Source of the DNA: Selenomonas sp. AB3002
Lineage (GTDB): Bacteria; Bacillota; Negativicutes; Selenomonadales; Selenomonadaceae
Direction of reading: 5' to 3'
Assembly (NCBI RefSeq): GCF_000702545.1
Contig: NZ_JNIO01000007.1
Location: forward strand, 62,001 to 126,000
Length of the DNA: 64,000 bases
The translations under genes and the position numbers were made by a program. The notes beneath the pieces are model-generated. The model saw only the letters and a list, made by a program, of their open reading frames with translations, made no database searches and was not told where the DNA came from. Shown here one piece after another: positions 1-64,000 of the stretch; the first letter of the stretch is position 1; the number at the start of each line of letters is the position of its first letter.

Positions 1-3000
1 AAGCTTTTCTCACTGCCCAGGGTGTAGGATTTGGTGGTGGCCTTGGCATCGCCGTCGGTATAGCCGATGACCAGCTTTCCGTCTTCTGCAGTGTAGGTAG
101 TGGTGAGGTCGCCCTTGGTGACCGTCACCTTGTCGCCGTTCCGGAGGCCTGCCACCTGGCTGCCCTGGGCGTCTTTATAGACGGTGAGGCCACTATGGGA
201 AGTGCTTGCCACGGCGAAGGTGAAGCCGTCCACAGTCACAGTCTCGCCCTTTTGGTCGAGGCTGACTTCGACGGCGCCGTCCTGATTCCGGAAGGTGATG
301 CCGTTCCTGGAGGTGATGGCGGTGAATTCTGTGCCATCCACGGTAACTTCGCTGCCTGTGAAGGTGGATTCGAAGGTCACGGCTTCGCCGGATTCCAGTC
401 CCGTGATGGTTGAGATTTTGTTGGGGCTGGTGTCGTCTGCCGTGTAGGTCACGCCGTTTCCGCTGCCGGTGAGGGTGACTTTCGCCCCGTTGAGGGTGAG
501 GGTGCCATTGCCGGTGGTGGTGACAGAGCTTCCTGCGGCTGTGCTGAAGTTGCCGTTGCTATCCGAGGTGGTGACACTGCCTTCCAAGACCTTCAGCAAG
601 TTCCCTGTTTCCGTGACAATATTGTCCTGCACGGAGAAAGCCTTGCCCGAAAAGCTGCTTTCATTCAAGGTAAAGACTGCTGTCCCCGTTGTGTCCGTGA
701 TGGTTGCTTCGGCCTCCGTCAGGTCGATGCTGATGTCCGGCTCCACTTCACCCGTTACGGTTACTTTTTTGGGTGTTGCGCTGCCGTCGATGGTGATGAC
801 CGCCCGGTCAGCTTCGACCCGCCGGCCTTCCCCGTCATAGTATTCCTTTTCTTGGATGTCCTTGACAGGATCTATTTCGCTGGAGGTAAAACCCTTTACG
901 CCGCTGAGTTCTGCGCCGCTTGCCGGGCTTTCCGATTCGTCTGCCGGGTCAAAGCCTCCCGCAGCCGGCTGCATCGTGACGCTGATGGGGGTGTCCCCGT
1001 CACGTTTGTAGATGCGTTTGGTTGTCGCTCCATCCTGAGTCTGGATGACTGTGATCTTGGCTGCATCGGAGCTGAGTTTGTATGTCACAGTGCAGGTATT
1101 GTCACCGGTGGTGAAGGATGCCCCTGCCGGCAGAGCGCTTCCGTCTGCCGCGAGGATGCTGCCCTCCTCCCCGACGGAGATGGGTATGCTGCCGTTGTTG
1201 GTGAGCGTACCAAGGCCGCTTACCTCAATGGCTTCATTCCGGTCAAGGATGACTGCTCCGGCGGTGAGTTTTGCTTTGCCATTATTGTGGTCTACTACAG
1301 TGGCATTTGCCGCTGCCGTATAGGTTGTTCCTCCTACCGTAACTGTTTCACCAGTATCAAGGGTGACTGCTCCTCCCACAAATCCGCTTGTGGCATCGAT
1401 TGTGGCTCCACCTACTGCCGCTTTGTAGGTTGCATTTCCCGCTGCAATAGCCTCTCCCTGGTCGAGAAGAACTGTTCCTGTGATGAGTTTTGCATTGCCA
1501 CTGTTGTAGTCCAGGGTGGCTCCGTTGCTTCCTGCCGTGTAGGTTGTTTCCCCTACCTTCAGAGTTTTGCCCAAATTGAAGGAGACTTCTCCTGCGGTCA
1601 GGTTTGCATTGCCACTGTTATAGTCCAAGGTGGCTCCACTCTCTGTTGCTGTGTAAGTTGCATCTCCTACTTCAACAGCTTCTCCACGGTCAAGGATTAC
1701 TTCTCCGGCGGTGAGTTTTGCCTTGCCACTGTTATAGTCCAGGGTGGCTCCGTTGCTTCCTGCCGTGTAGGTTGTTTCCCCTACCTTCAGAGTTTTGCCC
1801 GAAGTGAAGGAGACCTCTCCTGCGGTCATGTTTGCGTTGCCGCTGTTATAGTCCAGAGTGGCTCCACTCTCTGTTGCTGTGTAAGTTGCATCTCCTACTT
1901 CAACAGCTTCTCCACGGTCAAGGATGACTGCTCCGGCGGTGAGTTTTGCCTTGCCACTGTTGTAGTCCAGGGTGGCTCCGTTGCTTCCTGCCGTGTAGGT
2001 TGTTTCCCCTACCTTCAGAGTTTTGCCCAAATTGAAGGAGACTTCTCCTGCGGTCAGGTTTGCATTGCCACTGTTATAGTCCAAGGTGGCTCCACTCTCT
2101 GTTGCTATGTAAGTTGCATCTCCTACTTCAACAGCTTCTCCACGGTTAAGGATGACTGCTCCGGCGGTGAGTTTTGCTTTGCCACTGTTATAGTCCAGGG
2201 TGGCTCCGTTGCTTCCTGCCGTGTAGGTTGTTTCCCCTACCTTCAGAGTTTTGCCCGAATTGAAGGAGACTGAACCTGCGGTCAGGTTTGCCTTGCCGCT
2301 GTTATGGTCGATAGTAGCTCCGTTGCTTCCCGCCGTGTAGGTTGTTTCTCCCACAAGGATAGCTTCATTGCCATCAAGCGCCACTGCTCCTGCGGTGAGT
2401 TTTGCGTTGCTGTTATTGTAATCTATTACGGTGGCATTTGCCGCTGCCGTATAGGTTGTTTCTCCTACCGTAACTGTTTCGCCGGTATCAAGGGTGACTG
2501 CTCCTCCCACAAATCCGTTTGTGGCATCGATTGTGGCTCCACCTGCTGCCGCTTTGTAGCTTGCACTTCCCGCTGCAATAACCTCGCCCTGGCCGAGAAG
2601 GACTGTTCCGGCGGTGAGTTTTGCCTTGCCACTGTTGTAGTCCAGGGTGGCTCCGTTGCTTCCCGCTGTATAGGTTGTTTCCCCTACCTTCAGAGTTTTG
2701 CCCGAAGTGAAAGAGACTTCTCCTGCGGTCAGGTTTGCCTTGCCACTGTTATAGTCCAAGGTGGCTCCACTCTCTGTTGCTGTGTAAGTTGCATCTCCTA
2801 CTTCAACAGCTTCTCCACGGTCGAGAAGAACTGCCCCGGCGGTGAGTTTTGCTTTGCCATTATTGTGGTCTACTACGGTGGCATTTGCCGCTGCCGTATA
2901 GGTTGTTTCTCCTACCGTAACTGTTTCGTCAGTATCGAGGGTGACTGCTCCTCCCACAAATCCGTTTGTGGCATCGATTGTGGCTCCACCTGCTGCCGCC

Positions 3001-6000
3001 TTGTAGCTTGCACTTCCCGCTGCAATAACCTCTCCCTGGCCGAGAAGGACTGTTCCGGCGGTGAGTTTTGCCTTGCCACTGTTATAGTCCAGGGTGGCTC
3101 CATCAGTTCCCGCCGTGTAGGTTGTTTCCCCTACCTTCAGAGTTTTGCCCGAAGTGAAGGAGACTTCTCCTGCGGTCAGGTTTGCGTTGCCGCTGTTATA
3201 GTCCAGAGTGGCTCCACTCTCTGTTGCTATGTAAGTTGCATCTCCTACTTCAACAGCTTCTCCACGGTTAAGGATGACTGCTCCGGCGGTGAGTTTTGCT
3301 TTGCCACTGTTATAGTCCAGGGTGGCTCCGTTGCTTCCTGCCGTGTAGGTTGTTTCCCCTACCTTCAGAGTTTTGCCCGAATTGAAGGAGACTGAACCTG
3401 CGGTCAGGTTTGCCTTGCCGCTGTTATGGTCGATAGTAGCTCCGTTGCTTCCCGCCGTGTAGGTTGTTTCTCCCACAAGGATAGCTTCATTGCCATCAAG
3501 CGCCACTGCTCCGGCGGTGAGTTTTGCGTTGCCGTTATTGTGGTCTACTACGGTGGCATTTGCCACTGCCGTATAGGTTGTTCCTCCTACCGTAACTGTT
3601 TCGTCAGTATCGAGGGTGACTGCTCCTCCCACAAATCCCTTTGTGGCATCGATTGTGGCTCCACCTGCTGCCGCTTTGTAGCTTGCACTTCCCGCTGCAA
3701 TAGCCTCTCCCTGATCGAGAAGAACTGTTCCTGCGGTCAGTTTTGCCTTGCCGCTGTTATGGTCGATAGTAGCTCCGTTGCTTCCCGCCGTGTAGGTTGT
3801 TTCTCCCACAAGGATAGCTTCATTGCCATCAAGCGCCACTGCTCCTGCGGTCAGTTTTGCCTTGCCGCTGTTATAGTCGATAGTAGCTCCTTTGCTTCCC
3901 GCCGTGTAGGTTGTTTCTCCCACAAGGATAGCTTCATTGACATCAAGTGCCACTGCTCCGGCGGTCAGTTTTGCCTTGCCGCTGTTATAGTCGATAGTAG
4001 CTCCGTTGCTTCCCGCCGTGTAGGTTGTTTCTCCCACAAGGATAGCTTCATTGACATCAAGCGCCACTGCTCCTGCGGTCAGTTTTGCCTTGCCGCTGTT
4101 ATGGTCGATAGTAGCTCCGTTGCTTCCCGCCGTGTAGGTTGTTTCTCCCACAAGGATAGCTTCATTGACATCAAGCGCCACTGCTCCTGCGGTCAGTTTT
4201 GCCTTGCCGCTGTTATGGTCGATAGTAGCTCCGTTACTTCCCGCCGTGTAGGTTGTTTCTCCCACAAGAATAGCTTCATTGCCATCAAGCGCCACTGCTC
4301 CTGCGGTGAGTTTTGCGTTGCTGTTATTGTAATCTATTACGGTGGCATTTGCCGCTGCCGTATAGGTTGTTCCTCCTACCGTAACTGTTTCACCAGTATC
4401 AAGGGTGACTGCTCCTCCCACAAATCCGCTTGTGGCATCGATTGTGGCTCCACCTGCTGCTGCTTTGTAGCTTGCACTTCCCGCTGCAATAACCTCTCCC
4501 TGGTCGAGAAGAACTGTTCCTGTGATGAGTTTTGCATTGCCACTGTTATAGTCCAGGGTGGCTCCGTTGCTTCCTGCCGTGTAGGTTGTTTCCCCTACCT
4601 TCAGAGTTTTGCCCGAAGTGAAGGAGACTTCTCCTGCGGTCAGGTTTGCCTTGCCGCTGTTATAGTCCAGGGTGGCTCCACTCTCTGTTGCTGTGTAAGT
4701 TGCATCTCCTACTTCAACAGCTTCTCCATGGTCGAGAAGAACTGCCCCGGCGGTGAGTTTTGCCTTGCCGCTGTTATAGTCGATAGTGGCTCCGTTGCTT
4801 CCTGCTGTGTAGGTTGTTTCTCCCACAAGGATAGCTTCATTGCCGTCAAGCGCCACTGCTCCGGCGGTGAGTTTTGCGTTGCCGTTATTGTGGTCTACTA
4901 CGGTGGCATTTACCGCTGCCGTATAGGTTGTTCCTCCTACCGTAACTGTTTCACCGGTATCAAGGGTGACTGCTCCTCCCACAAATCCGCTTGTGGCATC
5001 GATTGTGGCTCCACCTGCTGCCGCCTTGTAGCTTGCACTTCCCGCTGCAATAACCTCTCCCTGGTCGAGAAGGACTGTTCCTGCGGTGAGTTCAGCCGTG
5101 TTCGTCCCATAGCAAACCGTGGTATTATCTGCCGTCGCTATATACTCCGTCCCGTGAACCGTGAGCTTTGCCCCCGCTTTGGTGGCAGTTAGGGAAGCAG
5201 CTGCATTGGTGCTGGTCAGGGTAGCTTCTACTTTGGCTGCAGTACCACTTCCCTTGTAGGTGCCGGTTACTTTGTTACCGCTGTCACCAGCAAAGAGGAC
5301 AGCATTATCGCCAGTCCGGAGCTCTGCCTTGCCTTCGGCAGCGACTGCGATTTCACCATTTTCCAAGGCAGTATATTGTCCGGCTTTGGTGATGGTCAGG
5401 TCGCCGTTGGCATCAGCTTTGACTTCACCGCCGGTTTCGGATAAAGCCGTGACGGATTCAGTTTCTCCCCTTGCGCCCACTACGCTAGTCCCTTCGCTCA
5501 TAGTGGCGGTGACACCCTTGAGGTTCGTAGCCGAGGTTGCGCTTGTGAAGGTGAAGGAGCCGCCGGACTCAGTCGTGAATGCGATTTTTACGTCCTCTGT
5601 CACTAATCCGTTGTTCATTATGCTGAGGAAAAGGTTGTCAGCTCCGGCTGTGGCGGTGATGTTATTGGCGGTCACCGCAGCGCCTGTATCCAGCCCCCTA
5701 ACGATTCCATTGCCTATGATGACAGTATCGTTGATATCCGCATCCGCCGAGGCCTCTGTGACTACAACGGGCACATATTTACCATTTCCATTTTGCAAAT
5801 TGATAGTAGCGCCCTCTGGAAGCGTGGCATCCGTTTTCCCTTTCCCAGCGAAGGTAATCGAATTGATTGGCCCATCTGCCAAATCATAGGTTCCGTTTCC
5901 GGTAAGCGCCGTGACCTCCCCCGAGATAAGGGTCTTCGCTCCTTCAACAAATGTGTGGAAGCCGCTGCATTTGAAGTCGCTGCCTTTGATGGTATAGGTG

Positions 6001-9000
6001 GCGTACTTATTTTGATCCGCGTTACTTATTGTCTTAACACCAGTCAGGTTGACCTTGACTGTGAGCGGACGCTCAACATGAATTGTTGCCGATGTGTTCG
6101 CGCCATCCTCTGCATACCAAATCTGGATGGCAAAGCCATTATCATCCGGCAGTTCGATGCCATCCGCGTTGAAATAGTGTTCACCCGCCTTTGTCGTTGC
6201 CGTCGGAGCGACATGGATGTCACCGCCGGTCGCGGGGGTTCCGTTCACCACTTCGCCATAGTAGTCCTGCTCATTTGTCGCCATGGTTACAGAATCCCAT
6301 GCACTGTAAATCTTGAGGTCGGTGCTGTCTGCGTTGTACACAAAGAGATTGCCGTTCTTTACCTTATAGGTATGCAGGTTGGCAGTATCTTCGCTGCTGT
6401 CCTTGGTGGTGAAGGAAACGCCATCAGTTGCAGTCCAGGTGATGTTGCCGTCTTTATCCACCGCGATGTCTGCGGTGCCGTTGTTCGTTACCAGGCCCTT
6501 GCCAGCGACTTCGATGCCGTTGTCCTTGGCGAGGGTGATTGCACCTGCGGTGAGTTTTGCGGTGCCGTTGTTGTAGTCTATTACTGTGCCATTTGCCGTT
6601 GCCGTATAGGTTGTTCCTCCTACCGTAACTGTTTCACCAGTATCAAGGGTGACTGCTCCTCCCACAAATCCGCTTGTGGCATCGATTGTGGCTCCACCTG
6701 CTGCTGCTTTGTAGCTTGCACTTCCCGCTGCAATAACCTCTCCCTGGTCGAGAAGGACTGTTCCTGCGGTGAGTTCAGCCGTGTTCGTCCCATAGCAAAC
6801 CGTGGTATTATCTGCCGTCGCTATATACTCCGTCCCGTGAACCGTGAGCTTTGCCCCCGCTTTGGTGGCAGTGAGGGAAGCAGCTGCATTGGTGCTGGTC
6901 AGGGTAGCTTCTACGTTGGCTGCGGTATTGCTTCCTTTGTAGGTGCCGGTTACTTCGTTACCGCTGTCACCAGCAAAGAGGACAGCATTGTCGCCAGTCC
7001 GGAACTCTACCTTGCCTTCGGCAGCGACTGCGATTTCACCATTTTCCAAGGCAGTATATTGTCCGGCTTTGGTGATGGTCAGGTCGCCGTTGGCATCAGC
7101 TTTGACTTCACCGCCGGTTTCGGATAAAGCCGTGACGGATTCGCTTTCTCCCCTGGCGCCCACCACGGTGGTTCCTGCCGTCATAGTGGCAGTGACGCCC
7201 TTGAGGTTCGTAGCCGAGGTTGCGCTTGTGAAGGTGAAGGAGCCGCCGGACTCAGTCGTGAATGCGATTTTTACGTCCTCTGTCACTAATTTGTTGTTCA
7301 TTACGAAGAGGAAAAGGTTGTCAGCTCCGGCTGTGGCGGTGATTTTGTTAGCGGTCACCGTAGCGCCTGTATCCAGCCCCCTAACGATTCCATTGCCTAT
7401 GATGACAGTATCGTTGATATCCGCATCCGCCGAGGCCTCTGTGACTACAACGGGCACATATTTACCATTTCCATTTTGCAAATTGATAGTAGCGCCCTCT
7501 GGAAGCGTGGCATCCGTTTTCCCCTTCCCGGCGAAGGTAATCGAATTGCTTGGACTATCTTCCAAATCATAGGTTCCGTTTCCGGTAAGCGCCGTGACCT
7601 CACCCGAGATAAGGGTCTTCTCTCCTTCAACAAATGTGCTGAAGCTGCTGCTTTTGAAGTCGCTGCCATTGATGGTATAGGTGGCGTACTTATTTTCATC
7701 ATCCTTGTTACCTAGTGTCGTAGCACCCGTCAGATTGACCTTGACTGTGAGCGGACGCTCAACATGAATTGTTGCCGGTGTGTTCGCGCCATCCTCTGCA
7801 TACCAAATCTGGATGGCAAAGCCATTATCATCCGGCAGTTCGATGCCATCCGCGTTGAAATAGTGGATGCCCGCCGTTGTCGTTGCCGTTGGAGCGACAT
7901 GGATATCACCGCCGGTCGCGAGGGTTCCGTTCACCACTTCGCCATAGTAGTCCTGCTCATTTGTCGCCATGGTTACAGAAGCCCCGGCACTGTAAATCTT
8001 GAAGTCAGTGCTGTCTGCGTTGTACACAAAGAGATTGCCGTTCTTTACCTTATAGGTATGCAGGTTGGCAGTATCTTCGCTGTTGTCCTTGGTGGTGAAG
8101 GAAACATCATCAGTTGCAGTCCAGGTGATGTTGCCGTCTTTATCCACCGTGATGTCTGCGGTGCCGTTGTTCGTTACCAGGCCCTTGCCAGCGACTTCGA
8201 TGCCGTTGTCCTTGGCGAGGGTGACTGCTCCTGCGGTGAGTTCAGCCGTGTTCGTCCCATAGCAAACCGTGGTATTATCTGCCGTCGCTATATACTCCGT
8301 CCCGTGAACCGTGAGCTTTGCCCCCGCTTTGGTGGCAGTAAGGGAAGCAGCTGCATTGGTGCTGGTCAGGGTAGCTTCTACTTTGGCTGCAGTACCACTT
8401 CCCTTGTAGGTGCCGGTTACTTTGTTACCGCTGTCACCAGCAAAGAGGACAGCATTGTCGCCAGTCCGGAACTCTACCTTGCCTTCGGCAGCGACTGCGA
8501 TTTCACCATTTTCCAAGGCAGTATATTGTCCGGCTTTGGTGATGGTCAGGTCGCCGTTGGCATCAGCTTTGACTTCACCGCCGGTTTCGGATAAAGCCGT
8601 GACGGATTCAGTTTCTCCCCTTGCGCCCACTACGCTAGTCCCTTCGCTCATAGTGGCGGTGACACCCTTGAGGTTCGTAGCCGAGGTTGCGCTTGTGAAG
8701 GTGAAGGAGCCGCCGGACTCAGTCGTGAATGCGATTTTTTCGTCCTCTGTCACTAATCCGTTATTCATTACGCTGAGGGAAAGATTGTCAGCTCCGGCTG
8801 TGGCGGTGATTTTGTTAGCGGCCACCGTAGCGCCTGTATCCAGCCCCCTAACGATTCCATCGCCTCTGATGACAGTATCGTTGACATCCGCATCCGCCGA
8901 GGCCTCTGTGACTACAACGGGCACATATTTACCGTCGCCCATAACCAAATTGATGGTAGCACCGGTTGGAAGCGTGGCATCCGTTTTCCCTTTCCCAGCG

Positions 9001-11498
9001 AAGGTAATCGAATTGCTTGGACTATCTGCCAAATCATAGGTTCCTTTTCCGGTAAGCGCCGTGACCTCACCCAAGATAATGGTCTTCTCTCCGTCAACAA
9101 GTGTGTTGACGCCGCTGCCTTTGAAGTCGCTGCCTTTGATGGTATAGGTGGCGTACTTATTCTCATCACGGTTATCTATTGTCTCAGCACCAGTCAGGTT
9201 GACCTTGACTGTGAGCGGACGCCCAACAGGAATTGTTGCCAGTGTGTTCGCGCCAACCTTTGTATACCAAATCCAGATGGCAAAGCCATTATCATCCGGC
9301 AGTTCGATGCCATCCGCGTTGAAATAGTGGGCGCCCGCCGTTGTCGTTGCCGTCGGAGCGACATGGATATCACCGCCGGTCGCGGTGGTTCCGTTCACCA
9401 CTTCGCCATAGTAGTCCTGCTCATTTGTCGCCATGGTTACAGAAGCCCCGGCACTGTAAATCTTAAAGTCGGTGCTGTCTGCGTTGTACACAAAGAGATT
9501 GCCGTTCTTTACCTTATAGGTATGCAGCTTGGCAGTATCTTCGCTGCTGTCTTTGGTAGTGAAGGAAACATCATCAGTTGCAGTCCAGGTGATGTTGCCG
9601 TCTTTATCCACTGCGATAGCTGCGGTGCCGTTGTTCGTGACGATGCCCTTGCCAGCCATTTCGAAGCTTTCGCCCGTGGCGAGGATGATTGCGCCCGCGA
9701 TGAGTTTCGCATTGCCGTTGTTGTAGTCTATTACTGTGCCATTTACCGCAGCTTTATAGGTTGTGTTAGCAAGGTCAGCAAACTCCGCAGTACCACCGAC
9801 ATCGAGGCCGGAGACAACCCCCGCCTTCGTTACTTTCGTAGCCGTGGTATTCGCTGCTTCAGCTTCAGTGATTTTCACTGAGCCATTCTTAAAAGTGACC
9901 GTAGGCGAAGTTGATAGATCCAGATTTTCCGCGTATGTTACGGAAGCAGTATCGTCCGCGTCTGTAGCAAAAGACGCATTCTGATTCGTAGCAAGAGTTA
10001 TATTTCCGCTAACCACTGTGACCGCACCAGGTGCCGTCACAGAACCGTCAGTACCGATAACAAAATTTTCCTCAGAGGAACAATAAGCTTCCGTGGTGAA
10101 CCGATTCGTACCATACTTGAATACGCTCGTGTCCACCGTACCATGGGTACCATCACCTTTAATGACGATTTTTTTATCGGATAGCGCACTATAATCGAAT
10201 ACACCGTTAGCTTCAGCATTACTCGTGAGTGAGATAGTATAGACGTCATTATCATTGGCGACCGTACCTATTTGGGTTCCATCTGAACTGTAAATATCGA
10301 CGGACGAACCAGTATTAAAAGCACCAAAGGTAGCCGTCTTAGTAGCTTTGTTAAACTGAACAACGTCAATTTTTTCGAAACAAATGTCATCTACGGGGCA
10401 ATCGGGTTCGTCTCTTTTATACCCCTCAAATCCATTCGTAGTCGGGACACTAACATGAATGTCTCCAACTTGCGAATTGGTAATGCGATATTTGTATACC
10501 TCCCCGTCCCAAGTGACAAGGATTGTATCCTCGGTTCTACTATAGGAATAGGTCTTACCATCAATCGTGAAAGTTGCGGCTTCCCCTGCAGAGAAATCAC
10601 ATAAAATAACTTCATCATCGGGGTTATATTCATGGGGGGGGAAAAAAAGCCTCATTCCATCAACCCCAGCATTGGTCACCTTTAATGTGCCGAAGATATT
10701 GTACACGCCGTTAGTCACAGCACCATAATCGATAGTACCTACAGTACCGCCTTCTTTTCCTATCTCTCTAAGCTCTCCCTCGCAGAACACGTACTTCTTA
10801 TTTTCACCTTTATCATCGGTAGCACATATTAATGTTGCATCCTTGTTTATTTCGGGCTTGTATATAACACCATCGATGCTTATTGTATCATTGGGAAGCG
10901 GAGTTACAGCACCACCAACACTAAGGTTTGTAATGGCACGGGCATCAGTAATGTCCGCGCTAATATCAGTATCAGTAGTATTCGTGTTGCTAAAGGTAAC
11001 ACCGTTAACTATCGCAGCTTTTCCTTTGCCAAGAGTCACATGGATAGTACCCCCACTAATCTCCGGGACACTCAACTCGGTAACATCGTAGGGTTCGGTA
11101 TGAAAAGGAGTTTCTGTCGTAATCGTGGCCTCCCCTATGGTTATAGGAGTAGTGGTATCCATACCGGAGACCGCTATCTCTCCGGAACTTGACAGTTTAA
11201 CACCCGCCGCGTCTTGTTTATTGAGTACAACTCCGGTTATATCAGCCGCATTAAAAGAGTTGTCCCCAGTATTCGCCTTAAGCGTAAGAGTTGCAACTAA
11301 ATTCGAATTTCCCGAAGCATTATCCTCCGTAGAGTAGGTAAATGTCGTGAGATCGTCGTTACCTAACACGTATACGGTATGTTTGCCAGGTTCGACTTTC
11401 GCCGCTTCCGTCACATCTTGAGAGAGATCTAACATCACCGCAAACCTCTGCAAATCAAAAACAAACCCATCCAACCTCGAGAATCCCTCAAAACGCAT
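1..11498 (-). CDS. Giant repeat-rich surface/secreted protein, C-terminus beyond window
   Basis: A single minus-strand frame is open from an ATG at 11498 to the left edge, at least 3,832 codons with no stop seen. The start is fixed by AGGAGG at 11507-11512, eight bases upstream. The N-terminus reads MRFEGFSRLDGFVFDLQRFA; I see no Sec signal peptide, membrane segment or lipobox. Order from the N-terminus: a unique, more AT-rich region (about residues 1-580), three in-frame modules of about 489 residues, an array of about 38-residue Thr/Gly/Ala-rich repeats (core VGETTYTAGSNGATLDYNSG), then a non-repeat region leaving the window. Cysteine is very rare. The composition is that of an extracellular beta-rich adhesin or S-layer-like fibre; export route and function are unknown. 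Long cysteine-rich plus-strand frames over this region are antisense shadows. Sure it is one gene; function is inference. Confidence 0.88.
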   Translation of the reverse strand, partial: MRFEGFSRLDGFVFDLQRFAVMLDLSQDVTEAAKVEPGKHTVYVLGNDDLTTFTYSTEDNASGNSNLVATLTLKANTGDNSFNAADITGVVLNKQDAAGVKLSSSGEIAVSGMDTTTPITIGEATITTETPFHTEPYDVTELSVPEISGGTIHVTLGKGKAAIVNGVTFSNTNTTDTDISADITDARAITNLSVGGAVTPLPNDTISIDGVIYKPEINKDATLICATDDKGENKKYVFCEGELREIGKEGGTVGTIDYGAVTNGVYNIFGTLKVTNAGVDGMRLFFPPHEYNPDDEVILCDFSAGEAATFTIDGKTYSYSRTEDTILVTWDGEVYKYRITNSQVGDIHVSVPTTNGFEGYKRDEPDCPVDDICFEKIDVVQFNKATKTATFGAFNTGSSVDIYSSDGTQIGTVANDNDVYTISLTSNAEANGVFDYSALSDKKIVIKGDGTHGTVDTSVFKYGTNRFTTEAYCSSEENFVIGTDGSVTAPGAVTVVSGNITLATNQNASFATDADDTASVTYAENLDLSTSPTVTFKNGSVKITEAEAANTTATKVTKAGVVSGLDVGGTAEFADLANTTYKAAVNGTVIDYNNGNAKLIAGAIILATGESFEMAGKGIVTNNGTAAIAVDKDGNITWTATDDVSFTTKDSSEDTAKLHTYKVKNGNLFVYNADSTDFKIYSAGASVTMATNEQDYYGEVVNGTTATGGDIHVAPTATTTAGAHYFNADGIELPDDNGFAIWIWYTKVGANTLATIPVGRPLTVKVNLTGAETIDNRDENKYATYTIKGSDFKGSGVNTLVDGEKTIILGEVTALTGKGTYDLADSPSNSITFAGKGKTDATLPTGATINLVMGDGKYVPVVVTEASADADVNDTVIRGDGIVRGLDTGATVAANKITATAGADNLSLSVMNNGLVTEDEKIAFTTESGGSFTFTSATSATNLKGVTATMSEGTSVVGARGETESVTALSETGGEVKADANGDLTITKAGQYTALENGEIAVAAEGKVEFRTGDNAVLFAGDSGNKVTGTYKGSGTAAKVEATLTSTNAAASLTATKAGAKLTVHGTEYIATADNTTVCYGTNTAELTAGAVTLAKDNGIEVAGKGLVTNNGTADITVDKDGNITWTATDDVSFTTKDNSEDTANLHTYKVKNGNLFVYNADSTDFKIYSAGASVTMATNEQDYYGEVVNGTLATGGDIHVAPTATTTAGIHYFNADGIELPDDNGFAIQIWYAEDGANTPATIHVERPLTVKVNLTGATTLGNKDDENKYATYTINGSDFKSSSFSTFVEGEKTLISGEVTALTGNGTYDLEDSPSNSITFAGKGKTDATLPEGATINLQNGNGKYVPVVVTEASADADINDTVIIGNGIVRGLDTGATVTANKITATAGADNLFLFVMNNKLVTEDVKIAFTTESGGSFTFTSATSATNLKGVTATMTAGTTVVGARGESESVTALSETGGEVKADANGDLTITKAGQYTALENGEIAVAAEGKVEFRTGDNAVLFAGDSGNEVTGTYKGSNTAANVEATLTSTNAAASLTATKAGAKLTVHGTEYIATADNTTVCYGTNTAELTAGTVLLDQGEVIAAGSASYKAAAGGATIDATSGFVGGAVTLDTGETVTVGGTTYTATANGTVIDYNNGTAKLTAGAITLAKDNGIEVAGKGLVTNNGTADIAVDKDGNITWTATDGVSFTTKDSSEDTANLHTYKVKNGNLFVYNADSTDLKIYSAWDSVTMATNEQDYYGEVVNGTPATGGDIHVAPTATTKAGEHYFNADGIELPDDNGFAIQIWYAEDGANTSATIHVERPLTVKVNLTGVKTISNADQNKYATYTIKGSDFKCSGFHTFVEGAKTLISGEVTALTGNGTYDLADGPINSITFAGKGKTDATLPEGATINLQNGNGKYVPVVVTEASADADINDTVIIGNGIVRGLDTGAAVTANNITATAGADNLFLSIMNNGLVTEDVKIAFTTESGGSFTFTSATSATNLKGVTATMSEGTSVVGARGETESVTALSETGGEVKADANGDLTITKAGQYTALENGEIAVAAEGKAELRTGDNAVLFAGDSGNKVTGTYKGSGTAAKVEATLTSTNAAASLTATKAGAKLTVHGTEYIATADNTTVCYGTNTAELTAGTVLLDQGEVIAAGSASYKAAAGGATIDATSGFVGGAVTLDTGETVTVGGTTYTAAVNATVVDHNNGNAKLTAGAVALDGNEAILVGETTYTAGSNGATIDYNSGKAKLTAGAVLLDHGEAVEVGDATYTATESGATLDYNSGKANLTAGEVSFTSGKTLKVGETTYTAGSNGATLDYNSGNAKLITGTVLLDQGEVIAAGSASYKAAAGGATIDATSGFVGGAVTLDTGETVTVGGTTYTAAANATVIDYNNSNAKLTAGAVALDGNEAILVGETTYTAGSNGATIDHNSGKAKLTAGAVALDVNEAILVGETTYTAGSNGATIDHNSGKAKLTAGAVALDVNEAILVGETTYTAGSNGATIDYNSGKAKLTAGAVALDVNEAILVGETTYTAGSKGATIDYNSGKAKLTAGAVALDGNEAILVGETTYTAGSNGATIDHNSGKAKLTAGTVLLDQGEAIAAGSASYKAAAGGATIDATKGFVGGAVTLDTDETVTVGGTTYTAVANATVVDHNNGNAKLTAGAVALDGNEAILVGETTYTAGSNGATIDHNSGKANLTAGSVSFNSGKTLKVGETTYTAGSNGATLDYNSGKAKLTAGAVILNRGEAVEVGDATYIATESGATLDYNSGNANLTAGEVSFTSGKTLKVGETTYTAGTDGATLDYNSGKAKLTAGTVLLGQGEVIAAGSASYKAAAGGATIDATNGFVGGAVTLDTDETVTVGETTYTAAANATVVDHNNGKAKLTAGAVLLDRGEAVEVGDATYTATESGATLDYNSGKANLTAGEVSFTSGKTLKVGETTYTAGSNGATLDYNSGKAKLTAGTVLLGQGEVIAAGSASYKAAAGGATIDATNGFVGGAVTLDTGETVTVGETTYTAAANATVIDYNNSNAKLTAGAVALDGNEAILVGETTYTAGSNGATIDHNSGKANLTAGSVSFNSGKTLKVGETTYTAGSNGATLDYNSGKAKLTAGAVILNRGEAVEVGDATYIATESGATLDYNSGNANLTAGEVSFNLGKTLKVGETTYTAGSNGATLDYNSGKAKLTAGAVILDRGEAVEVGDATYTATESGATLDYNSGNANMTAGEVSFTSGKTLKVGETTYTAGSNGATLDYNSGKAKLTAGEVILDRGEAVEVGDATYTATESGATLDYNSGNANLTAGEVSFNLGKTLKVGETTYTAGSNGATLDYNSGNAKLITGTVLLDQGEAIAAGNATYKAAVGGATIDATSGFVGGAVTLDTGETVTVGGTTYTAAANATVVDHNNGKAKLTAGAVILDRNEAIEVSGLGTLTNNGSIPISVGEEGSILAADGSALPAGASFTTGDNTCTVTYKLSSDAAKITVIQTQDGATTKRIYKRDGDTPISVTMQPAAGGFDPADESESPASGAELSGVKGFTSSEIDPVKDIQEKEYYDGEGRRVEADRAVITIDGSATPKKVTVTGEVEPDISIDLTEAEATITDTTGTAVFTLNESSFSGKAFSVQDNIVTETGNLLKVLEGSVTTSDSNGNFSTAAGSSVTTTGNGTLTLNGAKVTLTGSGNGVTYTADDTSPNKISTITGLESGEAVTFESTFTGSEVTVDGTEFTAITSRNGITFRNQDGAVEVSLDQKGETVTVDGFTFAVASTSHSGLTVYKDAQGSQVAGLRNGDKVTVTKGDLTTTYTAEDGKLVIGYTDGDAKATTKSYTLGSEKS
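1230..5090 (-). repeat. Tandem array of ~38-residue protein repeats within the giant gene
   Basis: About 30 in-frame units of roughly 33-40 residues fall into several sub-types, with cores VGETTYTAGSNGATLDYNSG, VGDATYTATESGATLDYNSG and an Ala-rich type containing AAGSASYKAAAGGATIDA. In the block 3733-4302 five consecutive units have an exact 114-bp period (unit starts 3733, 3847, 3961, 4075, 4189) and are almost identical, which points to recent duplication. Sub-types also recur in a higher-order order, so multi-unit blocks appear to have been copied. Confidence 0.9.
5088..6550 (-). repeat. Large module copy 1 (~489 residues)
   Basis: First of three long, in-frame, near-identical modules. 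Landmarks such as the segment encoding TAELTAGTV recur at 5088, 6771 and 8238. Copies 1 and 2 are offset by 1,683 bp, which is the 1,467-bp module plus a 216-bp insert (6551-6770) made of two short-array repeats. Confidence 0.85.
6771..8234 (-). repeat. Large module copy 2 (~489 residues)
   Basis: Second long module, offset 1,467 bp from copy 3. Differences from the other copies are mostly single-base changes and a few codons, and the reading frame is preserved. Confidence 0.85.
8238..9700 (-). repeat. Large module copy 3 (~489 residues)
   Basis: Third module, closest to the N-terminus. It is more diverged in the part around 8760-9300 (for example the segment reading INLVMGDGKYVP in place of the version seen in copies 1 and 2). 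Confidence 0.85.
10634..10648 (-). repeat. G8/A7 homopolymer tract in coding sequence
   Basis: Eight G followed by seven A on the plus strand, so T7C8 in the coding sense (reading Leu-Phe-Phe-Pro-Pro-His). A one-base slip in either run would shift the frame about 290 codons into the giant protein. The frame is intact in this assembly. Confidence 0.85.
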
Positions 11499-11643
11499 TC
11501 TCAAAACCTCCTCAAAATCTTCCAATCCTTTTCTCATACCGTCCTTCTCCGAATCACAGGAAAAGAACCTTCCTCCGCCTCTTCGCCCCGGACTGCACTT
11601 TCCACAGCACCGTCCCCAGGCTTTTGGAATACCTCCCCTGCTT

Positions 11644-11823
11644 TCAGACACACCAAAAGACCCGCAAAGGGGCCTGGGGAGCATGCACTCCAACCAGCCC
11701 GCCCTGCGGGTCATCATGAACTTCTATATGCTTGCTTTGTCCACGCAAAAAAGACAACCTAAAGTATTGCCCCCCCGTAGGGGACAATCCCGACCTCATG
11801 TCCAGCGGATATCCCTTCCTCAT
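11644..11823 (-). CDS. Possible 59-residue leader ORF ahead of the giant gene
   Basis: A short frame starting MRKGYPLDMRSG lies between a strong promoter (11866-11894) and the giant gene. AAAGGAG at 11834-11840 sits ten bases before its ATG. I recognise no domain. The product is basic at its start and ends in aromatic and Cys residues. It could be a leader peptide, a small protein of its own, or an unused frame within a long 5' leader. The otherwise gene-free stretch 11499-11643 holds only the giant gene's ribosome binding site and nothing else I can name. Confidence 0.3.
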   Translation of the reverse strand: MRKGYPLDMRSGLSPTGGQYFRLSFLRGQSKHIEVHDDPQGGLVGVHAPQAPLRVFWCV

Positions 11824-11865
11824 GATCAGCCCTCTCCTTTCTGCGCGGAGAATTTTTCTGCTACC

Positions 11866-11894
11866 ATTATATTGGAAAGCAACTAAATTTTCAA
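11866..11894 (-). promoter_or_regulatory. Sigma-70-type promoter for the giant gene
   Basis: On the minus strand, TTGAAA (11889-11894) and a consensus TATAAT (11866-11871) are separated by exactly 17 bases. Transcription would start near 11859 and give a leader of about 360 nt before the giant gene's ATG. Confidence 0.65.
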
Positions 11895-11915
11895 TATTTT
11901 CTCCATACGGGCAGC

Positions 11916-12102
11916 TCATAGCACAGCTGAGGACCTATGCCCACAAGAAAAGGCAGGCACTCCGAAGAATGTCTGCCTGTACATATCAGTCACTACCTTG
12001 TCAAGTTCCGGAGTAATTTCAATATGGAACTCATTAGCTAATTTCTCTCGTTTTCGTCATTATATATTCTTCATTTATCTCGTAAAATTTTATGGTTTCC
12101 AT
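11916..12102 (-). pseudogene. Frameshifted small gene remnant
   Basis: After AGGAGG, an ATG at 12102 opens a frame starting METIKFYEINEEYI that stops after 22 codons. The sequence continues sensibly in another frame (EKLANEFHIEITPELDKVVT) to a stop at 11916. One small indel near 12040 would join them into about 60 residues. I do not recognise the family. The stretch 12143-12392 upstream holds no gene I can support. Confidence 0.35.
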
Positions 12103-12114
12103 TTTTCCTCCTAA

Positions 12115-12142
12115 ACAGAAAAGGCGGACTAAAAAGCCCGCC
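12115..12142 (-). terminator. Rho-independent terminator
   Basis: An 8-bp stem (12123-12130 with 12135-12142, one G-T pair) and a 4-base loop, followed in the minus direction by a T-rich run. It lies just upstream of the small remnant gene. Confidence 0.5.
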
Positions 12143-12392
12143 CTGCTGCATTCGCACTCAGAGTGGCGAAACACTCGCTGTTAAGTTTCTTGCTTAGAGC
12201 CAAGAGAAGCTCACTTCGTAAATCTCTCATTTATGGCTGAGATACACCTCTTATATTTGTATTTTATCACAATTACTCTCCTCTGACAATATGGTGTGAA
12301 TCCTCTGTTTACCTTGCATGGTGCCAGTTGCCCGTCTTCCTGTCGTAGTTCTTGAGTGTGAGGGGTGAGCCTTCCTTCATGGTGATTACCAT

Positions 12393-12420
12393 TTGACATA
12401 CCCACCTAATATGCTAGAAT
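12393..12420 (+). promoter_or_regulatory. Promoter of the disrupted Rpn-type gene
   Basis: TTGACA at 12393-12398 and TAGAAT at 12415-12420 with a 16-base spacer, just ahead of the AAAGGAGG ribosome binding site at 12441-12448. Confidence 0.55.
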
Positions 12421-12456
12421 AACTGTAAGAATATTTCACGAAAGGAGGCTCCCCCC

Positions 12457-13095
12457 TTGTCCGAGAAAGACATGACCGAGAAGAACCTTGAGGACTTCGA
12501 TGATGTCTTTGCCGATATCGTCAATGTCCTGCTTTTCAACGGCCAGCGGCTCATCGAGGAAAGTGACCTATAGTGAACGCAATAATATTTGGTGAATAGC
12601 CTCCCCCGTAAACGGGGGAGGCAAACCAACATAATATATTGCATTCACTATAACACCGAAGACTGCCCGCTCTATCTTCGCATCGTGGCTGACTACTTCG
12701 TGCAAATGAGAAAGAATAAAAATTACCAGCCCTCCAAGGACACTATGAATCACGTGCATGAAGTATTGCAGTTGATGAGCGTTGTGACAGATGACAGCAG
12801 ATTTGAAGAAGCTCAGAACTACGTCAAAAGGAGCGGAAGCAATATGTGTGAAGTATTGGATGCTATAGAAAACAGGGGGATTGAAAAAGGTATCGAAAAG
12901 GGTATCGAAAAGGGTATCGAAAAGGGCAGCGAAAAGAGGCAATTAACCACGGTCACAAAAACCCTCTCCAGGTACATCCGCCGGAGTCTACCCATTGATG
13001 CCCAAGTCCTGGAGGATATTGCCGAGGACAATGAGCTGACCGTTGAGAAAGTTCGCGCCATCGCCAAGGAAAACGGCATTTCCCTTTCTTGCTAA
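12457..13095 (+). pseudogene. Rpn-type PD-(D/E)XK nuclease/putative transposase, disrupted
   Basis: A TTG start eight bases after AAAGGAGG gives the typical family N-terminus (EKNLEDFDDVFADIVNVLLF), cut after 38 codons by a stop inside the MITE at 12569-12652. Beyond the MITE the C-terminal part continues (LRIVADYFVQMRKNKNYQPS) to 13095 and ends in GIEKGIEKG repeats encoded by a 12-bp repeat and a helical tail. Family members are usually near 300 residues; here the central nuclease core is missing, so an insertion and a deletion both occurred. These proteins promote recA-independent recombination in E. coli (family knowledge). The remnant should be inactive. Confidence 0.8.
12569..12652 (+). 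mobile_element. 84-bp MITE with terminal inverted repeats
   Basis: The ends TATAGTGAACGCAATA and its near-perfect inverted copy bound a sequence whose centre is a CCTCCCCCGT/ACGGGGGAGG hairpin. TA at both ends fits target duplication by an IS630/Tc1-mariner-type transposase. No transposase is encoded, so it would be mobilised in trans. Confidence 0.75.
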
Positions 13096-13107
13096 AGAAT
13101 ATCTCTC

Positions 13108-13136
13108 ACTCCCGCTTCGGTGGGAGTTTTTCTTTT
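13108..13136 (+). terminator. Terminator after the Rpn pseudogene
   Basis: The hairpin ACTCCCGC-TTCG-GTGGGAGT is followed by TTTTCTTTT. Confidence 0.8.
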
Positions 13137-13142
13137 AGCAGT

Positions 13143-13183
13143 AAAAAAGGCTGGCCATGTTTCACGTGAAACACGCCAGCCTT
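13143..13183 (-). terminator. Terminator of the 13194 gene, with embedded parS
   Basis: AAGGCTGGC (13147-13155) pairs with GCCAGCCTT (13175-13183), extended by the inner palindrome, and is followed in the minus direction by a T run. Confidence 0.7.
13158..13173. promoter_or_regulatory. parS: parS-like ParB binding site
   Basis: TGTTTCACGTGAAACA is a perfect 16-bp palindrome matching the bacterial chromosomal consensus TGTTNCACGTGAAACA recognised by ParB/Spo0J. Such sites load ParB and SMC and cluster around the replication origin (established knowledge). No parAB genes lie in the window. It forms the inner stem of a terminator, so it could have arisen as part of that hairpin. Confidence 0.75.
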
Positions 13184-13193
13184 GTCAATCCTA

Positions 13194-13634
13194 TTATCTT
13201 AATGCCTTGTACTGCTCCACCATCTTCTCAAAATGCTTGCTGCGGGCATCTAAGTCCTTGGCTTCTTTCTCGTATTGCGCCTTCTCTGCTGCCGAGAGAG
13301 TCTCTGTGATCTCATCAGAAGCACTCAGCAAGACGGCGCACATGGAGCGGCCCACTTCGAGGCCGGCTTCCCTGGCCTCCGGGAAATTCTGGATGGCCTC
13401 CAGTTCCAGCTGCACTGCTTCATCCTCTGCCCTGATAGACTTCATCAGGTCTTCCATATGGCTCAGCACATACTGGTCCTGCTCCTCCTCGGTCATCTGC
13501 ACATAGGCCTGCATATCCGGCAGTATCTTCTCTTTGTAAATATCTCCCACCTTCATGGCGCCATATCCCAGCAACCCTACGCCTATGACAGCCAGAATCC
13601 CCACGGCGATGAGCAGTTTCTTCCACCATTTCAT
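13194..13634 (-). CDS. Small membrane-anchored protein of unknown function
   Basis: 146 residues. Residues 5-30 (KLLIAVGILAVIGVGLLGYG) form one N-terminal hydrophobic segment, an uncleaved anchor or signal. The rest is a charged, mostly helical domain rich in Glu, Ala and Lys, probably outside the membrane. GGGAGG precedes the ATG by eight bases. No conserved catalytic motif is evident and I do not recognise the family. It is separated from the serine hydrolase upstream (13695-14750, same strand) by 60 bp and may be cotranscribed with it. Confidence 0.7.
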   Translation of the reverse strand: MKWWKKLLIAVGILAVIGVGLLGYGAMKVGDIYKEKILPDMQAYVQMTEEEQDQYVLSHMEDLMKSIRAEDEAVQLELEAIQNFPEAREAGLEVGRSMCAVLLSASDEITETLSAAEKAQYEKEAKDLDARSKHFEKMVEQYKALR

Positions 13635-13694
13635 AAGACATTCCTCCCAGCTTTTAACCTTCTCAATCGTATATACGTATGACAGGCCAAATCA

Positions 13695-14750
13695 TTACAA
13701 GCGTGAAAAACCATTTTCTTCACTTAACTTATTTCTCAAATCCGATAGCCGTGAGGCAAAGTACCAGACCATTTCCTGCATATCCTCGATAGCAATCTGC
13801 CGGCCTGCGTACTTCTCGCAGAAAATCACCAGGACGAACCCCCCTTCCGGGCCGTAGAAGATCCCCCCGTCGTGGAAGGTGCCGCTGTATTCACCGGTTT
13901 TGTGGGCAATCTGCCAGTCAGGCAGAGCGGCATTGAAGCAGATTTTGTCCTCCTGCCCCTTGAGGGTCTCTACCATGAACTCGTCCTCCTGCTCCCCCAC
14001 GCACTCATGTTTGTAAATGCGGGTGAGCAGTGTCCCTACATCCTGCACAGAGGACAGGTTGCTGGGCAGGGTGGTGGTGACTTTTCTGGTGCGCTTGCCC
14101 TTTTTCTCCAGGGTTTCCACCTTTTGCAGCATCATCTTGTGGTTCAGCTTCGTATCATGGTAGCCTTCCCGCTCAAGATAGGCATTGATTTCCCCCATGC
14201 CCAGCTTGGTGATCAGGGCGTTGGTAGCGGTGTTGTCACTGGCCTGTATCATGAGGGTGATGAGTTCCCTGACCGTGACAGGCGTTCCCAGATTGTAGAT
14301 GGTGAGCTTCCCTGCCCCGCCTACCACATCTTCCTTTTGCAGGGTTACCGGTTCATCCAGGCTCATGCGGCCTGCCTTCACGTCCTCCATGGCCTTGGCC
14401 ATGACAAAGAGCTTGATCATGCTGGCGGGCTGCTGCTGGCGGGAGCTCTGAACAAAGGGTTCCTGCTCCAGGTCAGGACGCAGGTAGTAGATGGCGTAGT
14501 CAGCCACCCGTTCTTCCAGCAGCACCTGCAAGTCAGCAGGCATACGGGCCTGGTCATCCCCCCGGGGAACCTGCGTGTACTGCAGAGGCTCCTGCAAGGC
14601 CAGAGTATTAGTAAAAACATCAGAAAAAAATGCTTCCGGCGCATCCTCCGGGCTGTACTCAACCCAGACCAGCCGCATAAAGCCCACTTCCACAGATAAA
14701 ATCAACAGGATGCCAAGGGCTGCCATATAACGAAGAATTATCTTTCCCAA
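13695..14750 (-). CDS. Class A beta-lactamase-like serine hydrolase
   Basis: 351 residues. An N-terminal membrane segment (about residues 5-28) is followed by the penicillin-recognising fold with all three active-site motifs in order: S110-x-x-K113 (SMIK), SDN at 171-173 and K284-T-G. Family members are class A beta-lactamases or related transpeptidase/carboxypeptidase-like hydrolases. I see no clear omega-loop Glu, so peptidoglycan or other amide substrates are as likely as antibiotic hydrolysis. It acts on the outer face of the cytoplasmic membrane. The start used is TTG at 14750, preceded closely by AGAGG; the ATG eight codons later is an alternative with a poorer ribosome site. Confidence 0.85.
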   Translation of the reverse strand: MGKIILRYMAALGILLILSVEVGFMRLVWVEYSPEDAPEAFFSDVFTNTLALQEPLQYTQVPRGDDQARMPADLQVLLEERVADYAIYYLRPDLEQEPFVQSSRQQQPASMIKLFVMAKAMEDVKAGRMSLDEPVTLQKEDVVGGAGKLTIYNLGTPVTVRELITLMIQASDNTATNALITKLGMGEINAYLEREGYHDTKLNHKMMLQKVETLEKKGKRTRKVTTTLPSNLSSVQDVGTLLTRIYKHECVGEQEDEFMVETLKGQEDKICFNAALPDWQIAHKTGEYSGTFHDGGIFYGPEGGFVLVIFCEKYAGRQIAIEDMQEMVWYFASRLSDLRNKLSEENGFSRL

Positions 14751-14834
14751 AACCTCTACCCCTAACTCCCCAAACTCTCATCGTCTAAATCATACTCTAA
14801 TTTTAGCATACCCCCGACTTGATGCCAACACGGC

Positions 14835-14880
14835 AGGGCGTGTTGATTAAATGAGCTTAGTTAATTAATCAACACGCCCT
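14835..14880. repeat. 16-bp perfect inverted repeat
   Basis: AGGGCGTGTTGATTAA (14835-14850) and its exact complement (14865-14880) flank a 14-base loop. It overlaps the stop codon of the metallophosphatase. No strong T run follows, so it may act as a 3' stabilising or weak terminator hairpin. Confidence 0.7.
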
Positions 14881-15595
14881 AGTCTGATTGGTAAACCATG
14901 CCCGTCAAAAGATCCAGGCAGGATACCCTGCCTGTGGGCAGGAAGCTGCCCGTATCCATGAGCACCAGACGTCCCTCCTCCAAAATCTGGGGTACCGGCT
15001 CGTAACCTATGCTCTGCACAGGGGTGTGTCCCAAGACAATGGTCTGTTCCCCCGTCTGATCCCAGGGATGGGTGGCCAGATGGCGGTGCCAGAGCAGTTT
15101 TTCCTCCGACTGCTCCGTCAGGGGCAGTTCCGGGCTGCAGTCGGCGTGCATGAACCAGTAGGTCTTCCCCTCAGTCTGCACCTCTGTATAGAGGGGGAGC
15201 TTTTCTATGAATTTCAGCCAGGCGGGCAGCAAGTCCTCCCCCTTCCCGCTGGCTATGAGCTGCTTCAAGGTTGCATTGCCGCCATTGGGGAGCCAGCTTA
15301 TCAGTTCGCAGGTGAGCTCTACATCATCCCAGCTCCCCAGGCCATCCCTGCACTGCTTCATTGCCCGGTAGAACATATCCTCATGGTTGCCCTTGAGGAA
15401 GACCATGTTATCCTCATGGGCGTGCCCCAGCACCCACTCCATGACGGGTACGGGATCTTTTCCCCGGTCCAGATAATCTCCCAGGAAAATCATCATATCC
15501 CTGGCAGGATTGAAATGCACTTTCTCATAAGCTGAAAGGAATTTATCCCACTTGCCGTGAATATCTCCAAAGACCAGCAATCTTTCTATTTTCAT
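14879..15595 (-). CDS. Ser/Thr protein phosphatase / ApaH-like metallophosphatase
   Basis: 238 residues, starting MKIERLLVFGDIHG. The ATG at 15595 follows GGAGGTG by seven bases, so the longer upstream frame is not needed. The calcineurin-like signature is complete: GDIHG, GDYLDRG and GNHE near the N-terminus and a downstream GHTP motif, giving the two-metal site. Members hydrolyse phosphoproteins or dinucleoside tetraphosphates (family knowledge); the sequence does not say which. It is divergent from the BrkB gene, with about 110 bp between them. Confidence 0.88.
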   Translation of the reverse strand: MKIERLLVFGDIHGKWDKFLSAYEKVHFNPARDMMIFLGDYLDRGKDPVPVMEWVLGHAHEDNMVFLKGNHEDMFYRAMKQCRDGLGSWDDVELTCELISWLPNGGNATLKQLIASGKGEDLLPAWLKFIEKLPLYTEVQTEGKTYWFMHADCSPELPLTEQSEEKLLWHRHLATHPWDQTGEQTIVLGHTPVQSIGYEPVPQILEEGRLVLMDTGSFLPTGRVSCLDLLTGMVYQSD

Positions 15596-15709
15596 GGCCG
15601 CACCTCCCCATTGTGCTATACTAGAATCACAGCCCTGCAAGGGGCGGAAATCTTGCAAGTAAATTATAGTATCACATAAAGGTGAAAAATATAGGCAAGG
15701 TGGACATTT

Positions 15710-16627
15710 ATGGATGAACTTGTGCAAAGCCTTTTAAAAAAATTCTCCCCCGTCTGGGAGACCCTCTACTTCTTCTATCAACGTTTTACGGACTACCATA
15801 AGATTGCCAGCTGGTTCGATATGGCCTCGGGTACGGCCTACTACTTCCTGCTGGGTTTCCTGCCTTTTCTGGTCTTCACGGTGAACCTGATGCTGTTTGT
15901 GATGTCCTCACAGGTGGATGCCATCTACGGCATGGCCGCCCACTACCTGCCGGAGCGCATGGCGGGCCCCCTCATGGCGGATATCAAGCGCATCATGGCA
16001 GCCCACAGCACCCTTTGGATGTGGGTGACTGGCCTTTTCTCCCTCTACAGCTTCGTGCAGGGCCTGGTGATACTGACCCGGGCCACGGACAGCCTTGACT
16101 ACGCCCAAACTGCCTCCATGGCCCGGGACAACCGCCACAATGTGCTGGTCTACGCCAAAGGCATCATCTTCACCTTCGGCCTGATGGTGGTAATCTTCCT
16201 CACCCTGGGCCTGCCGGTCTTCGGCAATTCCCTGGTTTATTATCTGAACGAAAGCAGCCACTTCTCCACCGTCTTTCTCACCCTCTGGAATGTCCTGCGC
16301 ATCTTCCTGCCCTTCGTGGTGCTGGTGGTATGGCTGACCTGCTTCTACATCTTCGCCCCCCACTCCTACACGCCCCCCTTCCGGCAGGCCCTCATCACAG
16401 CCCTCCTGGTCACCTGCCTGTGGCTGATGGTGACAGGAGTCTATGGCTGGTGCATGACCCTGATTCCCAGCATGGGCATCGCCTACGGCTCCCTGTTCGG
16501 CCTCTTCGCCCTCTTTGTCTGGTTCAAATTCATCGTCAGCTTCATCATCTACGGCATCGAGTTCCTGATGGCCCTGAACGAAATGGAGCTGCGCCACAAA
16601 ATCGAAAAGCTGCAGGCGCAGAAATAA
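15710..16627 (+). CDS. YihY/BrkB-family inner membrane protein
   Basis: 305 residues with about six hydrophobic segments. The conserved N-terminal region SGTAYYFLLGFLPFLVFTVN matches the family hallmark in which an amphipathic stretch precedes the first membrane segment. The C-terminus is short and charged. The family was once annotated as ribonuclease BN in error; its true function is unsettled. AGGTGG precedes the ATG. It is a single-gene unit closed by the terminator at 16646-16684. Confidence 0.88.
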   Translation: MDELVQSLLKKFSPVWETLYFFYQRFTDYHKIASWFDMASGTAYYFLLGFLPFLVFTVNLMLFVMSSQVDAIYGMAAHYLPERMAGPLMADIKRIMAAHSTLWMWVTGLFSLYSFVQGLVILTRATDSLDYAQTASMARDNRHNVLVYAKGIIFTFGLMVVIFLTLGLPVFGNSLVYYLNESSHFSTVFLTLWNVLRIFLPFVVLVVWLTCFYIFAPHSYTPPFRQALITALLVTCLWLMVTGVYGWCMTLIPSMGIAYGSLFGLFALFVWFKFIVSFIIYGIEFLMALNEMELRHKIEKLQAQK

Positions 16628-16645
16628 ATCAATAAACTCACTACA

Positions 16646-16684
16646 AAGCCCCCGGCATGAGAAAATCTCATAGCCGGGGGCCTC
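16646..16684. terminator. Bidirectional terminator
   Basis: AGCCCCCGGC pairs with its complement around an inner ATGAG/CTCAT stem. It lies between the convergent brkB-like gene and the RTX-like gene. Confidence 0.75.
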
Positions 16685-16715
16685 TATCTATACACTTTTA
16701 AGAAGGTGCATCTGT

Positions 16716-19700
16716 TTAATCACTCCAGCTCTTCTTGGAGTAATCATAGTGCCAGGTGGAACCATCACCCAGCTGGAACGTACTGACGGAACTGCTGCTC
16801 ATGCCGTTGAGATTCAACGTGCTGACATTATCACCATCCTTCAGCGTGATTGTCATGGCACCAGACTTGCTGGTATCGATGCCAACCTTGCCAGCCATAA
16901 CATCATCAATGGTGACATTGTAGAGTACAACCTTGTCATCACTGTAGCTGCTGGTAATGACATCACTTCCGTCACCAACGCCAAAGAAGAATGTGGTACT
17001 ACCGCCCGACGCGCCTTTGAGGGTATCATTGGACGCTCCTGCACCGCCCCATAGGCTGGTCTCGCCCTTACCGGCCATAAGGCTCTCATTGGCATCGGTG
17101 CCTGCAAGGATAAGGGTACCACTGTTGGCACTGGCATCCACGGTCTTGACACTTTCGTAATAGAAGTTATTGCCACCACCGTCCAGCCAGATCTCAGCAG
17201 TATCAACATCAGAACCCACTTTCAAGGTGTTATTCTTGCCGCCCATATAGGTAGCCACCTCTTCATCATAGGTCCAAGTGTTGGAAGTGCCAGACACACC
17301 AATTTTTACCTTAGTGGTACTGCTGCCATCAAAGGTAAACTTTACAGCGGTGTCCGTACTAGACTTGCCAAAATCCTTAAGAGTCAGCTTGTCGCCGGAG
17401 CCAATGAGATAGATGGTAGTATCTGTACCGTTATTCTTGATATGGCTGAAGCTTGAAAAATCAAGCCTGATCACATCATCGTCATCTGCACTGCCCCAGT
17501 CACCATTATCAATGGTATCCTTGCCGTCACCGGCCATGAAATAATAGGTTACATTGCTATCACTGCTCTTGTTGCCATAGAGTACATCAGCACTGCTGCC
17601 ACCACCCCACAACGTGGTATCGCCACTACCTGCTATCAGGGTTTCCTTTTCTGCAGCACTGCCCATAAGGATATTTGCACTGCTGCCGCCCTTGACGCTG
17701 GCGAACTTGCCATAATAGTAAGCACCGCCAGTATTGTTCATAATACCCGTATTGCCCAGGTCAACCACCAGGTCATCATCGAACTTGCCAAAGTCCACCA
17801 TCGCAGAAGAACCACTTGAGTAGTAGATATTTGCCATATCTTCCGTATCCGCGACAGAAGCCGTGCCCTTAACATAATCCACAGCGTAGGTAACGCCAGT
17901 ATTATCACGGACATTCACCATCACATCACTGGTAACGGCAGCCCCCCCCGTAATGGAAGCGAGCGTCAGGGTAGCACCGCCTACCTTGGCTACCAGATCT
18001 GTGTTGTTGCTTACACTCAGGTCAAGCGCACTAATATTGTTATCAAAGAGATAAACCACATCGCCTTCAAAGCTTGAAGTACGTGCCTCAAAGGCGAGGA
18101 CAGTATCCTTGCCGCCGGCACTGGCCAGGCCCACGTATTCGGTGGTGTTGAGGGCAGTCGCTGTAGCCCTGCCCTTCAGCACATCTTCAATATCAGTACC
18201 AGTAGCTGTAGCAGACAGGCTGGCATTAAGGAGAATGGCATCATTTCCGGCACCACCATAGGCAATATCTCCGGCACCTGCTACTATTTCATCACCCTTG
18301 CTGCCGCCAATCAAGGTATCTACCGCATTTTCATTGGCAGTACCAAGCAGCACGACTTTATCGGTAATGCTGGAAGCATCTATCAGGCTGCCGTTTTCAT
18401 TACCCCATCCGCCAATGGCTAGGTCATCCCCTGTGTCAATCCTGGCTGCATAAAAGCCATTGGTTTCACTCACCTTTACAACACCAGCACCACTGCCAAC
18501 AGAGATGGAGCCATCAGAACTATGAGAACCATAGGAAAGGGGCATATCTATCCTCAGCAAATCATTGTAAATATCAAGATTTGCCAAGGTCACGGTGCCA
18601 CCAGACATACTGGTGAAGTCCAAAGTATCCTTGCCTGTGCCAGCAGTGACAGTCATAGTACCTGAGAAGACAGAGCCAATGAACAACGAATCATTTCCCT
18701 CACCCAAATCTAACTGGTTGCCATCTCCCGCCATATTGATAGACACTATGTCATTGCCGTTGCCGCCATAAATAATATTGTCCTCAAATACTCCGGCTTC
18801 TTCTTCATCATCATAAATCACCAGGGAATCGTTGCCATCACCCAGGTTTATAGTGCTGTTTTTGACATCGCCGTCAAAGTGTATAGTATCATTCCCAGCA
18901 CCAGTGTTAATAGCAGACTTTATAACCTTCGTAGCGAAAACTGAATCCCTGCCAGCCCCAGTAGTAACTACGGCTTCATTGAAATCGGGGTTATGTTTTT
19001 TCGCTCCCTCATTAATAAGATTGTTGCCATCGCCCATATCGATGGTACCCGTGAGGGTTGCATCAGTCAGCAGAGTGTCATTGCCATCACCAAGCCTGAT
19101 AGCGACAGTTCCCTCCACATTACCCATGAGGTCCACATAATTGGCGGCAGTGCCGCTGCCTGTAACGACCAGGTCACCATTAACCGCACGCACAAATAAA
19201 CTATCAGCGCCTGCACCCAGGTCAACAGACAGATTGTCTCCTACATCTGTCAATATATCAATGTAGTCTTTGCCATCTCCGGCACTGATAGTGGTCTTGC
19301 CCACAGCACCATGTATGAAAACACTGTCATTGCCATCGCCCACATCGATATTCACGTCACTACCAGAAGTGAGGCTCACATCGACATAGTCATTGCCTGC
19401 ACCGGCGTTGACAGTAATTTCCTTATCAGCACTATTATGCAGGAAAACACTGTCATCACCATCACCCACATCGATGTTCGTGGGACCAGCCGAAGCAAGG
19501 CTCACATCAACATAGTCATTGCCTGCGCCAGTTACAATGTTGATATTGCCTTGAGCACTGTGCATGAAGACACTGTCGTTACCTTTGCCCATGTTGATGT
19601 TGGTATAACCAGTTGAGGTAGCATAGTTATAATCTACCCTGTCAGCACCATCACCAAGTTCAAGGTTAGTTACATTCTTGGCACCAAAGATAGTCCACCC

Positions 19701-19895
19701 CTCTGTGCCGCTATAGTTTATATCTGTCACATAACCATTAGCGGCATCTGGAGACAAATCCAATGTGTTACCACTTTGCCCCGCTACCAAAACTTTTCCC
19801 GAGTCCGTAGAGGAATAAAAGGTATCATTCGTGGTGGAATATCCGATGACACTGGCGGTCGAACCGGAAAACACACCTAAATTCAAAGTCGCCAT
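16716..19895 (-). CDS. RTX-like Asp/Gly-repeat protein, probable secreted protein
   Basis: 1,059 residues from the ATG at 19895 (AAGGGGG at 19904-19910), starting MATLNLGVFSGST. Residues about 90-450 carry at least a dozen nonapeptide-like motifs (GDGNDSVFI, GAGNDYVDV, GDGDDSVFL, GAGNDTIHF) spaced about 21 residues apart, with DSVFxH and DYVDV types alternating in the first half. Further degenerate GxGxD segments follow. The C-terminus ends GDGSTWHYDYSKKSWSD. No signal peptide and no cysteine in the repeat region. The repeats resemble calcium-binding RTX beta-rolls but are spaced like a solenoid. Type I secretion is inferred; no transporter for it lies in the window. A TATAAT at 19924-19929 may be its -10 box. 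Confidence 0.82.
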   Translation of the reverse strand: MATLNLGVFSGSTASVIGYSTTNDTFYSSTDSGKVLVAGQSGNTLDLSPDAANGYVTDINYSGTEGWTIFGAKNVTNLELGDGADRVDYNYATSTGYTNINMGKGNDSVFMHSAQGNINIVTGAGNDYVDVSLASAGPTNIDVGDGDDSVFLHNSADKEITVNAGAGNDYVDVSLTSGSDVNIDVGDGNDSVFIHGAVGKTTISAGDGKDYIDILTDVGDNLSVDLGAGADSLFVRAVNGDLVVTGSGTAANYVDLMGNVEGTVAIRLGDGNDTLLTDATLTGTIDMGDGNNLINEGAKKHNPDFNEAVVTTGAGRDSVFATKVIKSAINTGAGNDTIHFDGDVKNSTINLGDGNDSLVIYDDEEEAGVFEDNIIYGGNGNDIVSINMAGDGNQLDLGEGNDSLFIGSVFSGTMTVTAGTGKDTLDFTSMSGGTVTLANLDIYNDLLRIDMPLSYGSHSSDGSISVGSGAGVVKVSETNGFYAARIDTGDDLAIGGWGNENGSLIDASSITDKVVLLGTANENAVDTLIGGSKGDEIVAGAGDIAYGGAGNDAILLNASLSATATGTDIEDVLKGRATATALNTTEYVGLASAGGKDTVLAFEARTSSFEGDVVYLFDNNISALDLSVSNNTDLVAKVGGATLTLASITGGAAVTSDVMVNVRDNTGVTYAVDYVKGTASVADTEDMANIYYSSGSSAMVDFGKFDDDLVVDLGNTGIMNNTGGAYYYGKFASVKGGSSANILMGSAAEKETLIAGSGDTTLWGGGSSADVLYGNKSSDSNVTYYFMAGDGKDTIDNGDWGSADDDDVIRLDFSSFSHIKNNGTDTTIYLIGSGDKLTLKDFGKSSTDTAVKFTFDGSSTTKVKIGVSGTSNTWTYDEEVATYMGGKNNTLKVGSDVDTAEIWLDGGGNNFYYESVKTVDASANSGTLILAGTDANESLMAGKGETSLWGGAGASNDTLKGASGGSTTFFFGVGDGSDVITSSYSDDKVVLYNVTIDDVMAGKVGIDTSKSGAMTITLKDGDNVSTLNLNGMSSSSVSTFQLGDGSTWHYDYSKKSWSD

Positions 19896-19982
19896 GAAAA
19901 ATTCCCCCTTATACATAAAAAATATTATATGCCTATATTTCAACTAAAGGGAATTTTCTCCTTCCTGCTTTAAAGATTTAAT

Positions 19983-20633
19983 CTACTCTACGCGTCTTAT
20001 CCTGCTGTCTGCTTCCTGCCTTGCCTGTTCTTTGGCCTGCTCCAGGGCCTCCTGCTGGCGTTCCTTCAGCTGTCCCTGCCTTTCCTCATAGCTTTCATAG
20101 GGCTCAAAGACAGGATAGCCATCTCCGTTAGGCGCTGCCAGGTAGGTCTTCACAAATTCGCTGAACTTGCTGTCCCCGTGGGCGGAAAACCGCAGGATGA
20201 CCTTCCTGCCCACCTGGCTCTGGTGCTGGTCCAGCACCGGGCCAGCCGAGTCCTCTTCCTTGTGATAGGGAACCAGCCCCATAAAATAATGGACCTCCTG
20301 TCCCTTTTCTGCCGTAAGCCTGCAGAGCACCTCCCTGTCCTTCACCTGCAGGATGAACTGGTCATTTTTCAGTTCAGCATAGGGGGTGCGGGCAATTTCC
20401 TGCAGGGCGGCCCTGGCACAGCTTTCGTGGAATTCATTGGTAGGCCTTTGGGCCGAAACATAGTCCACAAAATCTACCAGGGGAGCAAAAATAAGGCTGC
20501 GGAACAAAAAGGAAATCACGGCCACAGCCAGCACCAGCACCATGACCTGCCTGTCTCCCAGACCGGGGTAATCTGACCTGCGGGGCAGGGAAATACGCGG
20601 AGGGAAAAATCTACGCAGTTTATCTATAATCAT
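19983..20633 (-). CDS. Membrane-anchored protein of unknown function, partner of AAA+ gene
   Basis: 216 residues starting MIIDKLRRFF. The SD AAGGAG (20640-20645) overlaps the stop of the upstream AAA+ gene and is six bases from this ATG. One hydrophobic segment near residues 30-50 (VMVLVLAVAVISFLF) is followed by a soluble domain and a C-terminal Gln/Glu/Arg-rich coiled coil. I do not recognise the family. The tight coupling to the membrane AAA+ ATPase suggests the two work together. The gene ends about 85 bp before the RTX-like gene's start. Confidence 0.75.
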   Translation of the reverse strand: MIIDKLRRFFPPRISLPRRSDYPGLGDRQVMVLVLAVAVISFLFRSLIFAPLVDFVDYVSAQRPTNEFHESCARAALQEIARTPYAELKNDQFILQVKDREVLCRLTAEKGQEVHYFMGLVPYHKEEDSAGPVLDQHQSQVGRKVILRFSAHGDSKFSEFVKTYLAAPNGDGYPVFEPYESYEERQGQLKERQQEALEQAKEQARQEADSRIRRVE

Positions 20634-20643
20634 AGCCATCTCC

Positions 20644-21837
20644 TTAAAGGGCACCTTCCATCTGCAGGCGGGGCTGTCTGCCGGCTGCCACAGCTGCATC
20701 ATCACCCGTGATAGTCATCAGCTCCTGGTCGCTCAAAGCCTCCAGCGCCGTACCGCTGATGCGGTTAGACTGGGCATAGCATGCCGCCTGGTACAGATTC
20801 CGCACCGTGCGGGCGTTGCCGAAATCCTTGTCCCTTGCCTCGTAAAGCTGCAGAAAGTGTTCCTGCATAAAGCTTTTGGCCTCATCCGCGAGGATATAGC
20901 CGTCCTTCCGGCAAAGGCTGGTGAAAATATCCAGGAGCTCCTCCGGCCGGTAGTCCTCAAACTCGATATAATTGGTAAAACGGGATTTCAGGCCGGGATT
21001 GGAGGAAAGAAAGCGCTCCATTTCTCCCGTATAGCCTGCCACAATGACAATCAGATCATCCCGCTTGTCCTCCATGGCCTTCAGTAAAGTCTCGATGGCC
21101 TCATGGCCGAAATCCTTGGGATTGTCCTCCTTGTAAAGGGCATAGGCTTCATCAATAAAGAGGACGCCACCCAGGGCCGCCTGGATTTTTTCATTGGTGA
21201 GGATGGCTGTCTCGCCTATATACTGGGCCACCAGGCTGCTCCTGTCCGCCTCCACAAAGGCCCCGGTCCGCACAATGCCCATTTCCTTGTAGATGGAAGC
21301 AATGAGCCGGGCCACTGTGGTCTTGCCTGTGCCGGGATTGCCGGTGAACACCATGTGCAGGGAGCCGCCCCCCATGACAGGCAGCCCTCTGCGGCGCCTT
21401 TCCTCATCGGCCTTAAGGCGGCTGAAGAGCTGCTCCAGGTGTTCCTTCACGCTGCCCAGCCCCGTAAGGCCGTTCAGCTCTGCCATAAGGTCATCAAGGT
21501 TCTTCCGCTTCCGCAGGAAATTATGCGGCTTGAAGGCCTGGGCCCCCTCCCGCTGCACCTGCTTCTTGAAGCGCTTCTCCCCTACCCAGCCATAGACGTC
21601 CCGCTGGACCAGCAGAATCTGGAGGCAGGCCAGGGGCCAGAGCAGCAGACCGTAGAGGTACCACCCCTTCCAGCTCCTGTTCTTCCAGTAGGCCACCCCC
21701 GCCGGCAGCGCCGCCAGCAGGAGATTCACATAATAAGTCTTAACTCCCTCCAGCACCAGCTGGCAAAGGGAGCCCACCAAGGCCGCCAGGGCGAAAAGCA
21801 GGCCTAAAAAAAGTATCAGCAAAATCAAGTATGGCAT
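20644..21837 (-). CDS. Membrane-anchored CbbX/SpoVK-type AAA+ ATPase
   Basis: 397 residues. Two N-terminal hydrophobic stretches (about residues 1-25 and 35-72) precede a CbbX/SpoVK-like AAA+ domain: LTGLGSVKEHL, Walker A GNPGTGKT, the YIGETA pore-loop region, Walker B LFIDEAY, sensor-1 and an arginine-finger SRF motif. CbbX proteins remodel protein complexes such as inhibited Rubisco, and SpoVK is sporulation-linked; here a membrane tether is added, so the substrate is probably a membrane or envelope protein (inference). It is translationally coupled to the downstream 19983-20633 gene. Confidence 0.87.
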   Translation of the reverse strand: MPYLILLILFLGLLFALAALVGSLCQLVLEGVKTYYVNLLLAALPAGVAYWKNRSWKGWYLYGLLLWPLACLQILLVQRDVYGWVGEKRFKKQVQREGAQAFKPHNFLRKRKNLDDLMAELNGLTGLGSVKEHLEQLFSRLKADEERRRRGLPVMGGGSLHMVFTGNPGTGKTTVARLIASIYKEMGIVRTGAFVEADRSSLVAQYIGETAILTNEKIQAALGGVLFIDEAYALYKEDNPKDFGHEAIETLLKAMEDKRDDLIVIVAGYTGEMERFLSSNPGLKSRFTNYIEFEDYRPEELLDIFTSLCRKDGYILADEAKSFMQEHFLQLYEARDKDFGNARTVRNLYQAACYAQSNRISGTALEALSDQELMTITGDDAAVAAGRQPRLQMEGAL

Positions 21838-22015
21838 ATCAGTTCCCGGCTCCTATTACATATATGATAAAATTTTTCGGCAGGTTTCAGTATAAATTAT
21901 TAGAATTAGATTCCCCTTAAAAAGATTATTCATGAATAATTTTTTTGAAGGAATATTCTCCCTGCTGGTCGAAGGAATCGCCATGGGATGATTTGTATTT
22001 GGGGAGGGATTAGAC

Positions 22016-23050
22016 ATGCTTTGCCTTGAGCCTGATTATCTGGAAAAATTCATCTGCGACGGGCAGCGGTGCGGAGCGCAGTGCTGCCGGCTTTGGACGG
22101 TGTTTGTGGATGGGGAGACTTATGAGAAGTACAAGGGGCTGCCTGCGGCGCAGGGCAGTGAGATGCTGAAGCGCCTTGTGCATGGAGAGGAAGGGCAGGC
22201 CCCTTGGGCCTGGGATTTTGGAAAGGAGAAAATCTGCCACTTCCTGCAAGAGGATTTTCTCTGCGGGATACAGCGGCAGCACGGGGAGGAATATCTGGGG
22301 AGCACCTGCGCCATCTATCCCCGGAAGCCCGTGGATATCGGCGGCAGCTTCCAGATGAGTCTCTCCCTGTCCTGTCCTCTGGCAGCCGAGCTGGCCCTTT
22401 TCCGTGACACGCCTGTCGAGTTCAAATGGAGGGAGCGTGACGCAAGCCGCCCCTCCTTCTGGCAGGAAATCGCCTGCCAGAAGGGTGAGGAAGGTGTGGC
22501 GGCCTCCTGCCTGCTCCTGCAGGACACGGGGCTGAATATCCTGCAGCTGAAAATGCCGCTGCTTGAAAAGCTCTCCGCCCTGCTGGCCTATTTGAGGGAA
22601 GCTGACCAGGCGGTGGAGGCCGGAGACTTCGAAAAGCTCCTTGCACTCTCCGATGACTACAGCCACGGCGGCGGAGAGCGGGAGGAAGGACTCTCCTGGG
22701 AACTGGATGAGCACTTCCCCGGCCTGAGGGAAACCTTGGCTGTGCCCGAGAGCAGGAATCAGCACCTGAAGGCCCTGCATCCCATAAAGACAGGGGAAGC
22801 TCTGCCCCCCCTGGAACTCATGCTGGAAAACATACTGGTATCAGAGTATTTCGTAGAGCTTTTCCCCTGCACCTTGGACGGCACCCTCAGGCATAACGGC
22901 AGAGCCTTCCTGGCCCTGGCCCTGCTCTACAGGGAAGCTATTGAACGGGCCCAGGGGAATGCTTCAGAAATAGTTTACAACATCAACCGCATTTCCACCC
23001 TCATGGGACATGACAGAGAGTGGCAGGAAACCCTTTCACAAAACGTATAA
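22016..23050 (+). CDS. fliB: Flagellin lysine-N-methylase FliB family
   Basis: 344 residues. The N-terminus has the FliB-type cysteine pattern (CDGQRCGAQCCRLW), with later CGIQ, STCAIYP and LSCPLAAE cysteines that could bind an Fe-S cluster. FliB methylates lysines on flagellin (known in Salmonella). GGGAGGG lies seven bases before the ATG. There are no flagellar genes nearby, so the target could be flagellin encoded elsewhere or another surface protein. The gene stands alone and ends in a strong terminator. Confidence 0.8.
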   Translation: MLCLEPDYLEKFICDGQRCGAQCCRLWTVFVDGETYEKYKGLPAAQGSEMLKRLVHGEEGQAPWAWDFGKEKICHFLQEDFLCGIQRQHGEEYLGSTCAIYPRKPVDIGGSFQMSLSLSCPLAAELALFRDTPVEFKWRERDASRPSFWQEIACQKGEEGVAASCLLLQDTGLNILQLKMPLLEKLSALLAYLREADQAVEAGDFEKLLALSDDYSHGGGEREEGLSWELDEHFPGLRETLAVPESRNQHLKALHPIKTGEALPPLELMLENILVSEYFVELFPCTLDGTLRHNGRAFLALALLYREAIERAQGNASEIVYNINRISTLMGHDREWQETLSQNV

Positions 23051-23083
23051 AAAATCCTCCCTCATTGTAGGGAGGATTTTTTT
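23048..23083. terminator. Bidirectional terminator between fliB and the GH3 gene
   Basis: AAAATCCTCCCT and AGGGAGGATTTTTTT flank a short loop, with A-rich and T-rich sides suitable for both convergent genes. Confidence 0.85.
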
Positions 23084-24281
23084 ACTGCACTGGCTTCAAG
23101 CCATGCCTGAACTTAGCCTTGATGATGCGGCGCACAGATTCGTCCACCCGCTTCTCGCTGATTTTCCCTTCTTTTACTGCATTGAGGATCCCCATATAGG
23201 CCTCCTCGGCGTGACCGTAGTCATGGCAGACCAGTATCAGGTCTGAGCCTGCCTGGAAGGCCTTCACTGCGGCCTCTCCGAAGGTGTACTGCTTGATAAT
23301 GGCTCCCATGCCCAGATCGTCAGTGATGATAAGGCCTTCGTAACCCAAGTCCTTGCGCAGGAGGCCTGTGATGATCTTGGCTGACAGGCTGGCGGGATTC
23401 TCGGTATCAAAGGCAGGATAGCGGAAATGGCCCACCATGATCATGTAGTCCATGGGCCTGCCCTTGTCCGTGCCGTTGATGGTCTCCCGGAAGGGCACCA
23501 GGTCCTCTTTCCTCAGCTCATGCTCCGTGGCTTCGATGGAGGAAAAATCCTCGTGGGAATCCACCGTGCCCTTGCCTATGCCAGGGAAATGCTTCAGGGT
23601 GTAGATAAGTCCCTTTTCATGATAGCCCTCTCCGACAGCCTGGACGAATTTCAGCACTTCATAAGGACTCGTGCTGTAGGAGCGCTCCCGGCCCAGCCCC
23701 AAATCAGCCACCGGCGCGAAGTTCACATTCACGCCAATTTCCCTGAGGTCGCCTGCCACAGCTGAAGCCAGCTTCCTGGCGAACTCCTTGTTCTCCTTCC
23801 CCACAGCCTCAGCCGAAGGCGGCGGCGGGATGACCTCCTTGCCCCGGGACACCAGCCCTCCTTCCTCATCAATGGCCACAAAGAGAGGCACCTTCTCCCC
23901 CGCTCCGGACTGCACATCCAGAACGAAGTTCTTGACCTGTTCCTTGCTCTCAAAGTTCCTGTCAAAGAGCACGATGCCGCCGTAGTGGAACTGATGCAAG
24001 GCATAACGTGCCTCATCATCCACCTCCGTGCCAGGCAGGCTAACCATCATCAGCTGCCCAATTTTCTCAGTCAAAGACATACGGGATAAGATATCTTCCA
24101 CCTGCTCGTCAGTAGTGAGGAGTTTCTGCTGCTCCTTATTATTTTCTGTTTTTTGCTCCTGCTTGGAACTGGCAGTCTGAGCCGTCGCCTCACGATGATT
24201 CATGACATACAGCGAACCGCTGACGATGGCTATCAAGAAGATAATTGCCACAGAGATTCCCACAATAAGTTTGCGTTTCAC
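23082..24281 (-). CDS. nagZ: Glycoside hydrolase family 3 beta-N-acetylhexosaminidase, NagZ-type
   Basis: 399 residues. An N-terminal hydrophobic segment (residues 4-27) serves as signal or anchor, followed by a Gln/Lys/Glu-rich linker to about residue 55. The catalytic domain has the NagZ signature KHFPGIGKGTVDSHED (His of the catalytic dyad), IMVGHF, and the nucleophile motif ITDDLGMGAI. The family removes GlcNAc from muropeptides. An exported form fits peptidoglycan turnover outside the cytoplasm. It lies downstream of murA on the same strand but is separated by a terminator and a repeat element. Confidence 0.9.
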   Translation of the reverse strand: MKRKLIVGISVAIIFLIAIVSGSLYVMNHREATAQTASSKQEQKTENNKEQQKLLTTDEQVEDILSRMSLTEKIGQLMMVSLPGTEVDDEARYALHQFHYGGIVLFDRNFESKEQVKNFVLDVQSGAGEKVPLFVAIDEEGGLVSRGKEVIPPPPSAEAVGKENKEFARKLASAVAGDLREIGVNVNFAPVADLGLGRERSYSTSPYEVLKFVQAVGEGYHEKGLIYTLKHFPGIGKGTVDSHEDFSSIEATEHELRKEDLVPFRETINGTDKGRPMDYMIMVGHFRYPAFDTENPASLSAKIITGLLRKDLGYEGLIITDDLGMGAIIKQYTFGEAAVKAFQAGSDLILVCHDYGHAEEAYMGILNAVKEGKISEKRVDESVRRIIKAKFRHGLKPVQ

Positions 24282-24295
24282 GCTACAAGCCCCCT

Positions 24296-24416
24296 CAAAC
24301 TCCCAACCCCTTGGCGCCCAAGGATGGGCGCCCGGCGGGCTTTGGCTTCCGTGAAGGAAGGCAGCCCGCTACTTTCTTTTTGGTGCTTTTTCTTTCTGGA
24401 AAGAAAAAGCACGCTC
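24296..24416. repeat. Multi-hairpin intergenic element, copy 1
   Basis: Three successive inverted repeats: GGCGCCCAAGGATGGGCGCC, GCGGGC...GCCCGC enclosing a small hairpin, and GCTTTTTCTTTC-TGG-AAAGAAAAAGC. The same architecture recurs at 60226-60350 with different stem sequences. Non-coding. It fills the gap between the GH3 gene and the murA terminator. Confidence 0.55.
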
Positions 24417-24432
24417 TTGGCAACATAACTAG

Positions 24433-24462
24433 CAAAAAAGGCTCCCCAAAGAGGAGCCTTTT
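24433..24462 (-). terminator. murA terminator
   Basis: AAAAGGCTCC/GGAGCCTTTT hairpin ten bases after the murA stop, with a T run in the minus direction. Confidence 0.85.
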
Positions 24463-24471
24463 AACTTCTGC

Positions 24472-25737
24472 TTACTGGTCAACCCTGGCAATATCTGCCC
24501 CGAGCCCCACCAGCTTCTCAACCAGCTGGTCATACCCACGGTCAATATGATGTATATATCCCACCTGGGTTTCCCCTTCAGCCACCAGCCCTGCCAGCAC
24601 CATAGCCGCGCCAGCGCGCAGATCTGTCGCCTTCACCTGGCAGCCGGTGAGCCCTTCCACGCCTTCCACCACGGAAGTGCGGCCGTCAATCTTGATCTGG
24701 GCCCCCATGCGCTTCAGTTCATCGACGTGCATGAAGCGGTTCTCGAACACGGTTTCCGTCACCATGCCCGTGCCCTCAGATACAGCCAGCATGGCCATGA
24801 ACTGAGCCTGCATATCAGTGGGGAAGCCTGGATAAGGCATGGTCTTGATGTCCACGGCGCGGGTGCGCTTGTCGCAGGCCACTCTGATGCCGTTCATATC
24901 CTCCTCCACCGTCACACCAGCTTCCTTGAGCTTGGCAATGACGGGCTTCAAATGCTCGGAAATGGCATTTTCGATATAGACATCCCCACGGGTCATGGCT
25001 GCTGCCACCATGTAGGTGCCAGCTTCAATACGGTCAGGGATGATGGTGTAGTCCCGTCCCCTGAGCTTCGGCTGTCCCTCGATCTTGATGACATTGGTGC
25101 CAGCTCCGCGAATCTTGGCTCCCATGACATTGAGGTAGTTGGCCAGATCCACGATTTCCGGCTCCTGGGCCGGGTTTTCCAGCACCGTCTGGCCCTCAGC
25201 CATGGAAGCGGCCATGATGATGTTCTCCGTGGCCCCCACGCTGGGGAAGTCCAGATAAATCTTCGTGCCCTTCAGCCCCTCTGGAGCATTGGCCTCGATG
25301 TAGCCGTGGCCAATCTTGATTTCAGCCCCCAGGGCCTCGAAGCCCTTCAGATGGAGGTCAATGGGACGGGTGCCGATGGCACAGCCTCCGGGAAGCGATA
25401 TCTTGGCCTGCCCGCAGCGTGCCAGAAGCGGCCCCATAATCAGGAAGGAAGCACGCATCTTCCGCACCAGGTCGTAGGGCGCCTCGCAGCTGCCGATAAC
25501 CCGGCTGTCCACGGTGAGCTGATGCTTCTCTTCATCAAAGCTGGCGCTGACCCCCAGCTGCTTCAGCACCTCGGTGATGGTATAGACGTCTTCCAGGGCC
25601 GGCACCTCGTCCAGCACGCTGGGATTATCCTGCCCCAGCAGGGTAGCTGCTATGATAGGCAGCACTGCATTCTTGGCCCCGCTGATTTTCACCCGTCCCC
25701 GCATGGGACGGCCTCCATGTATGATAAGTTTTTCCAT
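24472..25737 (-). CDS. murA: UDP-N-acetylglucosamine 1-carboxyvinyltransferase
   Basis: 421 residues, the normal MurA length. It catalyses the first committed step of peptidoglycan synthesis, moving enolpyruvate from PEP to UDP-GlcNAc in the cytoplasm. The substrate-binding K22-N23 and the catalytic loop [11 protein letters not shown] with Cys119 (the fosfomycin target) are present, as are the later FPTDMQAQ and [13 protein letters not shown] segments. Cys rather than Asp at position 119 predicts fosfomycin sensitivity at the target. It is a single-gene unit with its own terminator. The S55 peptidase-like gene lies upstream on the same strand. Confidence 0.96.
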
Positions 25738-25863
25738 TCTTGCTTACAATCCCCCTAAGGCTTGGAAAGCCCCCCGCTGCTGCGGGTATCTATCAATAAA
25801 ACTTGCGTATTTCTAAAGCAACACTACATATATTACCATTAACCCCTTGCACTGGCAATACTT

Positions 25864-27924
25864 TTAAGGCCTTTCAACCTTGAGGGTGGCATGGATGACA
25901 TTATCTATAATATACTCTGTCTCAAAACGGGTCTGATTGTCCTTTTTCTTGTCCTTCAGGAACTCCACCTTGTGATTCTTCTGATCCTCCTCGGCCTGAG
26001 CCTTGGCGGCCTTGGCGGCCTCGCGGATCATGCGGCGCTGCTCCTTTTCCGAAGTGGGCGGCTGGCCTGCCCCGGGAGCGATGATGATTTCGTTGTTCCT
26101 GGGGGTGTCCATGAGATTCTGGAGCCTGTCTGCCACCTTCTGGTTCTTGCCTTCCTCATCAGCTGTCTCAAGGCCCACCTGCTGCAGCAGCATGGCGGCG
26201 GTGACGGGGATGAAGCCGCCTCCCCGCACATCCAGGTGCAGTGTACCCTCCTGCTGGAGCTTCGGCACCGTGTAGGGAATGGTGAGGGTCTGTTTCTCGC
26301 CGCGATAGGGCTTGATGGTGGTCTTGAAATTCACCGTCTCACCGGGAGCCGCCGTCATCTTCTCCGGCGTTGCAGATACCAGGCTGGCAGTATGGCGGCC
26401 TTCCTCCAGGGAAATATCTGCCTGCACATCTACGATATCGCTTTCCTTATCCTTATTATTGCAGATGAGGTTCATGGCCTGCGCCAGCTCCCCCACAGCA
26501 TTCTGGCCCACATCCTCGGCCCCGTAGAACATATTGCTGCGGGTGACCTTGCCCCCGGGCAGGGCGTCCGTGCGGATAGTGAAGTCAATCTTGGCCGTGG
26601 CGCCTGCGGTGGTGTCACTTGTCTTGGCCACAGCAGCATAGGCCACCCCTGCCGTCAGCTGGGGCAGGTAGTCCTCGTCATAGGCAATGCGCACCCCGTA
26701 GTTGTCCTGGCGGCCCAGGGTCTTGTCCTCCACCCTTATCTTCATGGGCACCACCGAGGGGAACTCTCCCAAGATGCCGGCCACACCGGTCTCGCGGTCC
26801 TGATTCACCCGACCGATGATGGACCCCATATTGGCAATCTTCATGCCTGCAGCCGGCCCGCTGATGGTGCCCACCACGCTGGCATCTGTCATGAAATAGT
26901 TCACATTGCCCTTGTGCAGGAAGGAATGGCCGAAAGCCAGCACCTTCTTGCCTTCCACGGCCGTGACTGTACCTGTGGCACCCACGGAGAAATCACCGCA
27001 GACCACCGCCACTCCCACGGGGCTGCCGGGCTGCAGCTCCGCATTGTAACGGGTGGCAAGGAAGCCCTGCCCCGCCTCGATGCCCATGGGCACGAAGGAA
27101 AGCTCCCCTTTGGGATCGAGCTTCTTCTTCAGGTAATCAAGGCCGCTGGTATTGAAGCCGGAGAAAAACAGAGTGCTCTTTGGCTCCTTCTCCATTTCTG
27201 CGACAGGTTCACCAGCTTCGGACTTTTCAGCCCCGGCAGTTTCTTCGGGGGCAGGTTCAGCTGCCTCAGCCTCAGGCTTTTCCTCACTGGCAGCCTCTGC
27301 CGCTGCAGGAGCCTTGCCCGCCTCATCAGCCTCAGCTGCGGCATTTTCCGTCTCAGGGGCGTCCTGCTTCTCTTCTGCAGCACTTTCTCCCTCAGCCTTG
27401 GCATCTTTCTTTGCTTCTTCCTCTGCCTTCTTGGCCTTGTCCTCCTGATACTTCTTCAGGTCGAAGGTCGCGAGCCTGCCCTTGTTCTTGTTGTCAGGCA
27501 GACTCCAGAGGGGCAGCATATCCTCGATGGGGGTGATGAAGAAGGTATAGGGGGCCATGTCCTTGATGCCTGCCGCCAGGGCACCCACCAGGCGTCCCTC
27601 CACATAGATGGGGCTGCCGCTCATGCCCTGCAGCACGCCGCCAGTCTGCTCAATGAGCGCCCCGGAAGCCCGGGCCATGATGGAACGGCTGCCTCCCTTG
27701 CCCCCGTCCATCTTGCCGATCAGATCCACCTGAAAAGGCTGGATCTCTCCGGAGCCGTCCACCACAGTGTAAGCCGTGCCGGTCTCCCCGCCCCAGACCT
27801 CGCTGTAGGGCATGATGGATTCCATAGCCAGGGAAGATGCCCCCGGCAGGGAAATCAGCATGGCCGCCAGCAATGCTGAAACGGACTTTTTCAGCCCCAT
27901 ACATTTCTTCAAAGATTTATACAT
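25864..27924 (-). CDS. SpoIVB S55-like peptidase domain protein
   Basis: About 686 residues from the ATG at 27924 (GAGG six bases before); a second ATG at 27936 overlaps the upstream stop as ATGA and is an alternative. A signal peptide (ALLAAMLISLPGASSLA) leads into MPYSEVWGGETGTAYTVV, then the S55 serine motif GMSGSPIY near residue 105. An Ala/Glu/Lys-rich low-complexity linker of about 80 residues follows, then FGHSFLHKGNVNYF, the probable His region, and a C-terminal domain. In B. subtilis SpoIVB the His precedes the Ser; here the order is reversed. It acts outside the cytoplasmic membrane; substrate unknown. It shares an operon with the epimerase at 27933-28859. Confidence 0.8.
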   Translation of the reverse strand: MYKSLKKCMGLKKSVSALLAAMLISLPGASSLAMESIMPYSEVWGGETGTAYTVVDGSGEIQPFQVDLIGKMDGGKGGSRSIMARASGALIEQTGGVLQGMSGSPIYVEGRLVGALAAGIKDMAPYTFFITPIEDMLPLWSLPDNKNKGRLATFDLKKYQEDKAKKAEEEAKKDAKAEGESAAEEKQDAPETENAAAEADEAGKAPAAAEAASEEKPEAEAAEPAPEETAGAEKSEAGEPVAEMEKEPKSTLFFSGFNTSGLDYLKKKLDPKGELSFVPMGIEAGQGFLATRYNAELQPGSPVGVAVVCGDFSVGATGTVTAVEGKKVLAFGHSFLHKGNVNYFMTDASVVGTISGPAAGMKIANMGSIIGRVNQDRETGVAGILGEFPSVVPMKIRVEDKTLGRQDNYGVRIAYDEDYLPQLTAGVAYAAVAKTSDTTAGATAKIDFTIRTDALPGGKVTRSNMFYGAEDVGQNAVGELAQAMNLICNNKDKESDIVDVQADISLEEGRHTASLVSATPEKMTAAPGETVNFKTTIKPYRGEKQTLTIPYTVPKLQQEGTLHLDVRGGGFIPVTAAMLLQQVGLETADEEGKNQKVADRLQNLMDTPRNNEIIIAPGAGQPPTSEKEQRRMIREAAKAAKAQAEEDQKNHKVEFLKDKKKDNQTRFETEYIIDNVIHATLKVERP

Positions 27925-27932
27925 AATAAGCC

Positions 27933-28859
27933 TCATTTCCTGGCAAAATACTCATAAGTGTTGGCCAGCCCTTCCTTCAGGCTCACCTTTGGCTCCCAGC
28001 CCAACCCCGCTTTGGCCTTCCCATTGGCCAGCATGGAGCGGCGGATATCCCCCTTGCGTGCGTCCGCATACTCAGGCTCAATATCCCTGCCCGCCACCTC
28101 GGCAAAGAGGTGTATCAGCTGATTGAGAGAAGTCTCCGTCTGGGTGGCCAGATTATACTCCGTATTCACATTCTCGGTTTTCAGGGCTGCCAATATGCCG
28201 CCAGCCACATCCCCGGCATAGATGAAGTCCCGGGTCTGCTCCCCATCTCCGAAGATGGTGATGCCCTGCCCCTTGGCAATGCGCTTGGCAAAGATGCTGA
28301 TGACGCCTCCCTCGCCCTTGTCTCCCTGACGCTCGCCGTACACATTGGCAAAGCGCAGGACCACATAGGGAAGGCCGTAGTTCCTGTAATAGAGGGAAAG
28401 GTAATGCTCCACTGCCATCTTGGTGAAACCGTAGAAAGACAGGGGCAGCAGAGGCGTTTCTTCCACCAAAGGCAGGCGGCTCTGGGCCACATCCCCGTAG
28501 ACTGCCGCCGTGGATGCCATCACTATCCGGCCCACGCCGCTCTTGCGGGCTGCTTCCAGTATATTCACCGTCCCCATAAGATTCTCATCTGCATCATAGT
28601 AGGGGTCTTTCAAGGACATATCCACCATGGTCTGGCCAGCCAGATGCACGATGGCATCGAAGCGGCTGAACTCAATCTCCCGCCTGGCCCGCGTCCCCCG
28701 GATGTCCATGACCCAGCTGTGCACCTCGCTCAAGGGTATATGATCCAACGAACCGGTGAAAAGGTTATCCAGCACTGTCACCTCATGCCCCTCAGCCAAA
28801 AGGGCCCTGACTACATGAGAACCAATAAATCCGGCCCCGCCGGTTACCAAAACCTTCAT
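27933..28859 (-). CDS. NAD-dependent sugar epimerase/dehydratase, GalE-like
   Basis: 308 residues. Extended short-chain dehydrogenase fold: Rossmann motif VTGGAGFIGSHVV at residues 4-16, catalytic YGFTK (YxxxK), and RFANVYGERQ downstream. The likely reaction is C4 epimerisation of a UDP-sugar for exopolysaccharide or LPS, in the cytoplasm. AAAGGAGAGG lies upstream of the ATG. Its stop overlaps the alternative start of the S55 gene, so the two are probably cotranscribed. Confidence 0.88.
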   Translation of the reverse strand: MKVLVTGGAGFIGSHVVRALLAEGHEVTVLDNLFTGSLDHIPLSEVHSWVMDIRGTRARREIEFSRFDAIVHLAGQTMVDMSLKDPYYDADENLMGTVNILEAARKSGVGRIVMASTAAVYGDVAQSRLPLVEETPLLPLSFYGFTKMAVEHYLSLYYRNYGLPYVVLRFANVYGERQGDKGEGGVISIFAKRIAKGQGITIFGDGEQTRDFIYAGDVAGGILAALKTENVNTEYNLATQTETSLNQLIHLFAEVAGRDIEPEYADARKGDIRRSMLANGKAKAGLGWEPKVSLKEGLANTYEYFARK

Positions 28860-29041
28860 GGGAACTACCTCTCCTTTTATCGCAAGTAAACTACGATAAT
28901 ATAAATACTATCTCATTGTAATATATCCCTTCTTTAAAGTCCATAAATTAAAGAGGAAAGAGATTTTTCACACATTATCTTTGCCAAAACTCATTGTATG
29001 GCTGTATAATATTCTCTGGTAAGTTTCATCTTCTTTACAGA

Positions 29042-29071
29042 TTGACACTTGATGTCTTTCTATGTTAAAAT
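29042..29071 (+). promoter_or_regulatory. Promoter of metNIQ
   Basis: TTGACA (29042-29047) and TAAAAT (29066-29071) with an 18-base spacer, about 40 bases ahead of metN. The leader is too short for an S-box riboswitch and I recognise none. Confidence 0.65.
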
Positions 29072-29111
29072 CTTAAAACCTACTAAATAACTATGCAATA
29101 GGAGCTGTAAC

Positions 29112-30173
29112 ATGATAAAGCTTTCTCATATAGAGAAAACCTACGACAGTCCCTCAGGCCCGGTTCCGGCGCTGAAGGGGATTGACCTGCATATCGCCAA
29201 GGGAGAAATTTACGGCATCATCGGCCTGTCCGGTGCCGGCAAGTCTACCCTTGTGCGCTGCATCAACCTTTTGGAGCGACCCACGGCGGGGCAGGTAATC
29301 GTGGACGGCAAGGACATGATGTCCCTTTCTGCCGCAGAATTGCGGGAGGCCCGGAAGGACATAGGCATGATTTTCCAGCACTTCAACCTGCTGTCCTCTG
29401 CCACAGTCTATGACAACATCGCCTTCCCCCTGCGCCTCAGCGGCACAGAGGAAGGAAAAATCAGGGAAAAGGTAGAACCTCTCCTGAAACTGGTGGGACT
29501 GGAGAACAAGGCTTCCCAGTATCCCTCCCAGCTTTCCGGCGGCCAGAAGCAGCGGGTGGGCATAGCCCGCGCCCTGGCGTCTGACCCGAAAGTGCTGCTC
29601 TGCGACGAGGCCACCAGCGCCCTGGACCCCCAGACCACCCGCTCCATCCTGGAGCTCATCAAGGACATCAATGACAAACTGCACCTCACCGTGGTGGTCA
29701 TCACCCATGAGATGCAGGTCATCAAGGACCTCTGCGACAAGGTGGCGGTCATCGACAAGGGCATCATCGCCGAGGAAGGTACGGTGCTGGAAGTCTTTAC
29801 GAATCCCAAAGAGCCCATCACCAAGGAGTTCATCTCCGTACTGCTGTCCAATGAGCTGCCCGTGGCTTTCCGGGGAGGCGCCATAGAGCAGGAATACAGC
29901 GAGGATTCTTACCTCCTGCTGCGGCTGACCTTTATCGGCGAATCTGCCGATGACCCGGTGCTGGCAGGCATGATCCGCCAGTTCCCCGAGGTAGAATGCA
30001 CCATGCTCTTCGGGGACCTGGACCAGATTTCCGGCCAGCCCTTCGGACGCATGATCATCGGCCTCACAGGCCGGAAAGAACGCATCCAGGCAGCTATGGA
30101 ATACCTGGCCGCCAAAGACCTGAAAGAGGAGGTGATCGGTTATGTCAGAAGACATGATCATGCTGCTCTTTAA
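29112..30173 (+). CDS. metN: Methionine ABC transporter, ATP-binding protein
   Basis: 353 residues. Walker A GLSGAGKS near residue 38, Q-loop, signature LSGGQKQRVGIARAL, Walker B VLLCDEATSALDP and H-loop VVITHE. The C-terminal ~80 residues form the NIL substrate-sensing domain typical of MetN, which gives inhibition by intracellular methionine. AGGAG precedes the ATG by seven bases. It is the first gene of metN-metI-metQ and overlaps metI by 32 bp. Confidence 0.95.
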   Translation: MIKLSHIEKTYDSPSGPVPALKGIDLHIAKGEIYGIIGLSGAGKSTLVRCINLLERPTAGQVIVDGKDMMSLSAAELREARKDIGMIFQHFNLLSSATVYDNIAFPLRLSGTEEGKIREKVEPLLKLVGLENKASQYPSQLSGGQKQRVGIARALASDPKVLLCDEATSALDPQTTRSILELIKDINDKLHLTVVVITHEMQVIKDLCDKVAVIDKGIIAEEGTVLEVFTNPKEPITKEFISVLLSNELPVAFRGGAIEQEYSEDSYLLLRLTFIGESADDPVLAGMIRQFPEVECTMLFGDLDQISGQPFGRMIIGLTGRKERIQAAMEYLAAKDLKEEVIGYVRRHDHAAL

Positions 30174-30795
30174 GGCTTTGGGCGAGACAGTCTACATGGT
30201 AGCCGTGTCCATGGTGATTGCCACGATCTTGGGCGTCCCCTTGGGAGTGCTCTTGCACACCACGGAAAAAGGCGGCATCCTTTCCGCACCGGCCCTGAAC
30301 AAAGTCATTGGCTCAGTGGTCAATGCCGTCCGCTCCATCCCCTTCATCATCTTGATGGTAGCAATCATACCTCTTACCCGTCTGATTGTGGGTTCTGCCA
30401 TCGGCACCACCGCGGCCATGGTCCCTCTGGTGATTGCCAGCATTCCCTTCATCGGGAGGCAGGTGGAGACCAGCCTGAAGGAAGTGCCCTTCGGCCTCAT
30501 TGAGGCGGCCCAGTCCATGGGGGCAAGCCCCATGCAGATCATCTGGAAGGTGCTGATACCTGAGTCTTTGCCCTCCATCGTGGCACAGCTTACTACCGTC
30601 ATCATCGCCCTGGTGGGCGAATCTGCCATGGCAGGCGCCATCGGCGGCGGCGGATTGGGTGACCTGGCTATCCGCTATGGTTATCAGCGCTTCCGCCCGG
30701 AAGTCATGCTGGCCACGGTGGTCATTCTTATTGTGTTAGTCCAGTTAGTGCAGCTCTTGGGAGGTACACTGGCTAAGAAATTAGATAAGCGTTAA
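30142..30795 (+). CDS. metI: Methionine ABC transporter, permease
   Basis: 217 residues, the usual MetI length, with five membrane segments and the EAA loop (EAAQSMGASPMQIIWKVLIP) that docks on MetN. The GGGGLGDLA motif near the C-terminus is typical of D-methionine/methionine permeases. Its start lies inside metN, indicating translational coupling. Confidence 0.95.
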   Translation: MSEDMIMLLFKALGETVYMVAVSMVIATILGVPLGVLLHTTEKGGILSAPALNKVIGSVVNAVRSIPFIILMVAIIPLTRLIVGSAIGTTAAMVPLVIASIPFIGRQVETSLKEVPFGLIEAAQSMGASPMQIIWKVLIPESLPSIVAQLTTVIIALVGESAMAGAIGGGGLGDLAIRYGYQRFRPEVMLATVVILIVLVQLVQLLGGTLAKKLDKR

Positions 30796-30818
30796 AGAGA
30801 GAATGGGAGGTTTCTGTT

Positions 30819-31643
30819 ATGAAGAAAAAAGTTCTTTCTATGCTGGCAGCTTTGTCTGTGGCTGCTTTGGCCTTTACGGGCTGCGGCGGGGATACTGCAG
30901 GCAACAGCAGCAGCTCTGCTGCCAAGACCCTGAAGGTGGGCGCTACGGCTGTGCCCCATGCAGAGATCCTGGAGGCTGTGAAGCCTGTCCTGGAAAAGGA
31001 CGGCGTGAAGCTGGAAATCGTGGAATTCAACGACTATGTGCAGCCGAACCTGGCCCTCAACGACAAGGAATTGGATGCCAACTTCTTCCAGCATAAGCCC
31101 TACCTGGACAACTTCATGGAAGAGCATAAGGATGTGAAGCTCGCCAGCGCCTTCGGCGTCCACATCGAGCCCATGGGCATCTACTCCAAGAAGGTCAAAG
31201 ACCTGAAGGAGCTTAAGGATGGCGCTTCCATCTCCATCCCCAATGACCCCACCAACGGTGGCCGTGCCCTGCTGCTTCTTGAGAAGGCTGGCCTCCTGAA
31301 GCTCAAGGCTGGCGTAGGCGAAAAGGCTACCGTGCAGGATGTAGCCGAGAACCCCAAGAACCTGAAGTTCCAGGAAGTAGAAGCTGCCCAGGTGCCCCGC
31401 ACTCTGGAAGATGTTGACGCTGCCATCATCAACAGCAACTTCGCTATGCAGGTGAACCTGAACCCCACCAAGGACACCCTCTTCATGGAGGACAGCACCT
31501 CCCCCTATGTGAACATCCTCGCCGTCCGTGAAGGCGACGAGAACCGTCCGGAGATTCAGTCCCTCATCAAGGCTCTGAAGTCCGACGATGTGAAGAAATT
31601 CATCGAGGATAAGTACAAGGGTGCCGTAGTACCGGCGTTCTAA
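30819..31643 (+). CDS. metQ: Methionine-binding lipoprotein
   Basis: 274 residues. A lipoprotein signal peptide ends at LAFTGC (lipidated Cys near residue 21). The mature protein is an NlpA/MetQ-type binding protein (KVGATAVPHAEILE, YVQPNLALNDKELDANFFQH). It delivers methionine to MetNI on the outer side of the cytoplasmic membrane. GGGAGG lies before the ATG, 23 bp after metI. The operon ends with a strong terminator. Confidence 0.95.
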   Translation: MKKKVLSMLAALSVAALAFTGCGGDTAGNSSSSAAKTLKVGATAVPHAEILEAVKPVLEKDGVKLEIVEFNDYVQPNLALNDKELDANFFQHKPYLDNFMEEHKDVKLASAFGVHIEPMGIYSKKVKDLKELKDGASISIPNDPTNGGRALLLLEKAGLLKLKAGVGEKATVQDVAENPKNLKFQEVEAAQVPRTLEDVDAAIINSNFAMQVNLNPTKDTLFMEDSTSPYVNILAVREGDENRPEIQSLIKALKSDDVKKFIEDKYKGAVVPAF

Positions 31644-31656
31644 GAAACAAGAACAT

Positions 31657-31695
31657 GACAAACAGCCCCGCTTCCACGAAGCGGGGCTGTTTGTC
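31657..31695. terminator. Terminator of metNIQ
   Basis: A 17-bp stem beginning GACAAACAGCCCCGCTT with a 4-5 base loop. It can serve both strands. Confidence 0.85.
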
Positions 31696-31703
31696 ATACC
31701 ATA

Positions 31704-31871
31704 CTATTCACTTTCCCACTGAGCAAGGCTTCGTTCCTTAGAATCAAAGCTCACACCAATCTTGAAAAGCTTTCTCTCATCTGCAGCAAAGGGCGCAGCA
31801 TAACCTTTTTCCTCTATCTGGTCCAGGGCTTCTTTGGCTGATTTATCTACCTTGAACTCGAAGATATAAAC
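31704..31871 (-). pseudogene. C-terminal fragment of an AAA-ATPase/PD-(D/E)XK (DUF1703-type) protein
   Basis: Only the last ~55 residues remain (VYIFEFKVDKSAKEALDQIE to SLAQWESE), typical of the nuclease-like C-terminus of this family (EFK is the catalytic E-x-K). The frame upstream runs into an unrelated 89-bp segment shared with 42160-42248, with no start. It is a remnant left by recombination. Confidence 0.65.
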
Positions 31872-31951
31872 TACCAAACGGGAGACAGCAGGAAGAGGCT
31901 GCAAAAGTACGAATGAAAACAAATTGCCAGCAAAAGATGCAGGCCCGCCCT
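31863..31951 (+). repeat. 89-bp direct repeat, copy 1
   Basis: Identical over 89 bp to 42160-42248. It encodes the last 17 or so codons of a DNA/RNA non-specific endonuclease (INYQTGDSRKRLQKYE, stop) and the start of its terminator hairpin. Here it abuts the DUF1703-type fragment. Confidence 0.85.
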
Positions 31952-32042
31952 GAAGCGGACCTGCATCTTTTATTTTCTCAGAGCATACGGCAGGAAATGA
32001 ACTGGAGCAGGGAGAAAAGTAAGGCAAAGGGGTGAATTGCCT

Positions 32043-33008
32043 ATGAAATCAGCAGAAACGAACGCCCCCATTCCGGCAGAACAAAATCTCTCCCTGCGGG
32101 AAATCTCCCTGAAGGGATGTTCCTGCCTGGGAAAGGGGCAGAACAGCACGGTTTACCAGCTTGATGAAGAACGCATCTTAAAGCTATACAAGCCTGCCCC
32201 CCATGCCCGCGACGCCATGGTACAGGAGCAGCGCAATGCTCAGGCAGCCTGCGCCCGGGGCGTGCCTACGCCCAAAGTATTTGAAGCAGTGCAGGCAGAT
32301 GGCTGCTTGGGCCTGATATTTGAACTGGTGCAGGGAACCAGCCTGCGGGAAGCTATCGCCAAAGAACCTGAGCGCTTGACTCAGCTGGTTGCCCAAGGGG
32401 CCCAGCTGCTGCGCAGGCTCCACCGCCTGCCTGTGTCCCCCGGCACCTTCCCGGCTATGAGCGAAACATATCATGAGAGGGCAGATGACCTGGCAGACCT
32501 GCTTTCAGCAGCCGAGATTGGACTCCTGCACAGGATGATTGACTCCATTCCCGAGGGCAAGTCCTTTATCCACGGTGACTTCCACCGGGGCAATCTCATC
32601 CTGCGGGAAAAGCAGCTCATGCTCATCGATGTGGCAGATGTGAGCCTGGGGCATCCCCTTTACGATGTGCTGGGCACCTATATGCTGGGCATGCACCTGG
32701 TGAAAAACTATCCTGCCGCCCTGGCTGAGAAAATGGTGGGGTGGAAAAAGGAAATCATCAGCAAGGCCTGGGATATCTTCAAGAGAACTTACTTCCAGAC
32801 CGAAGACCCTTCAGAGCTGGCGGAAATCGAAGCCTTGATGGAGGCCTACTGTCCCCTCAGATGGCTGACCTTCCTGAAACTTGCCCCCATGTCTGAAGAA
32901 ATGCGCCGCCAGTCTGTTGAAGAGGCCCGGGAAAATTTCTTTCCCCATATCCCGGCGCACATAGAACGCTTCCGGTCCCGGCTGGAAGCCATGGGAAGGA
33001 CACTATGA
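32043..33008 (+). CDS. APH-like phosphotransferase, first gene of a five-gene operon
   Basis: 321 residues from the ATG at 32043 (AGGGGTG eight bases upstream; a TTG two codons earlier is too close to it). The kinase fold is clear: GKGQNSTVYQLDEERILKLY (nucleotide loop and Lys), FELVQG hinge, catalytic loop FIHGDFHRGNLIL and metal-binding LIDVADVSLGHP. This is the aminoglycoside/choline kinase-like superfamily. Its substrate cannot be read from sequence, but cotranscription with biosynthetic genes suggests a small molecule or sugar rather than a drug. Its stop overlaps the start of the exporter gene (ATGA). Confidence 0.82.
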   Translation: MKSAETNAPIPAEQNLSLREISLKGCSCLGKGQNSTVYQLDEERILKLYKPAPHARDAMVQEQRNAQAACARGVPTPKVFEAVQADGCLGLIFELVQGTSLREAIAKEPERLTQLVAQGAQLLRRLHRLPVSPGTFPAMSETYHERADDLADLLSAAEIGLLHRMIDSIPEGKSFIHGDFHRGNLILREKQLMLIDVADVSLGHPLYDVLGTYMLGMHLVKNYPAALAEKMVGWKKEIISKAWDIFKRTYFQTEDPSELAEIEALMEAYCPLRWLTFLKLAPMSEEMRRQSVEEARENFFPHIPAHIERFRSRLEAMGRTL

Positions 33009-34759
33009 ACAAAGACGCTTTCCTGCTGCGGGCAGCTTTCCGCAGCTTCATGAAGAAAATGGTGCTCAACAACCTCATGGCCTTTATGGGCTCCATTGTG
33101 AACGGCATTGTCATCAGCCGTTATCTGGGCCTCACGGCCATGGCGGCCTTCCAGCTGACCCTGCCCCTGGTCTTTGTCATCATGATCATCAGCCAGATTA
33201 TTTCCCTGGGGGTGCAAAACAACTGCGCCAAGAGCATCGGCGCAGGTCATCAGGACGAGGCCTCAGGCTTCTATTCCACTGCCATCGCCTGCTGCCTGCC
33301 CCTGGCGGCCCTTATGGGCCTTGCCATTTCCCACTATGCAGGCCCCCTGGCCCTGGTGCTGGGAGCCGACGAAGCAGGGGCATGGCAGGAGGCGGCGGAC
33401 TATCTGCGGGGCATTGCCCCGGGCCTTGCCCTGCTTGTCTTCCTGCCCATGCAGGTGGCGGTTTTCTTCCTGGAAGGGCTCTCCAGATACGCCCTGTGGG
33501 CCATTGCCGTGCAGACCATGCTCAATGTGATTGGCGCCCTTGTGAACGTCCTCTGGGCAGGGGGCGGCATGTTCGGCATGGGGTTGGTCATGTCCCTTTG
33601 CTACCTGGGCTCCTTCAGCGTCATGGCCGCAGGGGGACTCCGGGAGCGGGGCTGCATCAACTTTTCCCTGGGAGCGGCCAAGCTCAGACACCTGCTGCCT
33701 ATCCTCAGGATTGGCCTGCCCTCAGCAGCAGACAGGTTCTACAAGACGGCCCAGATGTATATCATCAACCTCATGCTGGTTTTCTCCGGCTCCGCCACGG
33801 CCATTGCCGCCTTTGCAGACCTCAACGCCCTGAACAACATCTTCAATCCCATCGTCAGCGGCGTGAGCGCTGCCGTCCTCACCATGGCAGGGGTACTGGC
33901 GGGAGAGAAGGACAGGGAATCACTCCACAGGCTCCTGCATCTGTCAGTGCGGGAAGCACTGCTGGTGGAAGGGCTCACGGCCCTGCTGGCCTTCCTGGCG
34001 TCCCCCCTGCTCATAGCTCTCTTTGTGAGCCCCGGGCAGGAGGGCTACGAAGAAGCTGTGACGGCCCTCAGAATTTTCATCCTGTACCTGCCCCTCTACG
34101 GCCTGAACAATCTCCTGCAGAAATACTATCTGGGCATCCAGTCCCTCAAGATGACCTACCTTACCTCTGCCCTGGACAACTTCCTCTACATCTGCCTGCT
34201 GGCGGTGGTCCTGGGCAGGGCCTTCGGCCCGCTGGGCATCTGGTGGTCCTTCCTGCTGGCAGAAATGCTCACCCTCCTGACCCTGCTCCTCATCATCGGC
34301 TGGCAGAGGAAGAAATGGCCTCCAGCCCTCTCTGACCTCATGTGCCTGCCCCCCTCCCTCACCGGGGACATTGCCGCCTGCAGCTGGTCGGCAGGCAGCA
34401 TGGAAGAAGTCCTCACCGCCTCAGAGAAAGCCCGCCAGTTTCTCCTCCAGCAGGGGGAGAGAGAGGAAAGAGCCACCCTCCTGGCCCTGGCTATCGAGGA
34501 AATAGGCGGCAACATCATCCGCTGGGGCTTCACAGAGGGAAAGAAGCACCGCATAGATATCCGGGCCGCCAAAGGTGAGCACTGGGTGCTGCGCATCCGT
34601 GACAACTGCCCTCCCTTCAATCCCAAAAACTGGCTGGCCCTGCACGCAGAGGACGACAAGACAGCCAATATCGGCATCCGCACCATTTGCGGCCTGGCCA
34701 GGGAAGTCCGCTACTCCCGCACCCTGGGCATGAACTATTTATTCATAGAACTGAACTGA
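33005..34759 (+). CDS. MATE-family exporter fused to an anti-sigma-factor-type ATPase domain
   Basis: 584 residues. Residues about 1-450 are a MATE/DinF-type carrier with twelve hydrophobic segments. Residues about 455-584 form a GHKL (HATPase_c_2, RsbW/SpoIIAB-like) domain: N-box LAIEEIGGNIIRWGF, G1-type LRIRDNCPPFNP and G2 NIGIRTI. RsbW-type domains bind ATP and phosphorylate or sequester regulatory partners; fused to a carrier, the domain could sense or regulate transport. No anti-anti-sigma gene is seen nearby. ATGA overlap with the kinase gene upstream. The fusion is read from one continuous frame. Confidence 0.85.
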   Translation: MNKDAFLLRAAFRSFMKKMVLNNLMAFMGSIVNGIVISRYLGLTAMAAFQLTLPLVFVIMIISQIISLGVQNNCAKSIGAGHQDEASGFYSTAIACCLPLAALMGLAISHYAGPLALVLGADEAGAWQEAADYLRGIAPGLALLVFLPMQVAVFFLEGLSRYALWAIAVQTMLNVIGALVNVLWAGGGMFGMGLVMSLCYLGSFSVMAAGGLRERGCINFSLGAAKLRHLLPILRIGLPSAADRFYKTAQMYIINLMLVFSGSATAIAAFADLNALNNIFNPIVSGVSAAVLTMAGVLAGEKDRESLHRLLHLSVREALLVEGLTALLAFLASPLLIALFVSPGQEGYEEAVTALRIFILYLPLYGLNNLLQKYYLGIQSLKMTYLTSALDNFLYICLLAVVLGRAFGPLGIWWSFLLAEMLTLLTLLLIIGWQRKKWPPALSDLMCLPPSLTGDIAACSWSAGSMEEVLTASEKARQFLLQQGEREERATLLALAIEEIGGNIIRWGFTEGKKHRIDIRAAKGEHWVLRIRDNCPPFNPKNWLALHAEDDKTANIGIRTICGLAREVRYSRTLGMNYLFIELN

Positions 34760-34777
34760 TCAAAGGAGTGTATTTAC

Positions 34778-35392
34778 ATGAATATGAAGAAAACCTTTGC
34801 CACCACAGCCGCCCTTCTCGCACTCTGTGCAGGCTCTGCCTGCTGGACGGGGCCTGCCCCCGCCCCCTGGGTTCCCGTCGCCCAGGCCGCCGAAGCTCCG
34901 GAATGGCAGGACGATATAGACAAAGCCGCCTGGGACGATGAGGAGGCTTTCAATATCTCCATCGGCAAGTCCATAGCAGACTCTGTTGCCCTTCTCCAAA
35001 AGGAAGGCTGGAAACGGGTACAGAACGAAGATACTGTCTTCTATATCAAGAAAAAAGTCGACTATTACCTGACCATCGCCCTCCATCCCGACAAAGGCGC
35101 CCCGAGCAAGGTAGGCAGCTACCGCATCAGAATCTACGCCAAGACACAGGAACTGGCCGATGAGATGTATATGCGGGCAGAAAAGAATTTCTCCTACAAC
35201 TTTGGCCGCCCCAATGTGAAGAAAGGAACTACCAATGGCACCTGGTTCCTCTCTGACACCTATGCCGTCACTGTGGAATACAATGAGTACGACGCCCGCA
35301 TGCCCATTGTGAGGGACTACTATCCCTATGAAGTGGTAATCAGGCGGGATGTAGGTGACTACAAGAAATTCTTCCAGGCCATCAAGAAATGA
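34778..35392 (+). CDS. Secreted protein of unknown function
   Basis: 204 residues. A signal peptide (residues 1-38, ending AQAAEA) is followed by a soluble alpha/beta domain with no cysteine and no motif I recognise. AAAGGAG lies ten bases before the ATG; a second ATG two codons on is an alternative. It is the third gene of the operon, 18 bp after the exporter, and its stop overlaps the next frame. Being exported with a MATE pump and biosynthetic enzymes, it may bind or process the product (inference). Confidence 0.75.
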   Translation: MNMKKTFATTAALLALCAGSACWTGPAPAPWVPVAQAAEAPEWQDDIDKAAWDDEEAFNISIGKSIADSVALLQKEGWKRVQNEDTVFYIKKKVDYYLTIALHPDKGAPSKVGSYRIRIYAKTQELADEMYMRAEKNFSYNFGRPNVKKGTTNGTWFLSDTYAVTVEYNEYDARMPIVRDYYPYEVVIRRDVGDYKKFFQAIKK

Positions 35393-35400
35393 GGGAAAAT

Positions 35401-36693
35401 ATGAAACTCCAACCCATAGGCGTATCCAACCGCCTTTTCTACTACATGTGGGGCGGGGAGCAGGCGGCCTTTGACATCTGCTTCCGCTTCGCCTTGCAGG
35501 AGGAGCTTGATGCGGAACTGCTCAAAGCCTCTGCCGCCCAGGCACTGACGAACTTCCCGGAGTTCGCCATCCGCCCGGTGCTCCACCAGGGCACCGTCTG
35601 GGCCATAGAAAATCATGCTCCCCTGCCCTTTGCCCCCGAGGGCGGAGCCCCTCTCCTGTACGGCACAGAAGAAACTGACGGCTATCCCTTTGTCTTCCGC
35701 ACAGAGGAGCGGGGCTTCTCCTTCTCCTACTTCCACGGGCTGGCAGACTTCCACGGCATCTGGGGCTTCCTGCGCACCCTGCTGTATCACTACGCCCGGG
35801 GCAGAGGGCTGCCGGTGGAGGCAGGAGAGGGCATGAGACTGGCGCCGGACTATCCCGCCGACGAACTTGAGCGGCTGGACCCTTACCGGAGGTTCCGGGA
35901 GGAAATAAGCCCGGAACCCTCTGCCGCCCCTGCCGCCTTTGAGATTCCGGAGAAGGGCTATCCCCCTGAGACAGATTACTGCACAGGCTATGAGCTGCGC
36001 TGCCCTCTGGGGGATTTCCTCTCCGCTGCCAAGGCTCATCAGACCTCCGTGTCGGCTTTCATCGCCCTGACCGCCGCCAGAGCTTTGTCCTCTGTCTATG
36101 AAGTGGGAGACAAGGACATTGCCATCATGCTTTCCGCAGGCATGCACCCATACTACCAGACCAGCACCGCCGTGAATTTTTCCGATGCCCTTGCCCTGCG
36201 CTATGACAAGACCCTGAGGGAACTGCCGCCGGACCAGCAGGGAGCAGCCCTCAAGGCCCAGCTGAAAGCACAGCTGAACAGGGAACACTTTGCTCCCCTC
36301 ATAGCAGGGAAGGCAGCTATGGTAGACGGCTTCACCAGCTCCGGCCTGGATATCTGCCAGTGGAACCATCGCTTTGCCACGGCGCCCAAAGAGCCTGCCG
36401 CCGTCACCTTCTCCCTCACCTATCCCGGCAGCCTTGACCCCGGCCCCGCCTTCAAGCCCCTGCTGCAGGAAGTCACCCGCCTGATCTGCATCAGGAGATT
36501 TGGTGATTTTGGCCTGGCTGCCTCCACCTGCGGCGACACCATGTATATCCGCTCCTGCCAGAGGTTCGACTCCCCAGCCATCCTCAAGGCCATGCAAAAG
36601 GAACTTGAGCAAGCAGGCCTAGAGGCGGACTTCAGCCAACTGCCGGATTACCGGGGCAATCAGATGGTTCCGGAGAAGCTGCTGCACATTTAA
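35401..36693 (+). CDS. Condensation/alcohol-acetyltransferase-like acyltransferase
   Basis: 430 residues from the ATG at 35401 (GAGGG five bases upstream); an ATG at 35389 overlaps the preceding stop and is an alternative. The fold of CoA-dependent acyltransferases/NRPS condensation domains is suggested by an early HxxxD motif in FSYFHGLADFHGIWGFL, a later SVSAFIALTAARAL segment, and a DFG-like region (RRFGDFGLAAS). Such enzymes transfer an acyl group to an amine or alcohol. It lies 18 bp from the GT2-GH3 gene, which could supply the activated acyl group. Substrates unknown. Confidence 0.7.
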   Translation: MKLQPIGVSNRLFYYMWGGEQAAFDICFRFALQEELDAELLKASAAQALTNFPEFAIRPVLHQGTVWAIENHAPLPFAPEGGAPLLYGTEETDGYPFVFRTEERGFSFSYFHGLADFHGIWGFLRTLLYHYARGRGLPVEAGEGMRLAPDYPADELERLDPYRRFREEISPEPSAAPAAFEIPEKGYPPETDYCTGYELRCPLGDFLSAAKAHQTSVSAFIALTAARALSSVYEVGDKDIAIMLSAGMHPYYQTSTAVNFSDALALRYDKTLRELPPDQQGAALKAQLKAQLNREHFAPLIAGKAAMVDGFTSSGLDICQWNHRFATAPKEPAAVTFSLTYPGSLDPGPAFKPLLQEVTRLICIRRFGDFGLAASTCGDTMYIRSCQRFDSPAILKAMQKELEQAGLEADFSQLPDYRGNQMVPEKLLHI

Positions 36694-36711
36694 AAAGTTA
36701 AGGAGAACACC

Positions 36712-39297
36712 ATGGCCAATTACCTTGTTTCCATCGTGACACCCTTTCATAACGTAGACCCCAAGCTGTTCCGCTACGCTTACGAATCACTGCAGAAGCA
36801 GACCCTGGACTTTTCCTGCATCCAGTGGATCGTGGTGCTGCACAATACCGAGAGCAGCCTCAAGGCCGCCGTACATGAAATGCTGGACGGCCATGAGAAT
36901 ATCATCATCACAGAACTGGACAATGACCTGCACACCCCCTCCAGCCCCCGGAATTTCGGCATGAAGCTGGCCACGGCTCCCTTTTTGGGCTTCTTGGATG
37001 CAGACGACGGCTACACGCCTGAATGTCTCCAGACAGCCCTCTTGCACCTGCAGAGAACCCAGTCAGACCTGGTGGTCTTCCGCCGGGAATACGAAATGGA
37101 AACCGAGGGGCTCATGCCTGCCACGGAAATCGTCCTCTGGGACCAGACCCAGGCGGAGATTGTCATGGACAGGGAGCAATGGGACGACAAGAAGATGTTC
37201 GGCGGCCTTTTCTGGGGCATGGTGACCTCGCGGCTCTATAAGCGGGATTTTTTGACCCGACACAATTTCACCTTTGACGAGACCGTGCCCTTCACCGAGG
37301 ATGTGCTCTTTCTCATCGAAGTTTACGGCAAGGCGGGCCGCGTCTGCTACCTGCCCCAGCTCATAGGCTACCACTACTTCATCAACAGCAAGTCCCTGGT
37401 GCAGAGCATGACAGAAAAAGACGGAGAGACCTTGGTGTCCTACGCGGCAGGCTTCAAGAAAATCTTCGACGCCGCCTACAACAACGGCATCTATATAGAC
37501 GAGCTCATGGCCCTCTTGCTCTCCACCTTCTCCATGGTCATGCTCAATTCCAAGCAGCTGACTCTCGTCCACCGCCGTGAAATCAAGGAAATCCTGGAGC
37601 CATACGTCCACGAGATACGCCTGCTGCCCGCCACCAAGCTGATTTCTGCCGAAGAGGCCCGGAAGTGCTACACCCTGCCCAGGGAAGTCATCCTGCACCC
37701 GGAGAACTTCGACCAGGGCGGTGCCATCAAGGAAATCATGGACGGCCAGGGCATCCTGCAGGAAATCCTCTCCCGGAACAAGGACACGGACTACGGGCGC
37801 CGCTACAACTTCGCCAGCCTCCGCAGCGCCAAAGGGTATCAGACCAGAGTGCCTGTGAGCAGCTATGACACCTACGGGCCCCTGGTGCGGCTCCAGACCC
37901 AGATTGGCGAGAGCGGTATCTTCGTCTCTGATGCCATCCCCTGCTACCTGCTCACCTCCGGCAATTCAGGCGCCCCGAAGCTCCTGCCCGCCACCCGTGA
38001 GCACCTGGCCCGCTATGAGGAGGAATTCGCCCAGCTCCTGCGGGGCAAGATAACCATCCTGCTGGGAGAGAGCCTGCCCCAGGAAAGGCGCTACAACGAC
38101 CAGGCCGCCCTGAACACCATTTTCGGCAGGCTCATCGAAGATTTCTGCTACCGCGACCAGCAGCGGCTGGGGGTCAGCCATGCAGGCTTCACCGCCCCCA
38201 GGGAACTGCTCTTCCCTCCCAAGGCCATGGACACCCTTTACCTGCGGCTGTACTTCGCCCTGAGCGAGCAGCGGGCAGAGCAGCTTTTCGCCCCCTTTGC
38301 CTGGGGCGTGCTGGAGGCCTTCTCCTTCCTGGAAAGCCACTGGCAGGAACTGGTCAAAGACCTGACCGAGGGCACCATTTCCAGTAACCTCGACCTGCCC
38401 AAAGACTACCGCCAGCAGCTGGAAAGGTGCCTCATCCCCGACCCGGAGCGGGCAGAGGCCCTCAGGGAGGTTTTCGCAGAGGGCTTCCACCGTCCCGTGG
38501 CCACCCTGATCTGGCCGAAGCTCAAAAAAATCATCGCCATCGGCACCGGCAGCCAGGCCATCTATCGTGATGCCCTCAGAAGATACATCGGCGACCTCCC
38601 CTGGGACAATGGTTTCTTCGCCTCTTCGGAGGCCCTGCTGGGCAAGAGCGTGCCGGGTACGGATGAATACGAGCTAGTGACGGGGAAGAATTTTTACGAG
38701 TTCCGCCCCTTCCCGGAAAAACCGGACAACCACGATCACCCGCTCCTGCTCAGCCAGGTGCAGGAGGGAAAGCAGTACGAGCTCATCCTCACCAACAGGG
38801 CGGGGCTCTACCGCTACGCCACCGAGGACATCCTCGAAGTCAGGAGCCTCACCGAAGGCCGCCTGCACTTTGCCTTCGCAGGCAGGAAATCCGAAGCCCT
38901 GCCCCTGCCCGGCGGACTTCTCTGGGAAAGGGATGTCTATGAAGCCATCAAAAAAGGCGCCAAAGCACTCTCCCTTGCACCCACAGATTTTTCCTATTTC
39001 CTGAACGAAGAAAACACCCTCACCCTCATGCTGGAGATCCCAGGAGCAAAAGCCCCCGCAGAAGCTCTGGCCGCCACTCTGGACGAGGCTCTCTGCGAGG
39101 AATGCCCCGCCTATGCCAAAGCCCGGCAGAATGGCCAGCCCGCCTGCCAGGCGCTCTACCTCTCCCCCGAAAGCCACCTGCTCTATCGGGACATCCAGCG
39201 CTTCAAGCACAAGACAGCCCCCGACCAGATCAAGCCCGCCCACTTCCTGGGCACCCGGGAAAAAATACGGTTCTTCATGGGGCAGGTAGAGAGATAA
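36712..39297 (+). CDS. GT2 glycosyltransferase fused to a GH3-type acyl-adenylate enzyme
   Basis: 861 residues in one frame. Residues 1-230 are a family-2 glycosyltransferase: SIVTPFHNVD, DxD-like LDADDG (96-98) and catalytic ED at 196-197. A helical linker leads at about 340 into a domain like plant and bacterial GH3 acyl-acid amido synthetases: ATP loop YLLTSGNSGAPKLLPAT (412-428), a downstream FFASSEALLG motif and YRYATEDILEV. GH3 enzymes adenylate carboxylic acids and join them to amino acids (established). AAGGAG precedes the ATG. It is the last gene of the operon, before a terminator. The combination suggests a glycosylated acyl-amide or similar conjugate (inference). Confidence 0.82.
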   Translation: MANYLVSIVTPFHNVDPKLFRYAYESLQKQTLDFSCIQWIVVLHNTESSLKAAVHEMLDGHENIIITELDNDLHTPSSPRNFGMKLATAPFLGFLDADDGYTPECLQTALLHLQRTQSDLVVFRREYEMETEGLMPATEIVLWDQTQAEIVMDREQWDDKKMFGGLFWGMVTSRLYKRDFLTRHNFTFDETVPFTEDVLFLIEVYGKAGRVCYLPQLIGYHYFINSKSLVQSMTEKDGETLVSYAAGFKKIFDAAYNNGIYIDELMALLLSTFSMVMLNSKQLTLVHRREIKEILEPYVHEIRLLPATKLISAEEARKCYTLPREVILHPENFDQGGAIKEIMDGQGILQEILSRNKDTDYGRRYNFASLRSAKGYQTRVPVSSYDTYGPLVRLQTQIGESGIFVSDAIPCYLLTSGNSGAPKLLPATREHLARYEEEFAQLLRGKITILLGESLPQERRYNDQAALNTIFGRLIEDFCYRDQQRLGVSHAGFTAPRELLFPPKAMDTLYLRLYFALSEQRAEQLFAPFAWGVLEAFSFLESHWQELVKDLTEGTISSNLDLPKDYRQQLERCLIPDPERAEALREVFAEGFHRPVATLIWPKLKKIIAIGTGSQAIYRDALRRYIGDLPWDNGFFASSEALLGKSVPGTDEYELVTGKNFYEFRPFPEKPDNHDHPLLLSQVQEGKQYELILTNRAGLYRYATEDILEVRSLTEGRLHFAFAGRKSEALPLPGGLLWERDVYEAIKKGAKALSLAPTDFSYFLNEENTLTLMLEIPGAKAPAEALAATLDEALCEECPAYAKARQNGQPACQALYLSPESHLLYRDIQRFKHKTAPDQIKPAHFLGTREKIRFFMGQVER

Positions 39298-39299
39298 AT

Positions 39300-39336
39300 A
39301 AAAGAGGCGCATTGATGCAGCGCCTCTTTCTTTTTT
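39300..39336 (+). terminator. Terminator of the 32-39 kb operon
   Basis: AAAGAGGCGC and GCGCCTCTTT flank a 9-base loop, followed by CTTTTTT. Confidence 0.9.
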
Positions 39337-39400
39337 GCTAATGATCCATTATGAAGTAGCAAGACCGTTTATACGTTCGTTCAAACCTCCGAGGCCCCCC

Positions 39401-40096
39401 TCACAACCTAGAACTTTGTCGTAGATATTTTTGTGTATAGGCGCAAACGGCAAAACATCGACCACATACCCGTTCACCCTCATAGAAACCGAGAATTTGC
39501 TTCATTCTAGCAATCTGTGTTTCCTTACATACATGTGCGCGGAGTATTTCCTCGCGCAGCATTCCGGCTGTCCAATTTGTTCCAATAATTGCATTTCCTG
39601 GGCACGCCTTCACACAAAGCTGACAGTTACCACAGCGGCTTTGGGTAACAGGCTTTGATGGTACAAGAGGCGCATCCGTCAGCAGTCCCGATAACCGTAC
39701 TGCACTGCCATATTTTTCCGTGACCAGTAGGCAGCTCTTTCCAATCCATCCTAATCCTGCTTTAGTTGCCACTGTTTTGTATGGAAACGCAGTGCGTAAA
39801 TCATCATTTACATAAAGACATTTCTTTGTGTAAGCACGCGCATTGTAACCCTGTTCGCGCAGATACTCTGCACCTGCTTCAACCATATTATCCAGTTGCT
39901 CATTTAGTGTATGGTACATTTGATAGTATTCCATGGTTGGCACCGTTCTTATGTTTTCAACTATGTACGCAGGAACAGGAATAGCTACAGCCACCCCGCG
40001 ATTCATTCCGTCTACTGCAAATCCATCCATATCGGCTACACCAATCAGTTTTGCACCTTTAGCTTTCAACAGGGTCATGAGATTATCCTGCAACAT
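39401..40096 (-). CDS. QueG-like 4Fe-4S protein
   Basis: 231 residues. The C-terminal half has two cluster motifs, CGNCQLCVKACP and CGRCFAVC with an upstream single Cys, and the GLGWIGKSCLLV segment typical of epoxyqueuosine reductase relatives. It is shorter than QueG (about 350 residues or more) and lacks the C-terminal repeats, so it is a short paralogue rather than the tRNA enzyme itself (inference). AGGGGG lies nine bases before the ATG. It stands alone on this strand. Confidence 0.72.
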   Translation of the reverse strand: MLQDNLMTLLKAKGAKLIGVADMDGFAVDGMNRGVAVAIPVPAYIVENIRTVPTMEYYQMYHTLNEQLDNMVEAGAEYLREQGYNARAYTKKCLYVNDDLRTAFPYKTVATKAGLGWIGKSCLLVTEKYGSAVRLSGLLTDAPLVPSKPVTQSRCGNCQLCVKACPGNAIIGTNWTAGMLREEILRAHVCKETQIARMKQILGFYEGERVCGRCFAVCAYTQKYLRQSSRL

Positions 40097-40129
40097 AGTG
40101 TTTATCCCCCTATCTGCTTAGGACATACT

Positions 40130-40523
40130 GAAAAATATCAATACATACTTCAGCACGCTCTATGCTATTTTTATAACCAAACTCAACAAAACAATGTTAA
40201 AGTTTTTAATAAACTTTGCTGCTCACTAATTGCTCGCGGCAAGCCGAGTAGGGATAAGCCCTCACCAAGCAAGCGGTCATCACAATAGCTACTACAGATG
40301 GATGTAGCACTACACCCTCTATCCCATAGGCTATTCGCTATTTGGGAATACTTTAAGTCTTTTTTCTGATTTCAAATAGGCGGCTTTTGCCGCTGAGCGA
40401 GATTCCCTGCGCCAACTTTGTACATTTTTACGAGCCGAAAGATGATGTCTCCGTCATTCCGCTAAAGAACGAGGCTCTTTTCTCGGTTCAACCTTTCTAA
40501 AGTTCAGTCTTCGTAGGTTCGTC
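40130..40523 (-). ncRNA. Candidate structured non-coding RNA
   Basis: No gene fits in 40097-40688. On the minus strand a promoter (40530-40557) reads into about 390 nt with several hairpins, among them GCGGC-AAAA-GCCGC, TGTAG-TGC-TACA and GAGGGCTTATCCCTAC, and ends near an AAAGTTT...AAACTTT inverted repeat. It matches no RNA family I can name with confidence. A transposon-associated guide-RNA remnant or an independent regulatory RNA are both possible. Confidence 0.3.
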
Positions 40524-40529
40524 ACATCT

Positions 40530-40557
40530 ATTATAGCATTGTTTTAACATTTTTGAA
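40530..40557 (-). promoter_or_regulatory. Promoter reading into the non-coding stretch
   Basis: TTCAAA (40552-40557) and a consensus TATAAT (40530-40535) with a 16-base spacer, minus strand. Confidence 0.5.
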
Positions 40558-40636
40558 TAGTTTGATTATAATTGTTTACTATACTTGCTGTTTGCCAAAA
40601 ACTGATAATTTTGTATCCTAAACGAAATCACCCACA

Positions 40637-40676
40637 TTGACTACAATGACTAGAATAACTATAATATGACTAGAAA
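40637..40676 (+). promoter_or_regulatory. Promoter with direct-repeat operator for the AlbA-type gene
   Basis: TTGACT (40637-40642) and TATAAT (40660-40665) with a 17-base spacer. The 10-mer ATGACTAGAA occurs at 40646-40655 and 40666-40675, exactly 20 bp (two helical turns) apart, across the core promoter. This suggests repressor binding, possibly autoregulation by the downstream DNA-binding protein. Confidence 0.6.
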
Positions 40677-40688
40677 GAGGTGATCGCC

Positions 40689-41999
40689 ATGCTTCACAAG
40701 GAAAACGAATACACAGAATACAAGCGCGAATTGACTGACGGCCTAAAAAAGGAAGTTCTGGCCTTTGTCAATGCCCACGGCGGGTCAATCTATATTGGCG
40801 TCGACAATGACGGAACAGTAGTTGGCGTACAGGATATAGACCAGACTATGCTCCACATAGCCAGTATGCTGCGGGATTCTATTCATCCTGATGTGATGAT
40901 GTTCGTTGCTATTCGCAGTGAGGAGATTGAGGGCAAAGACATCATACACCTCTATATTTCTGCCGGCTCCAATAAACCATACTACCTCATAAAAAACGGA
41001 CTAAAACCTTCCGGTGTATATGTCCGGCAGGGGAGCGCCTCCGTCCAGGCATCCGCCGAGCAAATCCGACAGATGATCAAGTATGCTGATGGTGATGTTT
41101 TCGAGGATTCCCTTTCTCTCGACCAAAACCTGACCTTCCAAAAGACTGCCTCTGTCTTCCAGAACAAAGGTATGAAATTCCAGGAAGCCCAGTTCATTTC
41201 CCTGGGCCTCACAAACAGGGACGGACTTTTCACCAATCTTGGACTGCTTCTTTCCGACCAGTACCCCTTTTCCATCAAAGCCGCTGTCTTCCAGGGCAAT
41301 GACCAAAGCCAGTTCAAGGACAGGCGGGAGTTCACCGGGCCGCTGCTCTCTCAGCTGGAGGACTGCTATGCCTATATGCAGCTAAACAATCAGACCTCTG
41401 CAGAGTTCCACGGACTCTACAGACAGGATTCCAAAAGCTATCCAGAAGAGGCCTTGCGTGAAGCCCTGTTGAACAGCCTTGTCCACCGGGACTATTCCTT
41501 CAGCGCCAGCAACATAGTGGGCATCTACTCTGACCGCATGGAGTTCACTTCCATTGGCGGCCTGCTGCCCGGCATCCACAAGGACGATATAATGCTTGGT
41601 ATTTCTGTCTGCCGCAACCCAAAGCTAGCGAACATCTTCTACCGGCTGGAACTCATCGAAGCCTACGGCACCGGCCTGCTGAAAATACAAAGCGCCTATA
41701 AGAGCAGCTTCTCACAGCCGGAATTCATCACCAGTACCAACGCTTTCAAGGTCATCCTGCCACATCTTGACCAGCAGCCTTTCTTGCTCAAAGACCCCCC
41801 CGACCAATCATCCGAAAGCCGTCTGCTTGAATTTGTCCAAAAGAAAAAATCCATCAGCCGTCAAGAAGCTGAAGATTTCTTGGAAGTCAGCTTGTCTACC
41901 GCCACCCGCACCTTGCATGCACTCATTGAGCAAGGGAAAATCCAGCGGACAGGCAGAGGGAAAAATACCAAATATCAGTTTTCTGGCCCGCAACACTGA
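40689..41999 (+). CDS. Schlafen/AlbA-2 DNA-binding and GHKL ATPase regulator
   Basis: 436 residues from the ATG at 40689 (AAAGAGG eight bases upstream). Order: AlbA_2 domain (NEYTEYKREL...GGSIYIGVDNDG, residues 1-125), an ATP-binding RecG-like C-terminal region (HATPase_c_4; EALREALLNSLVHRDYSF, LELIEAYGTGL, residues ~240-360), and a C-terminal winged-helix segment (SISRQEAEDFLEVSLSTATR). Such proteins are mostly uncharacterised regulators, some linked to defence or stress. It stands alone with its own operator-bearing promoter and is followed by a nuclease remnant. Confidence 0.85.
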   Translation: MLHKENEYTEYKRELTDGLKKEVLAFVNAHGGSIYIGVDNDGTVVGVQDIDQTMLHIASMLRDSIHPDVMMFVAIRSEEIEGKDIIHLYISAGSNKPYYLIKNGLKPSGVYVRQGSASVQASAEQIRQMIKYADGDVFEDSLSLDQNLTFQKTASVFQNKGMKFQEAQFISLGLTNRDGLFTNLGLLLSDQYPFSIKAAVFQGNDQSQFKDRREFTGPLLSQLEDCYAYMQLNNQTSAEFHGLYRQDSKSYPEEALREALLNSLVHRDYSFSASNIVGIYSDRMEFTSIGGLLPGIHKDDIMLGISVCRNPKLANIFYRLELIEAYGTGLLKIQSAYKSSFSQPEFITSTNAFKVILPHLDQQPFLLKDPPDQSSESRLLEFVQKKKSISRQEAEDFLEVSLSTATRTLHALIEQGKIQRTGRGKNTKYQFSGPQH

Positions 42000-42015
42000 T
42001 ACAAGAGATACCGGC

Positions 42016-42213
42016 AATCACGTCCTCTACCGCACCACCCCCGTTTTCCTGCCCAGGGAGCTGATAGCCCACGGCATAAAGCTGGAAGCCCTGTCCGTAG
42101 AGGACGGCGGCGCCGGCCTCTACTTCCACGTCTTCTGCCATAACGTCCAGCCGGGAGTGGATATAAACTACCAAACGGGAGACAGCAGGAAGAGGCTGCA
42201 AAAGTACGAATGA
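42016..42213 (+). pseudogene. C-terminal fragment of a DNA/RNA non-specific endonuclease
   Basis: About 65 residues (NHVLYRTTPVF, GIKLEALSVED, FHVFCHNVQPGVDINY, stop) match the end of EndA-type secreted nucleases. The catalytic DRGH half is absent and the frame has no start of its own, lying directly after the AlbA-type gene. The last 17 codons are duplicated at 31863. Confidence 0.7.
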
Positions 42214-42248
42214 AAACAAATTGCCAGCAAAAGATGCAGGCCCGCCCT
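42160..42248 (+). repeat. 89-bp direct repeat, copy 2
   Basis: Identical to 31863-31951. Here it is continuous with the longer nuclease remnant, so this is the more original context. Confidence 0.85.
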
Positions 42249-42270
42249 CAAGGCGAGCCTGCATTTTGCA
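42234..42270. terminator. Terminator after the nuclease remnant
   Basis: ATGCAGGC...GCCTGCAT hairpin with a GCC/GGC inner stem, followed by TTTTG. It also suits the convergent phosphatase gene. Confidence 0.7.
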
Positions 42271-42272
42271 TA

Positions 42273-43511
42273 TTATTTTCCATCTACGTCCATCAGTTCT
42301 TCATCGCTCTCTATAGCCTCAGTGAGCCTCTGGCGGAAAGCCTGCAGAGGTATGAGGTCTTCCTCATTGGGCTCCATGCCCTGCAAGTGCAGAGGCAGGG
42401 ACTGGGGAGGGTGCCTCATATCTATGGGCAGCTCGCTGCACAGCTGATAGACGGAAGGATAGACCAGCTTCAACGCCAGGAAGCTCTCTCCTGCCCTGTC
42501 CTGCCATCTCTCCACCACCAGCTTGCCGCCGATGGGGACTTCCTGCTCGATGGATTCCGGCAGGCTGTTTTCCCTGACCCCCAAAGCCCCCATCACCGTG
42601 GCCACATTCGTATCATGGCCGCAGAGGAAGGTGAACTTTCTTCCAGGGGCATTCAGTTCCTGCAGGAAGACTTCCAGCAAAGGCCGCGCCAGGGCTCTTG
42701 CAAAAGTGGGCATCCGGCGGTAGACGTGGATTCCCGCCTCCTTCACGGCCGCGATGTCCTGCCACTGCCTGAAACTCAGCTCATGGCCAAAACTCGCCCT
42801 GCTGTCTCCCAGTTCATAATACTGCAGGGAGAGGGCATCACAGGCCGTCATCAGGGGACGGATAGAGCCGCCCAGATGCAGTCCCTCCTTCACTGTCACC
42901 TGCAACTCGTCATTTTCCACCGCCGGGTTATCCAGCGCTATCGCCGCCGCCTCAATACCGGGGGCTACTCTCCTGGTCAGGGCCTCACTCCCCCCCAGGG
43001 CAGCCAGCTCCTTCTTCAGCTCCCTGTCAAAAGCAGCCGAGTGCCCAGAAAGATCTCCCCAAAACAAAGGGTCAGGCTCCCCCACTTGGCCTTCGTATTT
43101 CACAGGCATCTTCTCACCGGGGAACATCCCATCTGCAAAATGACGGGCGGTGCCCAGGGTGCGCTGGAGAGCATTGGCATAAAAGAGGATTTCCCCCTCC
43201 CCCGGCTGGCAGCCTGCGGGCAGCAGGCCTTCCTGCTGCAGGCAGCTGCGGGCGTACGCTCCCATGCTCTCTTCCAGCTGCCCCCCATGCACAGTCAGCT
43301 CTCCGCTGGGCACCCCGAAATCATGCCACTGGTGGGGCGTTATCCCAGAGAGGGTGCCGCTGTCCACCAAAGGCGCCCGGATATTGTGCCGGGACAGCAC
43401 CAGGACCTGCACCAGGTCATAATTTTCCTGCAGCCCCCGCGCTTCCGCCAGGGGCAAGGCTGCGAAGCAGAGCAGAGTTATGAGCAGTAAAAATATCTTG
43501 CGGAAATTCAT
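42273..43511 (-). CDS. Histidine acid phosphatase family (phytase/glucose-1-phosphatase-like)
   Basis: 412 residues from the ATG at 43511 (AAGGAG six bases upstream). A signal peptide (MNFRKIFLLLITLLCFAALP, cut near LAEA) precedes the catalytic motif SRHNIRAPL (RHxxRxP) and, near residue 310, GHDTN with the HD proton donor. These enzymes hydrolyse phosphomonoesters such as phytate or sugar phosphates outside the cytoplasm. The gene sits 26 bp after a response regulator on the same strand and may be cotranscribed with it. Confidence 0.9.
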   Translation of the reverse strand: MNFRKIFLLLITLLCFAALPLAEARGLQENYDLVQVLVLSRHNIRAPLVDSGTLSGITPHQWHDFGVPSGELTVHGGQLEESMGAYARSCLQQEGLLPAGCQPGEGEILFYANALQRTLGTARHFADGMFPGEKMPVKYEGQVGEPDPLFWGDLSGHSAAFDRELKKELAALGGSEALTRRVAPGIEAAAIALDNPAVENDELQVTVKEGLHLGGSIRPLMTACDALSLQYYELGDSRASFGHELSFRQWQDIAAVKEAGIHVYRRMPTFARALARPLLEVFLQELNAPGRKFTFLCGHDTNVATVMGALGVRENSLPESIEQEVPIGGKLVVERWQDRAGESFLALKLVYPSVYQLCSELPIDMRHPPQSLPLHLQGMEPNEEDLIPLQAFRQRLTEAIESDEELMDVDGK

Positions 43512-43537
43512 GAAATACTCCTTCCTGCGGCCATGTT

Positions 43538-44302
43538 TCACCCTTTCCCCATGCTCCTCTCATAGAAGAAGTTTGCCAGGGTGTCCAGCAGCTCTGCTTT
43601 CTTGGTGGATTTCAGTATGTAGCCGTCAGGGCGCTGCTTGATGATGCGCATGACGCTTTCCCGGTCGTTGATGCCCGTCAGAAAGATGATGGGAATCCTG
43701 GCGGTGACGGGATTTTTCTGGATGCGCTCCATCACCTCATAGCCATCCATCTCCGGCATCTCATAGTCCAGCAGTACCAGGTCCGGCTGCTCAACAGCCA
43801 GATAGTCCAGGGCCTCCTCCCCGGACTGCAGTCCCTCTACATCATAGGCGTTCTTAAGCCAGCGGGTCATGATGGCCAGGAAATCCTCATCATCATCTAC
43901 GATAAGCACTTGCTTGCGCCGCCTGTATTCCTGCTGCCTTTTGGCCAGTATCACCACATCTGCCGCCAGCTTCTTCATATCCACCGGCGCGATGTAGGTG
44001 CGGGTGATGCCCGCCCCCTCGGGCAGGGCCTTCATTTCCTCCAGGAAATCCTTGCTGCCCAAAAGGCACAGGGATTTCTTGCTGTCCCGGCAGAGACTGG
44101 CCAGGTATGGCACCAGCTTCCTGGCTTCGCTGCTGTCCTCAGCCGGGTTATAGACGAAAATCTCCGCCTCATGGCGGCAGCGGTTCACTTCCTCCAGGTC
44201 TTCGGCCACCTTCAGCACCTGGAAGCCAGCCTCCCGCAGATTGTTTTCCACTGCCCGGTCCACCAGGTACTGCTTCTTCTCTATGTATATGACTTTCTCC
44301 AT
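43538..44302 (-). CDS. Response regulator with C-terminal receiver domain and no output domain
   Basis: 254 residues from the ATG at 44302 (GGGAGGAG upstream). Residues about 130-250 are a complete receiver: VDDDED acidic pocket, phospho-acceptor Asp in VLLDYEMPEMDG, LTG, and the K switch residue (LKSTKKAE). Residues 1-120 look like a degenerate receiver lacking the Asp. No DNA-binding or enzymatic output is present, so it would act through protein contacts. It is divergent from the hybrid kinase at 44604. Confidence 0.85.
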   Translation of the reverse strand: MEKVIYIEKKQYLVDRAVENNLREAGFQVLKVAEDLEEVNRCRHEAEIFVYNPAEDSSEARKLVPYLASLCRDSKKSLCLLGSKDFLEEMKALPEGAGITRTYIAPVDMKKLAADVVILAKRQQEYRRRKQVLIVDDDEDFLAIMTRWLKNAYDVEGLQSGEEALDYLAVEQPDLVLLDYEMPEMDGYEVMERIQKNPVTARIPIIFLTGINDRESVMRIIKQRPDGYILKSTKKAELLDTLANFFYERSMGKG

Positions 44303-44516
44303 AGTCCCACTCCTCCCGAAGGGCAGATTATCTCTTTGCACACTTCGCCAAAGCCCACCCAAATCCTGCACCTGGCTGAATATTTTGCCTGTAGAAAAAT
44401 TTGCACAATGGCTTTATAACTCGGAATAAGATGTCCCCCACCTGTATAAGTGGAGTTGGCGAATATCATAACAGGCTGGATTGCATATCTCCCGCCTCGT
44501 TGAAAGGCCAAGAAGA

Positions 44517-44557
44517 AGCTTTGTCTATCGACAAAGCTGGAACAATTGCCTTATAAT
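44517..44557 (+). promoter_or_regulatory. Promoter and palindromic operator of the hybrid kinase
   Basis: A perfect 9-bp inverted repeat AGCTTTGTC-TATC-GACAAAGCT (44517-44538) overlaps a TCGACA -35 element (44528-44533), with TATAAT at 44552-44557 after 18 bases. The rest of the 300-bp gap 44303-44603 holds no gene I can support. Confidence 0.55.
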
Positions 44558-44603
44558 TATATTAACGACATAAATCAAACTAAACACGAGGGAGGTACTA
44601 CCC

Positions 44604-46727
44604 ATGTTCAACGGCAACTATGAGCTGGGCAGCGAGGCTTTCAAGGTGGTGGAGGAAATCGGGCGGCACATGCCCGGGGGCTTCTTCATCTACAAGGCTG
44701 AGCAACCCGAAGAGATCCTCTATGCCAACAAGACAGTCTTTGAAATCTTCGGCTGCCAGGACCTTGCGGAATTCCAGGAACTGACGGGCTATACCTTCAA
44801 GGGCATGGTACACCCCGATGACTATAAAGCAATCTCCAGCTCCATCGATGAGCAAATAGAAAAGAGCAGCGAGGGCATGGACTATGTGGAGTACCGCATT
44901 ATCCGCCGGGACGGCAAGGTTCGCTTGGTAGACGACTACGGCCATTTTTCCAATACAAAGACCCACGGCGGCGTCTATTTCGTCTTCATATCAGACATCA
45001 CGGAAAAAAGAGAGCGCGTCAAAGAGGAAGCCGAGGCCCGCATCAGACAGCAGCAGCTGGAGGAAAAAATCGCCCTGCAGGAAAGGCTGTTGGAGCAGAG
45101 CGAGGCCACCCGCCAGGCCCTCAAGGCGGCAGAGGAAGCCAACCGCGCCAAGACGAATTTCCTCTCCAACATGAGCCACGAGATACGCACCCCCATCACC
45201 GCCATCCTGGGCATGAACGAGCTGATACGCCGGGAGAGCCACGACAAGAACATCCTGGAGTACACCCACAATATCGGCGCAGCGGGCACCAGCCTCCTGA
45301 GCATCATCAACGACATCCTGGATTTCTCCAAGATCGAGGCGGGCCGCATGGAGCTCATCGAGGCAGAGTACGACACCCGCACCTTCATTTCAGACCTTGC
45401 CAATCTGGTGAAATTCCGCCTGGAGGAAAAGGGCCTGATTTTCCGGCTGGAAATCGACCCCAGCCTGCCCACCCGGCTTTTCGGTGACGAGCTTCGCCTG
45501 AAGCAGGTCATCACCAACCTGCTGACCAATGCCGCCAAGTACACAGAAAAGGGCACCGTGACCCTGAAAATGCAGGTGACCCATAAAAAAGGCCACGATG
45601 TATCCATCGAGGTGGCGGTGAAAGATACGGGCATCGGCATCAAAGACGAGGAACTGGGCAAGCTGTTCTCAGCCTTTGACCGGCTTGATGTCATCCGCAC
45701 CCGCAGCATCGAGGGCACCGGGCTGGGCCTGGCCATCAGCTCCCGCATGCTGAAGCTCATGGGGGCCGACCTGCAGGTGCAGAGCACCTACGGCCAGGGC
45801 TCCGTCTTTTCCTTCACCGTGGGCCAGCAGATAGTGGACAGCACAGAGATAGGCGAATTCGACCTTGGCAGCACTCCCATCATCGGCGAGACAGTCAAGA
45901 AGCATCTCAGCTTCCTGGCCCCCACGGCCCGGGTGCTGCTGGTAGACGACACCCCCCTGAACCTGAAGGTGATAGTGGGGCTCCTGAAAAAGACCCAGCT
46001 CCTCACAGAGACAGCTGCCAGCGGCCGGGAGTGCATCGAGAAATTCGGCGCTACGGACTACGACATCATCTTCCTGGACTACCGCATGCCGGAAATGGAC
46101 GGCATCGAGACCCTGAAAAAGCTCTACGAGCTTTACCCGGAAAAAGCCAAAGCCACCCCCATCGTCTGCCTCACCGCCAGCGCCATCGCCGGTGACAGGG
46201 AGCGTATGCTGAAAGCAGGCTTTGACGACTATCTGCCCAAGCCCGTCAATATCCTGGACATGGAGCGCATGATGATACACTACCTGCCCAAGGAAAAGGT
46301 GCAGCTGGTGACAGAGGAAGGGACAGCAACACCGCCCCCAGAGGAAACTTCGGATATCCTGCCCACTGCCCTTTTCGAGCTGGAAGCCATCGACCCCGTG
46401 TCCGGCATCGAATACTGCGGCAGCGAGGAAGACTACATGGAAACTCTCTCCATCTTCTCCGCCTCCATCGGCTCCAAGTCCAAGAAAATCGAAAAAGCCT
46501 GGCAGGAGCAGGACCTCAAGAACTACACCATCCTGGTCCACTCCCTGAAAAGCACCTCCCGCATCGTAGGCGCCAAATCCCTCTCAGACCTTGCCTTCCA
46601 ACTGGAAATGGCAGGCAAGGAAGCAAACAACAGCCTTATAGCAGAAAAGACCCCCGGGCTGCTGGAAATGTACAGAAGCCTGCAGGAGCCTTTGGAAGAG
46701 ATTGTGGAGGCGTGGGAAGATAAATAA
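44604..46727 (+). CDS. Hybrid sensor histidine kinase (PAS-HisKA-HATPase-REC-HPt)
   Basis: 707 residues, no membrane segment. A PAS-type domain (about 10-130) is followed by a coiled coil (135-185). HisKA has the phospho-acceptor His in NMSHEIRTPITAILG. HATPase motifs follow (NLLTNAAKYT, DTGIGIKDEEL, GTGLGLAIS). A receiver carries the acceptor Asp in IIFLDYRMPEMDG. The C-terminal HPt domain has LVHSLKSTSRIVGA. This is a complete cytoplasmic phosphorelay in one chain. The standalone receiver protein encoded divergently at 43538-44302 is the obvious partner (inference). GGGAGGT lies seven bases before the ATG. Confidence 0.93.
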   Translation: MFNGNYELGSEAFKVVEEIGRHMPGGFFIYKAEQPEEILYANKTVFEIFGCQDLAEFQELTGYTFKGMVHPDDYKAISSSIDEQIEKSSEGMDYVEYRIIRRDGKVRLVDDYGHFSNTKTHGGVYFVFISDITEKRERVKEEAEARIRQQQLEEKIALQERLLEQSEATRQALKAAEEANRAKTNFLSNMSHEIRTPITAILGMNELIRRESHDKNILEYTHNIGAAGTSLLSIINDILDFSKIEAGRMELIEAEYDTRTFISDLANLVKFRLEEKGLIFRLEIDPSLPTRLFGDELRLKQVITNLLTNAAKYTEKGTVTLKMQVTHKKGHDVSIEVAVKDTGIGIKDEELGKLFSAFDRLDVIRTRSIEGTGLGLAISSRMLKLMGADLQVQSTYGQGSVFSFTVGQQIVDSTEIGEFDLGSTPIIGETVKKHLSFLAPTARVLLVDDTPLNLKVIVGLLKKTQLLTETAASGRECIEKFGATDYDIIFLDYRMPEMDGIETLKKLYELYPEKAKATPIVCLTASAIAGDRERMLKAGFDDYLPKPVNILDMERMMIHYLPKEKVQLVTEEGTATPPPEETSDILPTALFELEAIDPVSGIEYCGSEEDYMETLSIFSASIGSKSKKIEKAWQEQDLKNYTILVHSLKSTSRIVGAKSLSDLAFQLEMAGKEANNSLIAEKTPGLLEMYRSLQEPLEEIVEAWEDK

Positions 46728-46733
46728 GGATAC

Positions 46734-46763
46734 GAAAAAGGAGGCCTTGCGGCCTCCTGTATT
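46734..46763 (+). terminator. Terminator of the hybrid kinase gene
   Basis: GGAGGCC-TTGC-GGCCTCC hairpin followed by TGTATTT. Confidence 0.75.
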
Positions 46764-46769
46764 TACAAA

Positions 46770-46846
46770 TGGTGCTCGCCGAGGGATTCGAACCCCCGAC
46801 CCCCTCCATGTGACGGAGATGCTCTAGCCAACTGAGCTAGGCGAGC
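46770..46846 (-). tRNA. tRNA-Val (anticodon CAC)
   Basis: The full cloverleaf reads on the minus strand: acceptor GCTCGCC/GGCGAGC, D stem GCTC/GAGC, anticodon loop GTCACAT with U33 before CAC, TTCGAAT T loop, and encoded CCA (46770-46772). Confidence 0.92.
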
Positions 46847-46849
46847 AAA

Positions 46850-46926
46850 TGGTGGGGTTAACAAGATTCGAACTTGTGACCTCCTCGATGTCAACGAGAC
46901 ACTCTAACCAACTGAGCTATAACCCC
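46850..46926 (-). tRNA. tRNA-Val (anticodon GAC)
   Basis: Acceptor GGGGTTA/TAACCCC, anticodon loop TTGACAT (GAC at 34-36), TTCGAAT T loop and encoded CCA. It lies 3 bp upstream of the other tRNA-Val, in the same transcript. Confidence 0.92.
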
Positions 46927-46945
46927 ATTGCTGAACACAAGAAAT

Positions 46946-46974
46946 ATAATACACGGTTTCGATGGCAATGTCAA
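46946..46974 (-). promoter_or_regulatory. Promoter of the tRNA-Val pair
   Basis: Consensus TTGACA (46969-46974) and TATTAT (46946-46951) with a 17-base spacer, about 20 bases ahead of the first tRNA. Confidence 0.8.
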
Positions 46975-47079
46975 GAAAAAATTTTCATTTTCCTAAAAAG
47001 CGAAAAGCCGCAGGGTTAACTACTCCCCACGGCCTACACCATCTCGTTACTAGACTTTATGCCCTAATTATATGACTCG

Positions 47080-47108
47080 TTGCCACTTATGTCAACAAGT
47101 GTTATAAT
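47080..47108 (+). promoter_or_regulatory. Antisense RNA promoter, module A
   Basis: TTGCCA (47080-47085) and TATAAT (47103-47108) with a 17-base spacer. Confidence 0.65.
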
Positions 47109-47114
47109 GTAAAC

Positions 47115-47233
47115 AAAAGAAGCCTCCTGCTGCGAACAGGAGGCGGGCTACTGGTAAACGGTCAGCCCTCAACTCTTTTGTATAATCCAAAGATTAACCG
47201 CCAGAGTTTGCGAGACTACGGGCGGTTATTTCT
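47115..47233 (+). ncRNA. Putative antitoxin RNA, module A
   Basis: A transcript from the 47080 promoter would begin with a GCCTCCTG/CAGGAGGC hairpin, then GGGCT...AGCCC, and end at AACCGCC/GGGCGGTT followed by ATTTCTTT. It is antisense to the 3' part of the peptide mRNA, in the convergent overlapping layout of Fst/par-type loci. The hairpin at 47120-47145 is also the peptide mRNA's terminator. No coding potential. Confidence 0.6.
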
Positions 47234-47297
47234 TTCTGTTGTTGACGGCAAGGATAATCAGAAGAATCAGTAACAACTGAAGCGTCATGTTGTCCAT
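47226..47297 (-). CDS. 23-residue hydrophobic peptide, putative type I toxin, module A
   Basis: The frame begins MDNMTLQLLLILLIIL and ends in a basic tail (NNRKK). GGGAGGTG (47304-47310) precedes the ATG. It is one membrane-spanning helix plus Lys/Arg, the form of Fst, TxpA and Hol-Tox peptides, though I cannot assign it to any of them. The mRNA would start near 47383 and have an 86-nt leader. Two more copies lie at 53982 and 55822. The conserved length, start and stop contexts and ribosome site across copies support it as real. Confidence 0.72.
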   Translation of the reverse strand: MDNMTLQLLLILLIILAVNNRKK

Positions 47298-47389
47298 ACC
47301 ATCACCTCCCATCTGCCGATCGACCACGCGCTTTGAACGCCAGCTTTGATGAGAGGACTAACCGCCTACCGTTTTTGTAGCTTAGAACT

Positions 47390-47418
47390 ATTGTACTAAA
47401 ATATTACTTCGCTGACAA
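47390..47418 (-). promoter_or_regulatory. Peptide mRNA promoter, module A
   Basis: TTGTCA (47413-47418) and TACAAT (47390-47395) with a 17-base spacer; the same elements recur in module B. Confidence 0.65.
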
Positions 47419-47450
47419 TCAAGAATTTCCATGGCTGATGAGGTGATAGT

Positions 47451-47876
47451 ATGGCCGACCTTACCAAGCACGGTGCCAGACGCCTGAGACGGCGCATCTC
47501 CACCAGCATGCCCAGCGATAAAGAATATCTGCAACGGGTCTTGAAATATGGCCTCCGTGAGGAAGATGTAGAAGGAGACCTGGCCGGCTTCCTCAGTGCC
47601 AAGAAGTTACAAAACGGCCCAAGGCACGAGTGTGTGATATATGCCCAAGCTATGCATATCTTCACCAAAGACCAACGTCTGGTGACGGTCTACCGTCTGC
47701 CAGCAAACCTGATTCCGGAAGCAGACAGGACAGGGGCGGAAAAGCACCGCAGAGTAAAGGCTGAGAGCAGTGAACGGAGGAAACAGAAGGAGCAATCGCA
47801 TAGGGCGAAATATCTGGCCAAGAAAAGGAAGGCGTGGCTAGAAGATTATGAAACAGAGATAAACTTGCGTTTTTGA
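47451..47876 (+). CDS. Hypothetical basic protein
   Basis: 141 residues. GAGGTG precedes the ATG by about seven bases. It has a very basic N-terminus (ARRLRRRISTSMP) and a Lys/Arg/Glu-rich C-terminal helix, with a central segment GLREEDVEGDLAGFLSAKK. No cysteine-rich or catalytic motif and no membrane segment. I do not recognise the family. It stands alone between toxin-like module A and a terminator, in an accessory-looking stretch. Nucleic-acid binding would fit the charge but is a guess. Confidence 0.6.
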   Translation: MADLTKHGARRLRRRISTSMPSDKEYLQRVLKYGLREEDVEGDLAGFLSAKKLQNGPRHECVIYAQAMHIFTKDQRLVTVYRLPANLIPEADRTGAEKHRRVKAESSERRKQKEQSHRAKYLAKKRKAWLEDYETEINLRF

Positions 47877-48015
47877 GCATATCAACTTCTACCTGACATC
47901 TGTTCCTCAGGTTTCACACACTTGCTTATAATATCACGTCATGGTTATATTATTTTTCTAACAGATAAATATTACAATCCAAATATGCAAAGGATATTAG
48001 GATATTGCATAAAGA

Positions 48016-48044
48016 AGCCTCCCGGAGTCGTTAACCGGGAGGCT
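48016..48044. terminator. Terminator between convergent genes
   Basis: A perfect 10-bp stem, AGCCTCCCGG (48016-48025) with CCGGGAGGCT (48035-48044), followed by ATTTTC. It suits the plus-strand gene and, less well, the minus-strand gene. Confidence 0.65.
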
Positions 48045-48081
48045 ATTTTCGTGTCTCCATGCACGCCTATGTCAGACAATC

Positions 48082-49173
48082 TCACTCATAGACGCTGACG
48101 CCCTCCACGTACCAGTCGAAGGCATTCAGCATCTCATCATCCGACATGGAGGCTCCTTCGGTGATGCGAAGGCTGCCCTTATTGTCCTTGATGGGCCCGT
48201 AAAATACATCAAAGCCACGTTTGCTGAATTTATCGGTGACGTCCCGCACCAGCGCAGCGGTGTCCGCAGACACCTGGGGAGAAAGGGGAGACAGCTTGAC
48301 CATCCCTTCATCCTTGTAAGTCCAGACCTGCCTGCCGTGGAACTTGCCCTGCAGGCAGTCCATTATCTGCTCACGGTAATAATGGCGCCAGTCCCATTCA
48401 CAGGCCACCAGATATGTATTGGGAAACAGTTCCCGATTGTCCGTGTGATAGCCGATGGACCATATACCCCTGGCATCTGCCTCCTGATGGGGGGCCATGG
48501 AATTGGTGTGGACTGTCACCACATCAATGGGGAAAGCGTCCAGCAGTTTCCGGCAGGACTCCAGGGCCGGTGCATCAGCCGTCCATGACTTGCAATAGCT
48601 CACGTGCACCACAGCATCCGGTCGTACCCGCCTGACCCCCAGGGTGAAGGCATTGATGCCGCGAATCACCTGCGAATTAGGGAAAGCTGCAATATAGCCC
48701 AGTTCCCCGGTCTTGGTCTGCTTCCCCGCCACAATGCCTGACAAATATCTTGCCTGATACATGCGCCCAAAGAACGAGGAATAATTGTCCTGATGATAAG
48801 TGCCCCCTGCGTGCAGGAAATAAATTTGCGGGTATTCATCAGCAGCCATTTTCATAGCCTTGCCATAGTCAAAGCTGCAGCCGATGATGATCCGGCATCC
48901 CTCTTTTTCAATCAGCTCCTTGATGTCATCATAGCAATCCCCAGGAGCATTCTCCTTGTAGATCATTTCCAGGTTCAGTTCATCCTTCAGGGACTCCAGG
49001 GCCTCATAATGGGATTGGCACCAGCTCCTGTCCTGGCACTCCCCGCTGATAAACACGCCGATTTTGGTAGTCCTGGCCATCACATCCTTATCCGTCTGGG
49101 ACCTTTGAATGGTCAGAATCCCTCCCACGGCCACCAATAAGAAGATGAGTGCAATCAAAAATAACTTTTTCAT
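48082..49173 (-). CDS. BMP/Med-family substrate-binding protein, membrane-anchored
   Basis: 363 residues. An N-terminal hydrophobic segment (LFLIALIFLLVAVGGILTI) has no lipobox, so it is probably tethered by the uncleaved helix. The rest is a periplasmic-binding fold of the basic membrane protein/PnrA type (KIGVFISGECQDRSWCQSHY, IIIGCSFDYGKAM, GYIAAFPNSQVIRGINAF). Relatives bind purine nucleosides for ABC import, but no ATPase or permease lies nearby. It may be a sensor or use a distant transporter (inference). Confidence 0.78.
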   Translation of the reverse strand: MKKLFLIALIFLLVAVGGILTIQRSQTDKDVMARTTKIGVFISGECQDRSWCQSHYEALESLKDELNLEMIYKENAPGDCYDDIKELIEKEGCRIIIGCSFDYGKAMKMAADEYPQIYFLHAGGTYHQDNYSSFFGRMYQARYLSGIVAGKQTKTGELGYIAAFPNSQVIRGINAFTLGVRRVRPDAVVHVSYCKSWTADAPALESCRKLLDAFPIDVVTVHTNSMAPHQEADARGIWSIGYHTDNRELFPNTYLVACEWDWRHYYREQIMDCLQGKFHGRQVWTYKDEGMVKLSPLSPQVSADTAALVRDVTDKFSKRGFDVFYGPIKDNKGSLRITEGASMSDDEMLNAFDWYVEGVSVYE

Positions 49174-49342
49174 AGCGCATCCCTTTTCCGCCCAGCTGTA
49201 AACCGACTACACCCATAACATTCGCCCCTCCCCCCTGAAGAATCCTTCTTTTCCTCCAAATTTTTCATAGCCACTCATGTCCACAGATGATATAATCTTC
49301 TCGTTGCAATCTACGCATATTGTTCGGAGGAGGAATAGTCTG

Positions 49343-49855
49343 ATGAAAAGAATGTTTTTGTCCCTGGCGCTCCTGTTGCTGCTCTCTGCAGCCCCTGCTC
49401 AGGCAGCCCAGTGGATTCCCTGGCCTGCACCGGAAAATACCAACGGGGAGCAGGCGCGGTTCAACAGGTTCTTTGACAAGGAAACGGTGCGTTTTCTCTA
49501 CAAGGACGGAGATATCCAGAGCATTTACTTCTGGTGCAAGAACGTGCCTGTAAACGAGTCAAAACTAGACCATTTCATCACTCTGAACTGCATCAATATC
49601 AACAAGAACGGCGCGGAGAATACCAATGTGGCAGAATACTTCTCCCTGTTCACCATGCGGAGCAAGGACGGTCAGAGCCTGGCAGACAAGCATGAGAGCT
49701 GGACTTTCTTCGGTGAGAACAACGGCACCACCCTCAAGGGCATGGACGTGATCTTCGAGGAGCTGAAAGCCGACACCGATGAGGAGAGACTCACCCGGGT
49801 CATCAGCAGCCCTCTTGATGTGCAGAAAGAGGTACTGCCTGAGAGCGTATTTTAA
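49343..49855 (+). CDS. Secreted protein of unknown function
   Basis: 170 residues from the ATG at 49343 (GGAGGAGG upstream; the longer upstream frame has no ribosome site). A signal peptide MKRMFLSLALLLLLSAAPAQ is cut near AQA. The mature part is small, with two cysteines (WCKNV, TLNCIN) that could pair. I recognise no domain. It is a single-gene unit with its own terminator. Confidence 0.68.
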   Translation: MKRMFLSLALLLLLSAAPAQAAQWIPWPAPENTNGEQARFNRFFDKETVRFLYKDGDIQSIYFWCKNVPVNESKLDHFITLNCININKNGAENTNVAEYFSLFTMRSKDGQSLADKHESWTFFGENNGTTLKGMDVIFEELKADTDEERLTRVISSPLDVQKEVLPESVF

Positions 49856-49867
49856 TAAAAAAATAAA

Positions 49868-49902
49868 GGGGACAGGCTTTTGCGGCCTGTCCCCATATTT
49901 TT
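49868..49902 (+). terminator. Terminator
   Basis: GGGGACAGGC/GCCTGTCCCC stem followed by ATATTTTTAT. Confidence 0.85.
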
Positions 49903-50005
49903 ATGCTTCTATCCTTCTCCAACTCCGATGGTCCCCCTTCCCAGAGGGGAAGGCTTTTTTGCAGCCTCCCTCCAGAAAAGGTTTGTGCATAATGGTAGGG
50001 AATTA

Positions 50006-50311
50006 TTATATTTTCCAGACGATATTCCTTTCGTCCGGGAAAATATCAACTGTACGCTCCGGCATCAATAAGGTGCCGTCTACGAAGTGTGTGAATTCTT
50101 TCATTACTGCCCTCTCCAGGAGGGCCTTGACATCCTCATAATTGCTCCAGAATACGAAATAATAATGGTTATCTATGGAGCCTGGCAGGCGAACCTCCCC
50201 TCCGGGTGTGAGGTATACATAAGGTTCGTCTGCCGCCAGCTCGAAATAAGCCCGGAGCCTTCCTTCATCATCCTTCCCCCCATGAATGACCGCTTTTTCC
50301 CCGTGCGGCAT
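50006..50311 (-). CDS. Possible small protein or gene fragment
   Basis: 101 residues from an ATG at 50311 that lacks a good ribosome site. The sequence (GKDDEGRLRAYFELAADEPY, YYFVFWSNYEDVKALLERAV, FVDGTLLMPERTVDIFPDER) looks protein-like, with normal codon use, so it may be the 3' end of a larger lost gene. On the plus strand at about 50400-50525 another fragment (EVLGQILKEESVETKITFAT, stop) also looks like a gene end. The stretch 50312-50623 holds no intact gene I can support. Confidence 0.35.
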   Translation of the reverse strand: MPHGEKAVIHGGKDDEGRLRAYFELAADEPYVYLTPGGEVRLPGSIDNHYYFVFWSNYEDVKALLERAVMKEFTHFVDGTLLMPERTVDIFPDERNIVWKI

Positions 50312-50623
50312 TCCCGATGAGGCGCCTGTTGGAGATATGCTCCTGCACTCGCTGTAGGACCGTAAATCTTTTAGCCCTGTAACAGGAGCATATAGCTTCC
50401 GCCCCACCCCAGAGGTTCTTGGACAGATATTGAAGGAAGAGAGCGTGGAGACTAAAATCACATTTGCCACCGTGCTGGCGAAGGAAATTCAGTCCCTCCG
50501 GCAGGAGGCTTTCCCGGTGGCGTAGAATTGTTAAATTTGGGAGTATTGCACTCCTTTGCATAGACACATCTCAAAATTGCCCCTCGTGTCAGAGATGTTC
50601 CAGTCTATATGCATCATCTTTTT

Positions 50624-51352
50624 TCATCTGTGAGCCATATAATGAACGTAGGCGGTCTTAGTCTCTTTCTTGCGCCTTACGCTGATGGGAACGCGGCTGC
50701 CGTCCTTCATGATGAACTCATCATCATCCATGCGCCGCACCTGTTCCATATTGATGATGATGCGGTGGTGGCACTCGATGAACCTGCTGTCCCCGGACAG
50801 GAGGTCCAGGACACGGGCATAGGTCAGGCGCGCCTGCACTGTCTCATCCACCAGATGGAAGGAAAGGGTATGGGAAGCACCTACCTCCACATAGACGATT
50901 TTCCGCAGGGGAATGGCTATATCCCTGCCCTCAACGGGTATGGTCACGGTGCGCTCGCTGGTCATCATCCCCCGGAACACATGGTCAAGGGTGTGGTTGA
51001 AGTCACCACTGTTCTCTGCCAAAGGCTTCATGAGATAACCCGAGGCAAAGACCCGATACCCCTCCAACAGGTGGTCCTGGCTGGTGGTGAGAAAGACAAT
51101 GGGTACGCGCTCATCCTTCATCCGCACAGCCTCCGCTGCTTCCATGCCGGTCATCTTGTCCATGTAGATGTCCAGCAGCAGCAGGTCAAAGCGCCCCGGG
51201 TCAAATACCGAAAGAAGTTCCTCTGCGTTCTTGAAGGTGGCAATAGACAGGTCGTTCATGACCTCAGGATGACGGGAAGAAAGATACCGCAGCAGGTAAT
51301 CCTCTGCCATCTGCAGATCCTCTACTCTGTCATCGGCAATGGCAATATGCAT
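50624..51352 (-). CDS. LytTR-family response regulator
   Basis: 242 residues. An N-terminal receiver (IADDR pocket, acceptor Asp in LLLLDIYMDKMTG, TTS, K in YLMKPL) and a C-terminal LytTR DNA-binding domain (RDIAIPLRKIVYVEVGASHT, FIECHHRIIINMEQVRRM). This type, as AgrA/LytR, controls surface, toxin or peptide-response genes. It is divergent from the split GHKL kinase at 51493-52604, its likely partner. Confidence 0.92.
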   Translation of the reverse strand: MHIAIADDRVEDLQMAEDYLLRYLSSRHPEVMNDLSIATFKNAEELLSVFDPGRFDLLLLDIYMDKMTGMEAAEAVRMKDERVPIVFLTTSQDHLLEGYRVFASGYLMKPLAENSGDFNHTLDHVFRGMMTSERTVTIPVEGRDIAIPLRKIVYVEVGASHTLSFHLVDETVQARLTYARVLDLLSGDSRFIECHHRIIINMEQVRRMDDDEFIMKDGSRVPISVRRKKETKTAYVHYMAHR

Positions 51353-51492
51353 CTGTGCCCCCTCCTCTTAATCGTCTCTTAATTAAGCCAAAATTTCTGT
51401 TTATTGCTCTTATTCTCACATCAACAAAATAACATAAGTCAAGTCAAATTGAAAACAAGCTCCTCAGAATTTATACAGCCCTGCTGCCCACG

Positions 51493-52293
51493 GTGATGGT
51501 GGCCGGCTTCGTAACCCTCATTGCCGATGCCGCCCTCTGGCATTCCTGGGAAGAGCGAATTGGCAGGCTGCTGCTGCCCGTGGCTTTCTTCCTTTCCTAT
51601 CACTATATCCTGGGCACCAGCCGCCTGCTGTACAATAATGAGAATATCCGCCGCCGCTCGGAGCTGCAGCAGCGGGAAATTGCCTGGCTGCAGGAGGAAC
51701 AGCAGCGGGTGGCCGACAGCCGTCAGCAGGCACAGCAGCAGCAGGAAAATCTCCTGCATACCTATGAGAAGCTGCAAGAATACATCGAAGGGGACCGCAT
51801 CAGTGATGCCCTGGCCCTGATTTCCCAACAGGAAAAAATCCTGGCCTCCTCTGCTGTGCGTCCCTACACCGACTCCCCCATCCTCAACGCCGCCATTTCC
51901 ATTTACCTACGGCGGGCGGAGGTCATGGGCCTCACCGTAGCCGCCAAGGTGAACCTGCCCAAGGAACTACATACCTCCGAGGACGAGCTGGCGGTGCTCA
52001 TCTCCAACCTGCTGGAAAACGCTCTGAAAGCGGCGGCAGAGACAGGCAGGGGCGGGGAACTTTCCTTCATCCTCCAGCATATTGATGACCAGTGCGTACT
52101 GGAGATAACCAATCCCTGCTGCACTGTCCTGCGCCTGGACAAGGACGGCCTGCCCAAAACCACCAGGAAAGGCCACGGCCTGGGCATGATGTCCCTGCGC
52201 AATTTCCTGAAAAGATACCACGGCTACGCCGACTTCACCCAGGAAAGGGGCACGGTCTGCGTATCACTGTACTGGGAGGACACGCCATGCTGA
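51493..52293 (+). CDS. GHKL sensor kinase, ATPase part; N-terminus shortened
   Basis: 266 residues from GTG at 51493; the frame is open a little further upstream (to about 51433) but with no better start. Two hydrophobic stretches, a coiled coil, and a GHKL ATPase domain (LISNLLENALKAA N-box, GHGLGMMSL) are present. Related LytTR-partner kinases have five to seven N-terminal membrane segments and an HDxRHH phospho-acceptor; both are reduced or missing here. It overlaps by 7 bp with a second small gene that carries exactly that acceptor motif. Either a truncated gene or one half of a split kinase. Confidence 0.65.
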   Translation: MMVAGFVTLIADAALWHSWEERIGRLLLPVAFFLSYHYILGTSRLLYNNENIRRRSELQQREIAWLQEEQQRVADSRQQAQQQQENLLHTYEKLQEYIEGDRISDALALISQQEKILASSAVRPYTDSPILNAAISIYLRRAEVMGLTVAAKVNLPKELHTSEDELAVLISNLLENALKAAAETGRGGELSFILQHIDDQCVLEITNPCCTVLRLDKDGLPKTTRKGHGLGMMSLRNFLKRYHGYADFTQERGTVCVSLYWEDTPC

Positions 52294-52604
52294 CTTTCGC
52301 CATCCTGCTGACCCTGAGCCAGATTCTGGCCGCCTGGCTCATCTTCACCAGAGAGGCCAGGAAGAAAAGCCAGCAGGAACACATCAATGACCTGCTGCGG
52401 CTCCAGCTGGAAGCATTGAAAAGGGAGACTGAGCACACCAAAGAGAGCATACAGGCCACCAAGATACTCAGACACGATTTGCGCCATCACTACCTGCTGA
52501 TGTATACTTTGCTTAGTCAAGGGGAAAAGGATAAAGCGCTGGAGCATATTGATATGCAGCGCCAGGAACTGGAAAGGATGAAAGGCAATGCTGGAAACAC
52601 CTAA
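52287..52604 (+). CDS. GHKL-kinase phospho-acceptor domain without ATPase
   Basis: 105 residues starting MLTFAILLTLSQILAAWLIF. GGGAGG lies seven bases before the ATG, inside the preceding gene's end. One membrane helix, a coiled coil, then ILRHDLRHHYLLMYTLLSQG, the dimerisation and His-acceptor motif of Agr/Lyt-type kinases. It ends right after this helix pair with no ATPase domain. It overlaps hydF by 17 bp. With the preceding gene it could form a two-chain kinase. Confidence 0.65.
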   Translation: MLTFAILLTLSQILAAWLIFTREARKKSQQEHINDLLRLQLEALKRETEHTKESIQATKILRHDLRHHYLLMYTLLSQGEKDKALEHIDMQRQELERMKGNAGNT

Positions 52605-53793
52605 AGGCAGCCGCCTGCACATCGGCATCTTCGGCCGGGTGAACAGCGGCAAGTCTTCTTTGATAAACGCCCTCACAGGGCAGGACCTGGCCGTGGTTTC
52701 GGAGGTGCCGGGGACTACTACGGACCCGGTGAAGAAGGCGGTGGAGCTGAGAGGAATCGGCCCCTGCCTCCTCATCGACACCGCAGGCTTCGAAGATGAA
52801 GGAGAGCTGGGCTCCCTGAGGCTGGACAAGACCAAGGATGCCGCCCGGGAGGCAGATATGGCCCTGCTGGTGGTGAGCGCAGAGGAAAAGCCCGGTGATG
52901 GCACCCCGGAAATGCGCTGGCTGAAAATCTTCCGCAAGCGTGGCACCCCAGTCATCCTGGTACTAAGCAAGACCGACCTTGACGCCCCCCTCACCTGGCA
53001 GGCCAAAAGCTGGCAGAGGCTCACGGGCCTAAGGCCTGTCTTGGTCAGCGCCCAGGAAAAGAACGGTCTCTCGGAGCTGATTGAGCAAATCAATGAGCTG
53101 CGGCCGGAGAACTACGACCTGGATGATATCACGGGAAACTTGGCCAAAGCCGGGGATAAGGTACTCCTCATCATGCCCCAGGATATAGAGGCCCCCAAGG
53201 GCAGGCTGATACTGCCCCAGGTGCAGACCATCAGGCATCTGCTGGACAAAGGGTGTCTGGTGAACTGCTGCAAGACCGGGGAAATGAAGGCCATGCTCTC
53301 TTCCATGAAGGCACCGCCGGATTTGGTGATTACAGATTCACAGGCCTTCAAGCAAGTGGAGGAGCTTTGTCCCAAAGAAAGCAAATTGACCTCCTTCTCC
53401 GTGCTTTTTGCAGGCGTCAAGGGAGATTTGCCCTTCTTCGTAGCATCAGCCAAGAAACTGGCTACTCTTGACCATACGGCAAGGATACTCATTGCCGAAG
53501 CCTGCACCCATCAGCCTCTCCACGAGGACATAGGCAGGGTGAAGCTGCCCCGGCTGCTCAGGAAGAAGCTGGGGGAGAAAATCACCATAGATATCGTAGG
53601 GGGCAAGGATTTCCCCGAAGATCTTTCTGGATATGATTTGATTATTCACTGCGGAGGGTGTATGTTTAATAGGAAGTACATGATGTGCCGCGTATGCCAG
53701 GCCCAGGGGCAGGGAGTGCCTATGACGAATTACGGGGTGGCGATTGCGGCACTGCTGGGGATACTTGGCAAGGTTGCCTTGCCAGAACAGTAA
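52588..53793 (+). CDS. hydF: [FeFe]-hydrogenase H-cluster maturation GTPase
   Basis: 401 residues, normal for HydF. An N-terminal Era-like GTPase domain (GRVNSGKSSLINAL Walker A, PGTTTDPV switch, DTAGF, SKTD) and a C-terminal Fe-S region with HCGGCMFNRKYMMCR. HydF is the scaffold on which HydE and HydG build the 2Fe subcluster before transfer to HydA. Its start lies within the kinase fragment gene, so translation may be coupled. hydG and the hydABC operon are within 7 kb; hydE is not in the window. Confidence 0.94.
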   Translation: MLETPKGSRLHIGIFGRVNSGKSSLINALTGQDLAVVSEVPGTTTDPVKKAVELRGIGPCLLIDTAGFEDEGELGSLRLDKTKDAAREADMALLVVSAEEKPGDGTPEMRWLKIFRKRGTPVILVLSKTDLDAPLTWQAKSWQRLTGLRPVLVSAQEKNGLSELIEQINELRPENYDLDDITGNLAKAGDKVLLIMPQDIEAPKGRLILPQVQTIRHLLDKGCLVNCCKTGEMKAMLSSMKAPPDLVITDSQAFKQVEELCPKESKLTSFSVLFAGVKGDLPFFVASAKKLATLDHTARILIAEACTHQPLHEDIGRVKLPRLLRKKLGEKITIDIVGGKDFPEDLSGYDLIIHCGGCMFNRKYMMCRVCQAQGQGVPMTNYGVAIAALLGILGKVALPEQ

Positions 53794-53854
53794 AAGCATT
53801 GCATGATCAGGCAATCTTTCCTATCTTCCTATGGCAAAATTAGAACAATTATGT

Positions 53855-53990
53855 TACAATGTAAACAGAAAAAACCTCCTGCGGCTAACAGGAGGCGGGC
53901 TACTGGTAAACGGTCAGCCCTCTGTACCTTTCTAGTTAATATACAAGATTAACCGCCCAGGTTTGGAAGACTGCAGGGCGGTTATTTCTT
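53855..53990 (+). ncRNA. Putative antitoxin RNA, module B
   Basis: A TACAAT -10 (53855-53860) with a weak -35, then the same GCCTCCTG-type hairpin, the shared GGCGGGCTACTGGTAAACGG segment and a terminal AACCGCC/GGGCGGTT hairpin with ATTTCTTT as in module A. Weaker promoter than in A and C. Confidence 0.55.
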
Positions 53991-54044
53991 TATGACAATA
54001 ACGATAAGGAGAATAAGAAGCAACTGAAGCGTCAAATTATCCAT
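53982..54044 (-). CDS. 20-residue hydrophobic peptide, putative type I toxin, module B
   Basis: It begins MDNLTLQLLLILLIVIV and ends IKK. GGGGGTG precedes the ATG. The mRNA promoter is TTGTCA (54158-54163) and TACAAT (54135-54140) with a 17-base spacer, identical in layout to module A. The shortest of the three copies. Confidence 0.7.
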   Translation of the reverse strand: MDNLTLQLLLILLIVIVIKK

Positions 54045-54218
54045 ATCTGTCACCCCCTCTGCCGATCGACCACGCGCTTCTAACGCCAGCTTTGATGAGA
54101 GGACTAACCGCCTACCGTTCTGTAGCTTAGAACTATTGTACCAAAATAACGCCTTGCTGACAAACAAACATCTTGCCGTAATCAAATCTACGATAATTCA
54201 CCAAAAGGGGATACAAGT

Positions 54219-55667
54219 ATGAGCAGCTATGATCCTAAATCACTCAAAGCAGAAGAATTCATCAACCATGAGGAAATACTTGCAACACTGGAGTATGCGG
54301 AGGCCAATAAGGATAATTATGCCCTGATTGACGAGATACTGGAGAAGGCGCGTCCTGTGCCAGAGGGGACGGGGTGCCATTGCCGGGGACTTTCTCATCG
54401 AGAGGCTTCGGTGCTTTTAGCTTGCGATGCCCCGGCGCGGGTGCAGCGCATGTATGAGATTGCCGAGGAGATCAAGCAGGCTTTCTATGGCAACCGCATC
54501 GTGCTCTTTGCCCCTCTTTATCTTTCCAACTACTGCATCAACGGCTGCGCTTACTGCCCTTACCACAGGCAGAACAAGAACATCCCCCGGAAGAAGCTGA
54601 CCCAGGAGGAAATCAAAGCCGAGGTCATCGCCTTGCAGGATATGGGCCACAAACGGCTGGCCATCGAGGCTGGTGAAGACCCGGTGAATAATCCCATCGA
54701 GTACATACTGGACAGCATCAAGACCATCTACTCCGTCCACCACAAGAACGGGGATATCCGGCGGGTGAACGTGAATATCGCCGCCACCACCGTGGAGAAT
54801 TATCGCAAGCTGAAAGAGGCTGGTATCGGCACCTATATCCTCTTCCAGGAAACCTACCACAAGGAACACTACGAGGAACTGCACCCTGCGGGGCCAAAGC
54901 ATGACTACGCCTACCATACCGAAGCCATGGACAGGGCCATGGAGGGCGGCATAGACGATGTGGGACTTGGCGTGCTCTTTGGGCTGGACAGCTACAAGTA
55001 CGAGCTGGCAGGCCTTCTCATGCACGCAGAGCATCTGGAAGCTGTCCACGGAGTGGGCCCCCACACCATCAGCGTCCCCAGGGTTAAACACGCTGACGAT
55101 ATCGACCCTGGTGCCTTTGACAATTCCCTGTCTGACGAACTTTTCACCCGCCTGGCAGCCATCATCCGCCTGGCTGTGCCCTACACGGGCATGATCATCT
55201 CCACCCGGGAGTCAGAAGCAGTGCGGAAGCGCATGCTGCAGGTGGGCATCTCCCAGATCAGCGGCGCCAGCCGCACCTCCGTAGGAGGCTACAGCGAAGA
55301 GGAGCGTCCCCACGACACTGAGCAGTTCGATGTGTCCGACCAGCGTACCTTGGAAGAAGTCATTTCCTGGCTTATGGATATGGGCCATATCCCCTCTTTC
55401 TGCACCGCCTGCTATAGAGAAGGGCGCACGGGAGACAGGTTCATGAGCCTCTGCAAGAGCGGCCAGATACTGAACTGCTGCCATCCCAATGCACTGATGA
55501 CATTAACCGAATACCTTGTTGATTATGCAGGCCAGGAGACACAGGAGAAGGGCTTCAAGCTCATTGAAGATGAGCTGAAGAAAATCTCCAAGGAGAATGT
55601 CCGCAAAGTCGCGGCAGAGCATATCGAAGCCATCAAGAACTCTGAGAAGCGTGATTTCCGCTTCTAA
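54219..55667 (+). CDS. hydG: [FeFe]-hydrogenase radical SAM tyrosine lyase
   Basis: 482 residues. Radical-SAM cluster motif SNYCINGCAYCPYH (CxxxCxxC) near residue 107. The C-terminal auxiliary-cluster cysteines are CTAC and, 22 residues on, C in LNCCHPNAL. HydG cleaves tyrosine to supply CO and cyanide for the H-cluster. AAGGGG precedes the ATG. It lies between toxin-like modules B and C, and the antisense promoter of module C begins 6 bp after its stop. Confidence 0.95.
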   Translation: MSSYDPKSLKAEEFINHEEILATLEYAEANKDNYALIDEILEKARPVPEGTGCHCRGLSHREASVLLACDAPARVQRMYEIAEEIKQAFYGNRIVLFAPLYLSNYCINGCAYCPYHRQNKNIPRKKLTQEEIKAEVIALQDMGHKRLAIEAGEDPVNNPIEYILDSIKTIYSVHHKNGDIRRVNVNIAATTVENYRKLKEAGIGTYILFQETYHKEHYEELHPAGPKHDYAYHTEAMDRAMEGGIDDVGLGVLFGLDSYKYELAGLLMHAEHLEAVHGVGPHTISVPRVKHADDIDPGAFDNSLSDELFTRLAAIIRLAVPYTGMIISTRESEAVRKRMLQVGISQISGASRTSVGGYSEEERPHDTEQFDVSDQRTLEEVISWLMDMGHIPSFCTACYREGRTGDRFMSLCKSGQILNCCHPNALMTLTEYLVDYAGQETQEKGFKLIEDELKKISKENVRKVAAEHIEAIKNSEKRDFRF

Positions 55668-55672
55668 ATTGA

Positions 55673-55701
55673 TTGAAAACCAGCAGCCTAAATGGTATAA
55701 T
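55673..55701 (+). promoter_or_regulatory. Antisense RNA promoter, module C
   Basis: TTGAAA (55673-55678) and TATAAT (55696-55701) with a 17-base spacer. Confidence 0.65.
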
Positions 55702-55707
55702 GAGCAT

Positions 55708-55829
55708 AAGAAAAGCCTCCTGCTGGAACAGGAGGCGGGCTACTGGTAAACGGTCAGCCCTCTGTACTTTCTTTTGGTATCTATAAAGATTAACCGCCAG
55801 AGTTTTGGGGACTACGGGCGGTTATTTCT
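55708..55829 (+). ncRNA. Putative antitoxin RNA, module C
   Basis: Same architecture as module A: a leading GCCTCCTG/CAGGAGGC hairpin, the shared GGCGGGCTACTGGTAAACGG segment, and a terminal AACCGCC/GGGCGGTT hairpin followed by ATTTCTTTTT. Confidence 0.6.
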
Positions 55830-55890
55830 TTTTGTTGACAGCGAGGATAATGAGAAGTATCAGCAAAAGCTGAAGCGTCGTATTGTCCAT
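55822..55890 (-). CDS. 22-residue hydrophobic peptide, putative type I toxin, module C
   Basis: It begins MDNTTLQLLLILLIILAV and ends NKKK. GGGAGGTG precedes the ATG. The mRNA promoter is TTGCAG (56005-56010) and TATACT (55982-55987) with a 17-base spacer. Its -35 lies in the hydA terminator hairpin, so read-through and initiation may interact. Confidence 0.72.
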   Translation of the reverse strand: MDNTTLQLLLILLIILAVNKKK

Positions 55891-55998
55891 GCCTGTCACC
55901 TCCCATCTGCCGATCGACCGCGCGCTTTGAACGCCAGCTTTGATGAGAAGGCTAACCGCCTACCGTTTTGTAGCTTGAAAAAGTATAGCATAATAAAG

Positions 55999-56028
55999 CC
56001 ACCCCTGCAATTTAAGTTGCAAGGGTGG
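55999..56028 (-). terminator. Terminator of the hydrogenase operon
   Basis: A 12-bp stem CCACCCCTGCAA/TTGCAAGGGTGG (one mismatch) followed in the minus direction by CTTTATTA. Confidence 0.75.
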
Positions 56029-56045
56029 TTTTCTATTACCCTGAT

Positions 56046-57740
56046 TTAATTCTGCGACTGATACTCCACGTGCATCAATTCATGCTCCCTGCCCTTCAGA
56101 ATACCGTTATAAAGATATTCTATGACGGGATTCTGGTCAGAGCGCTTGATGCTGCTGAGCTTGTCAGAGCGGTATAGGCCGGCGCCACGGATATCCTTGC
56201 CCTCGGCATTGGTGAAGGGCTGGCCGCCCCCGCCTACGCAGCCTCCGGGGCAGGCCATGACTTCGATGAGGTGGTAGTCTGCCTCACCGGCCAGCACCTT
56301 GTCTATGAGCTTATCTGCATTGCCCAGGCCGCTGACTACGGCGATTTTCACCTGGGTGCCTTTGTAGTCGATATTTGCCTCCTTGATGCCCTGCATGCCC
56401 CTGATGCCCGTGAAGGCCAGGGCTTTCTGCTCTGAGCGGCTCTTGTCCGACATCAGGTGACGCAGCACTGCTTCCGTGACGCCGCCGGTGACGCCGAAGA
56501 TGGTGCCGGCGCCGCTGATGGTGCCGAAGGGCATGTCTATGCTCTCAGGCTCCAGGCTCTCGAAGTCAATGCCGAACTCCCGGATCATCTGGACGATGCC
56601 CTGGGTGGTGATGACGTAGTCTACATAGGGCTTGCCGTTTGGCGCCAGGAATTCCTTTCTCGCCGCCTCTGCCTTTTTCGCCGTGCAGGGCATCAATGCA
56701 ACCATGACAGTTTCCTGCTCTGCCTCTTTGTAATACTCCTTGATGACAGGGGCAAAAATCTGCATGGGGGACTTGGTGGTGGAGATGTGCGGCAGCAGCT
56801 GGGGATAGCGGTTTTCCGCATGCTTCACCCAGGCAGGGCAGCAGCTGGTGAAGAGGGGCAGCTTCTCCCCCTTTTCCACCCGCTCCACGAATTCGGCGGC
56901 CTCCTCCATGACGGTGAGATCCGCCCCCACCACCGTGTCGTAAACCTCCTGGAACCCCATGTAGTGCAGGGCCGCCACCAGCTTGCCCATGACGTTCTCC
57001 CCCTCAGGGAGGCCAAAGGCGTGGCCCAATCCCACCCGCACGGCCGGGGCAATCTGCACCACCACTTTCTTCCTGGGGTCATTGAGGTCGGTGCGGAGCC
57101 TGTCGCGGTCGCTCTTGATGGTGATGGCCCCCGTTGGACAGACGGCGGCGCACTGGCCGCAGCCCACGCACTCCGTTTCCCCGATGGGCTTGTCAAAGGC
57201 GGTGAAAATGTGCATGTGGGAGCCACGGAAGGCGAAGTCTATGACGCCGATATTCTGCACCTCGGAGCACATGCGCACGCAGTCCCCGCAGAGTATGCAC
57301 TTGGACGGGTCACGGACGATGGAATAGGAGGAAGTGTCCTTGGGGCTCTGGTTGTAGTCAGTGGGGAAGCGCACCTCGCTGACGCCGAAGCGGTGAGCCA
57401 GCTCCTGCAGGCGGCAGCGGCCGCTCTTGGTGCAGGTGGTGCAGTCACGGCAATGGTTGGCCAGCAAGAGCTCCAGGATATTTTTCCTGTACTTCCGCAG
57501 GCGGGGCGTGTTGGTGAGAATCTTCATGCCCGCCTTGGGAGGCGTGGAGCAGGCCGCCATCAGGCTGCCCCTTTCCTCATCCTCCACCATGCACATGCGG
57601 CAGGCGCCGTGGATGGAAAGCTCCGAATAATAGCAGAAGGTGGGCAGGTCGATGCCCCGCTTGCGGATGACACCCAGGATATTCTTTTCCCCTTCGATTT
57701 CCACGGGGATATGGTCGATGGTCATAAATTTCTGTTCCAT
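56046..57740 (-). CDS. hydA: [FeFe]-hydrogenase catalytic subunit of the electron-bifurcating complex
   Basis: 564 residues from the ATG at 57740 (GGAGG seven bases upstream). Order: 2Fe-2S domain (CYYSELSIHGACRMC), His-ligated cluster region (HCRDCTTCTKSGRC), two 4Fe-4S motifs (CILCGDCVRMC, CVGCGQCAAVC), then H-cluster motifs TSCCPAWVKHAE, MPCTAKKAEA and ACPGGCVGGGGQP. With HydB and HydC it would couple NADH and ferredoxin oxidation to H2 formation, or the reverse, in the cytoplasm. Last gene of hydC-hydB-hydA. Confidence 0.96.
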   Translation of the reverse strand: MEQKFMTIDHIPVEIEGEKNILGVIRKRGIDLPTFCYYSELSIHGACRMCMVEDEERGSLMAACSTPPKAGMKILTNTPRLRKYRKNILELLLANHCRDCTTCTKSGRCRLQELAHRFGVSEVRFPTDYNQSPKDTSSYSIVRDPSKCILCGDCVRMCSEVQNIGVIDFAFRGSHMHIFTAFDKPIGETECVGCGQCAAVCPTGAITIKSDRDRLRTDLNDPRKKVVVQIAPAVRVGLGHAFGLPEGENVMGKLVAALHYMGFQEVYDTVVGADLTVMEEAAEFVERVEKGEKLPLFTSCCPAWVKHAENRYPQLLPHISTTKSPMQIFAPVIKEYYKEAEQETVMVALMPCTAKKAEAARKEFLAPNGKPYVDYVITTQGIVQMIREFGIDFESLEPESIDMPFGTISGAGTIFGVTGGVTEAVLRHLMSDKSRSEQKALAFTGIRGMQGIKEANIDYKGTQVKIAVVSGLGNADKLIDKVLAGEADYHLIEVMACPGGCVGGGGQPFTNAEGKDIRGAGLYRSDKLSSIKRSDQNPVIEYLYNGILKGREHELMHVEYQSQN

Positions 57741-57742
57741 AT

Positions 57743-59644
57743 TCAACCCTCCTCAATGGCATGGAAGGGGCACACATTGAAGCAGGTGCCGCACTTGATG
57801 CACTTTTCCTGATCTATGGTGAAGGGAGACTTCACCTTGCCGGAAATGGCGTTCACCGGGCAGTTGTGGGCGCACTTGGAGCAGCCGCGGCACTTTTCCG
57901 GGTCGATATGGTAGTGCTTCAGCTTCGCGCAGGCCCCCGCCGGGCAATGCTTGTCACCGGGCTGGGTATGGGCCTCGTATTCCTCCCGGAAGTTCTTGAT
58001 GGTGCTGACCACGGGATTGGGCGCGCTCTTGCCCAGGCCGCAGAGGGCAGTGTGGGAAATGGTATCGGAAAGCTCCAGCAGCAGGTCAATATCCTCGGGC
58101 CGCCCCTCGCCGTTGGTCATGCGGGTGAGGATCTCCAGCATGCGCTTGGTGCCCTCACGGCAGGGAATGCACTTGCCGCAGCTCTCGTTCTTGGTGAAGT
58201 TCATGAAGAAACGGGCCACTTCCACCATGCAGGTCTTGTCGTCCATGACCACCAGGCCGCCGGAGCCCATCATGGCTCCGATTTTCTTCAGGGAGTCAAA
58301 ATCCAGGGGCATCTCCATATCCTTCTCCGTAAGGCAGGCTCCCGAGGGGCCGCCAATCTGCACGGCCTTGAAGTTATGTCCTTCCCTGATGCCGCCGCCG
58401 ATATCGTAGATGACCTCCCGAAGCTTGGTGCCCATGGGCACTTCAATGAGGCCCGTATTGGAGATATTCCCTGCCAGGGCAAAGGCCTTGGTGCCTGGGC
58501 TGTTTTCCGGACCAATGGAGCGATACCACTGGGCGCCTTTTTCGATGATCAAAGGCACATTGGCAAAGGTCTCAACATTGTTCAGCACCGTAGGCTTGCC
58601 AAAAAGGCCATGCTCCACCGTGCGGGGCGGCTTCACCCTGGGCATGCCCCGCTTGCCCTCGATGGAGGCGGTGAGAGCGCTGCCCTCGCCGCAGACGAAA
58701 GCGCCCGCCCCACGGTTGATGCGGATATCGAAATCATGGCCCGAACCTAAGATATTCTTTCCCAAAAGGCCGTACTTGCGGGCGTCCCTGATGGCCAGAT
58801 TCAGCCGTTCCACCGCCAGGGGGTACTCAGCCCGCACATAGATATAGCCCTGGCTGGCCCCGCAGGCCACGGAGGCTATCATCATGCCCTCCAGCATGCG
58901 GTGGGGGTCACCCTCCATGATGCCCTCGTCCATGAAGGCTCCCGGGTCCCCCTCGTCGCCGTTGCAGACGATGTACTTCACATCGCTCTCATAGCCCCTG
59001 ACCTGGGTCCACTTGCGCCCCGTGGGGAAGCCGCCGCCTCCCCGGCCCCGCAGGTTGGAATCGGAAATCTCCTTAGTAATCTCCTCCGGAGTCATATCAA
59101 AGAGAGCCTTTTCCAAAGACTCATAGCCCCCCACCGCCAGATATTCCTCTATGCTGTCGGCAGCGACCCTGCCGCAGTGCTCCAGCACCAGGCGGGTCTG
59201 CTTCTGGAAGAAGGGAATCTCCTCCGCCCTGTCATAGGCCTTGCCTTCCTCATGATAGAGCAGCCGCTCAAGAACTTCCCCGCCCTTGATGCTGCGCTCC
59301 ACAATCTCGGCACAATCCTCCGGCCTGACCTTGGTATAAAGCCACCCCTCAGGGTCAATCCTCACCAGAGGCCCCTTCTGGCAGAAACCGGGGCAGCCGC
59401 TCTTCTTCAAAGCCACGCCGCACCTGGCGCTCTCCTCTATATCTTCCTCCAGCTTTACCAGGCAGGGAATATCAGCTTCCTTCAAGAGCCGCTTGAACTC
59501 AGCGTAGATATCCAAAGCCCCACCCGCTACGCAGGCCGTGCCGGCGCAGACGTAAATCCTTCTTTTCTGTGCAGAGAGAAGCTCCTTTGCCTTGCCCCGC
59601 ACCTCCTGCAAAGCCTCCCGGCTGGATAGCTTAGTTGCAAGCAT
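57743..59644 (-). CDS. hydB: NuoF-like flavoprotein subunit of the bifurcating hydrogenase
   Basis: 633 residues from the ATG at 59644 (GGAGGAGG upstream). An N-terminal thioredoxin-like 2Fe-2S domain (YVCAGTACVAGG, CPGFCQKGP) is followed by the NuoF core with FMN/NADH loops (GRGGGGFPTGRKW, GEGSALTASIEG) and the cluster motif SCGKCIPCREGT. Two C-terminal 4Fe-4S motifs (CRGCSKCAHNC, CIKCGTCFNVC) close the chain. It is the NADH and bifurcation site. It overlaps hydC by 14 bp and ends two bases before hydA. Confidence 0.95.
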   Translation of the reverse strand: MLATKLSSREALQEVRGKAKELLSAQKRRIYVCAGTACVAGGALDIYAEFKRLLKEADIPCLVKLEEDIEESARCGVALKKSGCPGFCQKGPLVRIDPEGWLYTKVRPEDCAEIVERSIKGGEVLERLLYHEEGKAYDRAEEIPFFQKQTRLVLEHCGRVAADSIEEYLAVGGYESLEKALFDMTPEEITKEISDSNLRGRGGGGFPTGRKWTQVRGYESDVKYIVCNGDEGDPGAFMDEGIMEGDPHRMLEGMMIASVACGASQGYIYVRAEYPLAVERLNLAIRDARKYGLLGKNILGSGHDFDIRINRGAGAFVCGEGSALTASIEGKRGMPRVKPPRTVEHGLFGKPTVLNNVETFANVPLIIEKGAQWYRSIGPENSPGTKAFALAGNISNTGLIEVPMGTKLREVIYDIGGGIREGHNFKAVQIGGPSGACLTEKDMEMPLDFDSLKKIGAMMGSGGLVVMDDKTCMVEVARFFMNFTKNESCGKCIPCREGTKRMLEILTRMTNGEGRPEDIDLLLELSDTISHTALCGLGKSAPNPVVSTIKNFREEYEAHTQPGDKHCPAGACAKLKHYHIDPEKCRGCSKCAHNCPVNAISGKVKSPFTIDQEKCIKCGTCFNVCPFHAIEEG

Positions 59645-60122
59645 AGCTGTCCTCCTCCCGCACATTAGCAATAAGTTCCCGGGCCTTCTCCGGGGTCATG
59701 GCCGCATGAACCTTCCCGTCCAGATTCAGCACCGGGGCCAATCCACAGGCACCCAGGCAGGACACAGTCTCCAAAGTGAACATCATGTCCTTGGTAGTAG
59801 CCTGCTCCGGGGAAAGGTCAAGAATCTTCCGCAGCTCCTCGATGACGGGAATGGACTTCCGCACATGGCAGGCCGTGCCGTCACAGATCTTGATGATATG
59901 CCTGCCCTTGGGCTCCAGGGAGAAATTCTCATAAAAAGTAGCCACCCCGTAGATACGTGCCTCGCTGATGCCCAGCTTTTGGGCAAAGAGAGGAAAGACC
60001 TCTCTGGGCAGATAGCGGTATATCCCCTGTGTTTCCTGCAGGATGGAGATGATATTTGTCTTATCATAATCATGCCGCCGAAGTATCTCTTCCAAAGCAT
60101 CATAATCCAGTTCTTCAGCCAT
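59631..60122 (-). CDS. hydC: NuoE-like 2Fe-2S subunit of the bifurcating hydrogenase
   Basis: 163 residues from the ATG at 60122 (AAAGGAG seven bases upstream). Thioredoxin-like 2Fe-2S domain with ligands in CDGTACHVRKS and CLGACGLAPV. It passes electrons between HydB and HydA. First gene of the operon. Confidence 0.95.
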   Translation of the reverse strand: MAEELDYDALEEILRRHDYDKTNIISILQETQGIYRYLPREVFPLFAQKLGISEARIYGVATFYENFSLEPKGRHIIKICDGTACHVRKSIPVIEELRKILDLSPEQATTKDMMFTLETVSCLGACGLAPVLNLDGKVHAAMTPEKARELIANVREEDSYACN

Positions 60123-60225
60123 GCAAACTCTCCTTTCATGATAATAATACTCATTACAATTCATTCATAAAAAGCAAAAAACTTGCCCCCGAAGAAGCAA
60201 GTTTTCAATCAAACTCCCGAACTCT

Positions 60226-60350
60226 CGAACTCCTGGGCCCCACGGATGGGGCCCCTGTGGCCGTTGAATTTAGGACAAATTCAAGGCCACGTTTTCTTTT
60301 GGTTCGTTTTCTTTGCGCCAAAGAAAATGAACAGACGGCAGTAGAGGAGG
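60226..60350. repeat. Multi-hairpin intergenic element, copy 2
   Basis: Three consecutive inverted repeats: GGGCCCC-ACGGAT-GGGGCCC, GTGGCC...GGCCAC enclosing TTGAATTT/AAATTCAA, and GTTTTCTTT-GCGCC-AAAGAAAA. Same order of elements as 24296-24416. It lies between hydC and the deaminase-like gene. Confidence 0.55.
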
Positions 60351-60353
60351 GCT

Positions 60354-60773
60354 CTAATCTTCATCCTTATACGTGTGATTATCAAGGGGTTCATTCCCAT
60401 AAGGCAGCAAATCCGTCAGCGGCAGCACCTGCGCATCCCCATTCATATCCGCCATCACCACATAAGGCACATTGAACTCAGCCAGCAGCTGGCAAATAGC
60501 CCCATTAGGCACAAAAGGCCGCTCCGTGTTGCAGATAAAAGCAATGGCATCAAACTCCCGCTTCCCGTCTGCCACCGCCTTGTACATAGCCACCTCCCCT
60601 GCCCCAATGGACAGGTTGCGGATGGCATTCTCAATAGTGCAGCCGGTGTAGATGGTGCCATCGCTGGCCATGACACAGGCGCCTATACCTACCCCGGAAT
60701 AGGGCACATAAGCATTCCTGATGGCATCAGAGGCAGAGCGAACCAGAGTATCTATCAGTTCCTCATTGATCAT
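60354..60773 (-). CDS. Cytidine deaminase-like protein lacking zinc ligands
   Basis: 139 residues, the usual length of tetrameric cytidine deaminase. The fold is recognisable (YVPYSGVGIGACVMASDGTI, GCTIENA, LLAEF). The first zinc Cys of the usual (C/H)AE motif is replaced (GAGEVA, catalytic Glu kept), and PCxxC is PNGAIC, so none of the three zinc cysteines is at its place. Deaminase activity is therefore unlikely; a binding role is possible. GGAG lies nine bases before the ATG. The codons were read directly on the minus strand. Confidence 0.78.
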   Translation of the reverse strand: MINEELIDTLVRSASDAIRNAYVPYSGVGIGACVMASDGTIYTGCTIENAIRNLSIGAGEVAMYKAVADGKREFDAIAFICNTERPFVPNGAICQLLAEFNVPYVVMADMNGDAQVLPLTDLLPYGNEPLDNHTYKDED

Positions 60774-60872
60774 TTCATTCAGCTCCTTCCCATAGTTATC
60801 CGCTTCCCCTATTCGACACGGACAGCCTTGATTCCTTCATGAAAACTAGCTGAAAAGGTGTAAACTAGTAAA

Positions 60873-61184
60873 TTATCCACATAACTATCCACAGTTGTGG
60901 ATAACTGTGGATAACCCCACTATCCAGCAGAGTAATAATTTCACTTTCCTTCCTATTTGTAATAAGCAGATTGTGTACAAATCTCAGTAATCCACAGATA
61001 CTCCTGTGGATTATGTGGATAAGTGGAAAAATCCGCCTATATTTACTCTAAAAACCTTCAAATTCACCATATTTTGTGCACACAATCCACAGATTACCAG
61101 GTGATAATGTGGATAACTTTTTTCAGCTTCGTTTCACAAACAAGCTGTGGATAAAAATAGCAAGTTTTCCACAAACAGTCCACA
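60873..61184. other. oriC: DnaA-box cluster, candidate replication origin
   Basis: Six exact DnaA boxes (TTATCCACA or complement) at 60873-60881, 60896-60904, 60906-60914, 61014-61022, 61108-61116 and 61146-61154. One-mismatch boxes lie at 60885-60893, 60988-60996, 61005-61013 and 61165-61173, with weaker ones at 61083 and 61176. AT-rich DNA follows at 61255-61380 as a possible unwinding element. The 630-bp gap 60774-61405 holds no gene. The flanking genes diverge, as at an origin. dnaA and dnaN are not adjacent, so a secondary origin half or a DnaA-titration site are alternatives. Confidence 0.75.
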
Positions 61185-61203
61185 GAAAAATTTTGAGCAC
61201 AAA

Positions 61204-61237
61204 AAAGAGCCCCAGGTTATCATCCTACGGGCTCTTT
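61204..61237. terminator. Bidirectional terminator beside the DnaA-box cluster
   Basis: AAAGAGCCC (61204-61212) pairs with GGGCTCTTT (61229-61237), with A and T runs outside. It insulates the box cluster from the RND operon side. Confidence 0.75.
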
Positions 61238-61334
61238 TTCCGGTTTTTTGGCATGAGCTTAATTTCTTACTCCCATTGTCCCTAATTATATCACAATATT
61301 TTATTTAATAATAGAATGATATTATAAGACCATA

Positions 61335-61380
61335 TTGACTTATTTTATTCGAAATGATATCATCATCTCAAATAAGTCAA
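61335..61380 (+). promoter_or_regulatory. Promoter and operator of the RND efflux operon
   Basis: TTGACT (61335-61340) and TATCAT (61358-61363) with a 17-base spacer. The 11-bp inverted repeat TTGACTTATTT (61335-61345) / AAATAAGTCAA (61370-61380) spans the promoter from -35 to the start site, a likely repressor site. No regulator gene is adjacent in the window. Confidence 0.6.
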
Positions 61381-61405
61381 TTCAGTCTCAAAAGGAGTGT
61401 TTCAG

Positions 61406-62512
61406 TTGGAGAACTTCACGATAAAAAAGCAATATCTCCTGCCAGCCATAGCAGGCCTTGCCTTGCTGCTGGGTGGTGGGTTCTTCCTTAACGGTGAGGA
61501 AAAGGAAGAAGCAAAGCCTCAGACTCCCCTTTCCGTCAGCGTCACCAGGGCAGAGATGAAGGAAATGCAGCAGGGACTTCGTCTCACTGGCACGGTGGAG
61601 GGCCTGACCTCTGCCATTATCTCTGCCCGCTACTCGGGGCAGGTGGAGGAGCTGAATGTGGAGAACGGGCAGCAGGTGCAGGCGGGAACGCCGCTGCTGC
61701 GCACAGACAGCCAGGAACTGCTGAACAATGTTCGGCTGGCGGAAAACAGCGTGCAGAAAGCAGCGGTGAATCTGGAAAACAACACCGCCATCCTGAACAG
61801 GCAGCAGAGCCTCCGGGATATCGGCGCCACCTCCCAGCAGAATCTGGAAGCAGCCCAGACACAATGGGCCGTCAGCAATGCCGAACGGGACGATGCGGCG
61901 GTAAGCCTAGCCATCGCCCAAAAGAGGCTGGCAGATGCCACCATACTCAGTCCTGTCACCGGCGTGGTAGCCAACAAGAACGTGACCCTGGGCCAGATGG
62001 TATCTGCGGGCACCCAGCTCATGACCGTGGAGCAGATTGATGCCGTCTATGTGACTGTGCAGGTGGAGCAGCAGGATATTGGCAAGGTGCAGATAGGCAA
62101 GGCAGCAAAAGTGAAGGTGGACACATATCCTGACAGGGAATTTGCGGGCACAGTGGCAGTCATCAACCCTGTGGCAGGCAGGGAAAGCCGCCTCTTTGCG
62201 GTGAAGATCAGAGTGGAGAATCCGGACTTTGCCCTGATGCCCGGCATGTTTGCGGAAATCCTGCTTTCTGAGGAAGAAGCCCGCTCTGTGCTGACGGTGC
62301 CCCGCAGCGCCCTCACCTCCCGGAAAGGACAGAACTACATCTTCATCGTGGAGGAGGGCAAAGCCAGGCAGCTTGCCATCGAGCCGGGACAGCTTTTCGA
62401 CGAGGAGCTGGAAATAAAGAGCGGCCTGGAAGCAGGCAAAATGGTTATCATCGACAACCTTGACAAGCTCAAGGACGGCGATGCAGTTGCGACTTATGGA
62501 GGGGAAAAATGA
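61406..62512 (+). CDS. RND efflux membrane-fusion (periplasmic adaptor) subunit
   Basis: 368 residues from TTG at 61406 (AGGAG eight bases upstream; GTG at 61397 lies within that site). An N-terminal anchor (YLLPAIAGLALLLGGGFFL) is followed by a barrel-sandwich/lipoyl region (SARYSGQVEELNVENGQQVQ), a helical hairpin, the second lipoyl half (ATILSPVTGVVANKNVTLGQ) and beta-barrel and membrane-proximal domains. It bridges the inner-membrane pump and an outer-membrane channel. Its stop overlaps the pump gene (ATGA). Confidence 0.93.
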   Translation: MENFTIKKQYLLPAIAGLALLLGGGFFLNGEEKEEAKPQTPLSVSVTRAEMKEMQQGLRLTGTVEGLTSAIISARYSGQVEELNVENGQQVQAGTPLLRTDSQELLNNVRLAENSVQKAAVNLENNTAILNRQQSLRDIGATSQQNLEAAQTQWAVSNAERDDAAVSLAIAQKRLADATILSPVTGVVANKNVTLGQMVSAGTQLMTVEQIDAVYVTVQVEQQDIGKVQIGKAAKVKVDTYPDREFAGTVAVINPVAGRESRLFAVKIRVENPDFALMPGMFAEILLSEEEARSVLTVPRSALTSRKGQNYIFIVEEGKARQLAIEPGQLFDEELEIKSGLEAGKMVIIDNLDKLKDGDAVATYGGEK

Positions 62513-64000
62513 GCCTGCCAGAACTCAGCATCAAGCGGCCTGTGCTGGCCACGGTGATGACGGCAGCCCTGGTTCTGCTGGGAGCGGTAAGCCTGATGAA
62601 CCTTGGCATTGCCGAATATCCCAATATGACCTATCCCTATGTCTCCGTACAGATCACCTACGAGGGCGCCAAGCCCGAACAGATAGACAGCCAGATAGTG
62701 CGGAAGGTGGAAGAAGCCGTGGGAGAAGCAAGAGGCGTACGGCACATCACTTCCACTTCCACGGAAGGCACGGCGGATATAGGCATAGAATTTGCCATGG
62801 AGATAGACGCTGCTGCCGCCACGCAGGAAGTGCGGGATAAGGTCAGCGCCATCCGGGACGATCTGCCCAAGGGCATCAATGAGCCGGTAGTGGCCCGCTA
62901 CGACATGAACGCCGACCCGGTGGCAGCCATCGCTATCACCTCGGATAACATGTCACAGCGGGAGCTTTCCATCCTGGTGGAGGACAAGGTCAAACCCGCC
63001 CTCCAGCAGATTGCAGGTGTGGGCAAGCTCTCAGTCTTCGGACAGGAAAAGAGAGAAATCCAGATGCTTATGCGTCCCGAATCCCTCAGAGCCTTTGCCC
63101 TCTCCCCTGCCGAAGTAGCGGACAATGTGGAAAAGGGACTGAAGGAAACTCCCGGCGGCGTGCTCAGAAACTCCATGGGCCGCCTTTCCCTTTCCACCAA
63201 AATACAGGTAGACCGCCCCCAGGATCTGGAAAATCTCATGATTGCCCAGCGGGGCGGCCAGCCCGTGTATTTCCGCCAGATTGGACAGACCCGTGACACC
63301 ATCCAGGACAGCACTTCCGTGGCCCGCTATGACGGCATCCGTGGCATTGGCATCGAAGTGGGCAAGCAGTCCGGGGGCAATGCAGTGAAGGTGGCTGCTG
63401 ATGTCAAGGCAGAACTCCTTAAGCTGCAGAAGGAACTGCCGGACACGGTGCAGGTCCACTTAGTTCGTGACGATGCCCAGCGCATCACGGACTCCATGCA
63501 CGGGGTGTATGAGGACCTTATCCTGGGCGGCATCTTCGCCGTGCTGGTAGTGTTCCTGTTCCTTGGGGATATCCGCAGCACCCTGATCAGCGCCGTGACT
63601 ATTCCTACTTCCCTTATTGCCACCTTCTTCGCCATGAGTGTGGCGGGCTTCACCATCAACACCATGTCCATGCTGGGATTAAGCCTGGCTATTGGCCTCC
63701 TTATTGATGATGCTATCGTGGTGGTGGAGAACATCATCAGGCACAGAGAAAAAGGGGAGAATCCCCAGGAAGCAGCTGCTCTGGGCACCAAGGAAATCGT
63801 ACTGGCAGTCATGGCTACTTCCTTTTCCGTGCTGGCAGTATTCCTGCCCATGGGCTTCATGACCGGCTTTATAGCCTCCTTCTTCAAGGAATTTGGCTTG
63901 ACCATCAGCTTTGCAGTACTGATTTCCCTCTTTATCTCCTTCACCCTGACCCCCATGCTGGCGTCCAAATTCCTGCGGCCGGAAGTTCAGGGCACGGGCT
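62509..64000 (+). CDS. RND efflux pump subunit, truncated by window end
   Basis: The first 497 codons are present, starting MSLPELSIKRPVLATVMTAA, with the ATG overlapping the adaptor's stop. The AcrB/MdtBC-type first membrane segment, porter-domain motifs (AEYPNMTYPYVSVQITYEGA) and TM4 with the proton-relay acids (LSLAIGLLIDDAIVVVENII) are visible. Full-length pumps have about 1,020-1,050 residues. An outer-membrane partner gene may follow outside the window. Confidence 0.94.
   Translation, partial: MSLPELSIKRPVLATVMTAALVLLGAVSLMNLGIAEYPNMTYPYVSVQITYEGAKPEQIDSQIVRKVEEAVGEARGVRHITSTSTEGTADIGIEFAMEIDAAAATQEVRDKVSAIRDDLPKGINEPVVARYDMNADPVAAIAITSDNMSQRELSILVEDKVKPALQQIAGVGKLSVFGQEKREIQMLMRPESLRAFALSPAEVADNVEKGLKETPGGVLRNSMGRLSLSTKIQVDRPQDLENLMIAQRGGQPVYFRQIGQTRDTIQDSTSVARYDGIRGIGIEVGKQSGGNAVKVAADVKAELLKLQKELPDTVQVHLVRDDAQRITDSMHGVYEDLILGGIFAVLVVFLFLGDIRSTLISAVTIPTSLIATFFAMSVAGFTINTMSMLGLSLAIGLLIDDAIVVVENIIRHREKGENPQEAAALGTKEIVLAVMATSFSVLAVFLPMGFMTGFIASFFKEFGLTISFAVLISLFISFTLTPMLASKFLRPEVQGTG

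Follow-up and report, generated by a model that had tools for sequence, protein, structure and literature searches.

Partner switching between RsbW, RsbV and SpoIIE is a means of controlling sigma factors. The locus described here and its relatives have an RsbW-type kinase domain in common with that system, as well as STAS domains in the homologues and a SpoIIE phosphatase at one locus of the host genome. In contrast to that system, the kinase is here joined to a MATE exporter, and STAS in the homologues forms one protein with an APH kinase or with a condensation enzyme. Regulators of this kind have been described beside natural-product genes in another rumen organism, Methanobrevibacter ruminantium M1; in the available portion of that report, the neighbours of the NRPS gene mru0068 encode two serine phosphatases, a MatE protein and an anti-sigma factor antagonist, while in a third, smaller cluster (mru0513-0516) a phosphopantetheinyl transferase accompanies an anti-sigma kinase, an antagonist and a phosphatase (PMC2812497). 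The assembly lines there are NRPSs and the regulators are described, in that portion, as separate genes (PMC2812497), whereas the operon studied here has the kinase domain fused to the exporter and carries a GT2-GH3 protein instead of an NRPS.

A second point of comparison is OlsH, the GH3-like lyso-ornithine lipid synthetase of planctomycetes, which the accessible sections of its description present as an ATP-dependent N-acyl-ornithine synthase (PMC12493201). OlsH and the fifth protein of our operon, P0005, both have a GH3 domain with three ATP motifs that include an essential serine, but the domain description of OlsH in those sections shows no GT2 domain (PMC12493201), whereas P0005 has one. 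The differentially expressed Selenomonas clusters named in the available part of a rumen gene cluster survey are sactipeptides (PMC8241843). In the open-access literature, covered mostly as titles and the beginnings of abstracts, we found neither a GT2-GH3 operon nor a MATE-HATPase protein paired with a STAS-bearing enzyme.

Operon layout and host

The window, a stretch of 64,000 nucleotides, belongs to a Selenomonas ruminantium-like genome, that of a rumen Selenomonas relative. The five-gene operon proposed for it in an earlier note is borne out by five frames on the + strand, consecutive ones sharing 4 bp or being separated by 18 bp (-4, +18, -4 and +18 nt at the junctions from P0001 through P0005), with a single hairpin terminator at the end. 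The features are as follows.

31704-32027, - strand: 3' remnant of an AAA-ATPase_like/PDDEXK_9 gene (PDDEXK_9, E 4.9e-12)
32043-33008, + strand: P0001, APH-type small-molecule kinase; ATG start after a GGGG-type ribosome site
33005-34759, + strand: P0002, N-terminal MATE exporter fused to an RsbW-like HATPase_c_2 kinase domain
34778-35392, + strand: P0003, secreted protein, its signal peptide judged by eye and not by a tool
35389-36693, + strand: P0004, free-standing protein of condensation/CoA-acyltransferase fold with HxxxD
36712-39297, + strand: P0005, GT2 glycosyltransferase fused to a GH3 acyl-amido-synthetase-like domain
39301-39336, + strand: intrinsic terminator closing the operon (hairpin 39301-39329 plus U-run)

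A TTG at 32037 is a possible alternative start for P0001. The terminator hairpin has a folding energy of -16.9 kcal/mol (z -2.6), with equally good hairpins in 4 of 200 shuffled sequences. A consensus promoter scan gave no promoter-like match between the five genes or directly upstream of P0001, and two matches inside P0002; since it returned 11 matches in total against 6.2 (sd 2.8) in shuffles, the scan is weak evidence either way. The GC content is 53-61% in the operon genes against 54% in the flanks and is mixed in relatives, so we did not use it as evidence of transfer. A plasmid-borne origin was set aside, as P0005 had no match among plasmid records at E 1e-15.

Families, folds and motifs of the encoded proteins

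Family matches account for all the parts for glycosylation, phosphorylation and export that the sequence had been thought to hold. P0001 matches APH in Pfam (E 2.3e-24) and carries HGDFHxxN and IDxAD stretches, with H179, D181, N186 and D198 invariant in an alignment of 15 rows. P0002 matches MatE (E 1.5e-21; 77.2 bits against a cut-off of 24.9) and scores 57.6 bits against the stricter TIGR00797, under its cut-off of 147.4. Its second domain, at about 34403-34723, matches HATPase_c_2 (E 1.6e-9; 38.3 against 27.4 bits) and has the N and G1 boxes, N503 and D533 being invariant and E498, E499 and G557 nearly invariant in an alignment of 15 rows. The exporter had previously been read as carrying a transport ATPase; this reading does not hold, for the domain is a regulatory kinase of the GHKL/RsbW type, and a role as the energy source for export is ruled out on family grounds. 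MATE transporters run on ion gradients.

In P0005, Pfam places Glycos_transf_2 (E 2e-13) at about 36730-37140 and GH3 (E 8.7e-56) with GH3_M (E 9.6e-15) at about 37750-38886, plus a C-terminal part; against PF03321 the protein scores 189.8 bits (cut-off 23.6). All four GH3 residues that we tested are present, namely S416, the equivalent of the essential S115 of OlsH, the motif-2 E, the motif-3 D and K841, which we take to be the functional C-terminal lysine of GH3 enzymes. In motif 1, TSGNSGAPK, an N takes the place of the T seen in most intact copies. The adenylation step that had been proposed is thus in keeping with the intact ATP motifs of P0005 but cannot be generalised, the motif-1 serine being lost in 8 of 22 aligned GH3 copies. 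Degenerate GH3 domains occur at loci with the same partner genes (L048-L052 and L071), and purifying selection still acts on the domain in the three such copies that were compared. All ten GH3 chains listed from the PDB are named as plant-hormone enzymes, so that a plant auxin enzyme as best match carries little information on substrate.

P0004 has no Pfam family up to E 1, and hence no PF00668 condensation match. Its predicted structure (AF2, pLDDT 92.6), however, matches the SrfA-C condensation domain in Foldseek (E 5.4e-16) and shares its fold with AzeD (Z 29.1, 8s6l), PapA5 (Z 25.9, 1q9j) and the RzmA starter condensation domain (Z 25.0, 7c1l), although identity to these three is 9-12%. 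The condensation/acyltransferase class uses an HxxxD motif, and that of P0004 (H116, D120) is invariant in 21 of 21 rows. The predicted fold and this motif together uphold the condensation-like transfer part envisaged earlier. P0003 matches no Pfam family (best E 0.04, below the cut-off), and a fold search of the PDB gave no match at E 0.001 or less with its AF2 model (pLDDT 80.4; residues 1-34 under 50).

Gene neighbourhoods of the homologues

The expectation that relatives would conserve the five-gene order has to be abandoned, since all five genes occur together at 2 of 23 GT2-GH3 loci only, and in different orders; what recurs is a set of shuffled subsets. Nor are the genes scattered in all relatives, at least one partner lying within 8 kb at 14 of the 23 loci. 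Since each of P0001 to P0004 is missing from several GT2-GH3 loci, none of them is strictly required. Co-localisation was counted for close homologues, including their fragments, after distant rows had been dropped (identity of at most 33% for P0004, 38% for P0003 plus two remnants, 32% for P0002 and 35% for P0001). Partners lay within 8 kb in 8/9 cases each for P0001-P0002, P0001-P0005 and P0003-P0005, in 9/11 for P0002-P0005, in 7/11 each for P0004-P0005 and P0002-P0004, and in 6/9 for P0001-P0004. For each of these pairs chance predicts 0.09 or fewer, assuming a 2.5 Mb genome and independent copies, and the counts are not independent because the copies are related by descent. Close homologues co-localise far above this simple chance model. 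Weaker pairs were P0003-P0002 (3/11), P0003-P0001 (4/9) and P0003-P0004 (4/9).

In one genome, G284, P0004-P0001-P0002 homologues stand behind iorA-iorB-paaK. This pointed to an arylacetyl substrate, but the host genome has the same iorA-iorB-paaK run (PaaK 93.7% identical) without these three genes, so the substrate stays a lead.

The statement that there is no classic NRPS is true of the operon, in which none of the five proteins has an AMP-binding or PP-binding match in Pfam and which thus has no adenylation-carrier module. It does not extend to the wider surroundings: distant homologues of the kinase, the exporter and the condensation protein occur side by side in NRPS clusters from the same family, and the host genome has several NRPS-like loci. 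Three of these clusters (L193, L194 and L195) share the order A-PCP-X, STAS-APH, a protein of unknown function of ~460 aa, MATE-HATPase and A-PCP-C. A profile made from 21 relatives of P0004 hits the A-PCP-X proteins of L193-L195 at their terminal domain, as well as an 868-aa frame in L198, with 109-152 bits; a P0004 pattern search of named genome contigs confirmed nothing. In the host genome, one run (L223) consists of SpoIIE, STAS, STAS-condensation, A-PCP-C and MATE-HATPase.

More broadly, NRPS or STAS/SpoIIE genes lie near 20 of 40 distant MATE-HATPase genes, compared with 3 of the 20 control regions (Fisher p 0.008), the 40 regions having been chosen by hand at about one per genome, mostly excluding those already examined, and the controls having been hand-picked, with test regions shorter owing to contig ends (mean 14 kb vs 17.7 kb). 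Neither type of gene lies near the other 20, and switch genes alone were found near 12/40 against 2/20 controls (p 0.08). The neighbourhood profiles were built from seed sequences of our choosing, and the tallies of 9, 12 and 20 loci were read by eye. The APH and U459 models matched nothing in the 40 test or 20 control regions.

Proposed pathway, alternatives and the missing STAS domain

With moderate confidence, we propose that the operon encodes a specialised-metabolite pathway of a partner-switch/MATE type found in rumen Selenomonadaceae, in which the GT2-GH3 protein has replaced a carrier-bound adenylation module. In pathways of this type, condensation-type enzymes would work beside a MATE exporter with an attached RsbW-type switch kinase and beside a small-molecule kinase, usually one with an RsbV-type STAS domain. 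Starting from the observed gene order, families, folds, motifs, co-localisation and absence of STAS, we infer the order of reactions, the substrates and all of the regulation. P0005 would stand in for the adenylation module, its GH3 half adenylating a carboxylic acid and coupling it to an amine and its GT2 half adding a sugar; P0004 may carry out an acyl transfer with a CoA (or carrier) thioester as donor, the donor being guessed because the operon encodes no carrier protein. P0001 would phosphorylate an intermediate or the product, P0002 would export the product, and P0003 may act outside the membrane.

The strongest alternative, though an unlikely one, is envelope decoration, in which LPS or a polysaccharide would receive a sugar from GT2, perhaps a uronic acid, GH3 would amidate a carboxyl group on it and the MATE domain would serve as flippase. 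PRK10073 and TuaG transfer uronic acids, and PRK10073 is the best NCBIfam glycosyltransferase match of P0005, with TuaG weaker; however, its 69 bits are far under the cut-off of 423. Further support comes from three loci (L043, L045 and L047) at which GalU, over its cut-off in L043 and L047, precedes diaminopropionate ammonia-lyase and GT2-GH3, and from the GT2 half, which has the lower dN/dS (0.09-0.18) in 10/10 pairs compared. The lack of polysaccharide genes in the operon and the NRPS clusters around the distant partner genes argue against it. An amino-lipid pathway, in which GH3 makes an N-acyl amino acid as OlsH does, P0004 adds a second acyl group, GT2 glycosylates and MATE flips the lipid, is less probable still. 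OlsH is the only NCBIfam match to the GH3 half, but at 55 bits against a cut-off of 620, and the fold of P0004, while resembling PapA5, a lipid acyltransferase, is not the alpha/beta-hydrolase fold of OlsI. Finally, APH and MATE are classic resistance families, yet a cassette in which P0001 inactivates and P0002 expels a foreign drug, with the other genes as passengers, is highly improbable, because P0001 fits TIGR02172 (120.1 bits, below the NCBIfam cut-off of 228.2) above any APH(3') model (35 bits or less) and the genes are found alongside biosynthetic enzymes in different genera.

In the specialised-metabolite pathway that we favour, the switch kinase on the exporter would act as a gate on either export or synthesis; in the normal case it would do so by phosphorylating STAS on the partner kinase. 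STAS-APH fusions were found at 23 of the 30 homologue loci examined, out of 49 listed matches, and some of the seven kinases without STAS are fragments or contig-end truncations. The presumed phosphosite is a serine in 22 of the 23 STAS-APH proteins and a glycine in the remaining one (L166); we take this position to be that of the SpoIIAA phosphosite. Since P0001 has no STAS domain, the operon itself lacks one half of the proposed switch pair. The host genome has 9 STAS matches elsewhere. We suggest, as a possibility that we regard as doubtful, that rumen Firmicutes have an architecture with an RsbW-type kinase in the exporter and an RsbV-type STAS in the biosynthetic enzyme, in which a SpoIIE-controlled phospho-switch docks the enzyme at the exporter or releases it and so couples synthesis to export, the operon in the window being a carrier-free GT2-GH3 offshoot. 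If this were true, the direct targets of partner switching would include an enzyme of natural-product synthesis and the exporter that goes with it, which would provide a testable way into cryptic metabolite clusters of the rumen. GT2-GH3 would then join a GH3 amide synthetase to a glycosyltransferase, and its relatives would include some that keep the GH3 half despite lost catalytic motifs.

A search for a STAS remnant upstream of P0001 found none at the locus; only the kinase-adjacent linker matched, along with weak matches elsewhere in the window. The AAA-ATPase_like/PDDEXK_9 remnant lies just upstream of the shortened 5' end of P0001; over 52 residues it is 85% identical to an intact relative, in a stretch close to the C-terminal end of the latter. 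Possibly, this PDDEXK_9-type remnant is linked to the loss of STAS from P0001.

The operon and its condensation-like protein

On the best reading, the operon is a carrier-free form of the rumen metabolite-cluster type that brings together NRPS, MATE and switch genes. Its five genes (32043-39297, all on the + strand) meet in 4 bp overlaps or 18 bp gaps, end in a hairpin terminator, and were assigned as follows:

P0001, + strand, APH kinase
P0002, + strand, MatE with HATPase_c_2
P0003, + strand, secreted protein, no family
P0004, + strand, no family
P0005, + strand, GT2 with GH3

The host genome is related to Selenomonas rumen MAGs, and the nearest named matches of P0005 are 96, 90 and 88% identical, two of them labelled S. 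ruminantium.

The earlier note had taken P0004 to be condensation-like; the Pfam scan of this protein gave no match, but its predicted structure supports the guess. An AlphaFold model built from 21 homologues (mean pLDDT 92.6) matched CoA acyltransferases and NRPS condensation domains in a structure search, and the VIA Z-scores reached 29.1 (AzeD), 25.9 (PapA5) and 25.0 (RzmA starter domain). These fold matches, together with an HxxxD motif whose H116 and D120 are invariant (21/21 aligned rows), support the condensation-like reading. With scores of 109-152 bits across the four loci, the 21-row P0004 profile also matches the terminal domain of three proteins with adenylation and carrier domains (A-PCP-X; L193, L194 and L195), in which AMP-binding and PP-binding are the only Pfam matches, and that of an L198 frame of 868 aa.

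Elsewhere in the window, a 1075-aa frame (16716-19943, - strand) has no Pfam match up to E 0.01, and a long repeat-rich frame spanning the left edge (L225:11655-16001, - strand) is by its look likely a surface protein.

The GT2-GH3 fusion

In P0005 all three GH3 motifs are present (TSGNSGAPK, ASSE and YRYATED), and K841 stands at the C-terminal lysine position of GH3 enzymes. The FLDxDD stretch of the GT2 half is found in 22/22 aligned rows. S115 of OlsH is essential in that enzyme (PMC12493201); the equivalent serine is kept in 14 of the 22 aligned GT2-GH3 copies, including that of the window, and lost in eight (L048-L052, L073, L074 and L076). Motif 3 deviates in L042, L044 and L047. With L044 scored as intact and L071 as degenerate, the GT2-GH3 tree needs three changes between the two GH3 states. 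Pairwise dN/dS of the GH3 domain among the degenerate copies L051, L052 and L071 (0.12-0.15) is not above that of six intact pairs (0.13-0.29), and one mixed pair gave 0.26; the domain therefore seems to keep a non-adenylating role in the degenerate copies. Against the literature searched, the GT2-GH3 fusion appears new as an activating enzyme.

Switch domains and NRPS clusters

An N-terminal STAS domain is carried by P0001 homologues at 23 of the 30 loci examined, from 49 listed matches, and Pfam confirmed STAS with APH in all five such proteins tested. P0001 of the window and its homologues in L049 and L050 are without it. The 3' remnant of a PDDEXK_9 gene (31704-32027, - strand) ends directly upstream of P0001, which makes a deletion at this point plausible. 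In the genus relatives L039 and L040, the locus has AAA-ATPase_like/PDDEXK_9-type genes as neighbours (Pfam-tested in L040 only). The HATPase_c_2 domain of P0002 retains the N and G1 box residues. We read pairs of the P0001/P0002 type as placing a putative switch kinase on the exporter and a putative switch phosphoprotein on the enzyme; an exporter-fused switch kinase paired with STAS-fused enzymes also appears new against the literature searched.

The gene order A-PCP-X, STAS-APH, an unassigned protein of ~460 aa, MATE-HATPase and A-PCP-C (with a condensation domain) is common to L193, L194 and L195, which come from three genomes. A ~450-480 aa protein recurs in rumen NRPS clusters (L193:6205-7584, L194:7066-8454, L195:4755-6119, L226:5068-6519), with no Pfam family in the two scanned (L193 and L226). 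The window's own genome holds 12 condensation matches, five of them in a 4744-aa frame; the next frame matches the first part of P0002 and is incomplete at the edge of the analysed stretch. In the same genome, an NRPS is surrounded by a complete switch set:

L223:7509-17105 (G000:C8), one run of dCache-HAMP-SpoIIE, STAS, STAS-condensation fusion, A-PCP-C and MATE-HATPase

Among distant MATE-HATPase regions, 20/40 had NRPS or SpoIIE/STAS genes versus 3/20 controls (p 0.008), and the other 20 had neither. NRPS genes alone gave 9/40 versus 0/20 (p 0.02), and SpoIIE or STAS genes alone 12/40 (p 0.08 versus controls). The M. ruminantium genome paper (PMC2812497) offers a precedent: an NRPS gene lies among MatE, anti-sigma antagonist and serine phosphatase genes, and a third cluster includes an anti-sigma kinase.

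Distribution of the five genes

A search across 380 genomes of the class listed 18 GT2-GH3 copies of near full length (including one frameshifted and one ending at a contig edge), spread over 16 genomes of one family. Fragments lie in five more, ending at contig edges in G206 and G219 and looking decayed in G170, G242 and G247. MAGs labelled Ruminococcus (35%), Atopobiaceae (38%) and Clostridia (29%) carry remoter fusions, and a further one (48%) comes from a possibly misbinned MAG labelled Synergistaceae. Within the 189-genome family, P4 matches 22 genomes, P3 12 and, at E 1e-20, P2 65 and P1 34.

Close homologues of P1-P5 cluster far above the expectation of a simple chance model: P5, for example, lies within 8 kb of 8/9 P1 copies (0.08 expected), and the weakest pair is P2-P3 (3/11, 0.05 expected). 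Two genomes alone, that of the window and G286, have the full set at one place; the orders observed include P3-P1-P2-P4-P5, P3-P1-P2-P5, P1-P2-P4-P5, P3-P4-P5, P3-P5, P5-P1-P2 and others. A MetQ/NlpA-family lipoprotein gene lies close to the locus not only in the window but also in three genus relatives and in G218, suggesting a single ancestral site followed by losses and rearrangement.

The window genome has iorA-iorB-paaK without P4, STAS-APH and MATE-HATPase, which follow these genes in G284 (L109:4630-12580). In L043, L045 and L047, a GalU-type gene and a gene above the diaminopropionate ammonia-lyase cut-off (NF006058) lie upstream of GT2-GH3.
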